A stretch of DNA of 64,000 bases from Nocardia spumae (lineage in GTDB: Bacteria > Actinomycetota > Actinomycetes > Mycobacteriales > Mycobacteriaceae). The position numbers and the translations under genes were made by a program. Of this stretch, positions 1-64,000 are shown one piece after another (the stretch's first letter is position 1; each line of letters starts with the position of its first letter). Where the stretch lies: assembly GCF_020733635.1 (NCBI RefSeq), contig NZ_JAJFZL010000001.1:4092001-4156000 (forward strand), given 5' to 3'. The notes beneath the pieces were generated by a model, which was not told the origin of the DNA, did not search any database, and saw only the letters and a list, made by a program, of their open reading frames with translations.

Positions 1-98
1 GACAATCCTTCCGCGGCGGCCACTTCCGAACGGCGACGACTCGACGTGGAACGCCCGGTGTGGTGGCGGCGCCTGCTCCGGCTCGGCCGCCCGCGGCG

Positions 99-102
<4 letters not shown>
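1..102 (+). CDS. C-terminal end of an unidentified protein (partial)
   Basis: A reading frame is open from base 1 to a TAG at 100-102. Third codon positions are mostly G or C, as in real genes here. The 33 visible residues end in a Trp/Arg-rich tail (RPVWWRRLLRLGRPRR), the kind of basic tail often seen after the last helix of a membrane protein. The stop overlaps the stop of the convergent PPOX gene inside a CTAG. The start and the function lie outside the window. Confidence 0.4.
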
Positions 103-2065
<1,963 letters not shown>

Positions 2066-2224
2066 GGCGCCGCCGCTCCGGCGACGGCGGCCGGAGTCGC
2101 GACGCGCCGCGGCGATGAGCCGCGGGCCCGCGCCCGGTAGCATAGGGTTTGCCGACCGGTGGAGCACGTCTCCGCCGACCGGCATTGTGTATTGTTTCGG
2201 CTCGTCCACTGCGAAAGGAACCAG

Positions 2225-2335
2225 TTGTCACCCGCGTCCGAGGGCGCCACACGGGAGGGCTCCTCTACCGAGCCGGGTGACCAACCCGGCGCCTCCGTCT
2301 CCGCAGATCCTCCGTTATCCGGCGGGCGGTGCTGA
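2225..2335 (+). other. Possible 36-codon small ORF upstream of the CorC-like gene
   Basis: A TTG at 2225 follows an AAAGGAA Shine-Dalgarno and opens a 36-codon frame whose TGA overlaps the start of the next gene. Third-position GC is only moderately high. It could be a leader peptide coupling translation to the membrane protein, or the real ribosome-binding region of a mis-framed start. Weakly supported. Confidence 0.2.
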
Positions 2336-3720
2336 TCGTGTCCATTGTGCTCACCATCGTCAGCCTGCTCGGATTCATCGCACTCACCGCGGGCACGGCG
2401 ATCTTCGTCGCCGCGGAGTTCTCCCTCACCGCACTGGAGCGCAGCACCGTCGAGGCGCATGCCCGCGACGGTGACCGCCGCGCCCGTCAGGTCCGCCACG
2501 CGCACCGCACTTTGTCGTTCCAGCTCTCCGGCGCACAGCTCGGCATCACCATCACGACTCTGGTCACCGGTTATATCGCCGAACCGGTGCTGGCCCGGCT
2601 CATCGAGCCGATCTGCACCGCGCTGGGCGCCGGTCCCGGTACCGCACAGGGCGTCTCGCTGGTCCTGGCCCTGGTCCTGGCGACCTCGCTGTCGATGACC
2701 TACGGCGAACTGGTCCCCAAGAACATCGCCATCGCCGAACCGCTGACGACCGCGCGCTGGACCGCGGGGCCGATGGTCGTCTTCAGCACGATCTTCTCCT
2801 GGCTGATCAAACTGCTCAACGGCGCCGCGAACTGGTCGGTGCGACGGCTCGGCATCGAGCCCGCGGAGGAATTGCGATCGGCACGCTCACCGCAGGAGCT
2901 GGGGTCACTGGTCCGCACGTCGGCACTGCGCGGGTCGCTCGATCAGCGCACCGCGCTGGTGGTGGACCGTTCGCTGCTGTTCGGTGAGCGCAGCGCCGAG
3001 GATCTCATGACCCCACGGGTGAAGATCGAATCCCTCGATCAGCACGACACCATCGCCGATCTCATCGCAGCCGCCGGCCGCACCGGATTCTCCCGGTTCC
3101 CGGTCATCGACGGCGATCTGGACAACACCCTCGGCATCGTGCACGTCAAACAGGCATTCCTGCACCCGGTCGCGCGGCGCGGCACGATCGCGCTGTCGAC
3201 GATCGCGCGGCCGGTGCCGATCGTGCCGGCCAGCCTCGACGGTGACACGGTGCTGGAGCGAGTACGTGCCGACGGTATGCAGGTGGCGCTGGTCGTCGAC
3301 GAATACGGCGGCACCGCGGGCCTGGTCACGATGGAGGACATCATCGAGGAGATCCTCGGCGACGTCCGCGACGAGCACGACGAGGAGGAACTCGACGTGC
3401 GGCGCACCGCGCTGGGCTGGAACTGCTCGGGCCTGCTGCGCATCGACGAGGTGTCGCGATCCACCGGCTATGCCGCCCCCGACGGCGAATACGACACCCT
3501 CGGCGGACTCGTGCTGACCACCCTGGGCCGGATCCCGGTGGCCGGTGACGAGGTGCTGCTTCCGGCCAACGGCGCCGGCGGCAATCACGTCATGCAGCCA
3601 CATACCCACGGCGGCTGGCTGGCCCGGGTGGAACGAATGGACGGCCGGCGCATCGACCGGGTACTGCTGCAGCCGGTGGACGCCGATGCGGTGACGACGT
3701 GGGAGCTCAGCCATGGGTGA
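2329..3720 (+). CDS. CNNM/CorC (hemolysin) family protein with DUF21, CBS pair and CorC_HlyC domain
   Basis: A 463-residue membrane protein. Residues 1-190 form a DUF21 transmembrane domain with several hydrophobic segments. A CBS pair follows at about 215-340 (TPRVKIES, then [24 protein letters not shown]), then a C-terminal CorC/HlyC-type domain. CNNM/CorC proteins are linked to Mg2+ or Co2+ efflux; the hemolysin name is historical. It overlaps the next paralogue by 8 bases, so the two are probably co-translated and may form a heteromer. The GTG start at 2329 lacks a clear ribosome-binding site; GTG 2338 is an alternative. The order matches the Rv1842c-Rv1841c pair of M. tuberculosis. Confidence 0.85.
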
Positions 3721-4777
3721 TCTGTTCGGACTGCTCCTGACCTTCGTGCTGCTGGGCACCAACGCCTTTTTCGTGGGCGCCGAATTCGCGCTCATCTCCG
3801 CCCGCCGCGACCGGCTGGAAACCCTTGCCGCCCAAGGAAAGCGGGGCGCCGGAACGGTGATCGGCGCGGCCGAGCATCTGTCGATGATGCTGGCGGCCGC
3901 ACAGCTGGGCATCACGATCTGCTCGCTGCTGCTGGGCCGGATCGGCGAACCGGCGATCGCGCACCTGCTCGAGCGCCCCTTCGATCTGGCCGGCGTGCCC
4001 GATCAACTGCTGCATCCGGTGGGATTCGCACTGGCTCTGGCGCTGGTCGTCATCCTGCACATGCTGATGGGCGAGATGATTCCGAAGAATATCGCCCTCG
4101 CCGGTCCCGAACGGGTCGCACTGCTGCTGGTCCCCATCATGCTGTGGTGGTTGCGCCTGGCCCGGCCGCTGATCGGCCTGTACAACCTCGCGGCCAACCT
4201 GACCCTGCGCGCGCTGCGGGTCGAGCCCAAGGACGAACTCGATGCCACCGTCTCCTCGGTCGAACTCGCGGAGATGATCGGTGAATCCCGATCGGAGGGA
4301 CTCATCGACGAGGAGGAGCATCGCCGGCTCACCCAGGCGCTGGGCACCACCGACCGGATCGTCGCCGACGTCATGGTGCCGCTGGCCACGACCCGGTGTG
4401 TTCCGCTGCGTGGCGACGGCACCACACTGGGAGATATCGAATCCGCGGTCGCCGAGACCGGCTTCTCCCGGTATCCGGTGCGTACCGCCGATGGCTCGCT
4501 GGTGGGATATCTGCACGTCAAAGACGTGCTGGACAAGGTGGCCGACGATTCCGCCGGACCCGCGACACCGATTCCGCGCACCGATATCCGCCCACTGCCA
4601 ACGCTGAGCATGGGTACCGCGCTCTACGAGGCGCTGGCCCGGTTGCGCCGCACCAACAGCCATCTGGGCCGGGTGATCGACAGCCGCGGCAACACCGTCG
4701 GCATCGTGGCACTCGAGGATCTGGTCGAGGAATTCGTCGGAACGGTGCGCGATGCGACGCACCGGGTGGCGGAATGA
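3713..4777 (+). CDS. CNNM/CorC family protein, DUF21 plus CBS pair, no C-terminal CorC_HlyC domain
   Basis: A 354-residue paralogue of the preceding protein. A DUF21 membrane domain covers about 1-190, with [18 protein letters not shown] in the third membrane segment region. A CBS pair at about 210-340 contains [13 protein letters not shown] and [14 protein letters not shown]. The protein stops right after the second CBS motif, so the CorC_HlyC domain of its partner is absent. The start ATG lies inside the upstream gene and the stop overlaps the next start (ATGA), giving a tightly coupled three-gene unit. The likely role is ion transport or its regulation with its partner. Confidence 0.85.
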
Positions 4778-5670
4778 CCGCGCAGGCGCCTCCGCTGCTC
4801 GCGACACTGACCGCGCAGCAGTGGCGGCCCCGGGCACAGGCCCATCGGGATCGGGTCGACGATCTCGTCGGCCCGTATCTGCGCCGCCGCGCCGACGGCC
4901 GTAAGCATCCGGTGATCGACTTCCTGTTCACCTACTACGGCCACAAACCCGCGCAACTGCGTCGCTGGCATCCGGGATTCGGTGTGGCGCTGGCGGATTC
5001 GGACGAATACGCGCAGCGGCGCGGCTATCACCGGATCGAGGTCGCGGGCGCGGCCGGCCCCGTGCACACCGCCGATCCGGCCTTCGTCGACCGGCGCCGC
5101 GACACCATCGCCTTCGTCGCGGACCTACTGGCGGCCACGGCGTCTCGCTCGCCGCAGCTGTCCTGCTTCGGGCTGCACGAATGGGCGATGGTCTACCGCA
5201 GCGACGACGTCCGCCACCAGCACGTGCCGCTGCGGCTGGGCCGCGCCGGGACGGATGCGGTGGTCGACTCGATGTCGTTGCGCTGCACCCACTTCGACGC
5301 GTTCCGCTTCTTCACCCCCGGCGCCGCCCCGCGCAATGCCGAACAGCTCACCCGCGACGACCAGGTGCGCCGCGAACAACCCGGTTGCCTGCATGCGGGC
5401 ATGGATCTCTACAAGTGGGGTTTCAAGCTCATCCCGCTGATCGATTCGGATCTGCTGCTGGACTGTTTCGCACTGGCCCGCGCCGCCCGCGAGATCGATA
5501 TGCGCGCCAGCCCGTACGATCTGTCCAGCTTCGGTTACGAACCGATTCCCATCGAAACCCCTAGCGGCCGAGCCGATTACGTCCGCGCGCAGGCCGATCT
5601 CGCCGCCCGCGCGACCGGCCTGCGTGCCACCCTCCTGCAGCGCTGCCGACGTCTGCTCGCCGAGCAGTGA
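4774..5670 (+). CDS. Conserved actinobacterial protein of unknown activity
   Basis: A 298-residue soluble protein starting at the ATG that overlaps the upstream stop (ATGA), so it is translationally coupled to the CNNM pair. Landmarks are FGLHEWAMVYR around residue 130 and CLHAGMDLYKWGFKL near 210. Homologues are sometimes labelled 3-methyladenine DNA glycosylase in databases, but I see no helix-hairpin-helix or other recognisable glycosylase motif and would not rely on that name. The conserved His, Trp and Asp residues hint at an enzyme. There is no signal peptide or membrane segment. Confidence 0.7.
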   Translation: MTAQAPPLLATLTAQQWRPRAQAHRDRVDDLVGPYLRRRADGRKHPVIDFLFTYYGHKPAQLRRWHPGFGVALADSDEYAQRRGYHRIEVAGAAGPVHTADPAFVDRRRDTIAFVADLLAATASRSPQLSCFGLHEWAMVYRSDDVRHQHVPLRLGRAGTDAVVDSMSLRCTHFDAFRFFTPGAAPRNAEQLTRDDQVRREQPGCLHAGMDLYKWGFKLIPLIDSDLLLDCFALARAAREIDMRASPYDLSSFGYEPIPIETPSGRADYVRAQADLAARATGLRATLLQRCRRLLAEQ

Positions 5671-5743
5671 GACGCGTGGCACCGCGCCGGCCCGAATGTG
5701 CCGGAGCGCGGCACACCGGAATAGATGTGCCGCGCCGCGTATT

Positions 5744-6217
5744 TCAGCGACCGCTGCGAGCGCTCAGCTCCGCGGTCGCGTCGTAGATCCACGACATATC
5801 CGCCGCGGCGAAATCCTCCATCCAGGAGGGCGGCGCCGCGGAGGACAGAGTGTCGAAGTTCCAGTAGTCCTTCCACAGCGACACCCGCCCGCGATCGACC
5901 CGGTGGACGGAGACGAAGGGCAGGTCGGCGCGCTCGCCGGTCGGCCATACCCAGGTCTCGGAGTGCTCGTAGATCACGTCCGGGCCGTTGGCGACCAGCA
6001 GCCCGTCGTGGTTGGTGTATTCGGACAGCCCGGCGAGTCCGATCCGCAGACGTTTGACCGTATCGGCCGGCCCCTTCGCCGCCAGGGTGGGACCGGTGGG
6101 CACATCCAGATAGATGCAGTCCTCGCTCAGCAGCGAGCCCACCTCGTCCCAGTCGCGCCGGGCCAGGGCCGCCCATAATCGCAGAACGACCGCCTGCGGA
6201 TCATCGTTGTCGGACAT
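5744..6217 (-). CDS. SnoaL/limonene-epoxide-hydrolase-like NTF2-fold protein
   Basis: A 157-residue protein with the NTF2-like pattern: an N-terminal helix (VVLRLWAALARRDWDEVGSLL), a central pocket segment, then SVHRVDRGRVSLWKDYWN near residue 110. This resembles limonene-1,2-epoxide hydrolase and polyketide-cyclase-like proteins. The reaction is unknown. It lies on the minus strand just downstream of a secreted NTF2-like protein (26-base gap), so the two may form an operon. Confidence 0.7.
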   Translation of the reverse strand: MSDNDDPQAVVLRLWAALARRDWDEVGSLLSEDCIYLDVPTGPTLAAKGPADTVKRLRIGLAGLSEYTNHDGLLVANGPDVIYEHSETWVWPTGERADLPFVSVHRVDRGRVSLWKDYWNFDTLSSAAPPSWMEDFAAADMSWIYDATAELSARSGR

Positions 6218-6242
6218 ACCGTTTCCTCGCTTTCGCGTTCCC

Positions 6243-6683
6243 CTACAACACCGGATCGATGGTGGCGTTGATGGTGTGGATGGTCCCGTCGGGAATGACG
6301 AAGGTTTCGGTGATGTCGACGGTCATCAGCCGCACGCCCGCGACACCGGAGTCGAGCAGATACCGCGCGGTCACCACATCACCGCACTCGGTCATACGCA
6401 CATCGCGGATGTCCTGGATCACCGAATACTGCACGCCGTGGTTCAGCTCCTGGGTCAGCTGCGGCCCCGAGTACCCGGTCTTCAGACCCGCTTCGACCCG
6501 GGTGGCATCGGGCGCGAAGGGCACAGCGCTCGCGTCGTGGGAGACCAGCGCGTCGATGTAGGTGCGGGCGACGGCCTCGCGTGGCGTATCGGCCGGATTC
6601 GGTGCTGCCGCGGCAACAGCCGCTCCCGCGTTCAACGCGGCAGCCACCGCACCCGATATGACTGCAACGTGTTTCATTCCCAT
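6243..6683 (-). CDS. Secreted NTF2-like protein (DUF8021-like)
   Basis: A protein of about 146 residues with a Sec signal peptide: a basic start (MGMKHVAVI), a hydrophobic Ala-rich core and an Ala-rich cleavage region around residue 25. The mature part (AVARTYIDALVSHDASAV, then FVIPDGTIHTINATIDPVL) looks like a small NTF2-fold domain. Two ATGs (6683 and 6677) are possible and neither has a good ribosome-binding site. The function is unknown. It is divergent from the secreted LVIVD-repeat protein. Confidence 0.6.
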   Translation of the reverse strand: MGMKHVAVISGAVAAALNAGAAVAAAAPNPADTPREAVARTYIDALVSHDASAVPFAPDATRVEAGLKTGYSGPQLTQELNHGVQYSVIQDIRDVRMTECGDVVTARYLLDSGVAGVRLMTVDITETFVIPDGTIHTINATIDPVL

Positions 6684-6866
6684 GCGGGGAGTTTGTCCCA
6701 AGTGTGGCTGTGGCGCAACAGCTCCCGACCGCTCCGGCTCTTTCCCGGAAAACGGACCCGCTGAGAAGGTGACTGGGTTACCGTTTCGGTGCATTGCCGG
6801 GACCGATGGTACCGGTCATCTCGGCGATCGCGACACCCGTTTCGATGTGGAAAGTGGGGGACCGCA

Positions 6867-8438
6867 ATGGCGCGGTTATCGAGGATGCCCAGACCCCTGT
6901 TCGTCCTGGTCGCGGCGTTGCTCGCCGCCGCGGTACTGCCCATCGGTGGCGCCTCGGCGGATCTGCAGTCCGATATCGCCACCCAGGTGCAGGAATTCCT
7001 CGATATCGGCAAGGCCGCGGCGCCACCCGCCGACTGCGGTCCGGGATCGCGCCCGGAAACCGGGATGCAAGGCGATGTTCCGGCCGCCGACCGCGCCTCC
7101 GGGCGCAGCACCCAGGGCTACACCTGCAATATGTCGTTCGTGGGCGGTTATGCCGGGCGCGGGGCCGGCATCACCTCCACGACCTACGATCACTGCTCCT
7201 ACACCGGATCGTTCTTCCCCGGCAACCTCCTGGGCCCCGCCCAGGGCGTGCAGGTGATCGACGCCGCCGATCCGGCACATCCGGCACTGACGGCCACCCT
7301 CACCGAACCGGCGATGCTGGCCGGCACCTGGGAGAGCCTGAAAGTCAACGCCGCGCGCAAACTGCTCGTGGGGACCGGTGTTCCGTTCCTCGAAGGCGTG
7401 GGGTATCTCTCGGTCTACGACATCTCCGACTGCGCGCATCCCCGCCTGCTCAATCCGGGGCCCGGCTCGAATCTGGGCATGCCACTGCCGATCACGACAC
7501 ACGAGGGCGGCTTCTCCCCCGACGGCCGCACCTACTGGGCTTCCGGTATCGCGCCCGGATTCGTCAGCGCCGTCGACCTCACCGATCCGGCGAATCCGCA
7601 TGTGGTCTGGCAGGGCTTGACCGGTATCGAGGCGCACGGTTTCGGGATCAGTCCCGACGGCAACCGGATGTACCTGTCGGCGCTGGGCGGGTTCACGGTG
7701 CTCGACATCAGCGCCGTACAGCGCCGCGATCCCGATCCTCGGGTCAACCACATCGGCCGGGTGTTCTGGACCGACGGCTGGGCCACTCAGCACAGCGTCC
7801 CGGTCAGCTACGACGGCCGGCCGTATCTGTTCACCGTTGACGAAGCCGGGGCCGGCGGCGTCAAACTCGTCGACATCTCCGACGAGAACAATCCGAAGGT
7901 GGTCAACAAGATCAAGCTCCGGATCGACCTGCCCGAAAACCAGGACAGCATGCTCGCCTCGTCGATGGGCGGTTCGGTGTTCTCCTACGATCCGCACTAC
8001 TGCGCGGCCGATCGTCCCGAGAATCCGACGGCACTGGCCTGCGGGTGGGAATCGTCGGGCATCCGGGTATTCGATGTGCGCGACCCGTTCCACGTGCGCG
8101 AGCTGGCCTATTTCAATCCCCCGGCCCGCACCGGGCAGAACCTGCAGCTGTGGAATTCCCCGCACGCGCTGGCCTCGTTGATCGGACCGCCCGCGCTGGA
8201 GGGCTTCTCGGTGGCACGCGCCATCCTGGACGGCAAATTCGATCCGGCGCAGGCGCTTTCGCCGCGCAGCGGCATGATCGCCGGTGGTGACGTGTCCTCC
8301 GACTGGTGCTTCGCGCCGCCCGAATGGCACGGCAGTCAGCTGTGGACCAGCTGCAACGACAACGGATTCATGGTGCTGCAACTGGACAACGACGTCTATT
8401 CGCCACCGCCGGACCAGAACTCGATCGTGGGCTCCTGA
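6867..8438 (+). CDS. Secreted LVIVD-repeat beta-propeller protein
   Basis: A 523-residue exported protein. Residues 1-31 are a signal peptide ending near GGASA. The rest contains repeated blades of the form (V/L)xV(I/Y/F)D(I/A/V)xDxxxP, for example VQVIDAADPAHP, LSVYDISDCAHP, VKLVDISDENNPKV and IRVFDVRDPFHV, as in LVIVD-repeat propellers. Several Cys pairs suggest disulphides outside the membrane. A GTGGGGGA ribosome-binding site precedes ATG 6867. The downstream DUF305 gene begins one base after the stop, so they are co-translated and may act together at the cell surface. No catalytic activity can be assigned. Confidence 0.8.
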   Translation: MARLSRMPRPLFVLVAALLAAAVLPIGGASADLQSDIATQVQEFLDIGKAAAPPADCGPGSRPETGMQGDVPAADRASGRSTQGYTCNMSFVGGYAGRGAGITSTTYDHCSYTGSFFPGNLLGPAQGVQVIDAADPAHPALTATLTEPAMLAGTWESLKVNAARKLLVGTGVPFLEGVGYLSVYDISDCAHPRLLNPGPGSNLGMPLPITTHEGGFSPDGRTYWASGIAPGFVSAVDLTDPANPHVVWQGLTGIEAHGFGISPDGNRMYLSALGGFTVLDISAVQRRDPDPRVNHIGRVFWTDGWATQHSVPVSYDGRPYLFTVDEAGAGGVKLVDISDENNPKVVNKIKLRIDLPENQDSMLASSMGGSVFSYDPHYCAADRPENPTALACGWESSGIRVFDVRDPFHVRELAYFNPPARTGQNLQLWNSPHALASLIGPPALEGFSVARAILDGKFDPAQALSPRSGMIAGGDVSSDWCFAPPEWHGSQLWTSCNDNGFMVLQLDNDVYSPPPDQNSIVGS

Positions 8439-8439
8439 G

Positions 8440-9084
8440 ATGTCGCGCTGGTTTCGCTGGGCCTCGTATGCGGCCGCCGCATTGCTGCTGCTGGTGGTCG
8501 GCGCGGCACTGCGGCCGGTGGTGCTGCCCGAGAAACACACCGCCACACCGGTTCTCGACGCGACCGAAGTCGGATTCGCGCAGGACATGACGGCCCACCA
8601 TCAGCAGGCGATCCAGATCGTGCAGCGTCTGGCCCCAGGAGTGGATCCGCAGGTGCAACGCCTGGCCCAGCAGATCGACCAGTCCCAGCGCGTCGAGATC
8701 GGCACGATGCTGGGCTGGTTGCGGCTGGCGAATGCCGCCCCCACCGCCGAGCGCCCCATGGCCTGGATGACATCCGGCGCGACAGCGGCCCACCAGCACG
8801 GTGACACCGCCGTCGCGGCCGCACCGTCGGCCATGCCCGGAATGGCGACGATGGCCGACCTCGACCGGCTTTCGGCCGCCCGGGGAGGTGCGGCGGAAGT
8901 CCTTTTCCTGCAATTGATGTACCGACATCATCAGGGGGGCTTGGCGATGGCCCGCGCCGCCGACCGCGAGATCGCCTCCGGTCCGGTCAAGGAGCAGGTC
9001 AGAGCCATGATCGTCGCCCAGGGACAGGAAACCGGGCTGATGGCGCTGATGCTCGATCAGCGTGGTGCGCGACCGCTGCCGTAA
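8440..9084 (+). CDS. DUF305 family protein, membrane-anchored or secreted
   Basis: A 214-residue protein with one N-terminal hydrophobic segment (residues 8-24) and the two His-rich DUF305 motifs, DMTAHHQQAI near 49 and LMYRHHQGGLAMA near 164. DUF305 proteins form four-helix, ferritin-like bundles and are often linked to copper or other metal stress; metal binding here is inference from the His pairs and a Met-rich middle (AMPGMATMA). Translation is coupled to the LVIVD-repeat gene. Confidence 0.85.
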   Translation: MSRWFRWASYAAAALLLLVVGAALRPVVLPEKHTATPVLDATEVGFAQDMTAHHQQAIQIVQRLAPGVDPQVQRLAQQIDQSQRVEIGTMLGWLRLANAAPTAERPMAWMTSGATAAHQHGDTAVAAAPSAMPGMATMADLDRLSAARGGAAEVLFLQLMYRHHQGGLAMARAADREIASGPVKEQVRAMIVAQGQETGLMALMLDQRGARPLP

Positions 9085-9096
9085 CGGTCGCGCACC
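9064..9096 (+). terminator. Hairpin terminator overlapping the DUF305 stop codon
   Basis: A perfect 12-base inverted repeat (GGTGCGCGACCG and its complement) spans a 9-base loop that holds the TAA stop. There is no U-tract, as is common in this group. Confidence 0.6.
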
Positions 9097-9174
9097 GCAC
9101 CGGGACCGCGGTTGTCGGTGGGCGCGGTTATGGTCCCTGAGACCGACCCGGGCACTCGAAAGGTATGGACGCGA

Positions 9175-9888
9175 ATGACTGCCGATACGGCGATCACCAT
9201 TCCCGACCATGTACACGGCTATCCGGACCTGGCGTTCGGCGGCTATATCGCCGGGATGCTGGCCGATCGGGTCGGTGGTGAGGTGCGCGTCGACTTCCGC
9301 CGCGGCGTTCCGGTACGGACTCCGGTCCTGATCACCGATTCCGAATCCGGCTGCGTCCTCACCGATCTCGACGGCACCGTGCTGGCCGAGGCGAGTCCCG
9401 GCGCGGTGGAACTGGCGGTGCTGCCCCCGCCGTCGTGGGAGCAGGCCGTGCTCGCGTCCCGCGACTCCTTCGCCGCGGGCCGCCCCATTCCCGACTGCTA
9501 TGGCTGCGGCACCGCCAACACCCCCGGTCGTGGCCTGCGGCTGTACCCGTGGCGGCTACGCGGACACGACCTCGTCGCGGCCGCGTGGACTCCCGATATC
9601 GAACTGGCGGGCCCCGGTGGCCATCTGACCACCGAGAACATCTGGTCGGCCGTCGACTGTCCGGGCGGCTGGGCCGCGATCGATCTGGCCGGGATGCGTC
9701 CCGGCGGGGTCACCGCCGCGCTGACCACCCGGCACATCGCCCCCGTGCACGCCGGCGAGAAGTACCTGGTCTGGTCCTGGCCGATCGCGGCTTCCGGCCG
9801 CAAATACACCGTGGGCGTAGCGATTTCCACACCGGACGGCGATCTCGCGGTAGTGGCCGAGGCGCTCTGGATCGAGCCTCGGCGGTAG
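9175..9888 (+). CDS. Conserved hypothetical, hotdog-fold-like
   Basis: A 237-residue cytoplasmic protein. The motif IPDCYGCGTANTPGRGLRLYP near residue 103 is the kind of Cys-containing segment that opens PaaI-type hotdog thioesterase domains. The N-terminal half (LAFGGYIAGMLADRVGG) looks like a second, degenerate hotdog unit. A thioesterase or acyl-binding role is plausible but unproven. The ATG at 9175 was chosen because GAAAGG lies 11 bases upstream; an upstream GTG at 9112 has no such site. Confidence 0.6.
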   Translation: MTADTAITIPDHVHGYPDLAFGGYIAGMLADRVGGEVRVDFRRGVPVRTPVLITDSESGCVLTDLDGTVLAEASPGAVELAVLPPPSWEQAVLASRDSFAAGRPIPDCYGCGTANTPGRGLRLYPWRLRGHDLVAAAWTPDIELAGPGGHLTTENIWSAVDCPGGWAAIDLAGMRPGGVTAALTTRHIAPVHAGEKYLVWSWPIAASGRKYTVGVAISTPDGDLAVVAEALWIEPRR

Positions 9889-10081
9889 CCGACCCCCTCG
9901 CCTCGGCCGAGATTCACACCTGCCGCTCGCGTTGATGATCCATCGCCGATTCCCGGGGTCGCAGCGCGGCGACGCGGTCCCGCAGGTAGCCGCGCGGCCC
10001 GCCGCATGATCCGTGACCACGGCCGGTCCCGTCCGGAGCACTCCGGGCTCCCCGGCGCTCCGCACTGGAACCGGTTGTGGG

Positions 10082-10687
10082 TCAGGCGCCCGATATCGCG
10101 GCCAGGGCACGGTAGCCACCGGCGTAGGCGTGCGGGGTGACATCGCCGATCAACAGGTACTGCTGGATGAAACCCATCGTCGCACCGAGCATGACCTGCG
10201 CGATCGCGTCGACATCGGCGTCGGGCGGCAGGATCGCGGCGGACCGCGCCCGGACCAGCAGTTCACGCCAGGCCGCGCGCACCTGTCCGATTCGTTCTCG
10301 CACGATCTCGGCCACCGCCTCGTCGCGCCCCGCCTCCGCCCACGCCTGCACGGCCACGCGCGGAATATCCCCGTCTCCGTCGCGTGCGAGCTCTCGGATC
10401 TGCTCGAGGACGGATTCCAACGCGTCGATCGGCGACACCGGCGTCTCGGCATCGGTCAGCCGCGCCAGATTCGCGGTCATACGTCCCAGCACCGAATCGG
10501 CGATGGCGCGGATGATGTCGTTCTTGGACTTGAAGTAGCCGTAGACCGCACCCGCCGACATACCGGATTCGGCGATGACCGCGGCCATCGTCGTCTTGTG
10601 GAAACCCTCGCGGGCCACACAGCGCACCGCGGCGGCGATGAGCTGATCGCGGCGCGCGGCCCGGCGCGCTTCCGTCAGTCGCGGCAT
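10082..10687 (-). CDS. TetR family transcriptional regulator
   Basis: A 201-residue repressor. The N-terminal helix-turn-helix (TTMAAVIAESGMSAGAVYGYF, residues about 30-50) is typical TetR, followed by an all-helical ligand domain. It is divergent from a membrane protein, and the 97-base gap between them holds two copies of a GAACGTTC-centred operator. It therefore probably represses both itself and the membrane protein. Confidence 0.9.
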   Translation of the reverse strand: MPRLTEARRAARRDQLIAAAVRCVAREGFHKTTMAAVIAESGMSAGAVYGYFKSKNDIIRAIADSVLGRMTANLARLTDAETPVSPIDALESVLEQIRELARDGDGDIPRVAVQAWAEAGRDEAVAEIVRERIGQVRAAWRELLVRARSAAILPPDADVDAIAQVMLGATMGFIQQYLLIGDVTPHAYAGGYRALAAISGA

Positions 10688-10701
10688 GTCCGCATCATAA
10701 A

Positions 10702-10771
10702 AAGAACGTTCGTTCTTGACAACGCCGACGCGGCGAGCGCATGCTCGAACCACAAAACGAACGTTCCTTCT
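10702..10771 (+). promoter_or_regulatory. Two TetR operators flanking a promoter
   Basis: GAACGTTCnTTCT occurs twice on the plus strand, at 10704-10716 and 10759-10771. The first also forms a perfect inverted repeat, AAGAACG-TT-CGTTCTT at 10702-10717. A TTGACA -35 element at 10716-10721 overlaps the first copy, and a CATGCT -10-like element at 10740-10745 precedes the second. Binding would block RNA polymerase. Confidence 0.75.
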
Positions 10772-10784
10772 CTTTGGAGGCGTG

Positions 10785-11849
10785 ATGCGACCGCCGCTCG
10801 TCACCGTGCTCGGCCCGATTCTGGGCCTGTCCGCGCTGATCACCCTGCTCGTCACGGCATTCGCCTGGCCGACCTCCCAGCTGGCTCCGCGGCATCTACC
10901 GGTCGGGCTGGCCGGGCCCGCCCCCGCGGTGGAACAGGTCCGGACCGGACTCGGCACGCTGGGCCCCGACGCCCTCGACGCCACCGTCTTCCCCGACCGG
11001 GCCGCCGCGGTGACCGCCATCGAGAACCGCGACATCTACGGCGCGATCGTGATCTCGGCGAGCGGCCCGGAGGTGCTGACCGCGTCCGCGGCGAGCCCGG
11101 CGGTCGCCCAGGCATTGAGTGAGGCAGCGCGCCGTTCCGCCGTGTCCATGTCGCGGGTCGACTCGCCCTCCGCCACGGCCGCGGATCCGAACTCGAATAC
11201 CGCACCCCCACACCACCTCTCCCCCGCCCCGCAACCGCTGACCACCGATGTCGTCGCGGCCCCGCCGGCCGACCCACGCGGCGCGGTCTTCGGCCTCACG
11301 CTGGTGCCGATGGTCATCGGCGGCCTGCTGACCGGGGCCGCCCTGTCACTGCTACCCGTCGGCCGCGCGGCACGGATCGGAGCCGCCCTGACCGTGGCGG
11401 TCGTCACCGGATGCGCGGTGACCGCCGTGCTGCAGACCTGGCTCGGCGTCGTCACGGGCAGCTACCTCGCCGATGCGGCTGTGGCGGCCCTGGCGATCGC
11501 GGCGACGGCGATGGCGGTACTCGGCCTGCGCGCCACCCTCGGCATCGCCGGGATCGGCGTGGGCGCGGGGATCCTTGTCGCACTGGGCATCCCCCTGTCC
11601 GGCGCCATGTCGGCCCCGGAGTTGCTGCCGAGCGGCTGGGGCACCCTCGGCGCGTTCCTGCCACCGGGCGCGGCCGCCACCGCACTGCGCTCGACGGCCT
11701 ATTTCGACGGCGCGGGATCGGCTGCGGCCCTGGGGATTCTGGGTTGCTGGGCTCTGGGCGGACTGCTGCTGGCCACCATTCCCCGCCCGGTGCGCCTGGC
11801 CCGCCCGGCCGGTCGAGCCGCGGCAACAGCTACCGTCCCGACGACCTGA
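10785..11849 (+). CDS. Integral membrane protein, YhgE/Pip or ABC-2 permease-like
   Basis: A 354-residue membrane protein. One helix lies at residues 8-30, then an extracytoplasmic region of about 140 residues ending in a Pro-rich linker, then about five helices from 165 to 340. This one-plus-five layout resembles YhgE/Pip and ABC-2-type export permeases. No ATPase gene is adjacent. A TTTGGAGG ribosome-binding site precedes ATG 10785. It is controlled by the divergent TetR, so efflux of a TetR ligand is the most likely role (inference). Confidence 0.7.
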   Translation: MRPPLVTVLGPILGLSALITLLVTAFAWPTSQLAPRHLPVGLAGPAPAVEQVRTGLGTLGPDALDATVFPDRAAAVTAIENRDIYGAIVISASGPEVLTASAASPAVAQALSEAARRSAVSMSRVDSPSATAADPNSNTAPPHHLSPAPQPLTTDVVAAPPADPRGAVFGLTLVPMVIGGLLTGAALSLLPVGRAARIGAALTVAVVTGCAVTAVLQTWLGVVTGSYLADAAVAALAIAATAMAVLGLRATLGIAGIGVGAGILVALGIPLSGAMSAPELLPSGWGTLGAFLPPGAAATALRSTAYFDGAGSAAALGILGCWALGGLLLATIPRPVRLARPAGRAAATATVPTT

Positions 11850-11951
11850 GCACTGCCCGCACCCGATGCCCGGAGTTCGCCCCGAGTTAGCCCGTACTCG
11901 ATCTGGCCGATTGTGGCCCACGATACAATCGGGCCGGCTCGATCGATGCCG

Positions 11952-11982
11952 CCGACAACGCGAAACTACCCACGGGTAATAT
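11952..11982 (+). promoter_or_regulatory. Candidate glcB promoter with a dyad
   Basis: TAATAT at 11977-11982 is a good -10 hexamer. A weak CCGACA -35-like element lies at 11952-11957, 19 bases away. A small dyad, TACCC-AC-GGGTA, at 11967-11978 overlaps the -10 and may be an operator. Confidence 0.4.
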
Positions 11983-12028
11983 GACAGGCGTACTTTTTCC
12001 ATCCGGCTTTCTCGAAATGAGGCAGTAG

Positions 12029-14212
12029 ATGACAGAGCGGATTCAGGTCGGCGGACTCCAGGTGGCCAAGGTTCTTCACGATTTCGTGGAGAACGAGGCG
12101 CTCCCCGGCACCGACGTAGATTCCGCCGCGTTCTGGACCGGTGCGGAGGGCGTGATCAACGATCTCGCGCCGCGCAACCGCGCGCTGCTGGCCGAACGCG
12201 ACGAGATCCAGGGCAAGCTCGACGCCTGGCACGCCGAGAACCCGGGCACCGGCTACGACAAGGCCGCCTACAAGAACTTCCTCGCCGAGATCGGCTACCT
12301 GCGCGAGGAACCCGCCGATTTCTCCATCGGCACCCAGAACGTCGACGACGAGATCGCGACGACCGCCGGCCCGCAGCTGGTCGTGCCGGTCAGCAACGCC
12401 CGTTTCGCGATCAACGCCGCCAACGCGCGCTGGGGCTCGCTCTACGACGCGCTCTACGGCACCGACGCCATCTCCGAAGCCAACGGTGCCGAGAAGGGCA
12501 CCGGCTACAACAAGGTTCGCGGTGACAAGGTCATCGAGTGGGCCCGCAACTTCCTCGACGACGCCGTGCCGCTGATCACCGGTTCACATGTCGGCTCCAA
12601 GGCCTACAAGATCGTCGACGGCGAGCTCGAGGTCACCCTCGAGGACGGCACCGACATCGGCCTGGCCGACGCCTCCGCTCTGGTCGGCTACCTGGGCGAT
12701 CCGGCATCGCCGAGCTCGGTCCTGCTGCGCCACAACGGTTTGCACATCGACATCCAGATCGATCCCGAGTCGCCCATCGGCAAGACCGACGACGCCGGCG
12801 TCAAGGATGTGGCGCTGGAGTCCGCGGTGACCACGATCATGGACTTCGAGGACTCGGTCGCGGCGGTCGACGCCGACGACAAGGTCGCCGGCTACCGCAA
12901 CTGGCTGGGCCTGATGAAGGGCGATCTCGCCGAAGAGGTCACCAAGGGCGGCAAGACCTTCACCCGCACCATGAATCCGGACCGGGTCTACACCGGCCTG
13001 GACGGCAACGATGTGGTGCTGCACGGCCGTTCGCTGCTGTTCGTCCGCAACGTGGGCCACCTGATGACCTCCGACGCCATCCTCGACTCCGAGGGCAACG
13101 AGGTGCCCGAGGGCATCCTGGACGGCCTGATCACCTCGCTGATCGCGGTGCACTCGCTCAACGGCAAGGCCGCGGTGAGCAATTCGCGTACCGGCTCGGT
13201 CTACATCGTCAAGCCCAAGATGCACGGTCCCGACGAAGTCGCCTTCGCCAACGAACTGTTCGACCGTGTCGAGGATGTGCTGGGCCTGCCCCGCAACACC
13301 CTCAAGGTCGGCATCATGGACGAGGAGCGCCGCACCACGGTCAACCTGAAGGCCTGCATCGGCGCCGCGCGCGACCGCGTGGTGTTCATCAACACCGGCT
13401 TCCTGGACCGCACCGGCGACGAGATCCACACCTCCATGGAGGCCGGCGCGATGATCCGCAAGGCCGAGATGAAGCAGCAGCAGTGGATCCTGTCCTACGA
13501 GGACTGGAACGTCGACACCGGCCTGGCGACCGGTCTGCCGCACAAGGCGCAGATCGGCAAGGGCATGTGGGCGATGCCGGACCTGATGGCGGGCATGCTC
13601 GAGCAGAAGATCGGCCACCCGCGGGCCGGCGCCACCACCGCCTGGGTCCCGTCCCCGACCGCCGCCACGCTGCACGCCACCCACTACCACCTGGTGGACG
13701 TGTTCAAGCGGCAGGCCGAGATCGCCAAGGGCGGCCCCCGCGCCACGGTCGACCAGATCCTCGAGATTCCGCTGGCCGCCGACACCAACTGGTCGGCCGA
13801 GGACATCCGCAACGAACTGGACAACAACTCGCAGTCCATCCTGGGCTACGTGGTCCGCTGGATCGACCAGGGCGTCGGCTGCTCCAAGGTGCCCGACATC
13901 AACGATGTCGCGCTCATGGAAGACCGTGCAACCCTGCGTATCTCGAGCCAGCTGATGGCGAACTGGCTGCGCCACGGCATCGTCACCGACGCGCAGATCG
14001 TCGAGAGCCTGGAGCGGATGGCACCGGTGGTGGACCGGCAGAACGCCGGTGACGCCGCCTACAAGCCGATGGCTCCCGATTTCGCGGGCAGCGTCGCCTT
14101 CCAGGCCGCCAAGGAGCTGATCCTCGAGGGTGCGTGCCAGCCGAACGGCTACACCGAGCCGATCCTGCACCGCCGTCGCCGCGAGGCCAAGGCGCTCGCC
14201 GCCAAGGGCTGA
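12029..14212 (+). CDS. glcB: Malate synthase G
   Basis: A 727-residue enzyme condensing glyoxylate and acetyl-CoA to malate in the glyoxylate shunt, needed when growing on fatty acids or steroids. Family blocks are present in order: [39 protein letters not shown] (acidic Mg/substrate loop), the [17 protein letters not shown] block, [22 protein letters not shown] and a C-terminal plug. The length agrees with isoform G. It stands alone, with its own promoter region and a strong terminator. The counterpart in M. tuberculosis (Rv1837c) lies in the same conserved block. Confidence 0.97.
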
Positions 14213-14226
14213 GCAAACCCGCACGT

Positions 14227-14261
14227 CCGCAGCCCCGGCCGGCTCCCGGCCGGGGCTGCGG
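14227..14261 (+). terminator. Strong hairpin terminator after glcB
   Basis: A perfect 16-base stem (CCGCAGCCCCGGCCGG and its complement) with a 3-base loop starts 15 bases after the glcB stop. No U-tract follows. Confidence 0.8.
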
Positions 14262-14332
14262 CGTCCACGGCTCACGCCCGGCGCCGGGGACTCCACGGAA
14301 TTCGCCGGAGTCGCGCCGGGTTGTCAGCAGAT

Positions 14333-15091
14333 ATGAGAATCCTGATCGTGTACGCGCACCCCGAACCGGATTCCCTCACCGGTTCGCTCAAAGACGTTGC
14401 GGTGGAACACCTTCGCGACGAAGGGCACGAGGTCGTGGTGAGCGATCTCTACGCGATGGGCTGGAAGGCGCATGCCGACGCCGCCGACTTCGGCACCGTC
14501 GAGGAAACCAACTTCATGCTCGCCTCCGGCGTGGCCTACTCCGGCGGCACCCTGTCGGCCGATATTCGCGCCGAACAGGACAAACTGCGCTGGGCCCAGG
14601 TCGTGCTGCTGCATTTCCCGCTCTGGTGGTACTCGATGCCGGCGATCCTCAAGGGCTGGGTGGACCGGGTGTTCACCAACGGGTTCGCCTACGGCGCGGG
14701 CAGTACCGCACTGCCTCGCTACGGCGCCGGGGCGCTGAGCGGACGCCGGGCCATGCTGGTGGTGTCGATCGGCGGCCGCGAACCCGCCTATTCCGAGCGC
14801 GGGATCAACGGCCACATCGACGATCTGCTGTTCCCGATCCACCACGGAATCCTGTACTACCCGGGCATGGATGTCCTCCCGCCCTTCCTGGTGCACGGCT
14901 CGCTGCGCGTCGACGAGCGGCGTTTCGACGATCTCGCCGACGAACTGCGCGCGCGATTGTCACGGATCGACGAGCTCGAACCCATCCCCTACCGCACGCA
15001 GGCCGGCGGCGACTACGACCGCACCCTGCGGCTGCGCGACGACGTCGACACCGCCGGCACCGCCGGATTCGGTCTGCACCGAGCCTCGTGA
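14333..15091 (+). CDS. NAD(P)H dehydrogenase (quinone)-like flavodoxin-fold oxidoreductase
   Basis: A 252-residue protein of the NQO/flavodoxin_2 family. The N-terminal beta strand and phosphate-binding loop read MRILIVYAHPEPDSLTGSLK. LHFPLWWYSMPAILKGWVDR near residue 90 is the family's FMN/FAD-pocket signature, and a later segment has YSERGINGHIDDLLFPI. It probably reduces quinones or other electrophiles with NAD(P)H. The ATG at 14333 was preferred over a TTG at 14321. It sits alone after the glcB terminator. Confidence 0.9.
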   Translation: MRILIVYAHPEPDSLTGSLKDVAVEHLRDEGHEVVVSDLYAMGWKAHADAADFGTVEETNFMLASGVAYSGGTLSADIRAEQDKLRWAQVVLLHFPLWWYSMPAILKGWVDRVFTNGFAYGAGSTALPRYGAGALSGRRAMLVVSIGGREPAYSERGINGHIDDLLFPIHHGILYYPGMDVLPPFLVHGSLRVDERRFDDLADELRARLSRIDELEPIPYRTQAGGDYDRTLRLRDDVDTAGTAGFGLHRAS

Positions 15092-15257
15092 GCCGCTCCG
15101 GCGCCCGGGTGTTCGACCACACACCGGCACCGCCGGCGCGCGCGGAATAAACGACACCGACCGGATGCTGTATCCAGCACAACCGGGGGACGGGCGTGCG
15201 CAGATCCACCGCGGCGCCGAAAAAATGACCCGACAGCGGCGGTAACGCTGTGTCACC

Positions 15258-15335
15258 ATGGCAACGATGAACAAACGGCGCGCCGGCGAGGCGTCGCCGC
15301 TCGACGAGCAACGGGAAGGAGGAGGTGGCCGATGA
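15258..15335 (+). CDS. Tiny ORF (25 aa) overlapping the next small ORF
   Basis: ATG 15258 opens 25 codons rich in Arg, Gly and Glu (MATMNKRRAGEASPLDEQRE, then a Gly run). The TGA at 15333-15335 overlaps the start of the next small ORF as ATGA. Its last codons encode the AAGGAGGAGG ribosome-binding site of that ORF. This arrangement fits translational coupling. No homology is recognised. Confidence 0.35.
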   Translation: MATMNKRRAGEASPLDEQREGGGGR

Positions 15336-15463
15336 ATCCGAAGACCATGTGCGGCGTGCTGTACATCAGTGCCGGACAACGCTTTTCGCATTGCACTATG
15401 CGGGCGGAGCAGTTCTCGCAGTCCTGCGGGCGCGATTCCGGCCGCCTCGTCCAGCAGGCCTGA
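15332..15463 (+). CDS. Small Cys-containing protein (43 aa) upstream of the HNH gene
   Basis: A 43-residue ORF preceded at ideal spacing by AAGGAGGAGG, one of the strongest Shine-Dalgarno sites in the window. Its third codon positions are about 80 percent G or C, against about half for the competing frame that would extend the HNH gene upstream. It contains three Cys (residues 7, 21 and 31) and little else recognisable. It could be a metal-binding micropeptide or a regulatory leader of the HNH-WhiB unit. Function unknown. Confidence 0.5.
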   Translation: MNPKTMCGVLYISAGQRFSHCTMRAEQFSQSCGRDSGRLVQQA

Positions 15464-15507
15464 TCCGGTCCCTTCTCGCTTCGTTGCTCGTCTCCCTTTC
15501 ACGAAAC

Positions 15508-16062
15508 ATGGTGACTCCCATGCTGTTCCGTCACGCCGACCCCGAAGTGTCCCCCGACAACTGGATACACGTGCAGGTGCTGGTCCTCAACGCCTCCTAC
15601 GAGGCGCTGACCGATATCCGCGCCGATCGGGCGGTGGTGTTGTTGATCAGCGGAGCCGCCGAGACGATCGCCGAGCGGCAGCCGCAGTTCCCGATCCGAT
15701 CCAAGCACCTGGAAATCGCACTGCCCGAGACGATTCGGCTGCGGCACTACGTCTACCTCGAGCACCGGGTACTCGTCCACGACGAGAGCCGGGCCACCAT
15801 GGCCGCGGTGCTGCGCCGCGACGGCCACCGGTGCGGGTACTGCTCCGGCTGGGCACGCACCGTCGACCACATCCGCCCGCGCAGCCGCGGCGGGCCCAAC
15901 ACCTGGAACAACCTGATCGCGGCCTGTGGCCCGTGCAATACCCGCAAGGCCGACCGGACTCCCGAGGAGGCCGGGATGCGGCTGCTCTGGGAACCCAAGG
16001 CCCCCAACGATATGCACCGCCGGCAGCGTCACATCTGGCGCCGGCTCGCCGGCGCGAGCTGA
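15508..16062 (+). CDS. HNH endonuclease family protein
   Basis: A protein of about 184 residues. The C-terminal HNH nuclease domain has two CxxC zinc pairs, CGYC near 111 and CGPCN near 138. Between them lie VDHIRPRSRGGPNTWNNLI (the His of the DH pair and the Asn of HNH). The N-terminal half (VQVLVLNASYEALTDIRADRAVVLL) is the extension usual for actinobacterial genomic HNH proteins. Such genes are widespread outside restriction systems and their target is unknown. The start is uncertain: ATG 15508 or 15520. The upstream in-frame extension to GTG 15325 has poor codon use. It is followed 30 bases later by the WhiB-like gene. Confidence 0.85.
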   Translation: MVTPMLFRHADPEVSPDNWIHVQVLVLNASYEALTDIRADRAVVLLISGAAETIAERQPQFPIRSKHLEIALPETIRLRHYVYLEHRVLVHDESRATMAAVLRRDGHRCGYCSGWARTVDHIRPRSRGGPNTWNNLIAACGPCNTRKADRTPEEAGMRLLWEPKAPNDMHRRQRHIWRRLAGAS

Positions 16063-16092
16063 CAACCGTATCCCGAGGAAGGAGGGACCGAT

Positions 16093-16353
16093 ATGACGAA
16101 CACGATGCCCGCACCGACCCTGGTGGATCTGCTCCCGCTCTCGGATACGCCGAGCTGGGAACAGGCCGCCTGCAAGGGTGACCCGAACCACGACGCGTGG
16201 TTCCCGTACCCGTCGCAGGACTTCGACTACGCCCGCGCCATCTGCGCCGCCTGCCCTATCGTGGCGCAGTGCGCGGAGTTCGCGGCGGCGACCGGACAGT
16301 CCGGCGTGTGGGGCGGTCACGAATTCGACCGCGGCACACTGATCCGGGACTGA
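16093..16353 (+). CDS. WhiB family iron-sulfur transcription factor, short C-terminus
   Basis: An 86-residue WhiB-like protein with the four cluster Cys at 27, 51, 54 and 60 (C-x23-C-x2-C-x5-C) and the G[VI]WGG turn at 71-75. These bind a redox- or NO-sensitive [4Fe-4S] cluster. The tail after GVWGG is only 11 residues (HEFDRGTLIRD) and lacks the basic or AT-hook segment of many Wbl proteins, so DNA binding may depend on sigma factor contact. AAGGAGGG precedes the ATG. It lies directly after the HNH gene, probably in one transcript. Confidence 0.92.
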   Translation: MTNTMPAPTLVDLLPLSDTPSWEQAACKGDPNHDAWFPYPSQDFDYARAICAACPIVAQCAEFAAATGQSGVWGGHEFDRGTLIRD

Positions 16354-16368
16354 TAGCCGATCCGGGGT

Positions 16369-16390
16369 GCGGGTGGCCTTCACCACCCGC
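16369..16390 (+). terminator. Hairpin terminator after the whiB-like gene
   Basis: Inverted repeat GCGGGTGG and its complement with a 6-base loop, starting 15 bases after the stop. Imperfect pairing extends the stem outward. Confidence 0.55.
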
Positions 16391-16459
16391 GCTCCCGGAT
16401 TCCCGGCCCCGACCGTGTCCTCTGCCGGTACCAGCCGAGCGCTGCTTTTCGGCTGACCA

Positions 16460-16476
16460 TACACTGGCAGACCGTG
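16460..16476 (+). promoter_or_regulatory. Leaderless promoter of the VWA protein gene
   Basis: TACACT at 16460-16465 is a good -10 element. The GTG start at 16474 follows after 8 bases with no room for a ribosome-binding site. Confidence 0.5.
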
Positions 16477-18144
16477 GGCACACATCGCAGCGCGGACGGA
16501 TCACGGGGCGTCAGCAAAAGTTTGGTTATCACCGTGGTGGCGGTCCTGCTGTTGATCGCGGCAGTCGGCGGCTGGTTGTGGCTGAGCAACCGGTCGGCAT
16601 CGGAGAACCGCAGCGCCGCCGGACAGTGCATCGAAGGCCCGGTCACCCTCCCGGTGACCGTCGATCCGGATATCGCCGGACCCGTGCGCGCGGCCGCCGA
16701 CCGTTACAACGCCACCTCCCCACAGGTGCGTGATCACTGCGCGAAGATCGCGGTCACCGTCCAGCCCACGGCCGCGATGGTGGCCGGGCTCACCGCGCCG
16801 AACTGGGATGCCGGGCTCGGGCAGCAGCCTGGGCTGTGGATTCCCAGTTCCACCCGGGCCGTCGAGCAGATGCGGGTACCGGGTCTGGTTCAGGGCGCCC
16901 CGGCCTCCGTGGCGGTCAGCCCGATCGTGGTGGCCGCACCCGACCAGCTGGCGCAGGCCCTGACCAAGGCCGATCTGAGCTGGTCGGATCTGCCGCGCCT
17001 GCAGCGCGGATCACTCGGCGATATCGGCCTCGGCAGCTGGGGCGGGCTGAAGATGGCCCTGCCGCCGGGTGACGGGTCGCTGGCCGCCGCGGTGGCGGTC
17101 GGCTCGGCGGTCTCGGGCTCCGACCCCCTGACCGACGATTCCGCTCGATCCGGTCAGGTGGTGGCCGCCATTTCCGGATTGGCCGCCGAGGCGCCCGAAT
17201 CTTCCGATCCGGGCGCCGCGCTGGCAGCGGTCGCCGACTCCGCACACGCCGCCACCTCACCGATCCACGCGGTGGCAGTTACCGAACAGCAAGCAAAAGC
17301 CAAGGGCGTCTCCGCATTCCGGCCCACCGGTGCCGCGCCGGTCGCCGATCACCCCGCGGCCATGCTGACCGGCAACTGGGTCGACAAGACCCAGAATCTG
17401 GTCGCCGGTATGTTCGCCGACTATCTGCGGGCCCCCGCACAGCAGAAGCTGTTCACCGACAACGGATTCGAGCCCGCGGCCGCCACCCCTGCCCCCACCC
17501 CTCCGAAATCGGTGCTCGACGGCGTGCAATCGGTGCTGGCCCATCCGGTCCTCGGGGTGCAGTCCACGATTCTGATCGACACCTCGGCCTCGATGGCGGT
17601 GACCGACGGCTCGATGTCGCGGCTGAACAACACCCTCGCCGCCGTGCAGTCCACCCTCGATACCATGCCGCCGGACTTCGGCGCCGGGGCCTGGGTCTAC
17701 GCCCGCGATATCGAGGGCGGCAAACCCTATCGGGTGGTCGCGCCGACGGCCGCGCTGAGCACTGCGCATCGTTCCGAATTGTCCACGGCCCTGGGCCGTG
17801 TCGCGCTCAACGGCTCCACCACCGACCGCACCTATCCGGCGCTCGAAGCGGCCTACCGCAGCGCGGTCGAGGACTACGCCACCGGGAAGACCAACTCCGT
17901 GCTGTTGATCACCGGTGGACCGAACGACGAGTCGTCGGTGAGTGGCGATCAACTGCTCACTCAGCTCACCAGTGCGACCGACGGCGCCCACAAGGTCCGC
18001 ATCGATGTGATCGTCATCGGCGGCCAGGGCACCCAGACACTGCAGAATCTGGCCCAGAAGACCGGCGGAACCTATACCAAGGTGAGCACCTCGGACGATA
18101 TGAGCTTCGGCACCGCGGTCAACCACGCACTGACCACGCCGTAG
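16474..18144 (+). CDS. Secreted/anchored substrate-binding plus VWA domain protein
   Basis: A 556-residue protein. Residues 17-38 form one hydrophobic anchor. Residues about 50-340 resemble a periplasmic binding-type (SBP_bac) fold. A C-terminal von Willebrand A domain covers about 365-556 and has a MIDAS motif, DTSASMA, and the later TDRTYPALEAA. The family is conserved in Mycobacteriales (Rv1836c in M. tuberculosis) and sits near glcB there too. VWA domains bind partners through a metal ion, suggesting an outer-face adhesion or assembly role; the partner is unknown. Confidence 0.85.
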   Translation: MGTHRSADGSRGVSKSLVITVVAVLLLIAAVGGWLWLSNRSASENRSAAGQCIEGPVTLPVTVDPDIAGPVRAAADRYNATSPQVRDHCAKIAVTVQPTAAMVAGLTAPNWDAGLGQQPGLWIPSSTRAVEQMRVPGLVQGAPASVAVSPIVVAAPDQLAQALTKADLSWSDLPRLQRGSLGDIGLGSWGGLKMALPPGDGSLAAAVAVGSAVSGSDPLTDDSARSGQVVAAISGLAAEAPESSDPGAALAAVADSAHAATSPIHAVAVTEQQAKAKGVSAFRPTGAAPVADHPAAMLTGNWVDKTQNLVAGMFADYLRAPAQQKLFTDNGFEPAAATPAPTPPKSVLDGVQSVLAHPVLGVQSTILIDTSASMAVTDGSMSRLNNTLAAVQSTLDTMPPDFGAGAWVYARDIEGGKPYRVVAPTAALSTAHRSELSTALGRVALNGSTTDRTYPALEAAYRSAVEDYATGKTNSVLLITGGPNDESSVSGDQLLTQLTSATDGAHKVRIDVIVIGGQGTQTLQNLAQKTGGTYTKVSTSDDMSFGTAVNHALTTP

Positions 18145-18243
18145 GCGCACCCGGCCCGGCCGGGGCGGCCGCCGCGACCGCACGATCGGCCACGGCGTAT
18201 CCGGAGGCGGTCGCCGCCCGCGGCGAGCCGCCCCCCGATCCGC

Positions 18244-21057
18244 TCAGTCGGCGTAGGCCTCGAGCGGAGGACACGAGCAGACCAGATTCCGGTCACCGAA
18301 CGCGCCGTCGATACGCCGCACCGCCGGCCACACCTTCGCGCGGGCCGCGTGCACGCCCAGCGGATACACGGCGGTCTCACGACTGTAGGGGTAATCCCAC
18401 TCACCGACCAGGGACGCCGCGGTGTGCGGGGCACCGCGCAGCGGGCTCTGTTCCACCGGCCAGGTGCCCGCCGCCACGGCGTCGATCTCGCCCTTGATCG
18501 CGATCATCGCCTCGACGAAAGCGTCGAGTTCTTCGAGGTTCTCGCTCTCGGTCGGCTCGACCATCAGGGTCCCGGCGACCGGGAAGCTCATGGTGGGAGC
18601 GTGGAATCCGTAGTCGGCCAGCCGTTTCGCCACATCGTCGACGGTGACGCCGGTCCGCTTGGTGATCTCGCGCAGATCCAGGATGCACTCGTGGGCGACC
18701 ATGCCGTTGTCCCCGGTGTACAGCACCGGGAAATGCGGATCCAGACGCCGCGCAAGGTAATTCGCGGAGGCGATCGCGGTGAGCGTGGCCCGGCGCAGCC
18801 CGTCGGCGCCCATCATCCGAATGTAGGCCCACGTGATCGGCAGGATCGACGCCGACCCGTAGCGTGCGGCCGACACCGCGTGGGAATCCGGCTGCAACGG
18901 ATCGCCCGGCAGGTACGGCGCCAGATGATCGCGGACCGCGACCGGCCCGACCCCGGGACCGCCACCACCGTGCGGAATACAGAAGGTCTTGTGCAGATTC
19001 AGGTGCGAGACGTCGCCACCGAACCGACCCGGACGAGCCAGCCCGACCAGGGCGTTCAGATTCGCGCCGTCGACGTAGACCTGGCCGCCGGCATCGTGGA
19101 CCAGGGCGCACAGTTCGGCGACCTCGTGCTCGTAGACCCCGTGCGTGGACGGGTAGGTGATCATGATGCAGGCCAGCCGATCGGCGTGATCGGCGATTTT
19201 GGCCCGCAGATCGTCGAGATCGACATCGCCGTTGTCGCGGCACGTGACCACCTCGACCCGCAGTCCGGCCATCGCGGCCGATGCGGCGTTGGTGCCGTGC
19301 GCACTGGACGGAATCAGGCAGGTGTCGCGGTGGGTGTCGCCACGATCGAGGTGATAGCGGCGGATGGCGAGCAGACCGGCATATTCGCCCTGACTGCCGG
19401 CATTGGGCTGCAGGCTGACCCGGTCGTAACCGGTCACCGCCGCGAGCCAGTGCTCGAGATCCTCGACCACCCGCAGCATGCCCGCCGCGTCCTCCACCGG
19501 GGCGTAGGGGTGCAACCGCGCGAATCCCGGCCAGGTGATCGGCTCCATCTCGGCGGTGGCGTTGAGTTTCATCGTGCACGATCCGAGCGGAATCATGCTG
19601 CGGTCCAAGGCGATATCCTTGTCCGACAGCTGCCGCAGGTATCGCAGCATCGCGGTTTCGGTGTGGTAGCGAGTGAACGCGGGATGGGTCAGGAACGGCG
19701 AGGTCCGCGTTTCGATCGACGGCAGCTGCGCCGCCTCGACGGCCGCATCGGCGCCGAAGCACTCCAGGACGATCGCCACCTCCACGTCGGTGGTCACCTC
19801 GTCGCAGGCCACCGCGACATGATCGGCGTCCACCAGCCGCAGGTTGATACCGCGGCCCTTCGCCTTACCCACCACGGCCTCGGCACCGGCGGGCACCGAC
19901 ACCAGCACGGTGTCGAAGAAACGATCGTGCACGACCGCGTCACCGAGTCCGGCGGCGAGTTGCTCGGCGTGGTGGTGGACCCGCCGGGCGATCCCCCGCA
20001 ATCCGTCCCCGCCGTGGTAGGAGGCGTACATCGCGGCGACGATCGCCAGCAGCACCTGTGCGGTGCAGATGTTGGAGGTGGCCTTCTCCCGGCGGATGTG
20101 CTGTTCCCGGGTTTGCAGCGCGAGTCGGTAGGCGCGGGCGCCGTCGGCGTCCACCGAGACCCCGACCAGGCGTCCCGGCAGCTGGCGCGCATGCGCGGTG
20201 CGCACCGCCAGATAGCCGGCGTGCGGACCGCCGAACCCGAGCGGGACACCGAAGCGCTGGGTCGTGCCGAAACACACGTCGGCACCCTGTTCGCCCGGCG
20301 GGGTGATCAGGGTGAGCGCCAGCAGATCGGTGCCGACCGCGACGAGCGCGCCCCGCTCGTGGGCGGCCGCGATCAGTTCGGCCGGATCGACGATGCGGCC
20401 CGAGGCCCCCGGGGTCTGCAGCACCACGCCGAAGAAGTCTCCGTCGGGCAGCTGGCCCGCGCTGAGATCGGCCTCCACCAGGGTGATACCGAGTGGTTCG
20501 GCCCGGGTGGCCAGCACCGTGCGGGTCTGCGGGAACAGATCGGCATCGATCAGCAGTCGCTGCGAGGTGCTCTTGCGGTTGGCGCGCTGCAGCAGCGTCA
20601 TCGCTTCCGCGGCGGCGGTGGCCTCGTCCAGCATGGAGGCGTTGGCGACCTCCATACCGGTCAGATCCGAGACCATGGTCTGGAAGTTCAGCAGCGCTTC
20701 GAGCCGACCCTGGCTGATCTCCGGTTGATACGGCGTGTACGCGGTGTACCAGGCCGGATTCTCGAGCAGATTGCGCACCAGCACCGGCGGGGTGAGCACG
20801 TCGTAGTAGCCGAGCCCGATCATCGAGGTGGCCACCGTGTCGGCATGCGCCAGCGCGGCCAGTTCGGTGAGCGCATCGTGTTCGGACACCGCGGGCGGCA
20901 GCACATCGAGTCCGGTATCGCCGGCGGCGTCGAGAATGCTCGCGGGCACCGCCCGACCGGCCAGTTCCTCCATCGACGCGACACCGACGGTGGCGAGAAT
21001 TCGATCGATTTCGGTGGCGTCGGGACCGATGTGGCGATCGGCGAAACTACGGGTCAC
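18244..21057 (-). CDS. gcvP: Glycine dehydrogenase (decarboxylating), P protein
   Basis: A 937-residue PLP enzyme, the P protein of the glycine cleavage system. It decarboxylates glycine and passes aminomethyl to the lipoyl arm of GcvH. The N-terminal [17 protein letters not shown] and the PLP-lysine motif [18 protein letters not shown] are diagnostic, and both halves of the fused alpha/beta subunits are present. The start was set at GTG 21057, with GGAGC upstream; longer in-frame extensions would run into the riboswitch. A tandem glycine riboswitch lies in the leader, so expression should follow glycine. gcvH lies about 3 kb upstream on the same strand; gcvT is not in the window. Confidence 0.97.
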
Positions 21058-21119
21058 GGCAGCTCCAGGTTCGGGCACGTCGACCGGGACACCGGATGCC
21101 ACACGTCGACGAGTGTCGG

Positions 21120-21320
21120 CCCTCCCCCTCTGTCGTGGCGCCTGAGAGATTCGGGACCGCGCGGCGTTCCCTTTCCCCATGGGCGGGTGACACGCATTGT
21201 GTGCGGCCACCGCTTTCCAGAGGCGTCCAACTCCGCACGGTCCCTGGTGCCTGAGAGATTGACGGGGAGGTGCTGCTCCTTCGGCGTCCGGGCCGAACCC
21301 GGAACTCTCCCGCACGGTTG
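21120..21320 (-). promoter_or_regulatory. Tandem glycine riboswitch upstream of gcvP
   Basis: Two glycine aptamers are visible on the minus strand. The first (about 21318-21236) has GCGGGAGAG, GCCGAAGGAGCA and AATCTCTCAGGC. The second (about 21223-21127) has CTCTGGAAAGCG and AATCTCTCAGGCGCC and is closed by CCTCTG/CAGAGG. Spacing and order match the cooperative tandem class. The downstream 70 bases up to GTG 21057 would hold the expression platform. Confidence 0.93.
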
Positions 21321-21332
21321 CGACGCGCCTAC

Positions 21333-21338
21333 AGTCTA
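21333..21338 (-). promoter_or_regulatory. Candidate gcvP -10 element
   Basis: TAGACT on the minus strand lies about 15 bases before the first riboswitch aptamer, a suitable place for the transcription start. No convincing -35 element is seen. Confidence 0.4.
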
Positions 21339-21419
21339 AGCGGAGCGTCGTTACCGGTATGTTTCCGACCCTCGCCGTCGAGCGGTCACCTTGGTCACAT
21401 CCGTGTGCGGTCCGCCCGC

Positions 21420-22010
21420 CTAACCGGTCTTACGGTTCTCCCGCGCCTTGCGGCGATAGGCCAACTCGTCCTCGGGACGCTCGCTCGCGGCGTGCGCCTC
21501 CGCCCGCTCGGCCGGGAAGTTCGCGATGGCACCGGTCAACTCACGCATCGCACCGCTGACCGCGATGCCGAAGACACCCTGCCCGCCCTGCAGTAAATCG
21601 ACCACTTCCTCCGGCGAGGAGCATTCGTACACGGTGGTGCCGTCGGAGAACAAGGTGATGCCGGCCAGATCCTCGACCCCGCGGCTGCGCAGATGATCGA
21701 CGGCGATGCGAATGTTCTGCAGTGAGATCCCGGCGTCGAGCAGACGCTTGACGATCTTGAGAACCAGGATGTCCTTGAAGGAGTACAGGCGCTGACTGCC
21801 GGAACCGGTGGCGCTGCGGATCGACGGAACGACGAGCCCGGTCCGAGCCCAGTAGTCGAGCTGCCGATACGTGATGCCTGCGACCTGGCAGGCGCTGGGA
21901 ACCCGGTAACCCACGAGTTCGTCGGGAACGGTGTCGTCAGGGAACAGCCCTGGCTGCACGACCGCGGTGGGCCGCGGGTCGGGTGCTGGTTGCTGCGGTC
22001 GGTCTCCCAC
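21420..22010 (-). CDS. MerR family transcriptional regulator (Rv1830-like)
   Basis: A 196-residue protein. A MerR winged helix covers residues about 35-110 ([24 protein letters not shown], shown here in part: [17 protein letters not shown]) and a C-terminal acidic/helical part ends in [18 protein letters not shown]. The position between gcvP and the bifunctional nuclease gene matches Rv1830 of M. tuberculosis, reported to affect cell division. The effector is unknown. It has no Cys pair typical of metal-sensing MerR members. Confidence 0.88.
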
Positions 22011-22174
22011 TGCTACTCCCTCACTGCATCGCCGAAGAAGAACAACGGCCTAACTGTCGAGGCTACTCTGTCGATTGTCTCGGCAGCACGGGCGTGGAAC
22101 CAAACTCCGCGTGCGGCGTGTTTCTCACCCTCTAGGTGAGGTATAGAGCACAGTCCGGCTGCCGCCGGGTCGCA

Positions 22175-22648
22175 TCAACTATCGGTGGCTTTGAAGTCGT
22201 CCGGAGAGACCGACTCCAGGAACTCCTTGAACTTCTCCACCTCGTCCTCACGTTCGTCGGGCATCACCAGCCCGGCTTCCTCGAGGACCGGTTCCTCGGC
22301 ATAGATCGGGCAACCGACCCGCAAGGCGATGGCTACCGAATCCGAGGGCCGCGCCGAGATCCGCACATCGTTGTCGAAGACCAGGTCGGCATAGAAGGTG
22401 CCCTCCTGCAGGTCCACGATTCGCACCTCTTTCAAGGTGTGGCCGAGGTCGTGGATCAGAATCTTGATCAAGTCGTGGGTCAACGGGCGGATCGGGGTGA
22501 CACCCTCTTGCTCGAGCACGATGGCGGTCGCCTCGGCCTGACCGATCCAGATCGGCAGGTAGCGGTCGCCGGACTCCTCCCGCAGCAGGAGCACGGGCTG
22601 ATTCTGGGGCTGCTCGACCCGGATGCCGATCACACGCATTTCACTCAT
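22175..22648 (-). CDS. Bifunctional nuclease family (DUF151) protein
   Basis: A 157-residue DUF151 protein. It begins MSEMRVIGIRVEQPQNQPVL and holds the family segment LPIWIGQAEATAIVLEQEG and, later, RPSDSVAIALRVGCPIYAEE. Family members have reported DNase/RNase activity; the cellular role in actinobacteria is unclear. A GGGAGG ribosome-binding site fixes the start at 22648. It is conserved between two MerR genes, as Rv1829. Confidence 0.9.
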   Translation of the reverse strand: MSEMRVIGIRVEQPQNQPVLLLREESGDRYLPIWIGQAEATAIVLEQEGVTPIRPLTHDLIKILIHDLGHTLKEVRIVDLQEGTFYADLVFDNDVRISARPSDSVAIALRVGCPIYAEEPVLEEAGLVMPDEREDEVEKFKEFLESVSPDDFKATDS

Positions 22649-22728
22649 CGCACTGGCCTCCCAATACTCACCGACCACCCGCACGAGCCCAGCCGGGCAG
22701 GCCGTATCACCGAGTCTAGGCGATGAAT

Positions 22729-23535
22729 TCAGCCGCCGAGGGAAGCGCGCACCGACGTCTTGACCAAGCTGGTATGCAAGGTCAGCGACAGGGCCGCCAA
22801 CTCGCGTACCGTCTCCTCCGCGCGGGCGCGGGCATCGGCGTCGCGACTCTTGGCAATCGGCGCGGCAATCTGGGCGATCATGGCCGCCTCGCGATCCGCG
22901 GCCAGCTTGAACGCCCGCAGATGCCGTGCCTCCAAACCGAATTCGCTCATCGCCTGGGCGGTCCGGGCCAAGGTGACGGCCTCGGCGTCGAAAAACCCGG
23001 CTGCGCCGGGCGTGATGAGCCCGGCGCGGATCAATTCGGTGAGAAATTTCTCATCGATCCCGGCCTGGTCGAGCAGATCGGCACGGGTGACACGTATTTC
23101 GTGGTCCAGCCGCAGTTCGTCCGGCGACACCTCGCCGGGCACCACGCCCAGGCGGCGCGGCACGGCGGTCGCGCCCACCGCGCGGCCGGCGTCGGGCGCA
23201 CGCCCCGAACCGTCCGCACCGGCGCCGTCGGCCCGGGCGCGCGCTTCACGCACGCCCAGGGTCGCGGCGCCGCGGTCGATCGCTTCGAGTTGCTCCTTGA
23301 TCACCTTCAGCGGCAGATACTGATCACGCTGCGCCGTCAGGACGAACTTGAGCCGTTCGACATCGGCGACCGAGAATCTGCGATAACCCGAAGGCGTGCG
23401 CTCCGGGCGGATCAGTCCCTCGGATTCGAGAAACCGGATCTTGGAGATGGTGATGTCCGGAAAATCCGGACGCAGCAGGTCCAGCACGGAGCCGATCGAC
23501 ATCCCTCCGCGTGTCCATTGCGCTGCGCCAGTCAT
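22729..23535 (-). CDS. ftsR: MerR family regulator FtsR (Rv1828-like)
   Basis: A 268-residue regulator with an N-terminal MerR helix-turn-helix (ISKIRFLESEGLIRPERTPS at about 30-50) and a second helical domain at about 140-260 (IDEKFLTELIRAGLITP). The linker of about 40 residues is Gly/Ala/Arg-rich. The orthologue in Corynebacterium glutamicum (FtsR) activates ftsZ, and the position upstream of the DUF151 gene and next to garA agrees with Rv1828. The garA stop is 22 bases upstream, so they probably share a transcript. Confidence 0.85.
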   Translation of the reverse strand: MTGAAQWTRGGMSIGSVLDLLRPDFPDITISKIRFLESEGLIRPERTPSGYRRFSVADVERLKFVLTAQRDQYLPLKVIKEQLEAIDRGAATLGVREARARADGAGADGSGRAPDAGRAVGATAVPRRLGVVPGEVSPDELRLDHEIRVTRADLLDQAGIDEKFLTELIRAGLITPGAAGFFDAEAVTLARTAQAMSEFGLEARHLRAFKLAADREAAMIAQIAAPIAKSRDADARARAEETVRELAALSLTLHTSLVKTSVRASLGG

Positions 23536-23557
23536 CAGTGGAATCCGCCTCGGCTCG

Positions 23558-24028
23558 TTACGCGCTCGGCTCGTTGACCTGAGGCCGCGGTCCGGTCAGG
23601 AACACCAGCCGGAACTTGCCGATCTGCACCTCGTCACCGTTCTGCAGCTCCGAGGAGTCCACCGGCTCGCGGTTGACGTAGGTGCCGTTCAGGCTGCCCA
23701 CGTCCACAACCTGGAAGGTGTCCTCGTCCTGCCGGAATTCCGCGTGCCGACGAGACACCGTGACATCGTCGAGAAAGATGTCGCTGTCGGGGTGCCGCCC
23801 CGCCGAGGTGGTGGGCTGATCCAACAGGAATCGCGAACCCGCGTTGGGTCCACGCTTGACCACCAGCAGGGCAGCGCCCGCAGGCAGACCCTCGACCCCT
23901 TGCACCGGCTGTTCGCCGGTCTGCTCACCGGAGCGCGACGCGTCGACCTCGTTGAGGAAGTCAGCGCGGAACACCGAAGTCGTTTCGGCCGCGCTCTCCC
24001 CGTAACCCGGGTCTTTGTTCTCGCTCAC
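23558..24028 (-). CDS. garA: FHA-domain metabolic regulator GarA
   Basis: A 156-residue protein. The N-terminal flexible tail carries the ETTSV motif (about residues 15-19), whose Thr residues are phosphorylated by PknB/PknG in mycobacteria. The FHA domain at about 55-150 has the phosphothreonine-binding signature GRHPDSDIFLDDVTVSRRHA and a later SLNGTYVN. Unphosphorylated GarA binds 2-oxoglutarate dehydrogenase and glutamate-metabolism enzymes and steers carbon between the TCA cycle and glutamate. The start is GTG 24028 after GAGGAG, with GATAAT at 24056-24051 as a plausible -10. Confidence 0.93.
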   Translation of the reverse strand: MSENKDPGYGESAAETTSVFRADFLNEVDASRSGEQTGEQPVQGVEGLPAGAALLVVKRGPNAGSRFLLDQPTTSAGRHPDSDIFLDDVTVSRRHAEFRQDEDTFQVVDVGSLNGTYVNREPVDSSELQNGDEVQIGKFRLVFLTGPRPQVNEPSA

Positions 24029-24247
24029 CCTTGCTCTCCTCCTCGAACCGATTATCCGTACCGGTATCCGGCGCCAATACTGAGCGCACTGCCCTCACCG
24101 CCACCACTCATCGCGACCGGCTGTCGCGCTGTCAGGTGTCACCGGCAAGTTCCGGCAGAGTTCCCGGCACCGGCCGCCGGCACATCTGTTGGTGTTGACC
24201 GTACCCTGCTCGGGCGCACCCGTGCAGGTAGAACTGGGAAGGCTGAC

Positions 24248-24646
24248 TCAGCCCTCGATAACTCCTTGGTAACCCGCAGCATCGAGCAGGCCACCCAACG
24301 CGGAATCCAGTGCCGCGGCGTCGTCGAGCTCGAGCTCGAACATCCACCCCGCGCCGTAGGCGTCGGTGTTGAGCTGCTCCGGTGCGGCGTCCAATTCCTC
24401 GTTCACCGCAACGACTTTCGCCTGCAGCGGTGCGTAGATCTCGGACACGCTCTTGGTCGACTCGACCTCGGCGATGGCCTCACCGGACGCCACCGCGGTA
24501 TCGACCGCCGGCAGCTGCACGAACACCACATCACCGAGTTGCGACTGGGCGTAATCGGTGATCCCGACCCGCACCCGGGTCGGCGCGACGCGGCGTACCC
24601 ACTCGTGTTCGGCGGTATAGCGAAGATCCTCGGGTAGGTCGGTCAC
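24248..24646 (-). CDS. gcvH: Glycine cleavage system H protein
   Basis: A 132-residue lipoyl carrier protein. The lipoylated lysine is Lys65 in VESTKSVSEIYAP, and RYTAEHEWV near residue 10 is the usual opening. It shuttles aminomethyl from GcvP to the T protein. GTG 24646 follows GAAAGGAA and gives the standard length. About 220 bases without a gene separate it from garA downstream; apart from the garA promoter region nothing else is recognisable there. Confidence 0.95.
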   Translation of the reverse strand: MTDLPEDLRYTAEHEWVRRVAPTRVRVGITDYAQSQLGDVVFVQLPAVDTAVASGEAIAEVESTKSVSEIYAPLQAKVVAVNEELDAAPEQLNTDAYGAGWMFELELDDAAALDSALGGLLDAAGYQGVIEG

Positions 24647-24745
24647 AGGTTGATTCCTTTCACGGGGCGTCCTTTCACAGGCGTCCTCTCGCCGGTATCG
24701 CGACAACTGTATCGAGCCGGGCCGACACCGCGACCCACACACCCG

Positions 24746-25405
24746 CTACGAAGTTGCTCGCGGCACAACAGGTATGGTCCGGGCGACCGCGAACGCCTTC
24801 CACAGGTACAGCAGACCGGTCCACACGTAGGCCGCGGCACCCCACCACAGCAGGGCCCAGCCGAAGGCCCGGCTGAAACCGGCTGCCGCCCAGTCCATCT
24901 GCCCGGCCAGCAGCCAGGGCGCCGACGACATCAGCGCGAAGGTCGCGGCCTTACCCAGGTAGATCACCTCGGGTGGTTCCAGACCACGGCGCCGGTAGAT
25001 CGGCAACACCGCGGCCAGGACCAGATCCCGGCCGATCAGCACGGCCACGAACGGCCAGGGCAGGATGCCGCGCACCAGGAAGGCGAGCACGGTGGCGATC
25101 AGATACAGCCGATCCACCAAGGGGTCCAGCAGCGCGCCCAGCCGTGAGGACTGATCGAGCAGCCGCGCGAGCTTGCCGTCCAGGAAGTCGGTGATACCGC
25201 TGGCGATCAGCAGGGCGAAGGCCCAGCCGTCGGCGTGCTCGACCAGCAGTAGCCACAACAGCACCGGCACGCCGATCAACCGCACCACGCTCAGCGCGTT
25301 CGGCACTGTGAGGATGCGGTCCTCGTTCGCGTTCGACGTCGGGTCGGCGTCCGGTTCGGACGGCCGGGGATCGGGGACGGGCCCGCCGCCCGCTGGAGTG
25401 GTCAC
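24746..25405 (-). CDS. CDP-alcohol phosphatidyltransferase (PgsA2-like)
   Basis: A 219-residue membrane enzyme. The complete family motif D-x2-DG-x2-AR-x8-G-x3-D-x3-D is present at residues 73-98 (DFLDGKLAR, then GALLDPLVD). Residues 1-30 are Pro/Asp-rich and soluble, and about five to six helices follow. It transfers a phosphatidyl group from CDP-diacylglycerol to an alcohol, perhaps glycerol-3-phosphate. Rv1822 (pgsA2) holds the same relative position. In M. tuberculosis, as I recall, DUF881 and small basic protein genes separate it from gcvH; here only 99 bases do. Confidence 0.88.
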   Translation of the reverse strand: MTTPAGGGPVPDPRPSEPDADPTSNANEDRILTVPNALSVVRLIGVPVLLWLLLVEHADGWAFALLIASGITDFLDGKLARLLDQSSRLGALLDPLVDRLYLIATVLAFLVRGILPWPFVAVLIGRDLVLAAVLPIYRRRGLEPPEVIYLGKAATFALMSSAPWLLAGQMDWAAAGFSRAFGWALLWWGAAAYVWTGLLYLWKAFAVARTIPVVPRATS

Positions 25406-25591
25406 AGCCTGTGTGCTTACCCCAATGCCTGCGGCGACGCCATTCGGGCACGCCGCACGCGGAGGGCGGACGCCCGGCGACGGTGGTCGCGATGCGCGAT
25501 ATGTTTACCCGTCGCATCGAGCCGGTGGATACTGTCGAAGACACGGTGCGTCGAGAATCGTTTCATTGTGATGCGATGACGAGAGGATGAC

Positions 25592-27286
25592 ATGCCCGAC
25601 TTCGACTACGACGTGGTGGTGATCGGCTCCGGGTTCGGTGGCAGTGTCAGCGCGCTTCGCCTGACCGAGAAGGGCTACCGAGTGGCCGTCCTCGAATCCG
25701 GACGCCGCTGGCCCGCCGAATCCATCCCGGGTACCAACTGGAATGTCCGCAAGTCGATCTGGGCGCCCCGGCTGGGACTCACCGGCCCGCAGCGCATCAG
25801 TGTGCTCGGCAAGTGCGCGGTCTTCTCGGCCGCGGGCGTGGGTGGCGGATCGCTGATCTACGGCAACACCCTCTACGAACCGCTTCCGAACTTCTATACC
25901 GACCGGCAGTGGGCCCATATCGCCGACTGGCGCAGCGAGCTGGCGCCCTACTACGACCAGGCCAAGCGGATGCTGGGCGTGGCGCCGAATCCGCGCGTCA
26001 CGCCGGCCGACGAGGTGATCCGTTCCATCGCAGACGATCTCGGCGTGGGTGATACCTATCACCCCACCAATGTGGGGGTGTTCTTCAACGAGGAGCAGCC
26101 CGGCGTCGAGGTCGACGACCCCTATTTCGGCGGCGCCGGCCCACGCCGCAGCGGCTGCATCCACTGCGCCCGCTGCTTCACCGGCTGCCCGCACAACGCC
26201 AAGAACACCACCCCCACCAACTACCTGTACCTCGCCGAACAGGCCGGGGCCAAGGTTTTCGACCTGACCACGGCCACCAGCGTGCGCCCGATGACCGGGG
26301 GCGGCTACGCCATCGAGACGCAACGCTCGGATCGCTGGATCCGCAAGGGCCGCAAGACGTTCACCACCCAGCAGGTGGTCTTCGCCGCGGCGGCGCTGGG
26401 CACCCAGAAGCTGCTGCACAAGATGCGCGACGACAAGGTGCTGCCGAATCTGTCACCGCGGCTGGGTGAGCTCACCCGCAGCAACTCCGAGGCGATTCTC
26501 AACGTCGTCAGCCGCCAGCGGCGCGATTTCGCCGAGGGCATCGCCATCACCTCGTCGATCCATCCCGAACCCGATACCCACATCGAGGTCTGCCACTACG
26601 GCAAGGGACAGAACGCGCTGTTCCCGATGTCGGTGCCGATCGTCGACGGCGGCGCCTTCCGGTTCCTGCGATTCCTGCTGGCCATCCTGCTGCATCCGGT
26701 GGTCTTCGCGCGCAGCCTCAACGCCCGCCGTGCCTCGGAGAAGTCGGTGATCCTGCTGGTGATGCAGTCACTGGACAATTCGCTGACCTCGTTCCGCCGC
26801 TGGGGGCAGCTCAAGACCCGGCAGGGCACCGGCAAACCGAATCCCACCTGGATTCCGATGGCGCACGAGATCGGCCGCCGCTTCGGCGACAAGGTCGACG
26901 GCGATGTGCACGGGCTGGTCATGGATGTGTTCAATATCCCCGCGACCGCGCACTACATCGGCGGCTGCGTGATCGGCGAGGGGCCCGAGAGCGGCGTGGT
27001 GGATCCGTATCAGCGGGTGTTCGGCCATCCCGGCCTGCACATCGCCGACGGCTCCGCGGTGACCGCGAACCTCGGGGTGAACCCGTCGCTGACCATCACC
27101 GCGCAGGCCGAGCGCGCGATGGCGTTCTGGCCCAACAACGGCGAGCCGGATCCCCGGCCTGAACTCGGTACGCCGTACCGCCGGATCGAGCCGGTCGCAC
27201 CGCATTTCGCGACCGTGCCCGACACCGCACCGGGTGCGCTGCGGCTGCCCATCGCACCGATCGATCCGGCGACCGCCGACCGCTGA
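25592..27286 (+). CDS. choD: GMC-type oxidoreductase, ChoD-like
   Basis: A 564-residue FAD enzyme. The dinucleotide fold is GSGFGG at 12-17, with E35 as the ribose-binding acid. The C-terminal HYIGGCVIG and later NPSLTITAQAERA are GMC features. It resembles mycobacterial ChoD (Rv3409c), named as a cholesterol oxidase though its true substrate is debated. Residues 189-200 contain a ferredoxin-like C-x2-C-x2-C-x3-CP motif, which could hold an Fe-S cluster or be structural. GAGAGGA precedes the ATG. Steroid or hydrophobic alcohol oxidation would fit the steroid genes elsewhere in the window. Confidence 0.85.
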   Translation: MPDFDYDVVVIGSGFGGSVSALRLTEKGYRVAVLESGRRWPAESIPGTNWNVRKSIWAPRLGLTGPQRISVLGKCAVFSAAGVGGGSLIYGNTLYEPLPNFYTDRQWAHIADWRSELAPYYDQAKRMLGVAPNPRVTPADEVIRSIADDLGVGDTYHPTNVGVFFNEEQPGVEVDDPYFGGAGPRRSGCIHCARCFTGCPHNAKNTTPTNYLYLAEQAGAKVFDLTTATSVRPMTGGGYAIETQRSDRWIRKGRKTFTTQQVVFAAAALGTQKLLHKMRDDKVLPNLSPRLGELTRSNSEAILNVVSRQRRDFAEGIAITSSIHPEPDTHIEVCHYGKGQNALFPMSVPIVDGGAFRFLRFLLAILLHPVVFARSLNARRASEKSVILLVMQSLDNSLTSFRRWGQLKTRQGTGKPNPTWIPMAHEIGRRFGDKVDGDVHGLVMDVFNIPATAHYIGGCVIGEGPESGVVDPYQRVFGHPGLHIADGSAVTANLGVNPSLTITAQAERAMAFWPNNGEPDPRPELGTPYRRIEPVAPHFATVPDTAPGALRLPIAPIDPATADR

Positions 27287-27385
27287 CCTCTCGATTCGTC
27301 ACCACCGGCGCGTCGGAGCCTCCCCCGGACCTGTAGCGCCCCTTATGCTTTCCGATATCGAGTATCGACGGAAGGGCGGTCGCCA

Positions 27386-28279
27386 ATGCTCGTGCGAGTG
27401 CAGAATGCGGCCGGGTCCCTGGCCGAACGGGCCCTCATCGACTGGCTGCGCACCTGGAAGGGTCACCACGATCCGCAGGGTGTCGCCGTGGTCAACTGCA
27501 GCCTGTTCTATGCCGATCGGCTGCATCAGTTCGATGCGGTGATCTGGACCCCGACCACCTGCGTGGTGGTCGAGGCCGAGGCATTGGTCGAGCGGGTCAC
27601 CGGTGAGCTGGAGGTACCGCTGAACGGCCCCTGGCGCGTCGGCGGCCAGGTGGTGAATTTCGAGGGCGGCGACCGGGGAACCCCGCTCGACCGCTCCCGG
27701 GAACACACCCACGCACTGCAGAACTGGCTGGCCGAGCGGGGTCTGGGACAGCGGGTCGTCCAGGGTGTGGTCGTTGTGGTGCCACCGCACGGCGCCGAAC
27801 CCCGCATCCGCCAGCTGTGGAACGATCCGGGATTGCAGGTGCTGCTCGGTGACGGGCCGGGGCGGCTGGCCGAGTGCCTGACCGCGCTGACCGCGCAGGG
27901 CCGCGCGCAATGGACGGTCAACGAGATCGCTCTGACCTTCCGCGGACTGGGCATCCTGCCGTATCTGCCCGCCCCGCAGGACCTCGTCGGCGAGGGCTTC
28001 GGCGGTCCGGTGGACACCACGCTGTGGTACGGCGGACCGCAGCAGGCGCAGGCCGAGGCGTTCTTCGAGGAACAGGCACAGCTCGAACAGTCCTACGGGC
28101 GAGCACCGGCGATCACCATGCCCTGGTACAGCCCGTGGAATCTCTATCCGAAGGAGCCTGAGCGCGTCGACCCCGGGCGCGCGGTCCTGCGCATCCTGCT
28201 GGCGGTGGGCATGCTCATCGGCGTCGCCTGGGTGCTGTGGTTCGCGATCTCACTGATCCTGACCTACGGCCCGGGCTGA
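27386..28279 (+). CDS. NERD (nuclease-related) domain protein with C-terminal membrane anchor
   Basis: A 297-residue protein. The N-terminal NERD domain (about 10-120) shows AERALIDWL, the core FDAVIWTPTTCVVVEAEA (D then a V-E-x-E-like site) and a later QNWLAERG. The C-terminus has one transmembrane helix at about 270-292. NERD domains are distant relatives of restriction-type nucleases; here the usual Lys of the E-x-K motif appears replaced by Ala-Glu, so activity is doubtful. GGAAGGGCGG precedes the ATG, and a TATGCT -10 candidate lies at 27342-27347. Its 3' end overlaps the convergent PAP2 gene by 30 bases. Confidence 0.8.
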   Translation: MLVRVQNAAGSLAERALIDWLRTWKGHHDPQGVAVVNCSLFYADRLHQFDAVIWTPTTCVVVEAEALVERVTGELEVPLNGPWRVGGQVVNFEGGDRGTPLDRSREHTHALQNWLAERGLGQRVVQGVVVVVPPHGAEPRIRQLWNDPGLQVLLGDGPGRLAECLTALTAQGRAQWTVNEIALTFRGLGILPYLPAPQDLVGEGFGGPVDTTLWYGGPQQAQAEAFFEEQAQLEQSYGRAPAITMPWYSPWNLYPKEPERVDPGRAVLRILLAVGMLIGVAWVLWFAISLILTYGPG

Positions 28280-28972
28280 TCCGGCCGTCTGCCCCGCTGT
28301 GACCGCGGCACGCGGGTGCTCGGCGTAGCGGATCCGCACCGACGCCACCGCCGCCCAGCATGCCGTGACGGCCGCGACGGCGAGGGCGGCGCCGCCGACG
28401 ATATCGGTCGGATAGTGGTAGCCGAGCCCGATCATGCCCACCGCCACCGCGAACAGCGCCACCACCGCGACCGCCACGACCACGATCCGGACCCGTGCGG
28501 TGGCCGCGACGAGCGCCGAACCGGTGGCGATGGCGACGAATTGGACGGTGTGCCCGCTCGGGTAGGCCAGGTAGTGCTGTAAGTGCCTGTCCCACAGCGA
28601 TTTCAGTGCCCAGGTATTGATCGCCACCACCAATTCCGGTGCCACCAGCAGGAATCCCGCTGCCCACCAGTCCCGCCGCCAGGCACACCAGAGGATGCCG
28701 ATCAGCAACAGCGGCAACACGATATAGGCGTCGCTGGGGATCACCAGGGCGTGATAGATCCCCGGATGGCCGTCCAGACCGGCGTGGACCCGGTCACCGA
28801 CCGCACGATCGAAACCGGTCGGCCCCCTGTCCGGGGGGAAGGTCAGGGGAACGGTAACCGTGATCAGCAGCCCGATCAGGACGACGACGGCGGTGCGGAC
28901 GGGCTGCGGTCGATACCAGGTGATCGGAGGCGGAGCATGCACCTCTCGACGATAGCCCGGACGCGACACCAC
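28250..28972 (-). CDS. PAP2 superfamily phosphatase, membrane protein
   Basis: A protein of about 230-240 residues with roughly six membrane helices. The phosphatase motifs are KSLWDRHLQ (motif 1, slightly altered), PSGH (motif 2) and GYHYPTDIVGG (motif 3, catalytic His). It probably removes phosphate from a lipid such as undecaprenyl or phosphatidyl phosphate at the outer face of the membrane. The start is uncertain: tandem GTGs at 28972/28969 or GTG 28942, none with a strong ribosome-binding site. It follows the acyl-CoA oxidase gene by 26 bases and may be co-transcribed. Confidence 0.85.
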   Translation of the reverse strand: MVSRPGYRREVHAPPPITWYRPQPVRTAVVVLIGLLITVTVPLTFPPDRGPTGFDRAVGDRVHAGLDGHPGIYHALVIPSDAYIVLPLLLIGILWCAWRRDWWAAGFLLVAPELVVAINTWALKSLWDRHLQHYLAYPSGHTVQFVAIATGSALVAATARVRIVVVAVAVVALFAVAVGMIGLGYHYPTDIVGGAALAVAAVTACWAAVASVRIRYAEHPRAAVTAGQTAGSARAVGQDQ

Positions 28973-28998
28973 CCCGCCCCGTCGCGGCGCCGGCCGAA

Positions 28999-30927
28999 TC
29001 AGTCGCCCTGGTGCACGCTCGCATCGTCGAGCATCGCCGCACGCAGCATCGCCTCGGGGACGCCGAGCGCCTCGACCAGCACACCCGACTCCGGCCGCAA
29101 CCGGTCCACGAGTTCGTTGACCCCGCGGCGCACCGCCTTGGCCCGATCCACCGACATGAACCGGTGCATGATGTACCAGGCCTGATTCTGTTCGATGGCG
29201 GAGTAGACGAACAGATCGCAGACGGTATCGGCCAGCGCCCGGGCATCGGGATCCTCGATATCGGCGATTCCCTCGATGAACGCCTCCAGCACCAGCCGGT
29301 CGATATGTGCTTCCCCGGCCGCGAGGATGTGGTCCTGCGCGTTGTTGAACGCCTCGAACGGGCCGGTCTCCTCCGCCCGCGCGCGCAATCGATGAGCCGC
29401 GGTCCGGGTCAGATAGTCCTCGCGGTCGGCGAACAGCTGCAGCTGCACCGAACGCCGCGACAGATCGCCGTCGTCGACGCCGTCGTCGGAGCGATCGCGC
29501 AGCCGCTGGATGAGCTGGCGCACGCCGGAGGTCTCGCGCACCACGTCACGCGCCATGGTCGCCGCGAAGCGCACCCAGCCGAGGGCGTCCAGATCGCGCA
29601 CCTCGTCGGAGTAGGACGTGAGCAGTTCCTTGGCGACCAACTGGGTGAGCACCACGTTGTCACCTTCGAAGGTGGTGAACACATCGGTGTCGGCCTTCAG
29701 CGTCACCAGCCGGTTCTCGGTGAGGTAGCCCGCGCCGCCGCAGGCTTCCCGGCATTCCTGAATGGATCGGGTGGCGTGGCGGGTCTGGGCGACCTTGAGT
29801 CCGGCGGCGCGCTTCTCCAGTGCGCGCTGAGCCTCGGGGTCGAGGTTCTGGCCGGTCTGCACCAGATGCATCCGGCGCACCAGGTCGTTCTGGGCGAACG
29901 ACAGCGCGAACGCCCGCGCCACATGCGGCAGCAGGCGGCGCTGATGGCTGCGATAGTCCAGCAGCAGGGTTTCGCCACCGTCGTCGGGATCGGAGAACTG
30001 GCGCCGCTTGTCGGCGTAGCGCAGTGCGATACTCAGTGCGACCCGCGCCCCCGCCGCCGCGGCGCCGCCCACGCTGACCCGGCCGCGCACCAGGGTGCCC
30101 AGGGTGGTGAAGAATCGCCGGCTCGGATTCTCGATCTCGGAGCTGTAGGTGCCGTCGGGCTCGACATCGGCGTAGCGATTGAGCAGGTTCTCGCGCGGGA
30201 TGCGGACCTGATCGAACTGGATGCGGCCGTTGTCCACACCGGGCAGACCGCCCTTGAGACCGCAGTCAGAGGTGGTCACGCCGGGCAGATCGGCGCCGCG
30301 CTCATCGCGGATGGGGACGAGAAAGCAGTGCACGCCCTTGCTTTCGCCGCCGGTGATCAGCTGCGCGAACACCGCCGCCATCCGGGCGTGCTCGGCGGCG
30401 CCGCCGATGTAGTCCTTGCGGGCCGAGGCGGTGGGACTGTGCACGACGAATTCGCCGGTGCCCGGATCGTAGGTGGCGGTGGTCTCCAGATTGGCGACAT
30501 CGCTGCCGTGCCCGGATTCGGTCATCGCGAAACAGCCCAGCAGATCCAGCGACAGCAGCCGCTTGACCACATCGGCATGACGTTCGGTGCCGAGATTCTC
30601 GACCGCGCCACCGAACAACCCCCACTGCACACCGGCCTTCACCCACAGCGACAGATCGGTGTAGGCGAGCATCTCCAGACCGGTGACGGCCCCGCCGGGA
30701 TCGGCGCTGCCACCGTGTTCGAGGCTGAAACCTTTTTCCGCATAACCGAACTCGGCAACCAACCGCATCTGCTCCAGGACCCGCGCCCGCGCCTGTCGGT
30801 AGTCGAGGTAGGGGTCGCCGAACAGCCGGTCGTCGAGCAGTTGCCGCCTCGCCTGTTCCCGCACGTCACGCCACGGTCCGTCCAGTGCCGCCCGCAGATG
30901 GTCGGCTGTCGAAATCTCGGTGCCCAT
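28999..30927 (-). CDS. Acyl-CoA oxidase/dehydrogenase (ACOX-like, about 640 aa)
   Basis: A 642-residue flavoprotein, longer than ordinary acyl-CoA dehydrogenases and matching the acyl-CoA oxidase branch. Landmarks are LGCFAMTESGHGSDVANLET (FAD and substrate loop), CREACGGAGYLTENR near 440 and TFEGDNVVLTQLVAKELL. It performs the first, alpha-beta oxidising step on an acyl-CoA, possibly long-chain or a sterol side chain. It has an apparently leaderless promoter and is divergent from thrE. Confidence 0.9.
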   Translation of the reverse strand: MGTEISTADHLRAALDGPWRDVREQARRQLLDDRLFGDPYLDYRQARARVLEQMRLVAEFGYAEKGFSLEHGGSADPGGAVTGLEMLAYTDLSLWVKAGVQWGLFGGAVENLGTERHADVVKRLLSLDLLGCFAMTESGHGSDVANLETTATYDPGTGEFVVHSPTASARKDYIGGAAEHARMAAVFAQLITGGESKGVHCFLVPIRDERGADLPGVTTSDCGLKGGLPGVDNGRIQFDQVRIPRENLLNRYADVEPDGTYSSEIENPSRRFFTTLGTLVRGRVSVGGAAAAGARVALSIALRYADKRRQFSDPDDGGETLLLDYRSHQRRLLPHVARAFALSFAQNDLVRRMHLVQTGQNLDPEAQRALEKRAAGLKVAQTRHATRSIQECREACGGAGYLTENRLVTLKADTDVFTTFEGDNVVLTQLVAKELLTSYSDEVRDLDALGWVRFAATMARDVVRETSGVRQLIQRLRDRSDDGVDDGDLSRRSVQLQLFADREDYLTRTAAHRLRARAEETGPFEAFNNAQDHILAAGEAHIDRLVLEAFIEGIADIEDPDARALADTVCDLFVYSAIEQNQAWYIMHRFMSVDRAKAVRRGVNELVDRLRPESGVLVEALGVPEAMLRAAMLDDASVHQGD

Positions 30928-30934
30928 GGCACCG

Positions 30935-30940
30935 ACTGTA
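30935..30940 (-). promoter_or_regulatory. Leaderless promoter of the acyl-CoA oxidase gene
   Basis: TACAGT on the minus strand ends 7 bases before ATG 30927, so the transcript should begin at the start codon. Confidence 0.5.
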
Positions 30941-31029
30941 GCGGTACTCGCGGACCCCCGGCGATAACCAGCGCGTTGCCGAAACGGCCGGGGTGAGGGA
31001 CGCCACCGTGCGTCCGCGTGTCGTCCGAC

Positions 31030-31045
31030 TAACGTATCTGCTGTG
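31030..31045 (+). promoter_or_regulatory. Leaderless promoter of thrE
   Basis: TAACGT at 31030-31035 is followed by 7 bases and GTG 31043. No ribosome-binding site is present. Confidence 0.45.
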
Positions 31046-32500
31046 ACAGATGAGTTGGAGCCCGAACTCGTCCGCACGGGGCCGGAGACCCGGCCGAGTT
31101 CGTTGTGGCATCGGGCGATGGGAGCGGTAACCGATCGGCTGGTCGCCCAGCGTCGGGCCACCGTCGACGCCGTGGTCGAGGCGCCCGCACCGCTACGGCC
31201 GATCGATCTGACCGACGACGCGGCGGTCACCGAGGTGCTCGACCTGGCCGAGCGCGTCGGGGAGGTGGTGCTCGCCTCGGGCACCGCGGTCACCGATACC
31301 AGCACCCAGGTCGAATTCATCGCCGCCACCTACGGTTTGGCGCAATGCGATATCGACGTCACCTACAACTCGATTCGCATCTCCGCCGATCGCGGTCCTT
31401 CGCTCCCGCCCGCGAGCACCATGCGGGTGGTGCAGTATCGATCACTGGACTTCACCCGGCTCTCGGCCGTCGATCGCCTCACCCGGCGCATCCGCCGCGA
31501 GATGGTGCCGCCGCAGGACGCGCACGCGGCACTCGACGCGATCACCGGCGCACCGCATCCCTACAACCGATGGATCGCGACATTCGGCTGGTCGCTGCTG
31601 GCGGCGTCGATCTCGCTGTTGCTCGGCGGCGGGGTCCTGGTGGCGGCCGTGAGTTTCGCCACCACATTGCTCATCGACCGGACCAATCGCTCGCTCAACA
31701 AGCGCGGCCTGCCGTTCTTCTTCCAGAATATGATGGGCGGCGTCATCGCCACCGTCCCCGCGATCCTGCTGCAGACCTTCGCCGAGGGGCTGGACATCAA
31801 TCCCAGCCTGATCGTCGCGGCGGGAATCACCGTGCTGCTCAGTGGTTTACAACTGGTCGGCGCGGTCGAGGACGCGATCACCGGGGCGCCGATCACCGCG
31901 GCCGCCCGTATGCTCGAAGTACTCGTCATGACCGGTGCGATCATCGCCGGCGTGGCGGTGGCACTGCGCGGTGCGGAAGCCTTCGGCGCCCAGGCGCCAC
32001 CGATCGACATGTCGCCGACCTACGACATCAACAATCTGCCGCTGAAGATCGTCGCCGGTGCCCTGGCGGCGGCGGCCTTCGCACTGGCCTGCTACGCCGA
32101 ACGTCGCGCGCTGACCGTCGCGGCGATCACGGGCGCCGGGATCACCGTGTGCTACCTGTTCGTCCAGCACGCCGGATTCGGCCCGGTGATCGCCGCCGCC
32201 GTCGCCGCGACCGTGATCGGCCTCGCCGGTGGTCTGCTGGCTCGTCGTGCGGTGACTCCCCCGCTGGTGGTGGCCATCGCCGGCATCACCCCGCTGCTTC
32301 CCGGTCTGAAGGTCTACCGAGGCCTGTTCTCATTGCTCAACGACGACCTGGTGGCCGGCTTGAACCAGATGTTCGCCGCCTTGGTGGTCGGCTGCGCGCT
32401 CGGCGGCGGTATCACGCTGGGTGAATGGTTCGCCCGCTGGCTGCGGCGGCCGCGAATCCTGCGGCGGGTCACCGGGGTTCGCCCCGACGACTTCGACTGA
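31043..32500 (+). CDS. thrE: ThrE family threonine/serine exporter
   Basis: A 485-residue membrane protein. The N-terminal cytoplasmic ThrE domain (about 60-250) includes LASGTAVTDTSTQVEFIAA, and about ten hydrophobic helices cover 175-470 (LSLLLGGG, MMGGVIATVPAI, GITPLLPGLKVYRGLFSL). The C. glutamicum homologue exports threonine and serine using the proton gradient. The fused two-domain length is the actinobacterial type. It is divergent from the acyl-CoA oxidase and convergent with the following TetR gene, 3 bases apart. Confidence 0.92.
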   Translation: MTDELEPELVRTGPETRPSSLWHRAMGAVTDRLVAQRRATVDAVVEAPAPLRPIDLTDDAAVTEVLDLAERVGEVVLASGTAVTDTSTQVEFIAATYGLAQCDIDVTYNSIRISADRGPSLPPASTMRVVQYRSLDFTRLSAVDRLTRRIRREMVPPQDAHAALDAITGAPHPYNRWIATFGWSLLAASISLLLGGGVLVAAVSFATTLLIDRTNRSLNKRGLPFFFQNMMGGVIATVPAILLQTFAEGLDINPSLIVAAGITVLLSGLQLVGAVEDAITGAPITAAARMLEVLVMTGAIIAGVAVALRGAEAFGAQAPPIDMSPTYDINNLPLKIVAGALAAAAFALACYAERRALTVAAITGAGITVCYLFVQHAGFGPVIAAAVAATVIGLAGGLLARRAVTPPLVVAIAGITPLLPGLKVYRGLFSLLNDDLVAGLNQMFAALVVGCALGGGITLGEWFARWLRRPRILRRVTGVRPDDFD

Positions 32501-32503
32501 GGG

Positions 32504-33223
32504 TCAGGCCGCGAAACCGATGGAACGAGCCAGATCGGCCAGGGTGGCGTCGAACAAAGCGTCGGGGTTGCGCACCGGCATCGGGTAGTTGCCGAAGACC
32601 TCGAGGGTGACATGTCCGTAGAGCCGGGCCCAGAACTGGATCATCAGATAGGTGACGCCGAGATCCAGTTTCTCGGCCGGGAACTTCTGGCCCGATTCGG
32701 CGAGTACGGCCAGCAGTTCGGTCTGGAATCCGATCAGATCCTCGCGCAGCGCGGTGGGGATCACGTCGGTCGGCGGGGTGACGATGTCGTAGGTGGTCAG
32801 CAGCCGGCCGGCCGCCTCGAGGAAGATGCGGCCGAACGGTTCGTCGAATTGCCGCATGGCACTGGTGGAATCACCGGCGGGTGAGGCGAACACCAGGGTG
32901 AATTCGTGGGCGTGGGCCAGCGCCCACTGCCGGAAACCCCGGCAGATGGCGAACAACTGCACAACGCCGTCCTCGGGCAGCGCGGCCACCTGACCGGCCA
33001 GTTCCCGCGCGAGGTCGGCGCAGATATCGCTGCGCAGCGCGCCGACGAGATCGTCGCGCGAGGCGTAGTACCGATACAGCGCCGGTGCGGTGATGCCCAG
33101 GTCGCGCGCTATCGCGCGCAGCGTCACCGCCTCGGGCCCCTGCTCGACCAGCAGTGTGCGAGCCACCCGACGAATGTCGGCGTCGCTCACCGCGGGCATG
33201 CGGCCCCGTCGTGCGGGTGTCAT
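32504..33223 (-). CDS. TetR family regulator with WHG-type C-terminal domain
   Basis: A 239-residue repressor. The helix-turn-helix TLRAIARDLGITAPALYRYY lies near residues 34-53, and the C-terminal part (ICRGFRQWALAHAHEFTLVF, later YLMIQFWARLYGHVTLEVFG) has the Trp-His-Gly signature of TetR_C_13/WHG members. It lies downstream of CYP125 on the same strand with a strong hairpin in between, so it is probably expressed separately. Its target is not evident. Confidence 0.9.
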   Translation of the reverse strand: MTPARRGRMPAVSDADIRRVARTLLVEQGPEAVTLRAIARDLGITAPALYRYYASRDDLVGALRSDICADLARELAGQVAALPEDGVVQLFAICRGFRQWALAHAHEFTLVFASPAGDSTSAMRQFDEPFGRIFLEAAGRLLTTYDIVTPPTDVIPTALREDLIGFQTELLAVLAESGQKFPAEKLDLGVTYLMIQFWARLYGHVTLEVFGNYPMPVRNPDALFDATLADLARSIGFAA

Positions 33224-33243
33224 GCGTTGTCCTTCGTCGCATA

Positions 33244-33284
33244 CGCACCGGCCTCGACGTCACGGGTACGTCGAGGCCGGTGCG
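33244..33284 (-). terminator. Strong hairpin between CYP125 and the TetR gene
   Basis: Perfect 17-base arms (CGCACCGGCCTCGACGT and its complement) with a 7-base loop, 66 bases after the P450 stop on the minus strand. Confidence 0.75.
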
Positions 33285-33349
33285 CACACTGTGTCCTGGG
33301 CCGTCGAGGCCCGGGCCGACACGGGTGGCACCCCTGTCGGCCCGGACGC

Positions 33350-34585
33350 TCATTCGTAGGCGACCTGCCAGCTCTTGATTCCGTTCAACCAGCCCGAGCG
33401 TAGCCGGACCGGTTCGGAGATCTGACGCAGGTTGGGCATCACGTCGGCGATCGCGTTGAAGATCAGATCCAGCTGCAGGCGGGCGAGATTCGCGCCGACA
33501 CAGTAGTGCGTGCCGGTGCCACCGAATCCGACGTGCGGATTCGGATTGCGCATGATGTCGAATTCGAACGGCTTGTCGAAGCGTTCCTCGTCGAAGTTCG
33601 CCGAGGAGTAGAACAGCCCGACCCGCTGCCCCTTCTTGATCGCCTGGCCACCGATTTCGGTGTCGGACAGTGCGGTTCGCTGGAAGGCGATGACAGGGGT
33701 GGCCCAGCGCACGATCTCGTCGGGCGCGGTGCGCGGGCGCTCGGCCCGGTAGAGCTCCCACTGTTGCGGATTGTCGACGAAGGCCTTCATCCCGTGGGTG
33801 GTGGCGTTACGGGTGGTCTCGTTACCGGCGACCGCCAGCAGGATCACGAACCAGGCGAATTCCTCCGAACCGAGGGCCTCGCCATCGATATCGGCGTTGA
33901 GCAGCTGCGAGACGATGTCGTCGGCCGGGCACTTGCGCTTCTCTTCGGCGAGATTCCACGCGTAACCCATGACCTGAGCGTTGGCCATCTTGTAGCTGTC
34001 GGCGAATTCGGGGTCGTCGTAGCCCATCATCTGGTTCGACCACTCGAAGAGCTGGCCGCGATCGGACTGCGGCACACCGAGAAGTTCGGCGATCGCCTGC
34101 AGCGGCAGCTCGCACGCGACCTGCTGCACGAAGTCGCCGCCGCCGGTCTTCTTGGCCTCGTGGACGATCCGCTCGGCGCGCTCGCGCAGCGCCACCCGCA
34201 GGCTCTCGACCGCGCGCGGGGTGAAGCCGCGGGAGATGATGCGGCGCAGCTTGTCGTGGGCCGGCGGGTCGGTGTTGACCAGCATGGCGCGCTGGATCTC
34301 GATCTCCTCACGGGTGATCTCACCGTTGAAGCGGATGACCGCGGTGTTCTCCTGGGTGGAGAAGACCTCGGAGTTCTTCGAGATCTCCTTGATGTCGTCG
34401 AGCCGGCTGACGACCCAGTAACCGCCGTCGTCGAAGCCGCTCACACCCTTGGGCTGATCGACCCACCACACCGGGGCGGTGCGGCGCAGTTCGGCCCATT
34501 CGGCCACGGGCAGGCGGTTGGCCAGCAGATCGGGATCGGTGAAGTCGAATTCGTGGCTGATGGACGGCAGAGACGGCGCGGACAC
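33350..34585 (-). CDS. cyp125: Cytochrome P450, CYP125 family (steroid side-chain hydroxylase-like)
   Basis: A 411-residue P450. The I-helix oxygen-binding motif is AVAGNETTRN, the heme loop FGGTGTHYCVGANLARL holds the axial Cys, and the C-terminal LRSGWLNGIKSWQV matches M. tuberculosis CYP125A1 almost word for word. CYP125 oxidises the terminal C26/C27 of cholesterol or cholestenone side chains. GTG 34585 follows AAAGGAGG. A KstR-type palindrome lies 12 bases upstream of the start, as expected for this regulon member. No ferredoxin gene is adjacent. Confidence 0.93.
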   Translation of the reverse strand: MSAPSLPSISHEFDFTDPDLLANRLPVAEWAELRRTAPVWWVDQPKGVSGFDDGGYWVVSRLDDIKEISKNSEVFSTQENTAVIRFNGEITREEIEIQRAMLVNTDPPAHDKLRRIISRGFTPRAVESLRVALRERAERIVHEAKKTGGGDFVQQVACELPLQAIAELLGVPQSDRGQLFEWSNQMMGYDDPEFADSYKMANAQVMGYAWNLAEEKRKCPADDIVSQLLNADIDGEALGSEEFAWFVILLAVAGNETTRNATTHGMKAFVDNPQQWELYRAERPRTAPDEIVRWATPVIAFQRTALSDTEIGGQAIKKGQRVGLFYSSANFDEERFDKPFEFDIMRNPNPHVGFGGTGTHYCVGANLARLQLDLIFNAIADVMPNLRQISEPVRLRSGWLNGIKSWQVAYE

Positions 34586-34596
34586 GGTACCTCCTT

Positions 34597-34610
34597 TGGA
34601 ACACGTTCCT
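34597..34610 (-). promoter_or_regulatory. KstR-type operator at the CYP125 gene (one mismatch)
   Basis: The palindrome GGAACacGTTCC lies in TGGAACACGTTCCT; the KstR consensus is TnnAACnnGTTnnA, and only the last base differs. It lies immediately upstream of the ribosome-binding site. Confidence 0.6.
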
Positions 34611-34638
34611 ATGGAGTGAACCACACCACACTCGATTT

Positions 34639-34667
34639 GTGAACACCTATTAGTAAATAATGTTCAC
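34639..34667. promoter_or_regulatory. AT-rich dyad upstream of CYP125
   Basis: GTGAACA and TGTTCAC flank a 15-base AT-rich centre containing TTAGTAAAT. This is a likely promoter region (TACTAA on the minus strand) with a possible second operator. Confidence 0.35.
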
Positions 34668-34775
34668 GCGCCTCTTCCGCTCGCCGAGATCACCCTCGTC
34701 ACCACCGATGACCAGCACCGACAGATCACGAGCCGGCCCAGACGCGAGGTCCGAGCCGGCCCGCGGAACCGATGC

Positions 34776-36620
34776 TCAGTCCAGCTGCAACTGCGGTGAA
34801 TACAGTTCCAGCCAGGTGTGCATGTCGATGATCCGGTCCAGTCCGGCACGGATGTAGCTGTCGATGCCGGCCGGGTCCAGCGCTACCGCCCGTTGCAGCC
34901 ACTGCCGGTCGATGAGTTCGAAGATCGGTGAATCATCGTCGGCGAGCACATGTTTGGCCTGCTGCTGCAGGACCGCCGCGTAGCCCGGATCCTGCGTCGA
35001 CGGATACGGGCTCTTGACCCGCCGCACGACCGATTCCGGCAGGACGTGCTCGGCGGCGTGGCGCAGCAGGCTCTTCTCCCGGCCGTCGAAGGTCTTCAGC
35101 GACCACGGCGCGTTGTAGACGTACTCGACCAGGCGGTGATCACAGAACGGCACCCGGACCTCGAGCCCGACCGCCATCGACGCGCGATCCTTGCGGTCGA
35201 GCAGGGTGCGCACGAACCGGGTCAGGTGCAGATGACATACGGTCCGCATCCGGTGTTCGACCTCGGATTCGCCGTCGAGATGCTCGACCTCGGCCACCGC
35301 CGCGCGGTACTGATCGGCGATGAACTCCTCGAGCCGCAGCCGCTCACGCAGAGCCGGGTCGAGGATCTGCCAGCGCGCGTCGCCGGTCAGAGCGCTGTTG
35401 AACGCCAGCCACGGGAAGTTGTCCGCCTTCAGCGCGACCTCGTCGTGGAACCAGCGGTACCCGCCGAACACCTCGTCGGCCGACTCCCCCGACAGCGCCA
35501 CCGTCGACTGCTGCCGGATGGCCGCGAACAGCAGATACAGCGAGGTGTCCATATCGCCGAGTCCGGCCGGGATGTCGCGGGCGGTGATCACCGCGCGCCG
35601 CACCGCGGGATCGGCCAGATCGGCCGGGTTCAGCACCACATCACGATGCGCCGAGCGCACCAGCGCGGCCACCTCGCGCACGAACGGCGAATCCGGGGTG
35701 TCGCGCATCTCGTCGGGAACGAAGTTCCGCTCCTGGTCGGCGAAATCCACCGAGAACGTCCGCAGCTGCTCGCCGTCGCGTGCCAGCCGGGCCGCGGCCA
35801 GGCCGGTGATCGCGCTCGAGTCCAGCCCGCCGGAGAGCAGTACACAGCGCGGGACGTCGGAGATGAGCTGGCGGTCGACGATATCGGTGAGCAGCTCGCG
35901 CACCCGATCGACGGTCCGCTCCCGATCGTCGGTGTGCTCGACGGCGTCGAGCCGCCAGTAGGTGCGAGTGCGAATCCCGTCGCGGTCCACCGTGACCAGC
36001 GTTCCGGGCAGCACCTCCTCCATTCCCTTCCACAGCGACCAGCCGGGCTGTTTGGTCATCGCGAACAGCTCGCGCAGGCCGTCGAGATCGACCGTCTCGG
36101 CCGCCAGCGGATTGGCGAGGATCGCCTTCGGCTCGGAGCCGAACAGCACCCCGTCCGAAGTCGGGTAGTAGTAGAACGGCTTGATCCCCATCCGGTCCCG
36201 CACCATGACCAGCTTCTGGTCGCGCTCGTCCCAGATCGCGAAGGCGTACATGCCGTTGAGGTGGTCGACGACGGCCTCACCCCACTGCAGGTATCCATGC
36301 AGGACCACCTCGGTGTCACTGTCGGTGTCGAAGGAGTGCCCGAGCCCGCGCAGCTCGTCGCGCAGCTCGCGGAAGTTGTAGGCCTCGCCCGAATACACCA
36401 TTCCGACATCGCCGGCCGGAGTCGGCACGGTCATCGGCTGCGCCCCGCCGGGCAGGTCGATGATGGCCAGTCGCCGGTGCCCCAGCGCCGCGTGTTCACG
36501 AACGAAAGTGCCTCGCCCGTCCGGCCCGCGACAGGCCATGGTTTCGGTCATCGCATCGACGACCCCCTGCTGCCGGGTGAGATCCTCGGAGAACGCCACC
36601 CAGCCCGCGATTCCGCACAT
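34776..36620 (-). CDS. asnB: Asparagine synthase (glutamine-hydrolysing)
   Basis: A 614-residue class II amidotransferase. The nucleophile is Cys2 (MCGIAGW) after Met removal. The glutaminase domain covers about 1-210 with RGPDGRG and GHRRLAIIDL. The synthetase domain at about 230-610 has the ATP pyrophosphatase loop LLSGGLDSSA and SGESADEVFGGY. It makes asparagine from aspartate, glutamine and ATP, or could amidate another acid such as a cell-wall precursor. GAGAGGCGG precedes the ATG. It lies alone, with a good AT-rich promoter upstream. Confidence 0.93.
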   Translation of the reverse strand: MCGIAGWVAFSEDLTRQQGVVDAMTETMACRGPDGRGTFVREHAALGHRRLAIIDLPGGAQPMTVPTPAGDVGMVYSGEAYNFRELRDELRGLGHSFDTDSDTEVVLHGYLQWGEAVVDHLNGMYAFAIWDERDQKLVMVRDRMGIKPFYYYPTSDGVLFGSEPKAILANPLAAETVDLDGLRELFAMTKQPGWSLWKGMEEVLPGTLVTVDRDGIRTRTYWRLDAVEHTDDRERTVDRVRELLTDIVDRQLISDVPRCVLLSGGLDSSAITGLAAARLARDGEQLRTFSVDFADQERNFVPDEMRDTPDSPFVREVAALVRSAHRDVVLNPADLADPAVRRAVITARDIPAGLGDMDTSLYLLFAAIRQQSTVALSGESADEVFGGYRWFHDEVALKADNFPWLAFNSALTGDARWQILDPALRERLRLEEFIADQYRAAVAEVEHLDGESEVEHRMRTVCHLHLTRFVRTLLDRKDRASMAVGLEVRVPFCDHRLVEYVYNAPWSLKTFDGREKSLLRHAAEHVLPESVVRRVKSPYPSTQDPGYAAVLQQQAKHVLADDDSPIFELIDRQWLQRAVALDPAGIDSYIRAGLDRIIDMHTWLELYSPQLQLD

Positions 36621-36654
36621 TCCGCCGCCTCTCAATAATTAATTAGCTTAGGGA

Positions 36655-36681
36655 ATTATCCGTAAAACCGTTGTAACACAA
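36655..36681 (-). promoter_or_regulatory. asnB promoter
   Basis: On the minus strand TTGTGT (36681-36676) and GATAAT (36660-36655) are spaced by 15 bases in an unusually AT-rich stretch that runs to the asnB start. The short spacer lowers confidence. Confidence 0.4.
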
Positions 36682-36710
36682 GGAGAATCGAGGGCGCTAC
36701 CATACGCCCG

Positions 36711-36745
36711 ACTTGTCCGGGCTTGTCCGGGCTTGTCCGGACTTG
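36711..36745 (+). repeat. 10-bp tandem repeat (CTTGTCCGG units)
   Basis: Three near-identical decamers [AG]CTTGTCCGG follow each other, then a fourth degenerate unit ACTTGCCG. They lie in the 358-base gene-free gap between asnB and the heme oxygenase gene. A related ACTTGTCGCC recurs at 36944-36953 near the heme oxygenase promoter. Repeats of this kind may be cooperative operators; the binding protein is unknown. Confidence 0.6.
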
Positions 36746-36930
36746 CCGCCTTCGACCGAATAGTTCGGCACCCCCGGCCCAGGCGAAAGTTCGACAACCT
36801 TCGCCCGCGCGCCCCTCCCCACCCTGGTTCACCGGCCATCGGCCACCGGCGCCCGGGCGCTCACACGCCGCTTTCTCGTCCGAAAGTTTGATTCCGCCGA
36901 TCCCGTGAACCGGTATCGTCGGAGGCGAAG

Positions 36931-36949
36931 TTAGGTTACCCATACTTGT
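36931..36949 (+). promoter_or_regulatory. Iron-box-like (IdeR/DtxR) site at the heme oxygenase promoter
   Basis: TTAGGTTAcccatActTgt retains a perfect left half-site and 12 of 19 positions of the IdeR consensus. It overlaps CATACT (36941-36946), a likely -10 element. Iron repression of heme oxygenase is known in Corynebacterium (hmuO, DtxR). Confidence 0.5.
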
Positions 36950-36978
36950 CGCCCCACGAAGCGAGGAAATCTCCGATC

Positions 36979-37659
36979 ATGCCGGATGCCACCCCTCCCG
37001 AGCACCCCGTGCCGTTCTCCGCGCAGATCCGCTCCGCCACCGCCGAACAGCACGAGCGCGCCGAGAACTCCACCTTCATGAGCGATATGCTGGGCGGCGC
37101 CCTGGACGTCCGGGCCTTCTATCGCTACACCGGCCAGCTCTGGCACATCTACCAGGCTCTCGAGGCACATTGGGATGTTCTCGCCGCCGACCCGGTCGCC
37201 GGTCCGTTCATCCGGCCCGAACTCGCGCGCCTGGCGCATCTCGAGGACGATCTCGCGCATCTGGGCGGCCCGGACTGGCGCGGCGACATCACGGCCCTGC
37301 CCGCCACCGCCGAGTACGCCGACCGCATCGCCGAATGCGCACAGCAGTGGCCCGCGGGCTACGTCGCCCACCATTACACCCGCTACCTCGGCGACCTGTC
37401 CGGCGGTCAGGTCATCCGCGGCACCGCGGCGAAGCTGTGGCAGCTCCCCAAGCACGGCGACGGGGTCCGCTTCTACGTCTTCGATCAGATCACCAACCCC
37501 GCCGCCTTCAAGCGCGGGTACCGCACCCTGCTCGACGAGCTGGCCGTCGACGATCTCGAGAAGCAGCGCGTCCTCGGTGAATGCCGCCGCGCCTTCGACC
37601 TCAACACCGCCGTATTCGCCGAGCTGGCAACCGAATTCCCGATTCGACGGGAAGGCTGA
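36979..37659 (+). CDS. hmuO: Biliverdin-producing heme oxygenase
   Basis: A 226-residue heme oxygenase of the HmuO/HO-1 type. The proximal heme ligand is His near residue 26 in IRSATAEQHERAENS. The distal helix carries the flexible glycine pair in RYLGDLSGGQVI near residue 140. It opens heme with electrons from a reductase to biliverdin, CO and Fe2+, releasing iron from host or scavenged heme. GAGGAAA precedes ATG 36979. No heme uptake genes are adjacent. The upstream iron box supports iron-limited expression. Confidence 0.95.
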   Translation: MPDATPPEHPVPFSAQIRSATAEQHERAENSTFMSDMLGGALDVRAFYRYTGQLWHIYQALEAHWDVLAADPVAGPFIRPELARLAHLEDDLAHLGGPDWRGDITALPATAEYADRIAECAQQWPAGYVAHHYTRYLGDLSGGQVIRGTAAKLWQLPKHGDGVRFYVFDQITNPAAFKRGYRTLLDELAVDDLEKQRVLGECRRAFDLNTAVFAELATEFPIRREG

Positions 37660-37751
37660 CCCGCTCGGCAAACACCTGGACAAGCGACCGAATGGTTGCC
37701 GCCCAGTTGCCAAGTGCGTCGCGGGGTTACATCAAAACTGTTGTTACACAC

Positions 37752-37808
37752 ACCAAACGGCGCCCCCACGTGGTGACAAGTCCCACACCGCCGGGGGCGC
37801 CGTTTGGT
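37752..37808 (+). terminator. Long hairpin terminator after heme oxygenase
   Basis: 16-base arms (ACCAAACGGCGCCCCC and its complement) surround a 25-base loop. This is the main feature of the 326-base gap before the acyl-CoA reductase. The rest of the gap holds only the presumed promoter of that gene. Confidence 0.75.
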
Positions 37809-37953
37809 TGCGAGCACAAAGCTCGAGCGGCTAAAGTTACTCATCAGTTAGGCACGAAGGTGTTCCTACAGCGGCCCCACATCTGCTAGGGGCCGATTCT
37901 CATTTCGCTCACGTCCGCATCCACCGATGCATGTCGGACGAACACCGTTGCGC

Positions 37954-37967
37954 GACAACAGGTTCGA
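37954..37967 (+). promoter_or_regulatory. Possible KstR-type site before the acyl-CoA reductase
   Basis: GACAACAGGTTCGA fits TnnAACnnGTTnnA except for the first base, and lies 19 bases before the GTG start. It is weaker than the other sites because the flanks are not palindromic. Confidence 0.25.
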
Positions 37968-37985
37968 CAACATGCAGGAGGGGTT

Positions 37986-40016
37986 GTGACCGGCTATATC
38001 GTGACCGGGGGAACGGGATTTCTGGGACGGCGAGTGGTGGAGGGCCTGCTCGCAGCCGATCCGGATGCGGTAGTGCACATTCTCGTGCGCGAGGCGTCGG
38101 CGGCCAAACTCGCCGAACTCGCCACCCGCTGGGACGCTACCGATCGGGTGTTTCCGCTGATCGGAGACCTGACCGAGCCGGGCCTGGGGCTCGCCGACGA
38201 GCCGCCCGCCGCCGAGCACGTGGTGCATCTGGGCGCCGTCTACGACATGACCGCCGATGAGGAGGCCGCCTACGCGGCGAATGTCACCGGCACACGCGCG
38301 GTCATCGCGCTGGCTCGTGAGCGGGGGGCGATGCTGCACCACGTGTCGTCGGTGGCGGTGGCCGGCGATCATCGCGGCAAGTTCTTCGAGGACGATTTCG
38401 ACCTCGGACAGAATCTCGAATCCCCCTACCACCGAACGAAATTCGCCGCTGAGCGGCTGGTTCGTGAGGCACGCGGCCTGCGCTGGCGGGTCTATCGCCC
38501 GGCGATCATCGTCGGCGACTCCCGCACCGGCGAGATGGACAAACTCGACGGCCCCTACTACTTCTTCCCGGCGATCGCGGGGCTCGCGGCACTGCCCGAC
38601 GGGCTGCCGCTGCCACTGCCGGATCTGGGCGCGACCAATATCGTGCCGGTCGACTACGTGGCCGCGGCGATGGTCGAGCTCATCGGCCGGCCGGGCCTGA
38701 ACAAACGCACCTTCCACCTGGTCAACCCGCGTCCGCAGCCGTTCACCGAGATCTACGGCGCGCTCTCGCGGGCGGCGGGTGCGCCCGGTGGCCTGGGGCC
38801 GGTCCCCGGCAGCCACACCGTGCTGCAGACCCTGAACCGGCTGCCCGGAGTCGCTGCCGCCCGCGATTTCCTGCTCGCACAGCTGGGCATCCCGGCCGAG
38901 GTCGCACCACACGTCTCGTTCGCCTCGGAGTTCGTCTCCGATTCCACTCGGGCGCTGCTGCGCCGCGCCCGGCTCGAGGTGCCCGAGTTCGACGACTACG
39001 CCGACACACTGTGGCGGTACTGGCGCACACATCTCGATCCCGATCGGGCACGCCGCCACAACGGCGGGGATCGGCTGCGCGACCGCATCGTGCTCATCAC
39101 CGGCGCCTCCTCCGGCATCGGCCTGGCGACCGCGCACGCGGTGGCCGCGCGAGGCGCGACGGTACTGATGGTCGCTCGCGGTGTCGACGAACTCGAGGCC
39201 GCCGCCGCCGACGTCCGCGAGCACAGCGGCGCCGCCTACAGCTACTCGTGCGACATCACCGACGACAAAGCCGTCGAGCTGCTGGTCAAGCAGGTGCTCG
39301 CCGATCACCGGCACGTCGATTACGTGGTGAACAACGCGGGGCGCTCGATCCGGCGCTCGGTGCTCAACTCCACCGACCGCATTCACGATTTCGAGCGGAC
39401 GATGGCGGTCAACTACTTCGGTGCGGTCCGGCTGATCCTCGCACTGCTGCCTGCCATGCGGGAGCGCCGATTCGGGCATGTCGTGAACATCTCCTCGATC
39501 GCGGTGCAGACCAAACTGCCGCGCTTCGCGGCGTATGTGGCGAGCAAGTCGGCCTTGGACACCTTCAGCGAGATCGCGGCGGTGGAGAACGCCGATGCCG
39601 GCATCACCTTCACCTCGGTGCGGATGCCGCTGGTGCGGACACCGATGATCGCGCCGACCGAGATGTATCGATCGCTGCCGGTACACAGCCCGGAACAGGC
39701 CGCGGCGATCGTCGTGCGCGCACTCGAGGAGCGCCCGGCGCGTATCGATACCCCCATCGGCACCTTCGCCCAGCTCGTCGACACGGTGATGCCGTCGGTG
39801 AAGAAAGCGATTCTGGCCCAGGGGTTCCGGAGGTTCGGCGAATCCACCGCGGCCCAGCGCGGGACGGGCCGGCCGGTCGTGGTGGCAGCCGAACCACCGG
39901 CGGCGGCCACCGGTCGCAGCCCGCTGCTGGCGTTGGCGCCGGTGGTGCAGCCACTGATGGGCATGCCGACCCCCGCGGCGCGCATCGTCAATCGCCTGCC
40001 CGGGCTGAACTGGTAA
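37986..40016 (+). CDS. Two-domain fatty acyl-CoA reductase / SDR protein (AcrA1-like)
   Basis: A 676-residue protein with two Rossmann domains. The N-terminal half (NAD_binding_4, fatty acyl reductase type) has TGGTGFLG at 7-14 and the Tyr-Lys pair in SPYHRTKFAAERLV. The C-terminal half, from about 360, is a classical SDR with ITGASSGIG, NNAGRS and YVASKS. Enzymes of this layout (M. tuberculosis Rv3391 AcrA1, bacterial wax-type reductases) reduce acyl-CoA through aldehyde to fatty alcohol with NADPH. A GGAGGGG site precedes GTG 37986. A wax synthase gene two genes downstream supports a wax-ester role. Confidence 0.88.
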   Translation: MTGYIVTGGTGFLGRRVVEGLLAADPDAVVHILVREASAAKLAELATRWDATDRVFPLIGDLTEPGLGLADEPPAAEHVVHLGAVYDMTADEEAAYAANVTGTRAVIALARERGAMLHHVSSVAVAGDHRGKFFEDDFDLGQNLESPYHRTKFAAERLVREARGLRWRVYRPAIIVGDSRTGEMDKLDGPYYFFPAIAGLAALPDGLPLPLPDLGATNIVPVDYVAAAMVELIGRPGLNKRTFHLVNPRPQPFTEIYGALSRAAGAPGGLGPVPGSHTVLQTLNRLPGVAAARDFLLAQLGIPAEVAPHVSFASEFVSDSTRALLRRARLEVPEFDDYADTLWRYWRTHLDPDRARRHNGGDRLRDRIVLITGASSGIGLATAHAVAARGATVLMVARGVDELEAAAADVREHSGAAYSYSCDITDDKAVELLVKQVLADHRHVDYVVNNAGRSIRRSVLNSTDRIHDFERTMAVNYFGAVRLILALLPAMRERRFGHVVNISSIAVQTKLPRFAAYVASKSALDTFSEIAAVENADAGITFTSVRMPLVRTPMIAPTEMYRSLPVHSPEQAAAIVVRALEERPARIDTPIGTFAQLVDTVMPSVKKAILAQGFRRFGESTAAQRGTGRPVVVAAEPPAAATGRSPLLALAPVVQPLMGMPTPAARIVNRLPGLNW

Positions 40017-40050
40017 AGGCGGACCTGTCACCGGGCCACCCGCCCGGTGA

Positions 40051-40065
40051 TAGGTTGCGCGGGTG
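40051..40065 (+). promoter_or_regulatory. Leaderless promoter of the deacetylase gene
   Basis: TAGGTT at 40051-40056 and, 6 bases later, GTG 40063. CTGTCA at 40025-40030 is a possible but distant -35 element. Confidence 0.4.
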
Positions 40066-40779
40066 ACACGAAGGCTGCTACTCGTCGGCGCGATCGTGCT
40101 CACGGTCCTCGTGGCGGTCTCCGGCGGCGCCTACGTCCTGATGAATTCACGCACATATCAGCTCGGCGGGCGGCTGGTGCACCGGGTCGCCACCGAGCGC
40201 GCACTCGTCGCGCTGACGATCGACGACGGCCCCACCGATCGCACCCCGGCCATCCTCGAAACGCTGGCCGCACACCACATTCCGGCGACCTTCTATCTCG
40301 TGGGCCGCGATCTGGCCGCACATCGGGACTACGGGGCCGCCATCGCTGCGGCCGGGCACGAGATCGGCAATCACAGCTACACCCACCGGCGACTGGTGTT
40401 CGTCACCCCCGCCACGGTGCGCGCGGAGATCGAGCGGACCGACGCCGAAATCGCGCGTACCGGCTATCGCGGACCGGTGACCGTGCGTCCTCCCTACGGC
40501 AAGAAGCTCCTCGCGCTGCCCCGGTATCTGTCCCAGCACGACCGCACCACGGTGATGTGGGATGTCGAATCCGACTCCACCGGCGGCGCCGGCACCGATA
40601 CGATCGTCGCCGAAACCGTCACCCGGACCCGCCCCGGATCGATCATTTTGTTGCACGCCATGTATCAGCCCAACGCGCTCGACGCGATCGGCCGAATCGC
40701 CACGGAACTCCGCTCGCGCGGTTATGATTTCGTGACCGTCTCGCAATTGGTTACCGCCGAGAATCCCTCCGGACCGTAA
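40063..40779 (+). CDS. Polysaccharide deacetylase (NodB domain) protein
   Basis: A 238-residue protein. One N-terminal hydrophobic anchor covers residues 4-25. The NodB domain contains LTIDDGPTDRTPAILE (metal-binding Asp pair) near residue 50, IGNHSYTHRRL (His-x3-His) near 105 and RPPYGKK. It probably removes acetyl groups from a wall or extracellular glycan such as peptidoglycan on the outer face. All metal-ligand motifs are present, so it should be active. Apparently leaderless. Confidence 0.9.
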   Translation: MTRRLLLVGAIVLTVLVAVSGGAYVLMNSRTYQLGGRLVHRVATERALVALTIDDGPTDRTPAILETLAAHHIPATFYLVGRDLAAHRDYGAAIAAAGHEIGNHSYTHRRLVFVTPATVRAEIERTDAEIARTGYRGPVTVRPPYGKKLLALPRYLSQHDRTTVMWDVESDSTGGAGTDTIVAETVTRTRPGSIILLHAMYQPNALDAIGRIATELRSRGYDFVTVSQLVTAENPSGP

Positions 40780-40807
40780 CCTTTCCGGTTTCCCGATCGT
40801 CAGAAAA

Positions 40808-40823
40808 TTAGAACCTGTTCTAA
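40808..40823. promoter_or_regulatory. KstR-type operator of the wax synthase gene
   Basis: TTAGAACctGTTCTAA is a perfect dyad with 7-base arms and contains the full consensus TnnAACnnGTTnnA. It overlaps a TCTAAT -10 candidate (40819-40824) and lies 12 bases before the start codon. Bound KstR would block transcription. Confidence 0.75.
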
Positions 40824-40835
40824 TACCCTGGCTGG

Positions 40836-42236
40836 ATGGAACGATTGACCGGGCTGGACGCCAGCTTCTTGTATCTGGAGACCGATACCCAACTGCTGCA
40901 CGTGTGCGCACTGCTGATCCTGGACCCCGCCGCCGGCGGCACGACGTACGAATTCGGCGAGCTCAAACAGGAATTGGGGCGCCGAATCCACCTCGTGCCC
41001 TCCATGCGACGCAAGGTGCACCGGGTACCGCTGGATCTCGACCACCCCGTCTGGGTCACCGACGCCACCTTCGATCTCGACCGCCATGTCCACCGTCTCG
41101 GACTGCCGTCCCCCGGCGGATCCTACGAACTGGCCGAGCTGGTCGGCGATATCGCCGGCCAGCCGATGGACCGATCGCGGCCGCTGTGGGAAATGTGGGT
41201 GATCGAGGGCCTGGCCGAGGGCAAGATCGCGGTGGTCTCCAAATACCATCACGCCGCCGTGGACGGCATCACCGGCGCCAACATGATGGCCTACCTCTGC
41301 GATCCCGAGCCCGGCACGCGCTATCCGGATCCGCCGGCCGAAATCCACTCCGACGCCGAGTCTCCCAACGACCTCGCCCTCGCCGCGGAGGGGCTGGTGC
41401 GCATGCCGGGCAAGCTCGGCGTGGTGGGGATGGTGCCCAAGACGCTGGGTAAGCTCGGCGGTCTGGTGCAGCGTCGCCGTGCCGACAAACAGGGGATGGC
41501 CATGCCCTTCACCGCGCCGCGCACGCCGTTCAACCGCACCATCACACCGCATCGCAGCGTCGCGTTCACCACCGCCGACCTCGCCGATATCAAGGAGATC
41601 CGCGCGGCCTTCGACGCCAAGGTCAACGACGTCGTGCTGACCGTCATCGCCGGCGCACTGCGGCAATACCTGCGCGACCACGACGAGCTGCCGGAGACCT
41701 CGCTCATCGCCTCGATCCCGGTGTCGACTCACGAGACCACCCGGCACGAGCGTGGCGTCAACAAGGTCTCGACGCTGTTCACCCAGCTCTACACCGAGAT
41801 CGACGATCCGGTCGAGCGCCTGGGACTCATCGCGCAGGCCAATCGCGGCGCCAAGGCGGACCACGAGGTGATCGGGGCGGACTTCCTGCAGGACTGGGCC
41901 GAGTACGCGCCGCCGAACACCTTCCGCGTCGCGGTACGCGCCTACTCCTCCTTCAAACTCGCCGAACGCCATCCGGTGGTGCACAACCTGGTGATCTCCA
42001 ATGTGCCGGGGCCACAGGAACCACTGCATTTCCTCGGCCATCGCATCGACGCGCTGTTCCCGTTCGGACCGGTCTTCCACGGCGCGGGTCTCAATGTGAC
42101 AGTGCTGTCGGCCAACGGTGACCTCGACATCGGTTTCATCGCCTGCCGTGACTTGGTGCCCGACGTCCAGCGCATGGCCGAGGCCGTGCACGAGACCATC
42201 ACGATCCTGCTCGAGGCCGCCCGCGCACCGCGCTGA
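40836..42236 (+). CDS. Wax ester synthase/diacylglycerol acyltransferase (WS/DGAT)
   Basis: A 466-residue enzyme. The catalytic HHxxxDG motif is HHAAVDG at 138-144, the PLW motif RSRPLWEMWVIEGL lies near 115, and the C-terminal block has VISNVPGPQEPLHF. It joins acyl-CoA to a fatty alcohol or diacylglycerol, forming wax esters or triacylglycerol stored as lipid bodies. The leader is very short and there is no clear ribosome-binding site. The KstR-type box suggests induction during sterol catabolism. The acyl-CoA reductase upstream could supply the alcohol substrate. Confidence 0.95.
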   Translation: MERLTGLDASFLYLETDTQLLHVCALLILDPAAGGTTYEFGELKQELGRRIHLVPSMRRKVHRVPLDLDHPVWVTDATFDLDRHVHRLGLPSPGGSYELAELVGDIAGQPMDRSRPLWEMWVIEGLAEGKIAVVSKYHHAAVDGITGANMMAYLCDPEPGTRYPDPPAEIHSDAESPNDLALAAEGLVRMPGKLGVVGMVPKTLGKLGGLVQRRRADKQGMAMPFTAPRTPFNRTITPHRSVAFTTADLADIKEIRAAFDAKVNDVVLTVIAGALRQYLRDHDELPETSLIASIPVSTHETTRHERGVNKVSTLFTQLYTEIDDPVERLGLIAQANRGAKADHEVIGADFLQDWAEYAPPNTFRVAVRAYSSFKLAERHPVVHNLVISNVPGPQEPLHFLGHRIDALFPFGPVFHGAGLNVTVLSANGDLDIGFIACRDLVPDVQRMAEAVHETITILLEAARAPR

Positions 42237-42248
42237 GTCGCCGAGGGA

Positions 42249-43172
42249 TCACTTCTGCCGTTCGGCGGCGACCGCCGCACAGGCCTCGAGGAGCACAGGG
42301 ACAAAGGCGTCCGCCTCGAGTACACAGGCCGCGTGGCCGGCCGGCGCGAGGAAGATCTCCGCTCCCGCAATCATTTTCGCCATTTCCAGCTGCCGGTAGA
42401 CCGGTAGCGCGTGATCGTGTGTCGTGATCACCACCGCCGTCGGCACGTTCAGGCTCGGCAGCCACGACGAGGAGTCGAAGCGCCCCAGCTCCGCTATCGC
42501 CTGGGTCATCGCCCAGCCGTTGGTCGTGCGCAATTCCTTCAACGCCCAGCGATCCAGCCGCCCGGTTTCCCACGAGACGTCGGGCAGCAGCGGCAGCCGG
42601 CTTCCCGCCTGCTCCACCCGGCGCGCCGCGGTATCGGTCATCGCACCCGCCACCAGCGCCATACCGCCGTGGAACAACCGTTCCCGCCACTTCTCCCGGA
42701 ATCGATAGGTCGTCGCGCACAACACCAGGCCACCGGCCAGCTCCGGATGCCGATGCGCGAGCAGCTGGGCGACGATGCCGCCCATCGAATAGCCCGCCAG
42801 AATGGGCCGTCGCACCCCGGTCACCTCCGCCACCGCGGCCACATCGTCGGCGAGATCGTCGAGATCGAAACGGGGCGAACGGATTCCGTGACCGTGCCAG
42901 CGCTGGTCGAAAAGCACCACCCGATAGTGTTCGGACAGCTCGTCCAACGCCGGGAACCAGTTGAGCATCGCCGTGGTCACCAGCCCGTGCAGCAAGATCA
43001 CCGTTGGAGCGCCCTCCGGCCCCGGAATGTCGACCAGATAGGTCCGCCCGCGCCCGGGTAGGTCCACCATCCGCCCGGCCGGCACCGAGGTCGCCCGGGA
43101 GACCCGGGAGCCGAAGCGGGTGCCGGCCGGAGCACTCACACGCCCGGCGCCGGCCTGCCGATCTGCTGTCAT
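42249..43172 (-). CDS. Alpha/beta fold hydrolase
   Basis: A 307-residue hydrolase. The oxyanion segment is LLHGLVTTAMLNW, the nucleophile elbow is GYSMGG (Ser129), and acid and His are likely in THDHALPVYR and APAGHAACVLE. It could be an esterase or lipase. Residues 1-33 are Arg/Ala-rich and probably disordered. A KstR-type box lies 36 bases upstream, so it may act on sterol or ester substrates. It is convergent with the wax synthase gene, 12 bases apart. Confidence 0.85.
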   Translation of the reverse strand: MTADRQAGAGRVSAPAGTRFGSRVSRATSVPAGRMVDLPGRGRTYLVDIPGPEGAPTVILLHGLVTTAMLNWFPALDELSEHYRVVLFDQRWHGHGIRSPRFDLDDLADDVAAVAEVTGVRRPILAGYSMGGIVAQLLAHRHPELAGGLVLCATTYRFREKWRERLFHGGMALVAGAMTDTAARRVEQAGSRLPLLPDVSWETGRLDRWALKELRTTNGWAMTQAIAELGRFDSSSWLPSLNVPTAVVITTHDHALPVYRQLEMAKMIAGAEIFLAPAGHAACVLEADAFVPVLLEACAAVAAERQK

Positions 43173-43207
43173 CGCATCCCTCCGAATCCCGTGGATCGGC
43201 CACGTAT

Positions 43208-43221
43208 TAGAACACGTTGCA
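43208..43221. promoter_or_regulatory. KstR-type operator of the alpha/beta hydrolase gene
   Basis: TAGAACACGTTGCA satisfies every fixed position of TnnAACnnGTTnnA. A TAATAC -10-like element overlaps it on the minus strand (43210-43205). Confidence 0.6.
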
Positions 43222-43256
43222 ATTCCGATGGTACCGGGCGGAGGCGAGGACCACGC

Positions 43257-44273
43257 TCAGGGCAGCAACACCGCCGCGCCCGCGAACCGCCCGTGCGCGA
43301 GATCGGCCAGGGCGCTGTCGGCCGATGCCAGCGAATACGGATTGATCCGCACCTGAACCCGGTGCTCGGCGCAGAAACTCAGGAACTCCCGCCCGTCGTC
43401 GCGGGTGTTGGCGGTCACCGAGCGAATCTCGCGCTCCTGGAACAGATGTCGTTGATAGTTCAGCGCGGGAATATCGGTCAGGTGGATTCCGGCGATCGAC
43501 AGCACACCTCCGCGGTCCAGCGCCGCGAGCGCGGGTGGCACGAGATCACCGACCGGCGCGAACAGGATCGCCGAATCCAGCGGCACCGGGGGCGGATCGG
43601 CCGCCCCCTGGGCGGAGGCCGCGCCGAGGTCCAGTGCGAGCTGTCGCGCCGCGCCGTCCCGGGTCATCACATGCACCTCGGCTCCCTGCGTGAGGGCGAC
43701 CTGTGCCGCCAGATGCGCACTTCCCCCGAATCCGTAGATGCCCAGCCGGCCCCCGGGCGGCAGCGACGCCCGCCGCAGAGCGCGATAACCGATGATGCCC
43801 GCGCACAACAGCGGCGCGAGCTCGGCATCGGCATACCCCGACGGCAGCGGATACACGTAATCGGCGGGCGCCGTGGCGTATTCGGCGTATCCGCCGTCGG
43901 CATCCCAGCCGGTGTAGCGCGAATTCGGGCACAGATTCTCCGCCCCGCGGCGGCAGTACGCGCACACCCCGCAGGTGGTCCGCAACCACGCGATGCCGAC
44001 GCGGTCCCCGGGCGCCACGCCGGTGGCAGTAGCATCACCCACCGCGACGACCTCGCCGACGATCTCGTGGCCCGGCACGACGGCCGATCGATGGACCGGC
44101 AGATCGCCCTCGGCGACATGCAGATCGGTGCGGCAGACTCCGCAGGCCAACACCCGCACCAGCACTTCGCCGACATCCGGTCGCGGAATCGGGATCCGGG
44201 CCCGCACCGGCGGAGAATCGTCGATCGGCCCTGGTCGCACTACCTGCCAGGCGGTCATCGTCGCAGGATTCAT
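43257..44273 (-). CDS. Zinc-dependent alcohol dehydrogenase (AdhA-like)
   Basis: A 338-residue MDR enzyme. Catalytic zinc ligands lie in [10 protein letters not shown] and PGHEIVGEV; structural zinc is bound by the Cys cluster in [15 protein letters not shown]. The cofactor loop is [10 protein letters not shown]. It interconverts an alcohol and an aldehyde with NAD(P)+. AAGGAG fixes ATG 44273. The neighbouring AraC regulator is divergent, with a gap of 133 bases, and is a candidate controller. Oxidation of fatty alcohol or another substrate cannot be distinguished. Confidence 0.9.
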
Positions 44274-44394
44274 CACGCTCCTTCCGACCCGGGTCACCGC
44301 GCCCCGGTGGAGAGATCGATGGTAGTTCGCGCCTTCGCGCCGGCCCGCCGAACGCCGGTCACCGGGCGCGGCGGTGGCGGGGCCCGGCCGTTGA

Positions 44395-44409
44395 TAGCGT
44401 CGCTGCGTG
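44395..44409 (+). promoter_or_regulatory. Leaderless promoter of the AraC gene
   Basis: TAGCGT at 44395-44400, then 6 bases and GTG 44407. Confidence 0.4.
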
Positions 44410-45432
44410 CCCGCGACACCGACCGACTTCACCTTGCCGATCGGCCGCGTGCACGCGATCGTCGACCTGGCGGCCCGGCGTGGCTGGGACACCACGGCAC
44501 TGCTCGCCGAAGCCGGCATCGCGCCGCAGTTGCTCGCCCAGGGCCGCGCCCGGGTCACGGCCGGCCAGGCCGTGCATCTCGTGCAGCAACTGTGGCGTGC
44601 GACCGACGACGAAATACTGGGCCTGGGGCGGGCGCCGATGCCGCGCGGCACCTTCCGGCTGGTCTGCTTCGCTCTTCTCGGTTCGCGCGATGTCGGTGCC
44701 GCCCTCCACCGGTTCCGCCTGTTCCAGAAAGCGCTGCCGGGATTCCCGCCACTGGCCGTGACCGCCGGCGCCGACGAGGCACGGATCTCGTTCGACCTCA
44801 ACGGTATTCGTCATCCGAACGAGCTGATCATCGATACCATGCTGATGGTCTCCTATCGGTTCCTGGACTGGGCCGTCGGCGGGTCGCTGCGGCTGCTGCG
44901 AGTCGAAGTTCCCTATCCGCCCAATGAACTCGACGATTACGAACTGATCTTCGGTGCGCCGGTGCGATTCTCGGCTCCGCACCCGGCACTCGTGGTCGAT
45001 CCGGCGGTCCTGGCCACCCCGCTGGTCCGCGACGAGGACGACCTGATCCGGTTCCTGCGCAACGCCCCCGAAGCCGTGATCGGCCGCCGCGACGACGCGG
45101 TCTCCACCGCGGCCCGGGTGCGGCTCATCCTCGAACACGGCGGGCCACGTGACTGGCCCACCGTCGAACAGATCGCCGCCGAACTCTCCGTCAGCCCCGC
45201 GACGCTGCGTCGCAAACTCCGCGACGAACACACCTCCACCAGCCATATCCGCGAACAGATCCTGCGCGACAACGCCATCGCGGCGCTCGTGCGCGGCGAC
45301 GAAACCGTCACCGCCCTCTCCCGACGGCTCGGATTCTCCGAACCCAGTGCCTTCTCCCGCGCGTTCCGCCGCTGGACCGGCAGCTCACCCGGCTCCTACC
45401 AGGCATCCACCGACCTCCCGGCGCGGGCCTGA
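44407..45432 (+). CDS. AraC family transcriptional regulator (Arabinose_bd-type)
   Basis: A 341-residue regulator. The N-terminal ligand domain (about 20-210) is of the Arabinose_bd type common beside oxidoreductase and fatty-acid genes. The C-terminal AraC double helix-turn-helix at about 245-335 contains [19 protein letters not shown] and [20 protein letters not shown]. It is divergent from the zinc alcohol dehydrogenase and followed by an acyl-CoA dehydrogenase on the same strand; either may be a target. Confidence 0.92.
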
Positions 45433-45532
45433 GCGATCCGGTCAACAGTTCGAGCGCTGCGGTCATTGGCCCGCGCCCGCCGGACTTCTACCGTCGCCGG
45501 TGAGCACTATTGTCGACCAGAGGAGTTCCCCC

Positions 45533-46678
45533 GTGCCGGTGCATCGGTCCCCGTGGATGGACGAAGATCTCGACGCGCTCGCCGACCTGGCGCGGCGATT
45601 CTTCGAGAAGGAATGCGCACCGAACGAGGATCGGTGGGGCCGCCAGCATCACGTCGACCGTGAGATCTGGAATCGCGCCGGTGAACTGGGCCTGCTGTGC
45701 ATCTCGATTCCCGAGGAATACGGCGGGGGCGGCGGCACCTTCGCCCACGAGGCGGTGATCGCGATCGAGCAGACTCGGGCCATGGCGCCCAGCCTCGGCA
45801 ATCCGGTGCATTCGACGATCGTGGCGCACTACATCAACGCCTACGGCACCGAGGAGCAGAAGCAGGCGTGGCTGCCGAAGATGGCCTCGGGCGAGATCGT
45901 CGGCGCGATCGCGATGACCGAGCCCGGCACCGGCTCGGACCTGCAGGGCATCCGGACCCGCGCGGTCGCCGACGGCGACCACTACGTCATCGACGGCGCC
46001 AAGACCTTCATCTCCAACGGCCTGCTGGCCGACCTGGTGATCGTCGCCGCCAAGACCTCCGAAGGCAAAGGCGCGGAGTCGGTTTCGCTGATCGTGGTGG
46101 AGACCGACCGCGACGGTTTCCGGCGCGGGCGCAACCTGGAGAAGGTCGGCCAGCACGGTCAGGACACCTGTGAGTTGTTCTTCGACGGCGTGCGGGTGCC
46201 GAAGACCAATCTGCTGGGCACCGCCGAGGGCACCGGCTTCGTCCAGCTCATGCAGCAGTTGCCGCAGGAGCGGCTGATCCTCGCGGTGGCCGCCGCCGCG
46301 GCGATCGAGGCCACCGTGGCCATGACCGTCACCTACACCAAGGAACGCCAGGCCTTCGGCAAACCGGTCTTCAACTTCCAGAACACCCAATTCACCCTCG
46401 CCGAATGCGACACCATCGCCTCGGTCGCCTGGGCCTTCCTCGACGACTGCGTCACCAAACACCTACGCGCGGAACTCGATATCCCCACCGCGGCCAAGGC
46501 CAAGTGGTGGCTCACCGAACAGCAGTGCCGCGTCGCCGACGAATGCCTGCAATTGTTCGGCGGCTACGGCTACATGGCCGAATACCCGATCTCGCGGGTG
46601 TTCACCGACGCGCGGATCCAGAAGATCTACGGCGGGACGAACGAGATCATGAAGCTGATAATCGGGCGGAGTTTGTAG
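45533..46678 (+). CDS. Acyl-CoA dehydrogenase
   Basis: A 381-residue flavoprotein. AIAMTEPGTGSDLQGIRT is the FAD/substrate signature, LFGGYGYMAEYPISR and YGGTNEIMKLIIGRSL are C-terminal landmarks. It oxidises an acyl-CoA to the 2-enoyl-CoA with an electron-transfer flavoprotein as acceptor. AGGAG at 45521-45525 supports GTG 45533. It is downstream of an AraC gene, with a 100-base gap. Substrate unknown. Confidence 0.93.
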   Translation: MPVHRSPWMDEDLDALADLARRFFEKECAPNEDRWGRQHHVDREIWNRAGELGLLCISIPEEYGGGGGTFAHEAVIAIEQTRAMAPSLGNPVHSTIVAHYINAYGTEEQKQAWLPKMASGEIVGAIAMTEPGTGSDLQGIRTRAVADGDHYVIDGAKTFISNGLLADLVIVAAKTSEGKGAESVSLIVVETDRDGFRRGRNLEKVGQHGQDTCELFFDGVRVPKTNLLGTAEGTGFVQLMQQLPQERLILAVAAAAAIEATVAMTVTYTKERQAFGKPVFNFQNTQFTLAECDTIASVAWAFLDDCVTKHLRAELDIPTAAKAKWWLTEQQCRVADECLQLFGGYGYMAEYPISRVFTDARIQKIYGGTNEIMKLIIGRSL

Positions 46679-46730
46679 AACACCGGGAGGGCACTGTTCC
46701 GCGTCGGCGGTCCAGCGCCGGCGTGGGCGG

Positions 46731-47036
46731 CTAAACGGCACCCTTCGCCGGGTCACCCGCGGGGAGGGCTTCCAGGATCTGGATGTCCGGCGGGCCTGCC
46801 ACCAAGCCCTCGAGCCCCTCGTTCAAGGCCTTGATGCTCGGCGCACCGCCGTGAACACCCAGAGCCGCCATATCCCGCCACTTCTCCACGAACACGAAAC
46901 GGTCCTTGCCCTTGTGCAAGGCGTACAGCTCACATCCGTCCTCGCTGTGCACCTCCGGGATGAGCCGGGTGAGGACTTCAGCTACCTCGTCGACTTTGTC
47001 GGGCTTCGGCGTAATGGTGGCAACGATCACAGGCAC
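46731..47036 (-). CDS. ABM-domain protein, putative quinol monooxygenase
   Basis: A 101-residue ferredoxin-like-fold protein with the antibiotic biosynthesis monooxygenase pattern: VIVATITPKPDKVDEVAEVL, CELYALHKGKDRFVFVEKW, then a C-terminal helix. Such proteins oxidise quinols or polyketides without a cofactor, or bind heme. It should act as a dimer. The GTG at 47036 follows a -10-like TACCCT by 7 bases. Confidence 0.82.
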   Translation of the reverse strand: MPVIVATITPKPDKVDEVAEVLTRLIPEVHSEDGCELYALHKGKDRFVFVEKWRDMAALGVHGGAPSIKALNEGLEGLVAGPPDIQILEALPAGDPAKGAV

Positions 47037-47043
47037 AGCAGCG

Positions 47044-47049
47044 AGGGTA
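47044..47049 (-). promoter_or_regulatory. Leaderless promoter of the ABM gene
   Basis: TACCCT on the minus strand, 7 bases before GTG 47036. Confidence 0.4.
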
Positions 47050-47168
47050 CCAGCCGGTCGACCGCCACGGCCGGGCCCGCGTCTACCGCAGATGGTCGCC
47101 GGCTTCTGCCCCCGAGAACCCCGAGAAGGACCGGTGCACCCCGGCGCCCGACCAGCTCGGCGCCACGC

Positions 47169-48140
47169 CTATCGCACCGATGGGGTGAGCACGATTCGAC
47201 CGAAGACCTCGCCGGTTTCCATCTTCCGATGGGCCAGACCTGCCTGATCCAGGGAAAGTATGTCGTGCACAACCGCTTTCAGCTCGCCACGAACCGCGGC
47301 GGCGAACAGTTCGGCGGTAGCGGCGCGGCGCTCGGGCACGGGCACGGTGTCCGCGCTGAAGGTCGCGAACGACATCGACTTCCTGAAGGCCTCGACCATC
47401 GGTGCGCCGAAGTCCGCGGGTGGCATGCCTGCCATCGCACCGACGACCACCATGCGACCGTTCGGGTCGAGCCTGGTGAAAAAGGACGGCAGATCCGCGC
47501 CTGCGACGATGTCGATGATGACGTCGAAGCCCGCGGGAGCGTCCGGCGCGCCCTGGCCGAGCCGGTCGAGTACATCGGTCGCGCCCAGTTCACGCAGGCG
47601 TTCGCCACGCTCGGCCGAGGAGGTCGTGACCGCCACCGCACCGGCTCCTCCGCGCGCCGCGAGCTGGACCGCCATGACCCCGATGCCACCGGCCGCGCCG
47701 CGCACCAGCACCGAATCACCACGACCGAAATGGGCATGGCGCAGGGCGAAGTGCGCCACCACCGCCGAACTGCCGAGTGTCACCGCGTCGACCGGCGAGA
47801 GGGCCGCGGGGACGGGGACGAGAGTCTCGGCCGGTGCGACGGCCTGTTCGGCATAGCCGCCGCTCTCCCCGGTGAGCGCCCACACGCGCCGGCCGACCCA
47901 GGCGGTGTCGACGCCCTCTCCGACCCCGGTCACGATGCCCGCCACCTCGCTGCCGAGGATGCGACCGGGCGTGGCGCCGTACCCGGCCAGGGCGCCGCTT
48001 CGGATCAGGGCGTCGACACCGCCGACACCGATCGCCTCGGTGGTGATCAACACCTGCCCGGCCGCCGGACGCGGGCCGGCGAGGTCGGCGACCGCGAGCA
48101 CCTCGGGACCCCCGAACGCCTGGACCATCACTGCTTTCAC
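47169..48140 (-). CDS. Zinc-free MDR NADP-dependent oxidoreductase (quinone oxidoreductase-like)
   Basis: A 323-residue medium-chain dehydrogenase lacking the zinc-binding Cys/His set. The cofactor loop is RGAAGGIGVMAVQLA near residue 137, typical of quinone oxidoreductases that use NADPH. AGGGAG precedes GTG 48140; a longer in-frame start at 48173 is less likely. It is divergent from a TetR gene with a clear shared operator, so it is probably induced by a reactive or toxic compound that it reduces. Confidence 0.9.
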   Translation of the reverse strand: MKAVMVQAFGGPEVLAVADLAGPRPAAGQVLITTEAIGVGGVDALIRSGALAGYGATPGRILGSEVAGIVTGVGEGVDTAWVGRRVWALTGESGGYAEQAVAPAETLVPVPAALSPVDAVTLGSSAVVAHFALRHAHFGRGDSVLVRGAAGGIGVMAVQLAARGGAGAVAVTTSSAERGERLRELGATDVLDRLGQGAPDAPAGFDVIIDIVAGADLPSFFTRLDPNGRMVVVGAMAGMPPADFGAPMVEAFRKSMSFATFSADTVPVPERRAATAELFAAAVRGELKAVVHDILSLDQAGLAHRKMETGEVFGRIVLTPSVR

Positions 48141-48185
48141 TGGTATCTCCCTGTTCTTCTCGATGGGAACCAACCAGCGGAACGT

Positions 48186-48205
48186 AACGGACGCCCCCGT
48201 CCGTT
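48186..48205. promoter_or_regulatory. TetR operator between oxidoreductase and regulator
   Basis: AACGGACG-CCCC-CGTCCGTT is a perfect 8-base inverted repeat. It lies just upstream of a TAAAGT -10-like element (48210-48215) for the TetR gene. Confidence 0.7.
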
Positions 48206-48222
48206 TAGCTAAAGTGAGAGTG

Positions 48223-48885
48223 GTGACCGCTCATTTGCCTCACGCACTGCGTTCGGACGCACGTGACAATCGCGAACGGATCCTCGAGGCGGCTCGCACG
48301 GTATTCGTCAGCGCCGGCCTGGAGGTGCCACTGCGGGAGATCGCCCGGCGGGCCGGGGTCGGGCCCGCGACCCTCTACCGCCATTTCCCGACCAAGGAGA
48401 TGCTGGTTGCGGAGGCGTTCGTCGACCAGATGCTCGCCTGCCGGTCCATCGTGGACGAGGGACTGGCCGAACCGGATCCCTGGCAGGGATTCTGCCTGGC
48501 AGTCGAGAAGCTCTGCGAACTGCAAGCACGCGACCACGGCTTCACCGCGGCCTTCATGTCCGCCTTCCCTCACGCGCTGGATTTCGCCGCGATCCGCAGG
48601 TCATCGCTGACCGGCGCTGCCGAATTGATCCGCCGCGCCAAGGACGCCGGGCGCCTGTGCCCCGACATCGTGCTCGACGACCTCATTCTCATGATCATGG
48701 CCAACAACGGCATCGACGCGAGCACGCCGGCGGCGCGCATCGCGGCCTCCCGGCGCTTCGCCGCCCTCATGATCCAAGCGTTCCGGGCCTCCCCCGTGTC
48801 CGCACCGCTGCCGCCGGTGCCGCGTTTGATTCCCTCGGCACTTTCAGGGACTGCGACCGGGCCGCGCCGGGCCGGTGGCACGTAA
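48223..48885 (+). CDS. TetR family regulator of the oxidoreductase pair
   Basis: A 220-residue repressor. The helix-turn-helix is PLREIARRAGVGPATLYRHF at about residues 38-57, and the C-terminal region resembles the SbtR/TetR_C_25 class. GTG 48223 follows TAAAGT by 7 bases, so the gene is probably leaderless; GTGs at 48214 and 48220 are alternatives. The adjacent operator suggests autoregulation and control of the divergent oxidoreductase. Confidence 0.88.
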   Translation: MTAHLPHALRSDARDNRERILEAARTVFVSAGLEVPLREIARRAGVGPATLYRHFPTKEMLVAEAFVDQMLACRSIVDEGLAEPDPWQGFCLAVEKLCELQARDHGFTAAFMSAFPHALDFAAIRRSSLTGAAELIRRAKDAGRLCPDIVLDDLILMIMANNGIDASTPAARIAASRRFAALMIQAFRASPVSAPLPPVPRLIPSALSGTATGPRRAGGT

Positions 48886-48930
48886 AGCGTTCGCCGACAG
48901 GCCTTCTCGCCGGTCGCCCACGATGCTCAG

Positions 48931-49329
48931 CTATTCGGCGCTACGACTGGTGAAGTCGAAGGATCCGCCGTCGAGGCCCCAGGAGATGACCCGTTCGGGG
49001 TGGATTCGGATGACCGCGCGCTCCTGAGGCGGAAACGGTGGCTCCTGATCGTCGAGCGCCTCGGCCGTGCCGCGCACCTCGATGCCGCGGATCACGTACG
49101 GCTCCGATGAAACCTGCTGATCGACGACGAACGACACCCGGCTGCCCGCAACGACATTGCGATACTTCCGACTGGCACGCATCCGCATGCCGCCGATATC
49201 GATCGTGCCGTCGGCGTTCACCCGATAACCGGTCGGGTTGTTCTGCACGACGCCGTCGGGCGACACCGTGGCCAGCCGGCCTATCCCGGCCTCCGCGAGG
49301 AACTGCTGTTCATTGCTGGTGAAGGTCAT
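48931..49329 (-). CDS. PPOX-class F420-dependent oxidoreductase
   Basis: A 132-residue split-barrel protein. FLAEAGIGRLATVSPDGVVQ at about 10-29 and RMRASRKYRNV near 50 match the PPOX class F420 family (TIGR03618-like). A likely role is F420H2-dependent reduction of a small molecule. GAGGAG precedes the ATG. The promoter has a near-consensus -35/-10 pair overlapped by two palindromes, so expression appears tightly controlled though no regulator gene is adjacent. Confidence 0.85.
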   Translation of the reverse strand: MTFTSNEQQFLAEAGIGRLATVSPDGVVQNNPTGYRVNADGTIDIGGMRMRASRKYRNVVAGSRVSFVVDQQVSSEPYVIRGIEVRGTAEALDDQEPPFPPQERAVIRIHPERVISWGLDGGSFDFTSRSAE

Positions 49330-49411
49330 GTCGGTTACTCCTCGGTGGTTTCGATATCGGACGCGCCCCGGCGATCAGCCGGAATCTCCAGCGCCGCTAG
49401 CAACTGGAGCA

Positions 49412-49451
49412 ACGGTAGCATTTCATCGCTACCTTGTCTAGCGCTGCTAGA
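49412..49451 (-). promoter_or_regulatory. Promoter with two palindromes upstream of the PPOX gene
   Basis: On the minus strand TAGACA (49440-49435), 17 bases, TACCGT (49417-49412) form a good promoter. The dyad GGTAGC-N8-GCTACC (49414-49433) covers the spacer and -10. The dyad TCTAGC-GCT-GCTAGA (49437-49451) overlaps the -35. A further GCTAGC lies at 49396-49401. Confidence 0.65.
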
Positions 49452-49606
49452 TTTCATCCGATCGCCCGAGTATCCGTCCGGCACCCCATATTTCGGCGCG
49501 CCCCCACCCGCACGTCTCTCCCGGCACCCCTCGAAGGACAGGCCGACAGGCGCTGAAGCACCCGAAATACGCACCCGATCCGGTGTCGACGGAGTTTGAT
49601 GGTGGT

Positions 49607-50125
49607 ATGGACGGCACGACATCGAGGTCGGCGAATCCGATGGCGGGAACCGCTGCGCGAGTCGGCGGAGCGGCGGGGCGCATGCTGGGGTTCGGGTTGG
49701 GCGTGGCCCGGCAGGTACCCGGCGTCGAGCCGGTGCTCGCGGAACTCGGACAGCGCGCCGCCGACACCCGAGGCGCCGTCGACGACCTCACCGCGCGGGT
49801 ACTGGGTGGCGTGATTCGCCGGATCGTGCAGACCGCGCTCGACGCCGTCGATCTCACGGCGATCGTCGTCGACAATGTGGATCTCGATGCCGTGGCCGAA
49901 CGGATCGATGTCGACAAGATCATCCACCGGGTCGACCTGGTCGCGCTGGCCGACACCGTGATCGAGGGCGTCGACCTGCCCCGGATCATCCGGGAATCCA
50001 CCGACTCGATGTCCGCGGAGGCGGTTCTGGGCATCCGAAGCCAGGGGATGCACGCGGACGACGCCGTCGCGGGTTTCGTCGGGAAGGTGCTCGGGCGGGC
50101 CCGGCCCGGATCGGGCACGGAGTGA
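49607..50125 (+). CDS. Hypothetical protein with VDL-repeat helices, partner of RDD protein
   Basis: A 172-residue protein of unknown function. After a Gly/Ala-rich start comes a run of imperfect 10-12-residue repeats beginning VDL or VDx: VDLTAIVVDN, VDLDAVAERI, VDKIIHR, VDLVALADTVIEG, VDLPRIIRES. These predict short amphipathic helices. The stop overlaps the start of the RDD membrane protein (GTGA), so the two are co-translated and may form a complex at the membrane. The start could also be GTG 49583. Confidence 0.65.
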   Translation: MDGTTSRSANPMAGTAARVGGAAGRMLGFGLGVARQVPGVEPVLAELGQRAADTRGAVDDLTARVLGGVIRRIVQTALDAVDLTAIVVDNVDLDAVAERIDVDKIIHRVDLVALADTVIEGVDLPRIIRESTDSMSAEAVLGIRSQGMHADDAVAGFVGKVLGRARPGSGTE

Positions 50126-50574
50126 GTAGCCCCGCCCACCGTCCCGCAGGCATCGTGACCCGCTCGATCGCATCGGGGATCGATGTCGCCGTCGTCCTGG
50201 CGATCATGGCCGCGATCTACGTGGGCCTGGCGTTCGCCCGGCTGCTGTTCTCACCGCAGGACTTCAGGTGGCCGGATGCGGGGGCGGTCCTGTCGATGGG
50301 GATATTTCTGACGGTCTCGGTGCTGTACCTCACCGGATGCTGGGCCGTGAGCGGACGCACCGTCGGCGCGGTGTTGATGGGGCTCCGGTTGGTGACCCGC
50401 CACGGCGAACTCATGGGATGGCCGCGGGCGCTGGTGCGGGCGGTGCTCTGTGTCATGTTCGCGTTCGGATTGCTCTGGGTGGTGGTCGATTCACACCGCC
50501 ACTCGCTACAGGACATCCTCCTGCGCACCACCGTCGTCTACGACTGGCATCCGGAGCCCTATCCACGAGTGTAG
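50122..50574 (+). CDS. RDD family membrane protein
   Basis: A 150-residue protein with three predicted helices. It carries the RDD signature: an N-terminal R-S-I-A-S-G-I-D before helix one, GCWAVSGRTVGAVLMGLRLV after helix two, and DSHRHSLQDILLRTTVVYDW at the C-terminus. RDD proteins are small membrane proteins, some implicated in ion transport; the role here is unknown. Translation is coupled to the VDL-repeat protein. Confidence 0.88.
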   Translation: MSSPAHRPAGIVTRSIASGIDVAVVLAIMAAIYVGLAFARLLFSPQDFRWPDAGAVLSMGIFLTVSVLYLTGCWAVSGRTVGAVLMGLRLVTRHGELMGWPRALVRAVLCVMFAFGLLWVVVDSHRHSLQDILLRTTVVYDWHPEPYPRV

Positions 50575-50712
50575 GGTCCGAGGCCGCGCGGACACCGTCG
50601 GGTTCGCCGGTGATGCTCGCCGTCGTCGTGGCGGATCGGGAGACGGCGAGCAAGGTCCCACCCACCGGAAACCCCTGTTCCGCACCGGGTTCGACCGCGC
50701 GAAGATGGAGGT

Positions 50713-51180
50713 GTGGAACCCACGGACCGCCTTGCCCTGACTGTGCTCACGGCGCGCTACGCGCAGGCCGTCGACCGCCGGGACGCCACCGCTCTGGCAG
50801 CGCTGTTCACCCCGGATGCGGAACTCGTGTTGCCACCGGTCCTGAACGGGACGGATGCCATGAGCGTGCTGACAGGACGGGAGGCGCTGGTTTCCGCGGT
50901 GATCGACGCGGTGTCCCGCTATCGCGCCACCCGGCACGTCGTGGAACAGCAGGTGCTCGAGACGATTTCGCGCGACCGCGCGCGGGGTGAGACCTACTGC
51001 ACGGCACACCACATCCATCGACGCGGCGACGAGTACCGGGACAGGCGAGTCGCCCTCCGGTACCGGGACGATTTCGCGCGGACCGCGGACGCCTGGTTGT
51101 TCTCCCGCCGCGAACTCGTGGTGGATTTCACCGAGCACGTACCGGTGACCGTGCCCGCCGCTCACGACCCCGAGGTCTGA
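50713..51180 (+). CDS. SnoaL-like NTF2-fold protein
   Basis: A 155-residue protein of the SnoaL_4 type: a helix ARYAQAVDRRDATALAALF, a PDAELVLP loop, RATRHVVEQQVLETISRD and DAWLFSRRELVVDF near the end. Related proteins are hydratases, isomerases or ring-hydroxylating accessory subunits. The GTG start at 50713 overlaps a GGAGG site closely, so the exact start is uncertain. Confidence 0.75.
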   Translation: MEPTDRLALTVLTARYAQAVDRRDATALAALFTPDAELVLPPVLNGTDAMSVLTGREALVSAVIDAVSRYRATRHVVEQQVLETISRDRARGETYCTAHHIHRRGDEYRDRRVALRYRDDFARTADAWLFSRRELVVDFTEHVPVTVPAAHDPEV

Positions 51181-51210
51181 CAGCGCAGTCTCGAGCGCCC
51201 TCCTCAGCGA

Positions 51211-51301
51211 TCTGAATCGTTCCAGTTCAGACGCGTGAACACTTCATTTCATAGTGATTGCCGAAATGTAGCCATGGCCTCTCTCGTGTGCAAAGATTGC
51301 A
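51211..51301 (+). promoter_or_regulatory. Promoter region of the coiled-coil gene with two small dyads
   Basis: This stretch is AT-richer than its surroundings. TCTGAA-N9-TTCAGA lies at 51211-51231 and TGCAA-AGA-TTGCA at 51289-51301. No clear -10/-35 pair could be chosen. Confidence 0.3.
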
Positions 51302-51362
51302 TCTGCTTCACGGTTCGCTCCATTCACTCGAGTTCCATTCACATCACTGGAAGGAAGCTCAG

Positions 51363-51884
51363 ATGGCGCAAGACAGCACTGCTACGGCAACCCGGAACGG
51401 CCTTCGTGACTCCCAGGATATGGACGGCATGCGGTCGGGCCTGGATGCCATGCGGTCGGGTCTGGACGAATTGCGACAGGAAGCACAGAGCGCTCGCCAG
51501 TACGCCCAGCAGGCACAGAACCTCGCTCGGCAGGCGCAGCAGCAGTCGCGGCAGGTGGTCCATCAGGCCCAGTCCGCGCAGAACGACGCCAACCAGGCCA
51601 ACCAGCAGGCCCAACAGGCCCGCCAGCAGGCGATGCAGGCCCAGAACCAGGCGCAACAGGCCCAAAGCGAGGCCGACCGGGCACAGAATCAGGCCCAGCA
51701 GGCACAGGGTGAGTCCAACCAGGCCAACCAGCGGGCGCAGGCGGCCCAGGATCAGGCCGAGCAGGCGGCCCAGCTGGCCCAGCAGGCCGAGGATCAGGCC
51801 ACCCGCGCGCAGGATCGCGCGATGCAGTGGGAACTGCAGATGCACCAGATGCGCCAGCAGGTCCGCCAGATGCAGCCGAACTGA
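51363..51884 (+). CDS. Gln/Ala-rich coiled-coil protein of unknown function
   Basis: A 173-residue protein with almost no residues other than Gln, Ala, Arg, Asn, Asp and Glu from 35 to 160. An opening repeat (MRSGLDA, MRSGLDE) leads into a long series of AQQAQ- and QAQNQAQQ-like units, predicting one continuous, alanine-packed helix of about 130 residues. There is no Cys, signal peptide or membrane helix. GGAAGGAAG precedes the ATG. The gene is isolated, with its own AT-rich leader. Function unknown; a filament, spacer or scaffold is possible. The matching minus-strand frame is an antisense artefact of the repeats. Confidence 0.7.
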   Translation: MAQDSTATATRNGLRDSQDMDGMRSGLDAMRSGLDELRQEAQSARQYAQQAQNLARQAQQQSRQVVHQAQSAQNDANQANQQAQQARQQAMQAQNQAQQAQSEADRAQNQAQQAQGESNQANQRAQAAQDQAEQAAQLAQQAEDQATRAQDRAMQWELQMHQMRQQVRQMQPN

Positions 51885-52007
51885 TCGACCCCGCGGTGAC
51901 GTCCCGGCATCGGGAACACCGCACAGCGTCCGGAAGCCCGGAGTCCACCGACTCCGGGCTTCCGCCCGTCGGACCCGCGATGCCCCGAATCGATTGCCGA
52001 TAGTTTG

Positions 52008-52561
52008 CTATACGAAGAGAGAATCCAGCCGGTTCACCGCGACCTTCGCCACGTCGTAGTACACCGAGATCCGATACCGGTCGGCGTTGAAGTCGGCCGT
52101 GCCATCGGTCATCTCCACCAACAGCCCTCCAGGCCGGTCGAGCATGAGCGGCAACAGGTGGTGCGAGGTGATCAGATGGGTGTCGATCGCCAGCCGCAGA
52201 ATCCTCAGTCCGGTGTCGAGGTCGTGGTCCCAGATCGGCGTATTCCACGTCGCCGGAGGGCCTTTGAGAACTTCTGCGCCCCATATGTCGTTGACCGAAC
52301 GTCGAGGTGACCGTAGTCGGCGCGCAGCCGCTCGGCCAGCCGCCCCACCTGCCGCGCGTCCAGATGATCGACCTGGACCGCGACGCCCACCCCGCCCAGC
52401 CGGTTCACCAGTTCGGCGGTCTCTTCGATGGTCTCGGGGCGGTCGTAATCCGACCGTATCGAAGGATCGGGATGGCTGCTGCTCCGCCCGGTGCACACGA
52501 CCGTCGCCCCGGCCACCACCGCGATCTTGTCACGAAGTGCGTCACGATCCGGCGACCACAT
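52008..52561 (-). pseudogene. Decayed short-chain dehydrogenase (SDR) gene
   Basis: Two overlapping minus-strand frames together spell an SDR. From 52561 the start reads DRDALRDKIAVVAGATVVCT, where the glycine-rich TGxxxGxG loop is missing (GAT runs straight into VVCTG, as if a segment between two GAT codons had been deleted). The frame breaks after GHLDV, and VNDIWGAEVLKG continues in another frame. This runs to VYYDVAKVAVNRL, the active-site Y-x3-K helix, then stops at 52008, losing the C-terminal third. At least three lesions make it non-functional. Confidence 0.8.
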
Positions 52562-52603
52562 GATCGGATTCTCTCAGGTCGCCGGGCGCCCGCGCTGCCG
52601 AAT

Positions 52604-53647
52604 TCACGGTAGGGCGATGACGGCGAGCAGCACGATCAGCAAGGAGACCGCGACGGTGATGTGGCTGCGCCGGTAGTGGGTCGCCAGTACGGCGACGAAC
52701 TCGCGCAGGAAGGCCGCGGGCAGGAAGTAGGCAGCGGTCCGCGCTCCCAGGACCTGGGCGTCGATACCGAGGCGACGGGTGAGCGCCGCCGTGCGCAGCA
52801 CATGAAAGTTGCTGGTGACCACCGTGATTCGCAGATCCTGCGGAGCCGCGCCGCGATGGTTCAGTTCCCGCAGGCAGTTGCGCAGATTCTCGGCGGTGTT
52901 GCGCGAGTGCCGTTCTCGGACGATGACCTGTCCGGGCACTCCGCGGCGGGTCAGATAGCGAGCCATGGCGTCGGCCTCGGTCGTCGCCTCATCGGGCCCC
53001 TGCCCGCCGCAGGTGACCAGGACCGGATGGCGCCCGGACCTCACCGCCGTGCGGTAGGCGTCGATGCCGCGGTCGAGCCGCGCGGCCAGCAACGGAGTGA
53101 CCGACCGGCGATTCAGGCCACATCCCAGGATCACGACGGCATCGGCTTCGGGACGTGCCGCCAGACTTCCGTAGATCAGGGCGTAGCCGCCGAATGCGAT
53201 CAGATGCGTGACGAAGTAGACCCCGATGGCGGTGGCCGGGACGATCAGCCGGGTGGCCCAACTCGGAATATCCGGACCGGTTCCGGCCGTCACGGCCGCG
53301 GAAACCGCGCCGACCAAGCCGACGCCGGCGACCACCGGCAACGCGGTGATCGCCGCGACTCCCTCTCGAGACATCAGCCCGATCCCGTTGACCAGCAACG
53401 CGATACCGATCGCGGCGGGCGGAACGGCCAGCACCGCGATCAGGCCGAGCTGCGAGGGCATGCCCGGGAACAATCGGACGATCACGGTCGCGCATCCCGC
53501 ACCCAGCATCGTGACCGCGGCCAACAGTACGAAGCCCGAGGAGATCCGGCGCGGCTCCCGCGCCACTCGGATCGCACCGACGAACGCCAGGACGAGCCCG
53601 GCGGCCATCGAGACCCCGCCGATCGACAGGTACGCCATTGTCTGCAT
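52604..53647 (-). CDS. YdcF family (DUF218) membrane protein
   Basis: A 347-residue protein with an N-terminal block of about five helices (1-175) and a C-terminal DUF218 domain: AVVILGCGLNRRSVTPLLAARLD, VLVTCGGQGPDEATTEADAMARY and VVTSNFHVLRTAAL. The last residues form a further helix. DUF218/YdcF proteins (relatives of ElyC/SanA) are tied to envelope glycan metabolism. GAGGGAG supports ATG 53647; the open frame extends to 53818 without a better site. Confidence 0.88.
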   Translation of the reverse strand: MQTMAYLSIGGVSMAAGLVLAFVGAIRVAREPRRISSGFVLLAAVTMLGAGCATVIVRLFPGMPSQLGLIAVLAVPPAAIGIALLVNGIGLMSREGVAAITALPVVAGVGLVGAVSAAVTAGTGPDIPSWATRLIVPATAIGVYFVTHLIAFGGYALIYGSLAARPEADAVVILGCGLNRRSVTPLLAARLDRGIDAYRTAVRSGRHPVLVTCGGQGPDEATTEADAMARYLTRRGVPGQVIVRERHSRNTAENLRNCLRELNHRGAAPQDLRITVVTSNFHVLRTAALTRRLGIDAQVLGARTAAYFLPAAFLREFVAVLATHYRRSHITVAVSLLIVLLAVIALP

Positions 53648-53953
53648 CCGCCCGCGACTCCCTCTGGCCACCGTCAGGCCTTCTCGCCGAAGCACTCCCG
53701 ACGTCGTCGGTGCGGCGAAGGATCCGCGGCGACCGGCCGACGTATCGACGTATTCCCCTTCCGGCATCGCGGAAACACCCGCTCCGGCACACAGATCCGC
53801 GGAAGGCGACCGCGACATCGCGGTCGTGGGTTCGGACGACTGGGGCGTGGAGCGCGGCGGACGGAATCTACGATTTCTTCTATACCGGGGCGCCGCTGAA
53901 ATTCACCCGGGGCGTGGGATCCCCGATCAATCCGCTGACAATTCGGTAAGGCA
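53648..53953 (+). other. Gene-free stretch with a possible coding remnant
   Basis: Between the YdcF start and the kshA leader there is no convincing gene. From about 53859 to a TAA at 53947-53949 a plus-strand frame reads DGIYDFFYTGAPLKFTRGVG and then SPINPLTIR with fairly high third-position GC. It may be the tail of a lost gene. I cannot assign a family. Confidence 0.25.
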
Positions 53954-54000
53954 TTCCAGCCAGTGAAATCGGCTGCGATACAACCGTGTTCGCGGTGTTA

Positions 54001-54071
54001 GAACGAATATGTGGTGGAAGCTGTCCGCGACGGCGCGGATATACAGCCCGCTTCCACCACATATTTCGTTC
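54001..54071. repeat. Long inverted repeat in the kshA leader
   Basis: Arms of 21 bases at 54001-54021 and 54050-54071 pair perfectly except for one bulged T; the core is ATATGTGGTGGAAGC. The 28-base loop contains a second stem, TCCGCG-ACGG-CGCGGA (54024-54039). It ends 14 bases before kshA, just before its ribosome-binding site. It could be an attenuator, an operator or a relic of a mobile element. Confidence 0.7.
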
Positions 54072-54085
54072 GAAGGACGGTGGAC

Positions 54086-55222
54086 ATGACAACGGTGCAC
54101 GACGAGGTTCGCCAGATCGAGGCCGAGACGGTGCCGGCACGGTTCGCACGCGGCTGGCACTGCCTGGGCCTGCTCAGGGACTTCTCCGACGGCCGACCGC
54201 ATTCGATCCAGGCCTTCGGCACCAAGCTGGTGGTCTTTCGCGGTGCGGACGGCCGGGTCAGCGTGCTCGACGCGTTCTGCCGGCACATGGGTGGCGATCT
54301 GTCCGACGGGCAGGTCAAGGGTAACGAGATCGCCTGCCCCTTCCACGACTGGCGCTGGGGCGGGGACGGGCGCTGCAAGCAGATCCCCTACGGCCGGCGG
54401 GTGCCGCCACTGGCGCGTACCAGGGCCTGGACGACGCTCGAACAGGACGGCATGCTGTTCGTCTGGAACGATCCGGAGGGCCACCCGCCGCCGGCCGAGG
54501 TGACCATTCCGCGCATCGAGGGCGCGGGCGCGGACAACTGGACCGAGTGGCACTGGTACACCACGATCGTCAACACCAACTGCCGCGAAATCATCGACAA
54601 CGTCGTGGATATGGCGCACTTCTTCTACATCCACGGATCGCTGCCGACCTATTTCAAGAATGTCTTCGAAGGAACGGTGGCAACCCAGTACTTCGAAAGC
54701 GGCGCCCGCGCCGACCTCCCCGGACCGGTCGGTCAGCCGCAGTTGCTCGGAACCTCGTCGGTCGCTTCATACTACGGGCCCTCGTTCATGATCGACGACC
54801 TCGTCTATCACTACGAGCACGGCGACTACAAGACCGTGCTGCTCAACTGCCACTATCCGATCGACGCGAATTCGTTCGTCCTGCAATACGGCATCATCGT
54901 CGAGAAGTCCGACACGCTGCCCGAGGATCAGGCGATGGCCACCGCCGTCGCACTCGGGGACTGGGTCAAGATCGGCTTCGAGCAGGACGTCGCGATCTGG
55001 AAGAGCAAGGCTCGCATCGACAATCCGCTGCTGTGCGAGGAGGACGGCCCGGTCTATCAACTGCGCCGCTGGTATCAGCAGTTCTACGTCGATGTCGCCG
55101 ACGTGGCCCCGGAGATGGTCGACAGGTTCGAATTCGAACTCGACACCACCCGACCGCTGGCCGCCTGGAATGCCGAGGTCACCGAGAACGTGGCCCGCAA
55201 AGCCGCGGAGGCGACCTCATGA
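54086..55222 (+). CDS. kshA: 3-ketosteroid 9-alpha-hydroxylase, Rieske oxygenase subunit KshA
   Basis: A 378-residue Rieske non-heme iron oxygenase. The [2Fe-2S] ligands are Cys65/His67 (FCRHMGGDL) and Cys84/His87 (CPFHDW). The mononuclear iron His pair lies in NVVDMAHFFYIHG (His178, His183), with an Asp in the C-terminal half. With KshB it hydroxylates C9 of androstenedione or androstadienedione, which together with KstD opens ring B. GAAGGACGG precedes ATG 54086. It is followed by an overlapping small Cys-rich protein. Confidence 0.95.
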   Translation: MTTVHDEVRQIEAETVPARFARGWHCLGLLRDFSDGRPHSIQAFGTKLVVFRGADGRVSVLDAFCRHMGGDLSDGQVKGNEIACPFHDWRWGGDGRCKQIPYGRRVPPLARTRAWTTLEQDGMLFVWNDPEGHPPPAEVTIPRIEGAGADNWTEWHWYTTIVNTNCREIIDNVVDMAHFFYIHGSLPTYFKNVFEGTVATQYFESGARADLPGPVGQPQLLGTSSVASYYGPSFMIDDLVYHYEHGDYKTVLLNCHYPIDANSFVLQYGIIVEKSDTLPEDQAMATAVALGDWVKIGFEQDVAIWKSKARIDNPLLCEEDGPVYQLRRWYQQFYVDVADVAPEMVDRFEFELDTTRPLAAWNAEVTENVARKAAEATS

Positions 55223-55488
55223 CCCCTCCCATCGATGAACGCATCCGGGACGTTCCCATGGCGCCGGTCGGGTGCCATCGGTGTGGCGCCCGCGTTCTCG
55301 CTCGCAAGAGCAGTCGGGCGCAGACGAGTATTCAATGGGACGCGGCATCGACCGCGGCGTGTATGGAACGTCATGCCGCGAGCGCGCTGTCGGAGGCCGG
55401 CATGCGGCACTGTTCCGCGCTTCGCGAATCCATCTGGGCCGCTGCGGAATCCGGGGAACTGTCGGTGCTCGACAATCCGGTCGGCTGA
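55219..55488 (+). CDS. Small Cys-containing protein coupled to kshA
   Basis: An 89-residue protein whose ATG overlaps the kshA stop (ATGA). It has CHRCGARVLARKSSRAQTS near residue 19 and two more Cys near 48 and 70. This could be a zinc ribbon-like or small Fe-S protein. Translational coupling suggests it helps KshA, for example in assembly or electron transfer; that is inference. No family is recognised with certainty. Confidence 0.7.
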   Translation: MTPPIDERIRDVPMAPVGCHRCGARVLARKSSRAQTSIQWDAASTAACMERHAASALSEAGMRHCSALRESIWAAAESGELSVLDNPVG

Positions 55489-55505
55489 GCGAGCTTCGCC
55501 CACGA

Positions 55506-55540
55506 ATCGGCCCTACCGTCGTGCGACGGGTAGGGCCGAT
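55506..55540. terminator. Bidirectional hairpin between kshA unit and IclR gene
   Basis: ATCGGCCCTACCGTCG pairs with CGACGGGTAGGGCCGAT, with one bulged base and a 2-base turn. It lies between two convergent genes and can serve both. Confidence 0.75.
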
Positions 55541-55556
55541 CTCGCTGCCGGAGACC

Positions 55557-56339
55557 TCAGACGTGCATCGGGCGGGGGCTCAGGCGTGGCGCACCGACGG
55601 CCAGCCGCCAGATTTCGTACGCCGCGCGGCGCACCTGCGTGACGACCGCGTCGGTATTGATCGTCCGCGTGGGACCACACAGTGACACCGCCACCCGGCC
55701 TCGGTCCACATCGACGTCGAGGGCGGCCGCCACCACGGTGACGCCCAATTCGCATCCTTGCGCGTCCACCGCCACCCCGCTGCGATCGCGCACCTTGTCC
55801 AGTTCGCGTTCGAGCTGCCGGCGGGTTCGCACGCTGTAGACGGTGGGTGCGTTCGCGAACGGCAACTCGGGCCACTGCTGCGGCTCCATCGCGGCCAGCA
55901 GCGCATGTCCGGCGGCGGTGAGTTCGAGGGGCTGGCGCGCCCCGACCGCCCACTGCCGCCCCGGGTTCGGCCAGGCCCCGACCCGGTTCAGATGCAGAAT
56001 CTCTCCCCCGGACAGCAGACTCAGGTGCGCGGTCAAACCCGTACGCCGGTGCAGCCCGGTCATGACGGTCATCGCCACATCGTTCACGCTGCGCTGGCGC
56101 ATCACCTGTGATCCGAACTCGAACATCCTGATCCCCAGTGCGTATTCGAACCCGTGGCGTTCCACCCAGCCCAGCTCCACGAGCCGCTGCAGGATTCGAT
56201 GCGCCGACGAGCGAGGCAGATGTGACCGCCGGGCGATGTCGGCCAACGTCATGGGCCGCTGTCCGACGAAAGCCTCCAGCAGAGAGGCCACCCGATCGAT
56301 CATCGCGTGAGGGGTCTGTTCGAGCTGCACCGTTGCCAC
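55557..56339 (-). CDS. IclR family transcriptional regulator
   Basis: A 260-residue regulator. The winged helix-turn-helix covers about 10-65 (TLADIARRSHLPRSSAHRIL), and the effector domain about 80-255 (LTAAGHALLAAMEPQQW, SGVAVDAQGCELGVTVVAA). GGAGG precedes GTG 56339. IclR proteins near aromatic or steroid pathways sense intermediates. It is divergent from a TetR gene across a promoter with a duplicated TGTCAGA palindrome, and lies next to kshA. Confidence 0.92.
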   Translation of the reverse strand: MATVQLEQTPHAMIDRVASLLEAFVGQRPMTLADIARRSHLPRSSAHRILQRLVELGWVERHGFEYALGIRMFEFGSQVMRQRSVNDVAMTVMTGLHRRTGLTAHLSLLSGGEILHLNRVGAWPNPGRQWAVGARQPLELTAAGHALLAAMEPQQWPELPFANAPTVYSVRTRRQLERELDKVRDRSGVAVDAQGCELGVTVVAAALDVDVDRGRVAVSLCGPTRTINTDAVVTQVRRAAYEIWRLAVGAPRLSPRPMHV

Positions 56340-56362
56340 CTGTTACCTCCAACCGCCAGTCA

Positions 56363-56399
56363 TGTCAGACTCTGTCTACCTGTCAGAATCTGACATAAT
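56363..56399. promoter_or_regulatory. Duplicated palindrome between IclR and TetR genes
   Basis: TGTCAGA-A-TCTGACA (56381-56395) is a perfect 15-base palindrome. An imperfect copy, TGTCAGACTCTGTCT (56363-56377), lies exactly 18 bases away. CATAAT (56394-56399) is a -10 candidate for the TetR gene. Likely operator of the IclR or TetR protein. Confidence 0.75.
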
Positions 56400-56531
56400 C
56401 GAGTGTAAGGAGGGCGCTGATGGATGTAAAGCAGATCACACCGATCTGTCCGCCCAGTAGGAAAGACACGGACGCGACCAGCGATTTCCCGACCGCGATA
56501 CTGTGGACTGCGACCAAGGAGGACAGTGGCC

Positions 56532-57167
56532 GTGAGCAAGCCGTCCAGGCCCACGCTGACCGAACGCCGCGCGGAGGAGCTCCGCCTCACCATCGCGAAC
56601 ACCGCGCGCGACATGTTCGTCGCCGACGGGGACACCTCCGCGACCGTGGAGCGGATCTGCGAGACCGTCGGCATCGCGCCGAGGACCTTCCACCGGCACT
56701 TCCCGGTGAAGGAAGACGTCATGGGTCCGCTGTTCCGGCGCAGCCAGGCGCTGATCATCGACTTCCTGAAGAACGCGCCGGCCGACGCCGACGCGGCGGA
56801 GACCCTGGCCCGCGCGTTCACCACCGAGGTCTACAACCGCAAGACTCCCGAATCCGACCGCACATTCATGACTTTGATGATCAACACGCCGCAGTACCGG
56901 CTGCGATGGCTGGAGTGGGGTGAGCAGCTCTGCGGCCCGATCACGGAATTCCTCTCGGCGCGAGTCGATCTCGGGGACGACCCGTTCCTGCGGAAGCTGC
57001 CCGCCGAGTTGATCGTGCACACCAGCCGCCAGGCCTATATCCAATGGGTCGACAACGAGGACTGCGGCGATTTCTCCGAGGTGGAGGCACTGCAGCTGCG
57101 GGGCATGAAGATGCTGCTGGTCGGGCTCCGAGCGGTCATGACGCAACCGGCGGTCCCAGCGCCCTAG
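56532..57167 (+). CDS. TetR family transcriptional regulator (steroid locus)
   Basis: A 211-residue repressor. The helix-turn-helix contains TVERICETVGIAPRTFHRHF at about 38-57, and the C-terminal part is of the MftR/TetR_C type (TLARAFTTEVYN, LRWLEWGEQ). AAGGAGG lies 9 bases upstream of GTG 56532, so this start is better than GTG 56526. A leader of about 125 bases separates it from the presumed promoter and holds a second ATG (56420) with an AAGGAGGG site in another frame. It lies between the KshA and HsaD-type genes and may control them. Confidence 0.88.
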   Translation: MSKPSRPTLTERRAEELRLTIANTARDMFVADGDTSATVERICETVGIAPRTFHRHFPVKEDVMGPLFRRSQALIIDFLKNAPADADAAETLARAFTTEVYNRKTPESDRTFMTLMINTPQYRLRWLEWGEQLCGPITEFLSARVDLGDDPFLRKLPAELIVHTSRQAYIQWVDNEDCGDFSEVEALQLRGMKMLLVGLRAVMTQPAVPAP

Positions 57168-57219
57168 CCGCCCCGCCCCCGCGTCGGCGCCGGTGATCGC
57201 ACCGGCGCCGACGCCGCGG

Positions 57220-58086
57220 CTATCGGGCGAGAAACGCCGAAACGGTCGCCTCCCATGCCTGCTTCTGCTCGATCATCACCCAGTGCCCGCAGTTCGGGAA
57301 GATGTGCACCTCACCGTTCGGCAGTGTCCGCATCGCGATCAGCGACATGTCGACCGGGCTCACCCGGTCGTCACGTCCCCAGGTGATCAGGGTCGGCACG
57401 GAGATACGGCGCAGATTCGCCCAGCCGGGGACGGTGTCGGCATCGCGCGCCGCCTCCGCCATGCGGGCCAGTGCCGCCCGCCCGTACATCCGCCGCGAGT
57501 TCTCCAGCACGTCCGGTTCGGTCGCCTGCTCCCACCGCTGTTCGATCAGTTCCTCGGTCAGCAGCGTGTGGTCGTAGACCATCGATCGAAGCCATGCCAC
57601 CAGACTGTCGCGAGTCGGGTTCTCGACGAACTCGCTGAGCCGGATGATGCCCTCCCCCGGCTGCGGACCGAAGATCGTGGTGCCGATGCCGCCGATGGTG
57701 ACCAGACGGTCGACGCGCTGCGGCGCGGCCAGCGCGAATTCCGTTGCGACGAAACCACCCATCGAGTTTCCGATGATCCGGACGCGGTCGAGACCGAGCC
57801 CGTCCAGGAAGGCGGTGACCGCCCGCTGCGCCGACATCATCGGATGCACCGCACCGAAATCGTCGCTCACTCCGAATCCGGGAAACTCCAGGACGAGCGT
57901 GCGGTAGTGCTGTGCGAACGTCGGCACGTTACCGCTGAAATTGCGCCAGCCGGTCACGCCGGGCCCGGACCCGTGCAGCAACAGCAGCGGCGGGCCCTCT
58001 CCGCTGTCGCGATAACGCAGCACGCCGTGTTCGGTGGGCAATTCCAGCAATTCGGGCACCGCGCGGGTGTCGACGGATGTACTCAT
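57220..58086 (-). CDS. hsaD: Meta-cleavage product hydrolase, HsaD-like
   Basis: A 288-residue alpha/beta hydrolase of the C-C bond hydrolase class. The oxyanion motif is HGSGPGVTGWRNF at 38-50, the nucleophile Ser108 is in GNSMGG, and the acid Asp240 (WGRDDRVSP) and base His268 (CGHWVMIEQ) complete the triad. It resembles HsaD and BphD. HsaD splits 4,9-DSHA, the ring-A meta-cleavage product, into a hexadienoate and the CD-ring acid. It lies on the same strand as hsaC, kstD and hsaA but is separated from them by an acetyltransferase gene. Confidence 0.88.
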   Translation of the reverse strand: MSTSVDTRAVPELLELPTEHGVLRYRDSGEGPPLLLLHGSGPGVTGWRNFSGNVPTFAQHYRTLVLEFPGFGVSDDFGAVHPMMSAQRAVTAFLDGLGLDRVRIIGNSMGGFVATEFALAAPQRVDRLVTIGGIGTTIFGPQPGEGIIRLSEFVENPTRDSLVAWLRSMVYDHTLLTEELIEQRWEQATEPDVLENSRRMYGRAALARMAEAARDADTVPGWANLRRISVPTLITWGRDDRVSPVDMSLIAMRTLPNGEVHIFPNCGHWVMIEQKQAWEATVSAFLAR

Positions 58087-58259
58087 ATCCCGAGCCTGCC
58101 ACCGCCCACGCACCGCGACGCCGTCTTTTCCCGGTGAGCGGCACGCTGGTTCACCCTGCCCGAGATCCGGGTCCGGCCGGGTGAAAGCCGCTGCGATCGA
58201 GCGGATCTCGCCAGGGCCTCCGGTACTCAGGCCGTAGATCGTGGTGCGAATGGCCGCTG

Positions 58260-58703
58260 TCAGAGGAGTTTGCGGTAGTAGACGACTCGTTCGCGTTCCT
58301 CGAAGCCGAGACCCCTGTGCATCTCGTGGCCCGCCGAATTGTCGATCAACGCATCGGAACCCAACTCGGTACAGCCCGACTCGCGACCCCATTCCTCCAC
58401 GGCGGCGCACAGCGCTCGGGCCGCGCCGGACCGCCGCTGCCCCGGTTCGACGTAGATCCCTTCGAGGAACACCACCGGCGAGGTGTCGCAACCATTGACA
58501 TAGTCGTTGCGGAGTGTGGCTTCGCCGAATCCGATCACGGCGCCGTCCTCGCTACGAGCCAGAAACGCCACGGCAGGGCGCTCGCCGCCGTAGGTCTTTT
58601 CGACGTCGGCGCGATGCTCGGCCACCGTTGCGTCCGGCCACAGCCGTGCACGCATACCCGCGAGCACATCCAGATCGGAATCACGGTAACGATCGATTCT
58701 CAC
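58260..58703 (-). CDS. AAC(6')-I-like aminoglycoside N-acetyltransferase (GNAT)
   Basis: A 147-residue GNAT protein. NDYVNGCDTSPVVFLEGIYV and the acetyl-CoA loop QRRSGAARAL match the aminoglycoside 6'-N-acetyltransferase AAC(6')-I group closely, as do SGCTELGSDA and HRGLGFEERERVVYYRK. Such enzymes acetylate the 6'-amino group of tobramycin- or amikacin-type drugs. Activity on drugs is inferred and the native substrate may differ. It interrupts the steroid gene series and has its own leaderless-type promoter. Confidence 0.85.
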   Translation of the reverse strand: MRIDRYRDSDLDVLAGMRARLWPDATVAEHRADVEKTYGGERPAVAFLARSEDGAVIGFGEATLRNDYVNGCDTSPVVFLEGIYVEPGQRRSGAARALCAAVEEWGRESGCTELGSDALIDNSAGHEMHRGLGFEERERVVYYRKLL

Positions 58704-58709
58704 CCTCGG

Positions 58710-58715
58710 ACCCTA
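58710..58715 (-). promoter_or_regulatory. Leaderless promoter of the acetyltransferase gene
   Basis: TAGGGT on the minus strand, inside TATATAGGGT, lies 6 bases before GTG 58703. No ribosome-binding site is evident. Confidence 0.45.
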
Positions 58716-58817
58716 TATACCGAAGCTGCGACAGTGCGATCCGTCGAGCCGATCGGTCACCGGTCCCCGCTGACGCCCGCCCCATCAGCGGACCCCGCGA
58801 CGATCGACGACCGCGTA

Positions 58818-59354
58818 CTAGAGCGGTCCGGTGACGACGCGTCCGTACTCGCCGCGGAAGAACACCAGCGGCGAGCGCCCCGACGCGTGCAGACGACGTA
58901 CCCGCGACACCACGATGGTGTGGTCACCCGCCGGATACTCCGCCTCCGGCTCCGCCTCGATCCAGGCCAGGCAGTCGGTGAGGACCGGCGCGCCCAGTGG
59001 TGACGAATCCCAGTCGATTCCCCGGAACTTCTCCCCGCCGCGGGCCGCCAGCTGACGACAGACGCCTTCTTGGTTGTCGGACAGGATGTTGACGACATAG
59101 CGCCCGCCCGCCCGCACCGACGGCCACGAGGTACTCGACGCGGCCACACAGAAGGCGATCAGCGGCGGATCCAGTGACACCGAGGTGAACGAGTTGGCGG
59201 CCAGGCCGGTCGGCTGCCCGGTCTGTGGGTCGATACCGGTGATCGCGACGACGCCGGTCGCGAAATGTCCGAGGACACTGCGCATCACGGCAGGATCGAC
59301 TTCCGGGATATCCACGCCGGCCGGCTCCGCCGCGACGAATCGAGGGCCGGTCAT
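58818..59354 (-). CDS. hsaB: Flavin reductase, HsaB-like
   Basis: A 178-residue flavin reductase. VMRSVLGHFATGVVAITGID near residue 25 and GLAANSFTSVSLDPPLIAF are the flavin-binding signature of the HpaC/HsaB family, and SVRAGGRYVVNILSD follows. HsaB supplies reduced FMN or FAD to the hydroxylase HsaA. The ATG at 59354 overlaps the stop of the flavin-oxidoreductase relic (ATGA), keeping it in the kstD operon. Specific pairing with HsaA is inferred from the operon. Confidence 0.88.
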   Translation of the reverse strand: MTGPRFVAAEPAGVDIPEVDPAVMRSVLGHFATGVVAITGIDPQTGQPTGLAANSFTSVSLDPPLIAFCVAASSTSWPSVRAGGRYVVNILSDNQEGVCRQLAARGGEKFRGIDWDSSPLGAPVLTDCLAWIEAEPEAEYPAGDHTIVVSRVRRLHASGRSPLVFFRGEYGRVVTGPL

Positions 59355-59569
59355 GATCCGCTCACCGCATTCGTCTCGGGCACCGCCGGCACGCAGTGGG
59401 TGTCGGAGAAGATCGTCGGCATGCATTTGTTGCGGTGAACGCACAGCGATTTCACCGAATGGTCGGCGTCGATCCGGTGGAAAGTGGCCGATTTGATGGG
59501 CCGGTTGCGCAGGGTTACCGGTCCCAGCCGCGCCGGAGCGAGCACATCGGGAATACCGTGCGCGCCCAT
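59351..59569 (-). pseudogene. In-frame internal-deletion relic of an OYE-type NADH:flavin oxidoreductase
   Basis: A 72-codon frame joins the N-terminal segment of an old-yellow-enzyme-like protein (DVLAPARLGPVTLRNRPIKS) directly to its C-terminal segment (VKSLCVHRNKCMPTIFS). About 300 residues of the barrel between are gone, so catalysis is impossible. The frame is intact. It keeps a 1-base gap from the kstD stop and an ATGA overlap with the flavin reductase start. It may now serve only translational coupling, or encode a micropeptide with a C-x4-C pair. Confidence 0.75.
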
Positions 59570-59570
59570 A

Positions 59571-61277
59571 TCAGCCCCGCCCCGCGGACGCCGCGGCGGT
59601 CTTCGCGGCGATGTAACCGAAGACCAGTCCCTGGCCGATCGTCGCGCCGGCACCCGGATAGGTGTTGCCGAAAGCGTTGGCCGCGGTATTGCCGATCGCG
59701 TACAGGCCGTCGATCACGCTGCCGTCCTCGCGCAGTACCCGAGCCGATCCGTCCGCACGCAGACCGCCGCACGTGCCCAGATCCGACAGCACCAGCTTCA
59801 CCGCGTACAGCGCCCCCGTGCGGCCCAGCGGCCGCAGATTCGGGTTGGGGGCGATGGTGGGGTCGCCGTAGTAGCGGTCGTATGCGCTGGCGCCCCTGGA
59901 GTATTCGTGATCGACCCCCAGTTCCGCGGCGGCGTTGAAGGTGTCGAAGGTCGTGCCGAACTCCTCCGCGGGCACACCCATGGCCCGGGCGAGCCCGGCC
60001 GGATCGAGCGCCGTCACCGCGATGCCGTTGTCGTACCAGGGCTGCGGCAGCGGCTGGCGGGGAAACAGGCCCGCGGCGAAGATGTAGCTGTTGCGGTAGC
60101 GCTGGTCGAAGACCAGCCACATATCCTCCACCGGATCGCCCGCGCGCTCCCGCTCGAGGACACGCTGTCCGAACGACATGTAGTCGGTGGCCTCGTTGAC
60201 GAACCGGCGGCCGCGCTGGTCGACGATGAACGACCCGGGCAGCGCGCGCTCGGCCAGCAGCACCGCCGGCTCCCCGCCCGGTAATGCCGCCACGGCCGGG
60301 AACCACCAGGCCTGATCCATCAGGCCGATCGCGGCACCGGCTTCCTGCGCCAGCTTGATGGCGTCACCGGTATTGGCCTCGCAGCCCAGGCTGGCGTGCT
60401 CGATCAACCTGTCCGACTGGAACTTTCGCCGCATCTGCGTGTCGTGGTCGAACCCTCCGGCGGCGAGTACGACTCCCCGGCGTGCGGTCACCGCGGTGAG
60501 CGTCCCCTCGCGATCGACGACCGCTCCGGTGACCACTCCGTCCGCTTCGATCAGCCGCACCAGGGCGGTGTCGGTCCAGATGGGAATTCCGGCGCGCAGA
60601 GCGCCCGCGAACAGACCCGCGGCCAATGCTTGTCCGCCGGCGATGTATTCGCGTTTGAGTGCGAGACCGCCGACGCCGGTCGCCATGGCCTTCATGCCAC
60701 GCCAGAGCGCCTTGCGGGGAGTCTTCGCGATCAGATTCAGCCACTTGTAGTCGGCACCGGTCACCGGCATCGGCAGGCCCGACGCCTCCATCACGCCGGG
60801 GCGCAGGCGCGACCGCTGGGAGCCGAGCTGCGCGGCATCGAACGGTGTGCATTCGCAGGTGCGCCCCGCCGCCGATCCGCCGGGCAGTTCGGGGTGATAG
60901 TCGGAATAGCCGTCGGCCCACATGAATTTCATCGGTGTGGTCCGCGCGAGCATCTCGACGGTGGCGGGCCCGTGTGCGAGGAAGGCCGCGCCCCGCTCGC
61001 GCGGAGCCGAATCCCCCACGACCGCTTCGACATACGCCGATGCGGCGGCGGCGCCGTCGGCGGGCTGCCGGTCGGCGAGCACGAAATTGCCCGGCACCCA
61101 GAATGCCCCGCCCGAACGTGCCGTGGAGCCGCCGACATATCCCGACTTCTCCACGACCAGGGCCGACAATCCGGCCTCGGCGGCGGTCAGGGCAGCCGCC
61201 AGACCGGTTCCCGACCCCACGATCAGCAGATCGACCTCGTGCTGTGCCATGGGTGTGTTGTTTTCGGTGGAGTTCAT
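59571..61277 (-). CDS. kstD: 3-ketosteroid delta-1-dehydrogenase
   Basis: A 568-residue FAD enzyme. The dinucleotide motif is GSGTGLAAALTAAEAG at 21-36 with E43, followed by KSGYVGGSTARSGG. The C-terminal catalytic region includes NTYPGAGATIGQGLVFGY. It introduces the 1,2-double bond in ring A, making androstadienedione-type products. Combined with 9-alpha-hydroxylation this triggers ring B opening. ATG 61277 follows GAAAGG; ATG 61250 is an alternative. It starts 14 bases after hsaC ends. Confidence 0.94.
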   Translation of the reverse strand: MNSTENNTPMAQHEVDLLIVGSGTGLAAALTAAEAGLSALVVEKSGYVGGSTARSGGAFWVPGNFVLADRQPADGAAAASAYVEAVVGDSAPRERGAAFLAHGPATVEMLARTTPMKFMWADGYSDYHPELPGGSAAGRTCECTPFDAAQLGSQRSRLRPGVMEASGLPMPVTGADYKWLNLIAKTPRKALWRGMKAMATGVGGLALKREYIAGGQALAAGLFAGALRAGIPIWTDTALVRLIEADGVVTGAVVDREGTLTAVTARRGVVLAAGGFDHDTQMRRKFQSDRLIEHASLGCEANTGDAIKLAQEAGAAIGLMDQAWWFPAVAALPGGEPAVLLAERALPGSFIVDQRGRRFVNEATDYMSFGQRVLERERAGDPVEDMWLVFDQRYRNSYIFAAGLFPRQPLPQPWYDNGIAVTALDPAGLARAMGVPAEEFGTTFDTFNAAAELGVDHEYSRGASAYDRYYGDPTIAPNPNLRPLGRTGALYAVKLVLSDLGTCGGLRADGSARVLREDGSVIDGLYAIGNTAANAFGNTYPGAGATIGQGLVFGYIAAKTAAASAGRG

Positions 61278-61291
61278 CGCGGTCCGGCCTT

Positions 61292-62197
61292 TCACGCTTG
61301 CTTCATCTGCTTCGCCCACAGCCATTCGTGCCCCCAGTAGCTGTCGGCGGTGATCTCCTCGGCGGTGTAGTAGGCCTCATCGACCGGCTCGCCCGCGGTC
61401 CCGTATTCGATATCCCAGCCGCCCGGTACCCCGACGTAGAAGGAGATCATCTTGTCGTTGGTGTGCCGGCCCAGCGTCGACGACACCGGGAAGTCCCTGG
61501 CCACCACCTGATCCAGGGCCCGGCCCACGGCATCGAGTGAGTCGACCTCGACCATCACGTGGATCAGACCGGGATCGCGTCCCTCCAGCGCCGGCATGAT
61601 CGCCAAGCTGTGATGTCGCTGATTCACGCCGAGAAATCGGATGCGCAGCGGTCCGGCCCCGGGAGGCGACGGCATCCGGAACGCGCCGCGGGACAAGAAC
61701 CCCAGCGTCTCGGTGTAGAAAGCGTAGGACTCCTCGAAGTTGGCGGTCGGCATCACCACATGACCGAGACCCTGTGCGCCGGTGACGAACCGCTGGGCGT
61801 ACTTGGTGACCACCGGGCTGTGTTCGAGAACCGGACCGTGGAAGAACTCCAGCGGCGTGCCACCGGGGTCGGTCATGCACAGACCCGCTTCGACCTTGCG
61901 CCGGTCGGCGAGTTCGGTCGACATGACCGTGTACTCGAATCCCGCGGCGTCCAGAGTCGCGGCCAGGCGGCGCAGCGCCGGCGCGTCGCGCACTTCCCAG
62001 CCGACCGCGCTCACCCTGTCGACATCGGCGCGCTCGACGGTGATCCGCGATGGCCGCTCGTCCATCCGGAAGTGCAGCGCGTCGGTCTCGTCTCCGAATC
62101 CCGGTGCGAAGCCGAGGACGTCGAAGCCCAGTTCCCGCCAGCGATCCATATCCGTGGCAAGCACCCGGACGTAGCCGAGCCCTTTGATTTCACTCAT
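61292..62197 (-). CDS. hsaC: Extradiol dioxygenase HsaC
   Basis: A 301-residue type I extradiol dioxygenase with two vicinal-oxygen-chelate domains. Iron ligands are His146 (GLGHVVMP), His213 (LIHVMVEV) and Glu264 (WDIEYGT). Catalytic His195 and Tyr254 are present. The sequence tracks M. tuberculosis HsaC (RFVTGAQGLGHVV, TLGRHTNDKMISFYV). It cleaves the catechol 3,4-DHSA next to a hydroxyl group. It lies 29 bases after hsaA. Confidence 0.95.
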   Translation of the reverse strand: MSEIKGLGYVRVLATDMDRWRELGFDVLGFAPGFGDETDALHFRMDERPSRITVERADVDRVSAVGWEVRDAPALRRLAATLDAAGFEYTVMSTELADRRKVEAGLCMTDPGGTPLEFFHGPVLEHSPVVTKYAQRFVTGAQGLGHVVMPTANFEESYAFYTETLGFLSRGAFRMPSPPGAGPLRIRFLGVNQRHHSLAIMPALEGRDPGLIHVMVEVDSLDAVGRALDQVVARDFPVSSTLGRHTNDKMISFYVGVPGGWDIEYGTAGEPVDEAYYTAEEITADSYWGHEWLWAKQMKQA

Positions 62198-62226
62198 CGA
62201 CAACTCACGTTCTCTCTCGGGGTCGG

Positions 62227-63411
62227 TCAGATCATCACGCGCAGGGGACCCTGCGGTACTTCCACACCCAGCGAGGCCATCGCCGAGGCGTGATAGGTGG
62301 TGCTGGTGACGTGGATGGCGTGGTGCAGGCCGGCGTGGGCGTCACGCCAGAACCGCTGCAGCGCGTTGTCCATCCGCAGCGCGTTGCCTCCCGCGCGGTC
62401 GAAGATGTCGTCGGCGGCGCGGACCGCCCGCCAGGCGGCGCGGATCTGATCGCGGCGGACTCGGGCGCGCATGCCGAAATCGATCTCCTCACCCGCGTCG
62501 ACCAGGTCCCAGATGCGGTCCACATTGGCCAGCAACTGCTGGCGGGCGGCGTCGATCTCCGAGGCGGATTCGCCGAGCGCGTGCAGGACGTAGGGGTCGT
62601 CCTTGACCAGGGTTCCGGTGGCTCCCACCCGGTTTCGCTGATAGTCGATCCCGGCGGCGAGTACGCCCTCGCAGATACCGATGGTGGCCGAGGTGATGCC
62701 CAGCGGGAACATGGTCGACCACGGCATCCGGTACAGGGTTTCGGTGACGCCGTATTCCAGGGCCGCGCTCCCGTCGATGACCTTCGCCTGGTCCATCACC
62801 CGGTAGTCGGGAATGAACGCGCCCTTCACCACGATGTCCTTGCTGCCGGTGCCGCGCAGCCCGACGACATCCCACGAGTCCGCCACGATCTCGTAGTCCG
62901 ACCGGGGCAGGATCACGTGCAGCGGCTGCGGTGGCATCAGCGGTTCACCGTCCGCGTCGCCCACCAGGGCGCCCAGGAAGATCCAGTCGCAGTGGTCGGT
63001 ACCGGAGGAGAACTGCCAGCGCCCACTCATGACATATCCGCCGTCGGCGGGTACCGCGACACCGCCCGGCATATAGGGCGATGCCATCCAGATGTCGGTG
63101 TCCTCGCCCAGCACCTCTTCCTGGACTCGGGGATCGGCGAACGCGAGTTGCCACGGGTGCACGCCGACGATGCCGGCCACCCAGCCCGCCGAGCCGTAGA
63201 GGCTCGCGGTCTTCATCACCGTCTCGGCGAACTCACGCGGATGCGCCTCGTAGCCGTCGTACTTCTTGCGCTGCAGCATCCGGATGATGCCCGCGTCCTT
63301 CAGCCGTTCGGCCATGTCGTCGGGCAGCCGGCCCAGCGAGTCACCCTCTTCGGCCCCGTTGCGAATCTCCGCGGCGATGCGTTCGATATTGCCGATCACT
63401 GTGTTGGACAT
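62227..63411 (-). CDS. hsaA: 3-HSA hydroxylase, oxygenase component HsaA
   Basis: A 394-residue flavin-dependent monooxygenase of the acyl-CoA-dehydrogenase fold (group D). GSAGWVAGIVGVHPWQLAF, SGRWQFSSGTDHCDWIFLGA and DSWDVVGLRGTGSKDIVV are typical of HsaA. It uses reduced flavin from HsaB to add a 4-hydroxyl to the phenolic ring of 3-HSA, giving the catechol for HsaC. The start is ATG 63411. It lies 94 bases after kshB ends. Confidence 0.95.
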   Translation of the reverse strand: MSNTVIGNIERIAAEIRNGAEEGDSLGRLPDDMAERLKDAGIIRMLQRKKYDGYEAHPREFAETVMKTASLYGSAGWVAGIVGVHPWQLAFADPRVQEEVLGEDTDIWMASPYMPGGVAVPADGGYVMSGRWQFSSGTDHCDWIFLGALVGDADGEPLMPPQPLHVILPRSDYEIVADSWDVVGLRGTGSKDIVVKGAFIPDYRVMDQAKVIDGSAALEYGVTETLYRMPWSTMFPLGITSATIGICEGVLAAGIDYQRNRVGATGTLVKDDPYVLHALGESASEIDAARQQLLANVDRIWDLVDAGEEIDFGMRARVRRDQIRAAWRAVRAADDIFDRAGGNALRMDNALQRFWRDAHAGLHHAIHVTSTTYHASAMASLGVEVPQGPLRVMI

Positions 63412-63505
63412 GGGGCTCAGCTTGGCCGCTCGGACCGCCCCTGTGACGTGAATCTCCTACTCATCGGAACACCGAATCGAACGCCTCGTTTCCGATGCCC
63501 AGGGC

Positions 63506-64000
63506 TCAGTACTCGATCGAGATCTCGTCGCTGACCGGAACGGCCTGGCACGCCAGAATGTAGCCGTCGGCGATATCGTCGGAGGACAGGATCTCGTTGT
63601 GCGCCAATTCGACTCGCCCCGATGTCAGCGAGCACACACAGGCACTGCACGCCCCCTCACGGCACGAGTACGGCGCGTCGAGTCCGGCCGCGAGCAGCGC
63701 ATCGAGAAGCTTCTGCCCCGAGGTCCACGGCACGCGATGGTCGGCGCCGTCGAGGGATACCTCGACGGCGCACACGAGCTCGCCCGCCGCGTCACCGGCT
63801 TCCGCGGTGACCGCGAAGGGGTCACGCCGCAGCGACAGGAACCGCTCCGTATGCACCTGGGCCTGTGGAAACCCCACGGACGCACAGACATCGGCGGCCA
63901 GATCCATCAGGGGCGCCGGTCCACAGATGAAGACCGACCGATCGATGAACGGCCGCAACAGTATCGAGAGCATGCGCCGCGTCGGATAGCCCTGGACGGA
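63506..64000 (-). CDS. kshB: Ferredoxin reductase KshB, C-terminal part (partial)
   Basis: The frame is open to the window end, so the N-terminal FAD/NAD domain is mostly outside. Visible are the end of the NAD domain (DRSVFICGPAPLMDLA) and a plant-type ferredoxin domain whose cluster Cys lie in PYSCREGACSACVCSL and YILACQAVP. This FNR-ferredoxin order is that of KshB and HsaA-cluster reductases. It would pass electrons from NADH to the Rieske centre of KshA. It heads the visible minus-strand operon. Confidence 0.9.
   Translation of the reverse strand, partial: SVQGYPTRRMLSILLRPFIDRSVFICGPAPLMDLAADVCASVGFPQAQVHTERFLSLRRDPFAVTAEAGDAAGELVCAVEVSLDGADHRVPWTSGQKLLDALLAAGLDAPYSCREGACSACVCSLTSGRVELAHNEILSSDDIADGYILACQAVPVSDEISIEY

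Follow-up and report, generated by a model that had tools for sequence, protein, structure and literature searches.

A compact steroid A/B-ring opening module in Nocardia spumae, apparently outside the KstR regulon, and a possible third component of 3-ketosteroid 9alpha-hydroxylase

Mycobacteria carry, in the C-19+ cluster, a KstR-independent set of genes for steroids without a side chain; its regulator is reportedly a PadR protein. In M. neoaurum ATCC 25795, the genes encoding KstD2 and KstD3 are described as part of a second cluster, the homologue of C-19+ in M. smegmatis (PMC5962712). Gene cluster 2 of R. jostii RHA1 belongs, in one published account (PMC4810484), to a third actinobacterial subclade beside those for cholesterol and cholate, and its function is stated there as unknown. 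Responses to particular steroids have also been reported: kshA2 of R. ruber, which has no KstR motif, rises strongly on AD and also on cholic acid (PMC8228715); the RHA1 kstD gene ro02483 goes up on 7-ketocholesterol but not on cholesterol, as do two kstD genes of the cholate cluster (PMC5348764); and kshA2 of R. erythropolis is given as induced by 9-OHAD and proposed to limit ADD (PMC4064121). Judging by its number, ro02483 lies near RHA1 kshA2 (ro02490).

We analyzed a stretch of 64,000 nucleotides from Nocardia spumae (the window). From 54086 to 64000, open frames matched by family profiles encode KshA, KshB, KstD, and HsaA-, HsaB-, HsaC-, and HsaD-like enzymes, where an earlier note on the sequence had placed them, together with TetR and IclR genes of the module's own, as that note had also said (matches to TetR_N, IclR_C, and HTH_IclR). 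The kshB gene crosses the right edge of the window by 582 bases, to 64582 in window numbering. Two genes are additional to those in the note: orfS and an AAC(6')-type open frame (58260-58703). The features are:

53961..54005, + strand: promoter-like element of kshA, CAGTGAAAT and then TGTTAGAAC about 35 nt on; putative regulator site and -10 (composite match)
53985..54088, + strand: strong hairpin in the kshA leader, up to the start codon (MFE -61.7 kcal/mol, z -9.0)
54086..55222, + strand: KshA, 3-ketosteroid 9alpha-hydroxylase oxygenase, C-19+/KshA5-like (Pfam KshA_C 299 bits, cut-off 23.3; Rieske 76.5, cut-off 20.3; best solved chain 4qdf_B; tree)
55219..55488, + strand: orfS, 89-aa four-cysteine companion of KshA (4-nt overlap with the kshA stop; profile A2; co-occurrence with KshA)
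55506..55540, no strand: terminator-like inverted repeat between orfS and iclR (palindrome scan)
55557..56339, - strand: IclR-family regulator (IclR_C 67.4 bits, HTH_IclR 59.8 bits)
56381..56395, no strand: TGTCAGAATCTGACA, candidate operator between iclR and tetR (perfect palindrome, palindrome scan)
56526..57167, + strand: TetR-family regulator (TetR_N 27.8 bits, cut-off 24)
57179..57216, no strand: terminator-like inverted repeat between the convergent tetR and hsaD (palindrome scan)
57220..58086, - strand: HsaD-like meta-cleavage product hydrolase (NF045632 251.3 bits, below the cut-off of 400)
58260..58703, - strand: AAC(6')-type GNAT acetyltransferase ORF, inside the presumed operon (NF043067 164.1 bits, cut-off 140)
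58818..59354, - strand: HsaB-like flavin reductase (NF045630 158.6 bits, below the cut-off of 230)
59571..61277, - strand: KstD, 3-ketosteroid Delta1-dehydrogenase, alternative start 61325 (NF009479, PRK12845, 1000.3 bits, cut-off 793)
61292..62203, - strand: HsaC-like extradiol dioxygenase (NF045631 316.3 bits, below the cut-off of 450; TIGR03213 328.1 bits, below 366)
62227..63411, - strand: HsaA-like flavin-dependent monooxygenase, oxygenase part (NF045629 389.8 bits, below the cut-off of 450; best solved chain 2or0)
63506..64000 and on to 64582, - strand: KshB, 9alpha-hydroxylase reductase (358-aa ORF, L005 11507-12583; Fer2 domain in the window part)

The Rieske motif CRH..CPFH and the motif DMAHFFYIH can be read in KshA, and KstD passes the curated cut-off of the PRK12845 equivalog. 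HsaA through HsaD match the right NCBIfam models, but all four fall below the curated cut-offs; they are thus a divergent set, and we name them "-like". By GC content (67.1% vs 67.9%), the module does not look foreign.

We read the module, with a probability of about two in three, as a compact, KstR-independent A/B-ring opening set for steroids that have lost their side chain or never had one, such as androstenedione and androstadienedione. KstD and KshAB would convert a 3-ketosteroid to 3-HSA, the HsaAB-like pair would take 3-HSA to the catechol, the HsaC-like enzyme would cleave the catechol, and the HsaD-like hydrolase would yield the C/D-ring acid (DOHNAA/HIP) and a dienoate, both to be finished by enzymes encoded elsewhere. 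The module had been called nearly self-contained, and it does cover the steps from androstenedione to the HsaD product, but HsaF (PF07836) is encoded only at 6.65 and 5.19 Mb of the genome, outside the module. It would be a small natural unit taking androstenedione-type steroids to the C/D-ring acid under its own regulators, and as such useful for steroid biotechnology.

The genome has two further A/B-ring sets, at 6.64 Mb and at 2.1 Mb (cluster B, whose KshB is 54% identical to that of the module). The module genes are therefore not the only copies, and for this reason the module may be regarded as accessory, as the earlier note had supposed; it may help explain why such bacteria have several copies of KshA and KstD. 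The set at 6.64 Mb is of the cholesterol type and has two exact sites of the KstR box, TNNAACNNGTTNNA. By contrast, that box finds no match with at most one mismatch from 43222 to 64000, as the note had reported for the locus; there is no exact TNNAACNNGTTNNA in 40 kb (L005 and L006) spanning the module and its right side, and the nearest KstR-like box lies more than 10 kb from the module. Control by KstR was ruled out by this motif search, which supports a place for the module outside the KstR regulon.

The kinship of KshA bears on the substrate. Among solved chains, the module KshA scores best with 4qdf_B (631.6 bits), ahead of 4qdc (548.7) and the M. tuberculosis chain 2zyl (505.7); we take 4qdf_B to be KshA5 and 4qdc to be KshA1, dedicated to cholate. 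KshA from L089, the locus in M. neoaurum ATCC 25795, gives the same ranking (584.7, 531.5, and 504.9), whereas the KshA of cluster B puts 4qdc first (582.2 bits vs 544.6 and 510.5). In a quick tree, with long branches flagged for both other KshA proteins of the genome, the module KshA falls with all 35 mycobacterial rows, L089 included, within a fully supported (100) set of 65 rows, and both of those other KshA proteins fall outside it. (The tree omits loci represented twice, namely L031, L032, L034, L035, L095, L141-L148, L154-L157, L168, and short loci of the own genome, as well as L033 and the genome's own 27% Rieske protein.) The module KshA thus shares a clade with that of a documented C-19+-homologous cluster and, by sequence, is of the C-19+/KshA5 type; an 83-bit preference for 4qdf_B over 4qdc, a sequence score only, puts it outside the KshA1/KshA3 group (RHA1 cluster 3, cholate type). 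Of 72,556 plasmid records searched at the protein level, 14 had a KshA (best 67.6%), and none showed a copy of this KshA type. A study that treats 4QDC, 4QDD, and 4QDF as KshA structures of R. rhodochrous reports that KshA5 kinetically prefers substrates without a C17 side chain and also takes cholesterol, cholate, and progesterone substrates (PMC6153880), a range that makes a broad or backup role of the module possible.

Other roles can be imagined. The earlier note suggested a bile acid or a plant steroid, a role that our results do not support. The gene content does resemble cholate clusters as well, just as the R. ruber kshA2 responds to cholic acid. A cholate-type accessory module is nonetheless improbable in our view: the KshA nearest to 4qdc is encoded in cluster B, the tree parts it from the module KshA, and none of the ten module ORFs scanned against family profiles is a side-chain gene. 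We consider it unlikely, though a shade less so, that the module serves some other ring-modified steroid (7-keto, estrane, or plant-derived androstanes) or acts as a device to detoxify androstadienedione. The 7-ketocholesterol response of ro02483, the proposed limiting of ADD by R. erythropolis kshA2, and the absence of HsaF from the module would all suit such a role, but the enzymes are all of the standard A/B-ring set, and none of the scanned ORFs is specific to ring modifications.

That the module is a decaying duplicate without a function of its own seems very unlikely, even though its relatives might suggest it. Of 148 genomes in the genus, 8 have a near copy of the compact module. Besides that of N. 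spumae there are seven, all of which lack kshB and hsaB (20 kb searched in each); one, L116, is also without kstD and has a partial orfS match at 39%. However, the window's genes, among them kshB and hsaB, are full-length open frames, the enzymes of the other compact copies are 87-96% identical, and TGTCAGAATCTGACA is conserved. The AAC(6')-type acetyltransferase has no match in the seven other modules. At least one flank is common to L112-L115, and likewise to L116 and L117, while neither the window nor L111 agrees with any other copy; these differing surroundings point to relocation.

Expression of the module is probably governed by the divergent TetR and IclR proteins, acting at TGTCAGAATCTGACA between their genes. 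The palindrome has a full or near match in nine of the ten loci compared (it is absent in L079). A separate site upstream of kshA may add to this control: the composite of CAGTGAAAT and TGTTAGAAC matches once in the whole window, and a similar order and spacing recur upstream of many C-19+-type kshA genes in Nocardia and several mycobacteria.

The kshA leader may play a part too. Each of three pairs in the hairpin's outer stem is kept by 20 or all 21 of the Nocardia leaders aligned, with a change on both sides at one pair, and RNAalifold finds four consensus pairs, no more, in the alignment. (Nine of 30 rows were dropped from it: L143-L147, L162, L168, and L169, where no leader of that form was found, and L048, the same gene as L160.) There was no Rfam match at E 1. 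Since among the 30 rows the fold is strong just in the window's copy, L141 (z -7.8), and in L142 (-6.6), with the other 28 at -2.1 to +1.9 (some of them without such a leader), control of kshA in Nocardia by a structured mRNA leader is offered as a suggestion, weaker than our reading of orfS. A repeated MITE as the source of the hairpin was rejected because the genome has a single full match to the 101-base element; of the 32 matches, the second is the inverted repeat of the element itself, and the remaining 30 cover only 14-29 bases each.

The small gene behind kshA may matter more than the module, as KSH is the entry to steroid ring opening. A search of 197 genomes with profile A2 found the orfS family in 22, exactly those in which KshA was found; of its 38 copies, 35 lie directly behind a kshA, and in N. 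spumae one follows each of the three. No Pfam or NCBIfam model matches orfS above cut-off. Pfam at E up to 1 offers a zinc ribbon alone (14.4 bits, below the cut-off of 24), and NCBIfam gives no ferredoxin for four family members at E up to 0.1, so by these two collections orfS is not a classical ferredoxin. Among the matches listed from open-licence papers, none dealt with an orfS-like protein. In M. tuberculosis, kshA is presumably followed by Rv3527. One paper gives Rv3527 as hypothetical (PMC6429209), and another describes KSH as having two components and as being of industrial interest (PMC4064121). We think the chances are even that bacterial 3-ketosteroid 9alpha-hydroxylase has a third component so far unrecognised, namely orfS: a four-cysteine protein (Zn or Fe-S) that would be an obligate partner in assembly, stability, or electron transfer, made together with KshA in actinomycetes, the cholesterol pathway included. 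A small protein so regularly co-inherited with KshA is a part that KSH expression systems have perhaps omitted.

How, then, does the module compare with its relatives? With the cholesterol cluster at 6.64 Mb it shares its enzymatic steps, but that cluster has KstR boxes, its KshA is nearest to that of M. tuberculosis (575.2 bits), and HsaA-D are just 39-44% identical between the two. A possible link to RHA1 cluster 2 comes through HsaA, whose best solved relative is 2or0 (526.7 bits vs 306.5 for the next), which we take to be a protein from RHA1. Within Nocardia, full clusters such as L126 and L123 come closer: L126 has the module's set (orfS-kshA, kshB, hsaA, hsaC, hsaB, hsaD, kstD, tetR, and iclR) but is longer, hsaC and hsaB being separated by 2.6 kb of other sequence, and the gene order is rearranged in the compact form. 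Like the C-19+ cluster of Mycolicibacterium smegmatis and M. neoaurum, the module is a second set that lies apart from the cholesterol cluster and has no KstR box, and its KshA is of the same clade. Against L089, kshA is 78% and kstD 67% identical (L089 has a second kstD), orfS 49%, and the TetR gene beside kshA 57%; HsaA, HsaC, and HsaD are absent from the 15 kb of L089. The module differs from C-19+ in being compact, in having no HsaF, and in showing neither PadR nor a second KstD among the ORFs scanned; in place of PadR, the regulators there are the iclR/tetR pair with its own palindrome, and kshB and hsaB lie inside. We regard the module as a C-19+-like cluster in compact, relocated form, which would derive from a larger one through gene loss and relocation.

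The steroid A/B-ring module that closes the window (54086-64000) is laid out as follows:

Minus strand, first in order: kshB, running past the right edge of the window
Minus strand, second: hsaA
Minus strand, third: hsaC
Minus strand, fourth: kstD
Minus strand, fifth: hsaB
Minus strand, sixth: acetyltransferase ORF, 58260-58703
Minus strand, seventh: hsaD
Plus strand: kshA
Plus strand, 55219-55488: orfS, a small ORF
Plus strand: tetR
Minus strand, placed between the plus-strand genes: iclR

The earlier note was right about gene content: the enzymes and regulators are where it placed them, and profile searches confirmed the family of each enzyme. The window spans positions 4092001-4156000 on the longest contig of this 7.07 Mb genome; kshB is completed outside it, in L005, a locus fetched from the same genome. 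HsaA-D score at 63-87% of the curated cut-offs of their models and are therefore a divergent set. KstD exceeds the cut-off of its model, and its closest named relatives (87-89%) are from Nocardia aobensis, kruczakiae, africana, cerradoensis, and mikamii and from Nocardia sp. BSTN01. The KshA motifs (CRH..CPFH and DMAHFFYIH) and the nucleophile motif of the HsaD-like protein (GNSMGG) are readable in the sequence. HsaF (PF07836) has just two places in the genome, 6.65 and 5.19 Mb, both away from the module, whose own pathway therefore ends with the HsaD step. The acetyltransferase ORF, AAC(6')-type and above the NCBI cut-off, is part of the steroid operon, where hsaB and hsaD flank it; as a query, it found no match in the seven other compact modules nor in the other compared loci shown. 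Past the module, on the opposite strand (L005 14481-16873), are two ORFs that by eye resemble a ferredoxin reductase and a fatty acid desaturase, possibly a desaturase pair.

The KshA_C family occurs at four places in the genome, the module included. Of the three other proteins, two are genuine KshA that share 59% and 61% identity with the module's, and the last shares 27%. Together with KstD, HsaC, and local searches, this gives three A/B-ring sets, so the module is indeed a separate accessory one, as had been proposed, with two further sets at 6.64 and 2.1 Mb. At 5.59 Mb there is an additional KstD (48% identity). In the 6.64 Mb set, both kshA and kstD are preceded by KstR boxes, and the closest solved relative of its KshA is that of M. 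tuberculosis (575.2 bits); no exact KstR box was found in the 80 kb searched around the 2.1 Mb set. The closest solved chain to the module's KshA is 4qdf_B (631.6 bits), which we take to be KshA5, while the closest to the 2.1 Mb KshA is 4qdc (582.2 bits), presumably R. rhodochrous KshA1. Published work describes KshA1 as apparently reserved for cholate (PMC4064121) and reports that KshA5 favours steroids lacking the C17 side chain (PMC6153880). The suggestion that the module serves a bile acid or plant steroid is thus probably wrong.

How widespread is the compact form? Probing with HsaC, we found a copy of at least 92% identity in 8 of 148 genomes of the genus (this one included) and a copy at 80-87% in 19 of 148, two genomes having both. 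Twenty stretches were compared, covering every one of the seven remaining near copies and, from the 80-87% class, 13 of its 20 places. The near copies are compact (kshA-orfS, iclR, tetR, hsaD, kstD, hsaC, hsaA), and those of the 80-87% class are longer clusters, one of which (L126, in genome G049) has the whole gene set, including tetR and iclR at 62%. One compact module (L116 8914-12199, genome G133) is without kstD; its hsaA, hsaC, and kshA adjoin, and its match to orfS is partial (39%). When the 3.3 kb flanks of the eight compact copies are compared, L112-L115 agree with one another, and L116 with L117, on one side or both; the longest match of the window's flanks to another copy is 147 bases, to L111. 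The compact unit has therefore moved. Only the window copy has kshB and hsaB, which are absent within 20 kb of each of the seven others; on the simplest reading, the window copy would have kept these genes and the others lost them.

The part of the module worth following is the companion of KshA. orfS encodes 89 amino acids, with four cysteines, and starts inside the kshA stop codon (ATGA). A profile of 26 sequences shows the four cysteines, K30, S32, W40, I72, and A75 to be invariant, and in this genome it finds three places, one directly behind each of the three KshA genes. (In the cholesterol cluster, the aligned stretch was flagged with one TAG; L012 258-518, from the same genome, is an open frame of 86 amino acids.) Of 197 genomes sampled from the class, 22 have KshA (E <=1e-80); these 22 also have orfS (E <=1e-6), and no further genome has either, 155 of those without a match being counted but not individually named. 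The 22 are not independent, 14 (this one included) being of the window's family and 5 of one other genus. By a hand count of coordinates, 35 of 38 orfS matches begin at most 240 nt behind a KshA match on the same strand, the other three being in G003:C87 (two) and G018:C10 (one), and 8 of 43 KshA genes have no orfS behind them. In the fetched loci, orfS stands behind 60 of 65 KshA genes of at least 70% identity to the module's and behind only 5 of 19 at 50-69% (two further were not countable); in 12 of the 14 exceptions, it is elsewhere in the locus. Five of 13 relatives found by sequence bear the NCBI name ferredoxin. orfS matched no ferredoxin model and no Pfam or NCBIfam model above cut-off, its sole Pfam match, below cut-off, being a zinc ribbon. 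From its co-inheritance and coupling with KshA, we infer that orfS may have a role in KSH assembly or function.

The kshA leader, up to the start codon (53985-54088), folds into a very stable hairpin (-61.7 kcal/mol, z -9.0). Three neighbouring outer-stem pairs hold in 21, 20, and 20 of 21 Nocardia leaders, one of them alternating between C-G (13) and T-A (7); a fourth, which also shows exchanges, is kept in 17 of 20, and the next four in 17, 15, 13, and 11 of 20. The inner stem aligns poorly, and the strong fold is found only in the window and L142, the latter being the same gene as in L111. The hairpin, with some covariation in other Nocardia, is a lead toward a structured element.

Between iclR and tetR lies a perfect palindrome, TGTCAGAATCTGACA (56381-56395), present there exactly or nearly so in 9 of 10 loci compared (L079 is without it). 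TetR relatives (E <=1e-60) occur in 7 of 301 genomes of a family sample. Ahead of kshA is CAGTGAAAT, followed about 35 nt on by TGTTAGAAC, an arrangement also seen, in variant forms, in the kshA promoters of many Nocardia and of several mycobacteria; the composite pattern has a single match in the window. These would be candidate sites for TetR and IclR, the pairing being our inference. In L111 and L113-L117, the sequence ahead of hsaA includes a conserved block, GTGTTCCGATGAGTAGGAGA, which in the window lies between kshB and hsaA (63412-63505); hsaA may thus retain a promoter or ribosome site of its own. Exact KstR-like boxes occur far from the module, at 40809-40822 and 43208-43221, with a third exact match at 6663; the first begins 27 bases upstream of what looks by eye like a wax ester synthase/acyltransferase ORF, at 40836. 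With at most one mismatch, the window has seven matches versus 4.0 expected, and 9 of 100 shuffles reach seven.

In a KshA tree of 84 proteins, made by a quick method from loci picked up because their KstD or KshA resembles the module's, with cholesterol-type KshA of other species hardly sampled, the module falls inside a 65-row set (support 100) of Nocardia proteins and 35 mycobacterial ones, including that of L089 from M. neoaurum ATCC 25795. Outside it fall the KshA proteins from the 6.64 and 2.1 Mb sets, both flagged as long branches. According to PMC5962712, a second steroid cluster in M. neoaurum ATCC 25795 is a homologue of the M. smegmatis C-19+ cluster; it seems to have evolved separately from the KstR regulon and to be needed if C-19 steroids are to be used efficiently. 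PMC4810484 describes a third actinobacterial subclade, to which RHA1 gene cluster 2 belongs together with proteins from M. smegmatis and R. erythropolis, and states its function to be unknown. No PadR was found among the scanned module ORFs, whose regulators are TetR and IclR, and the likeness was drawn without the M. smegmatis genes themselves; for these reasons we do not claim full C-19+ membership. On its sequence relationships, the module can be described as a relative of the C-19+ kind (KstR-independent mycobacterial clusters for side-chain-less steroids), with a similar way of working. It is a compact form of a known kind.
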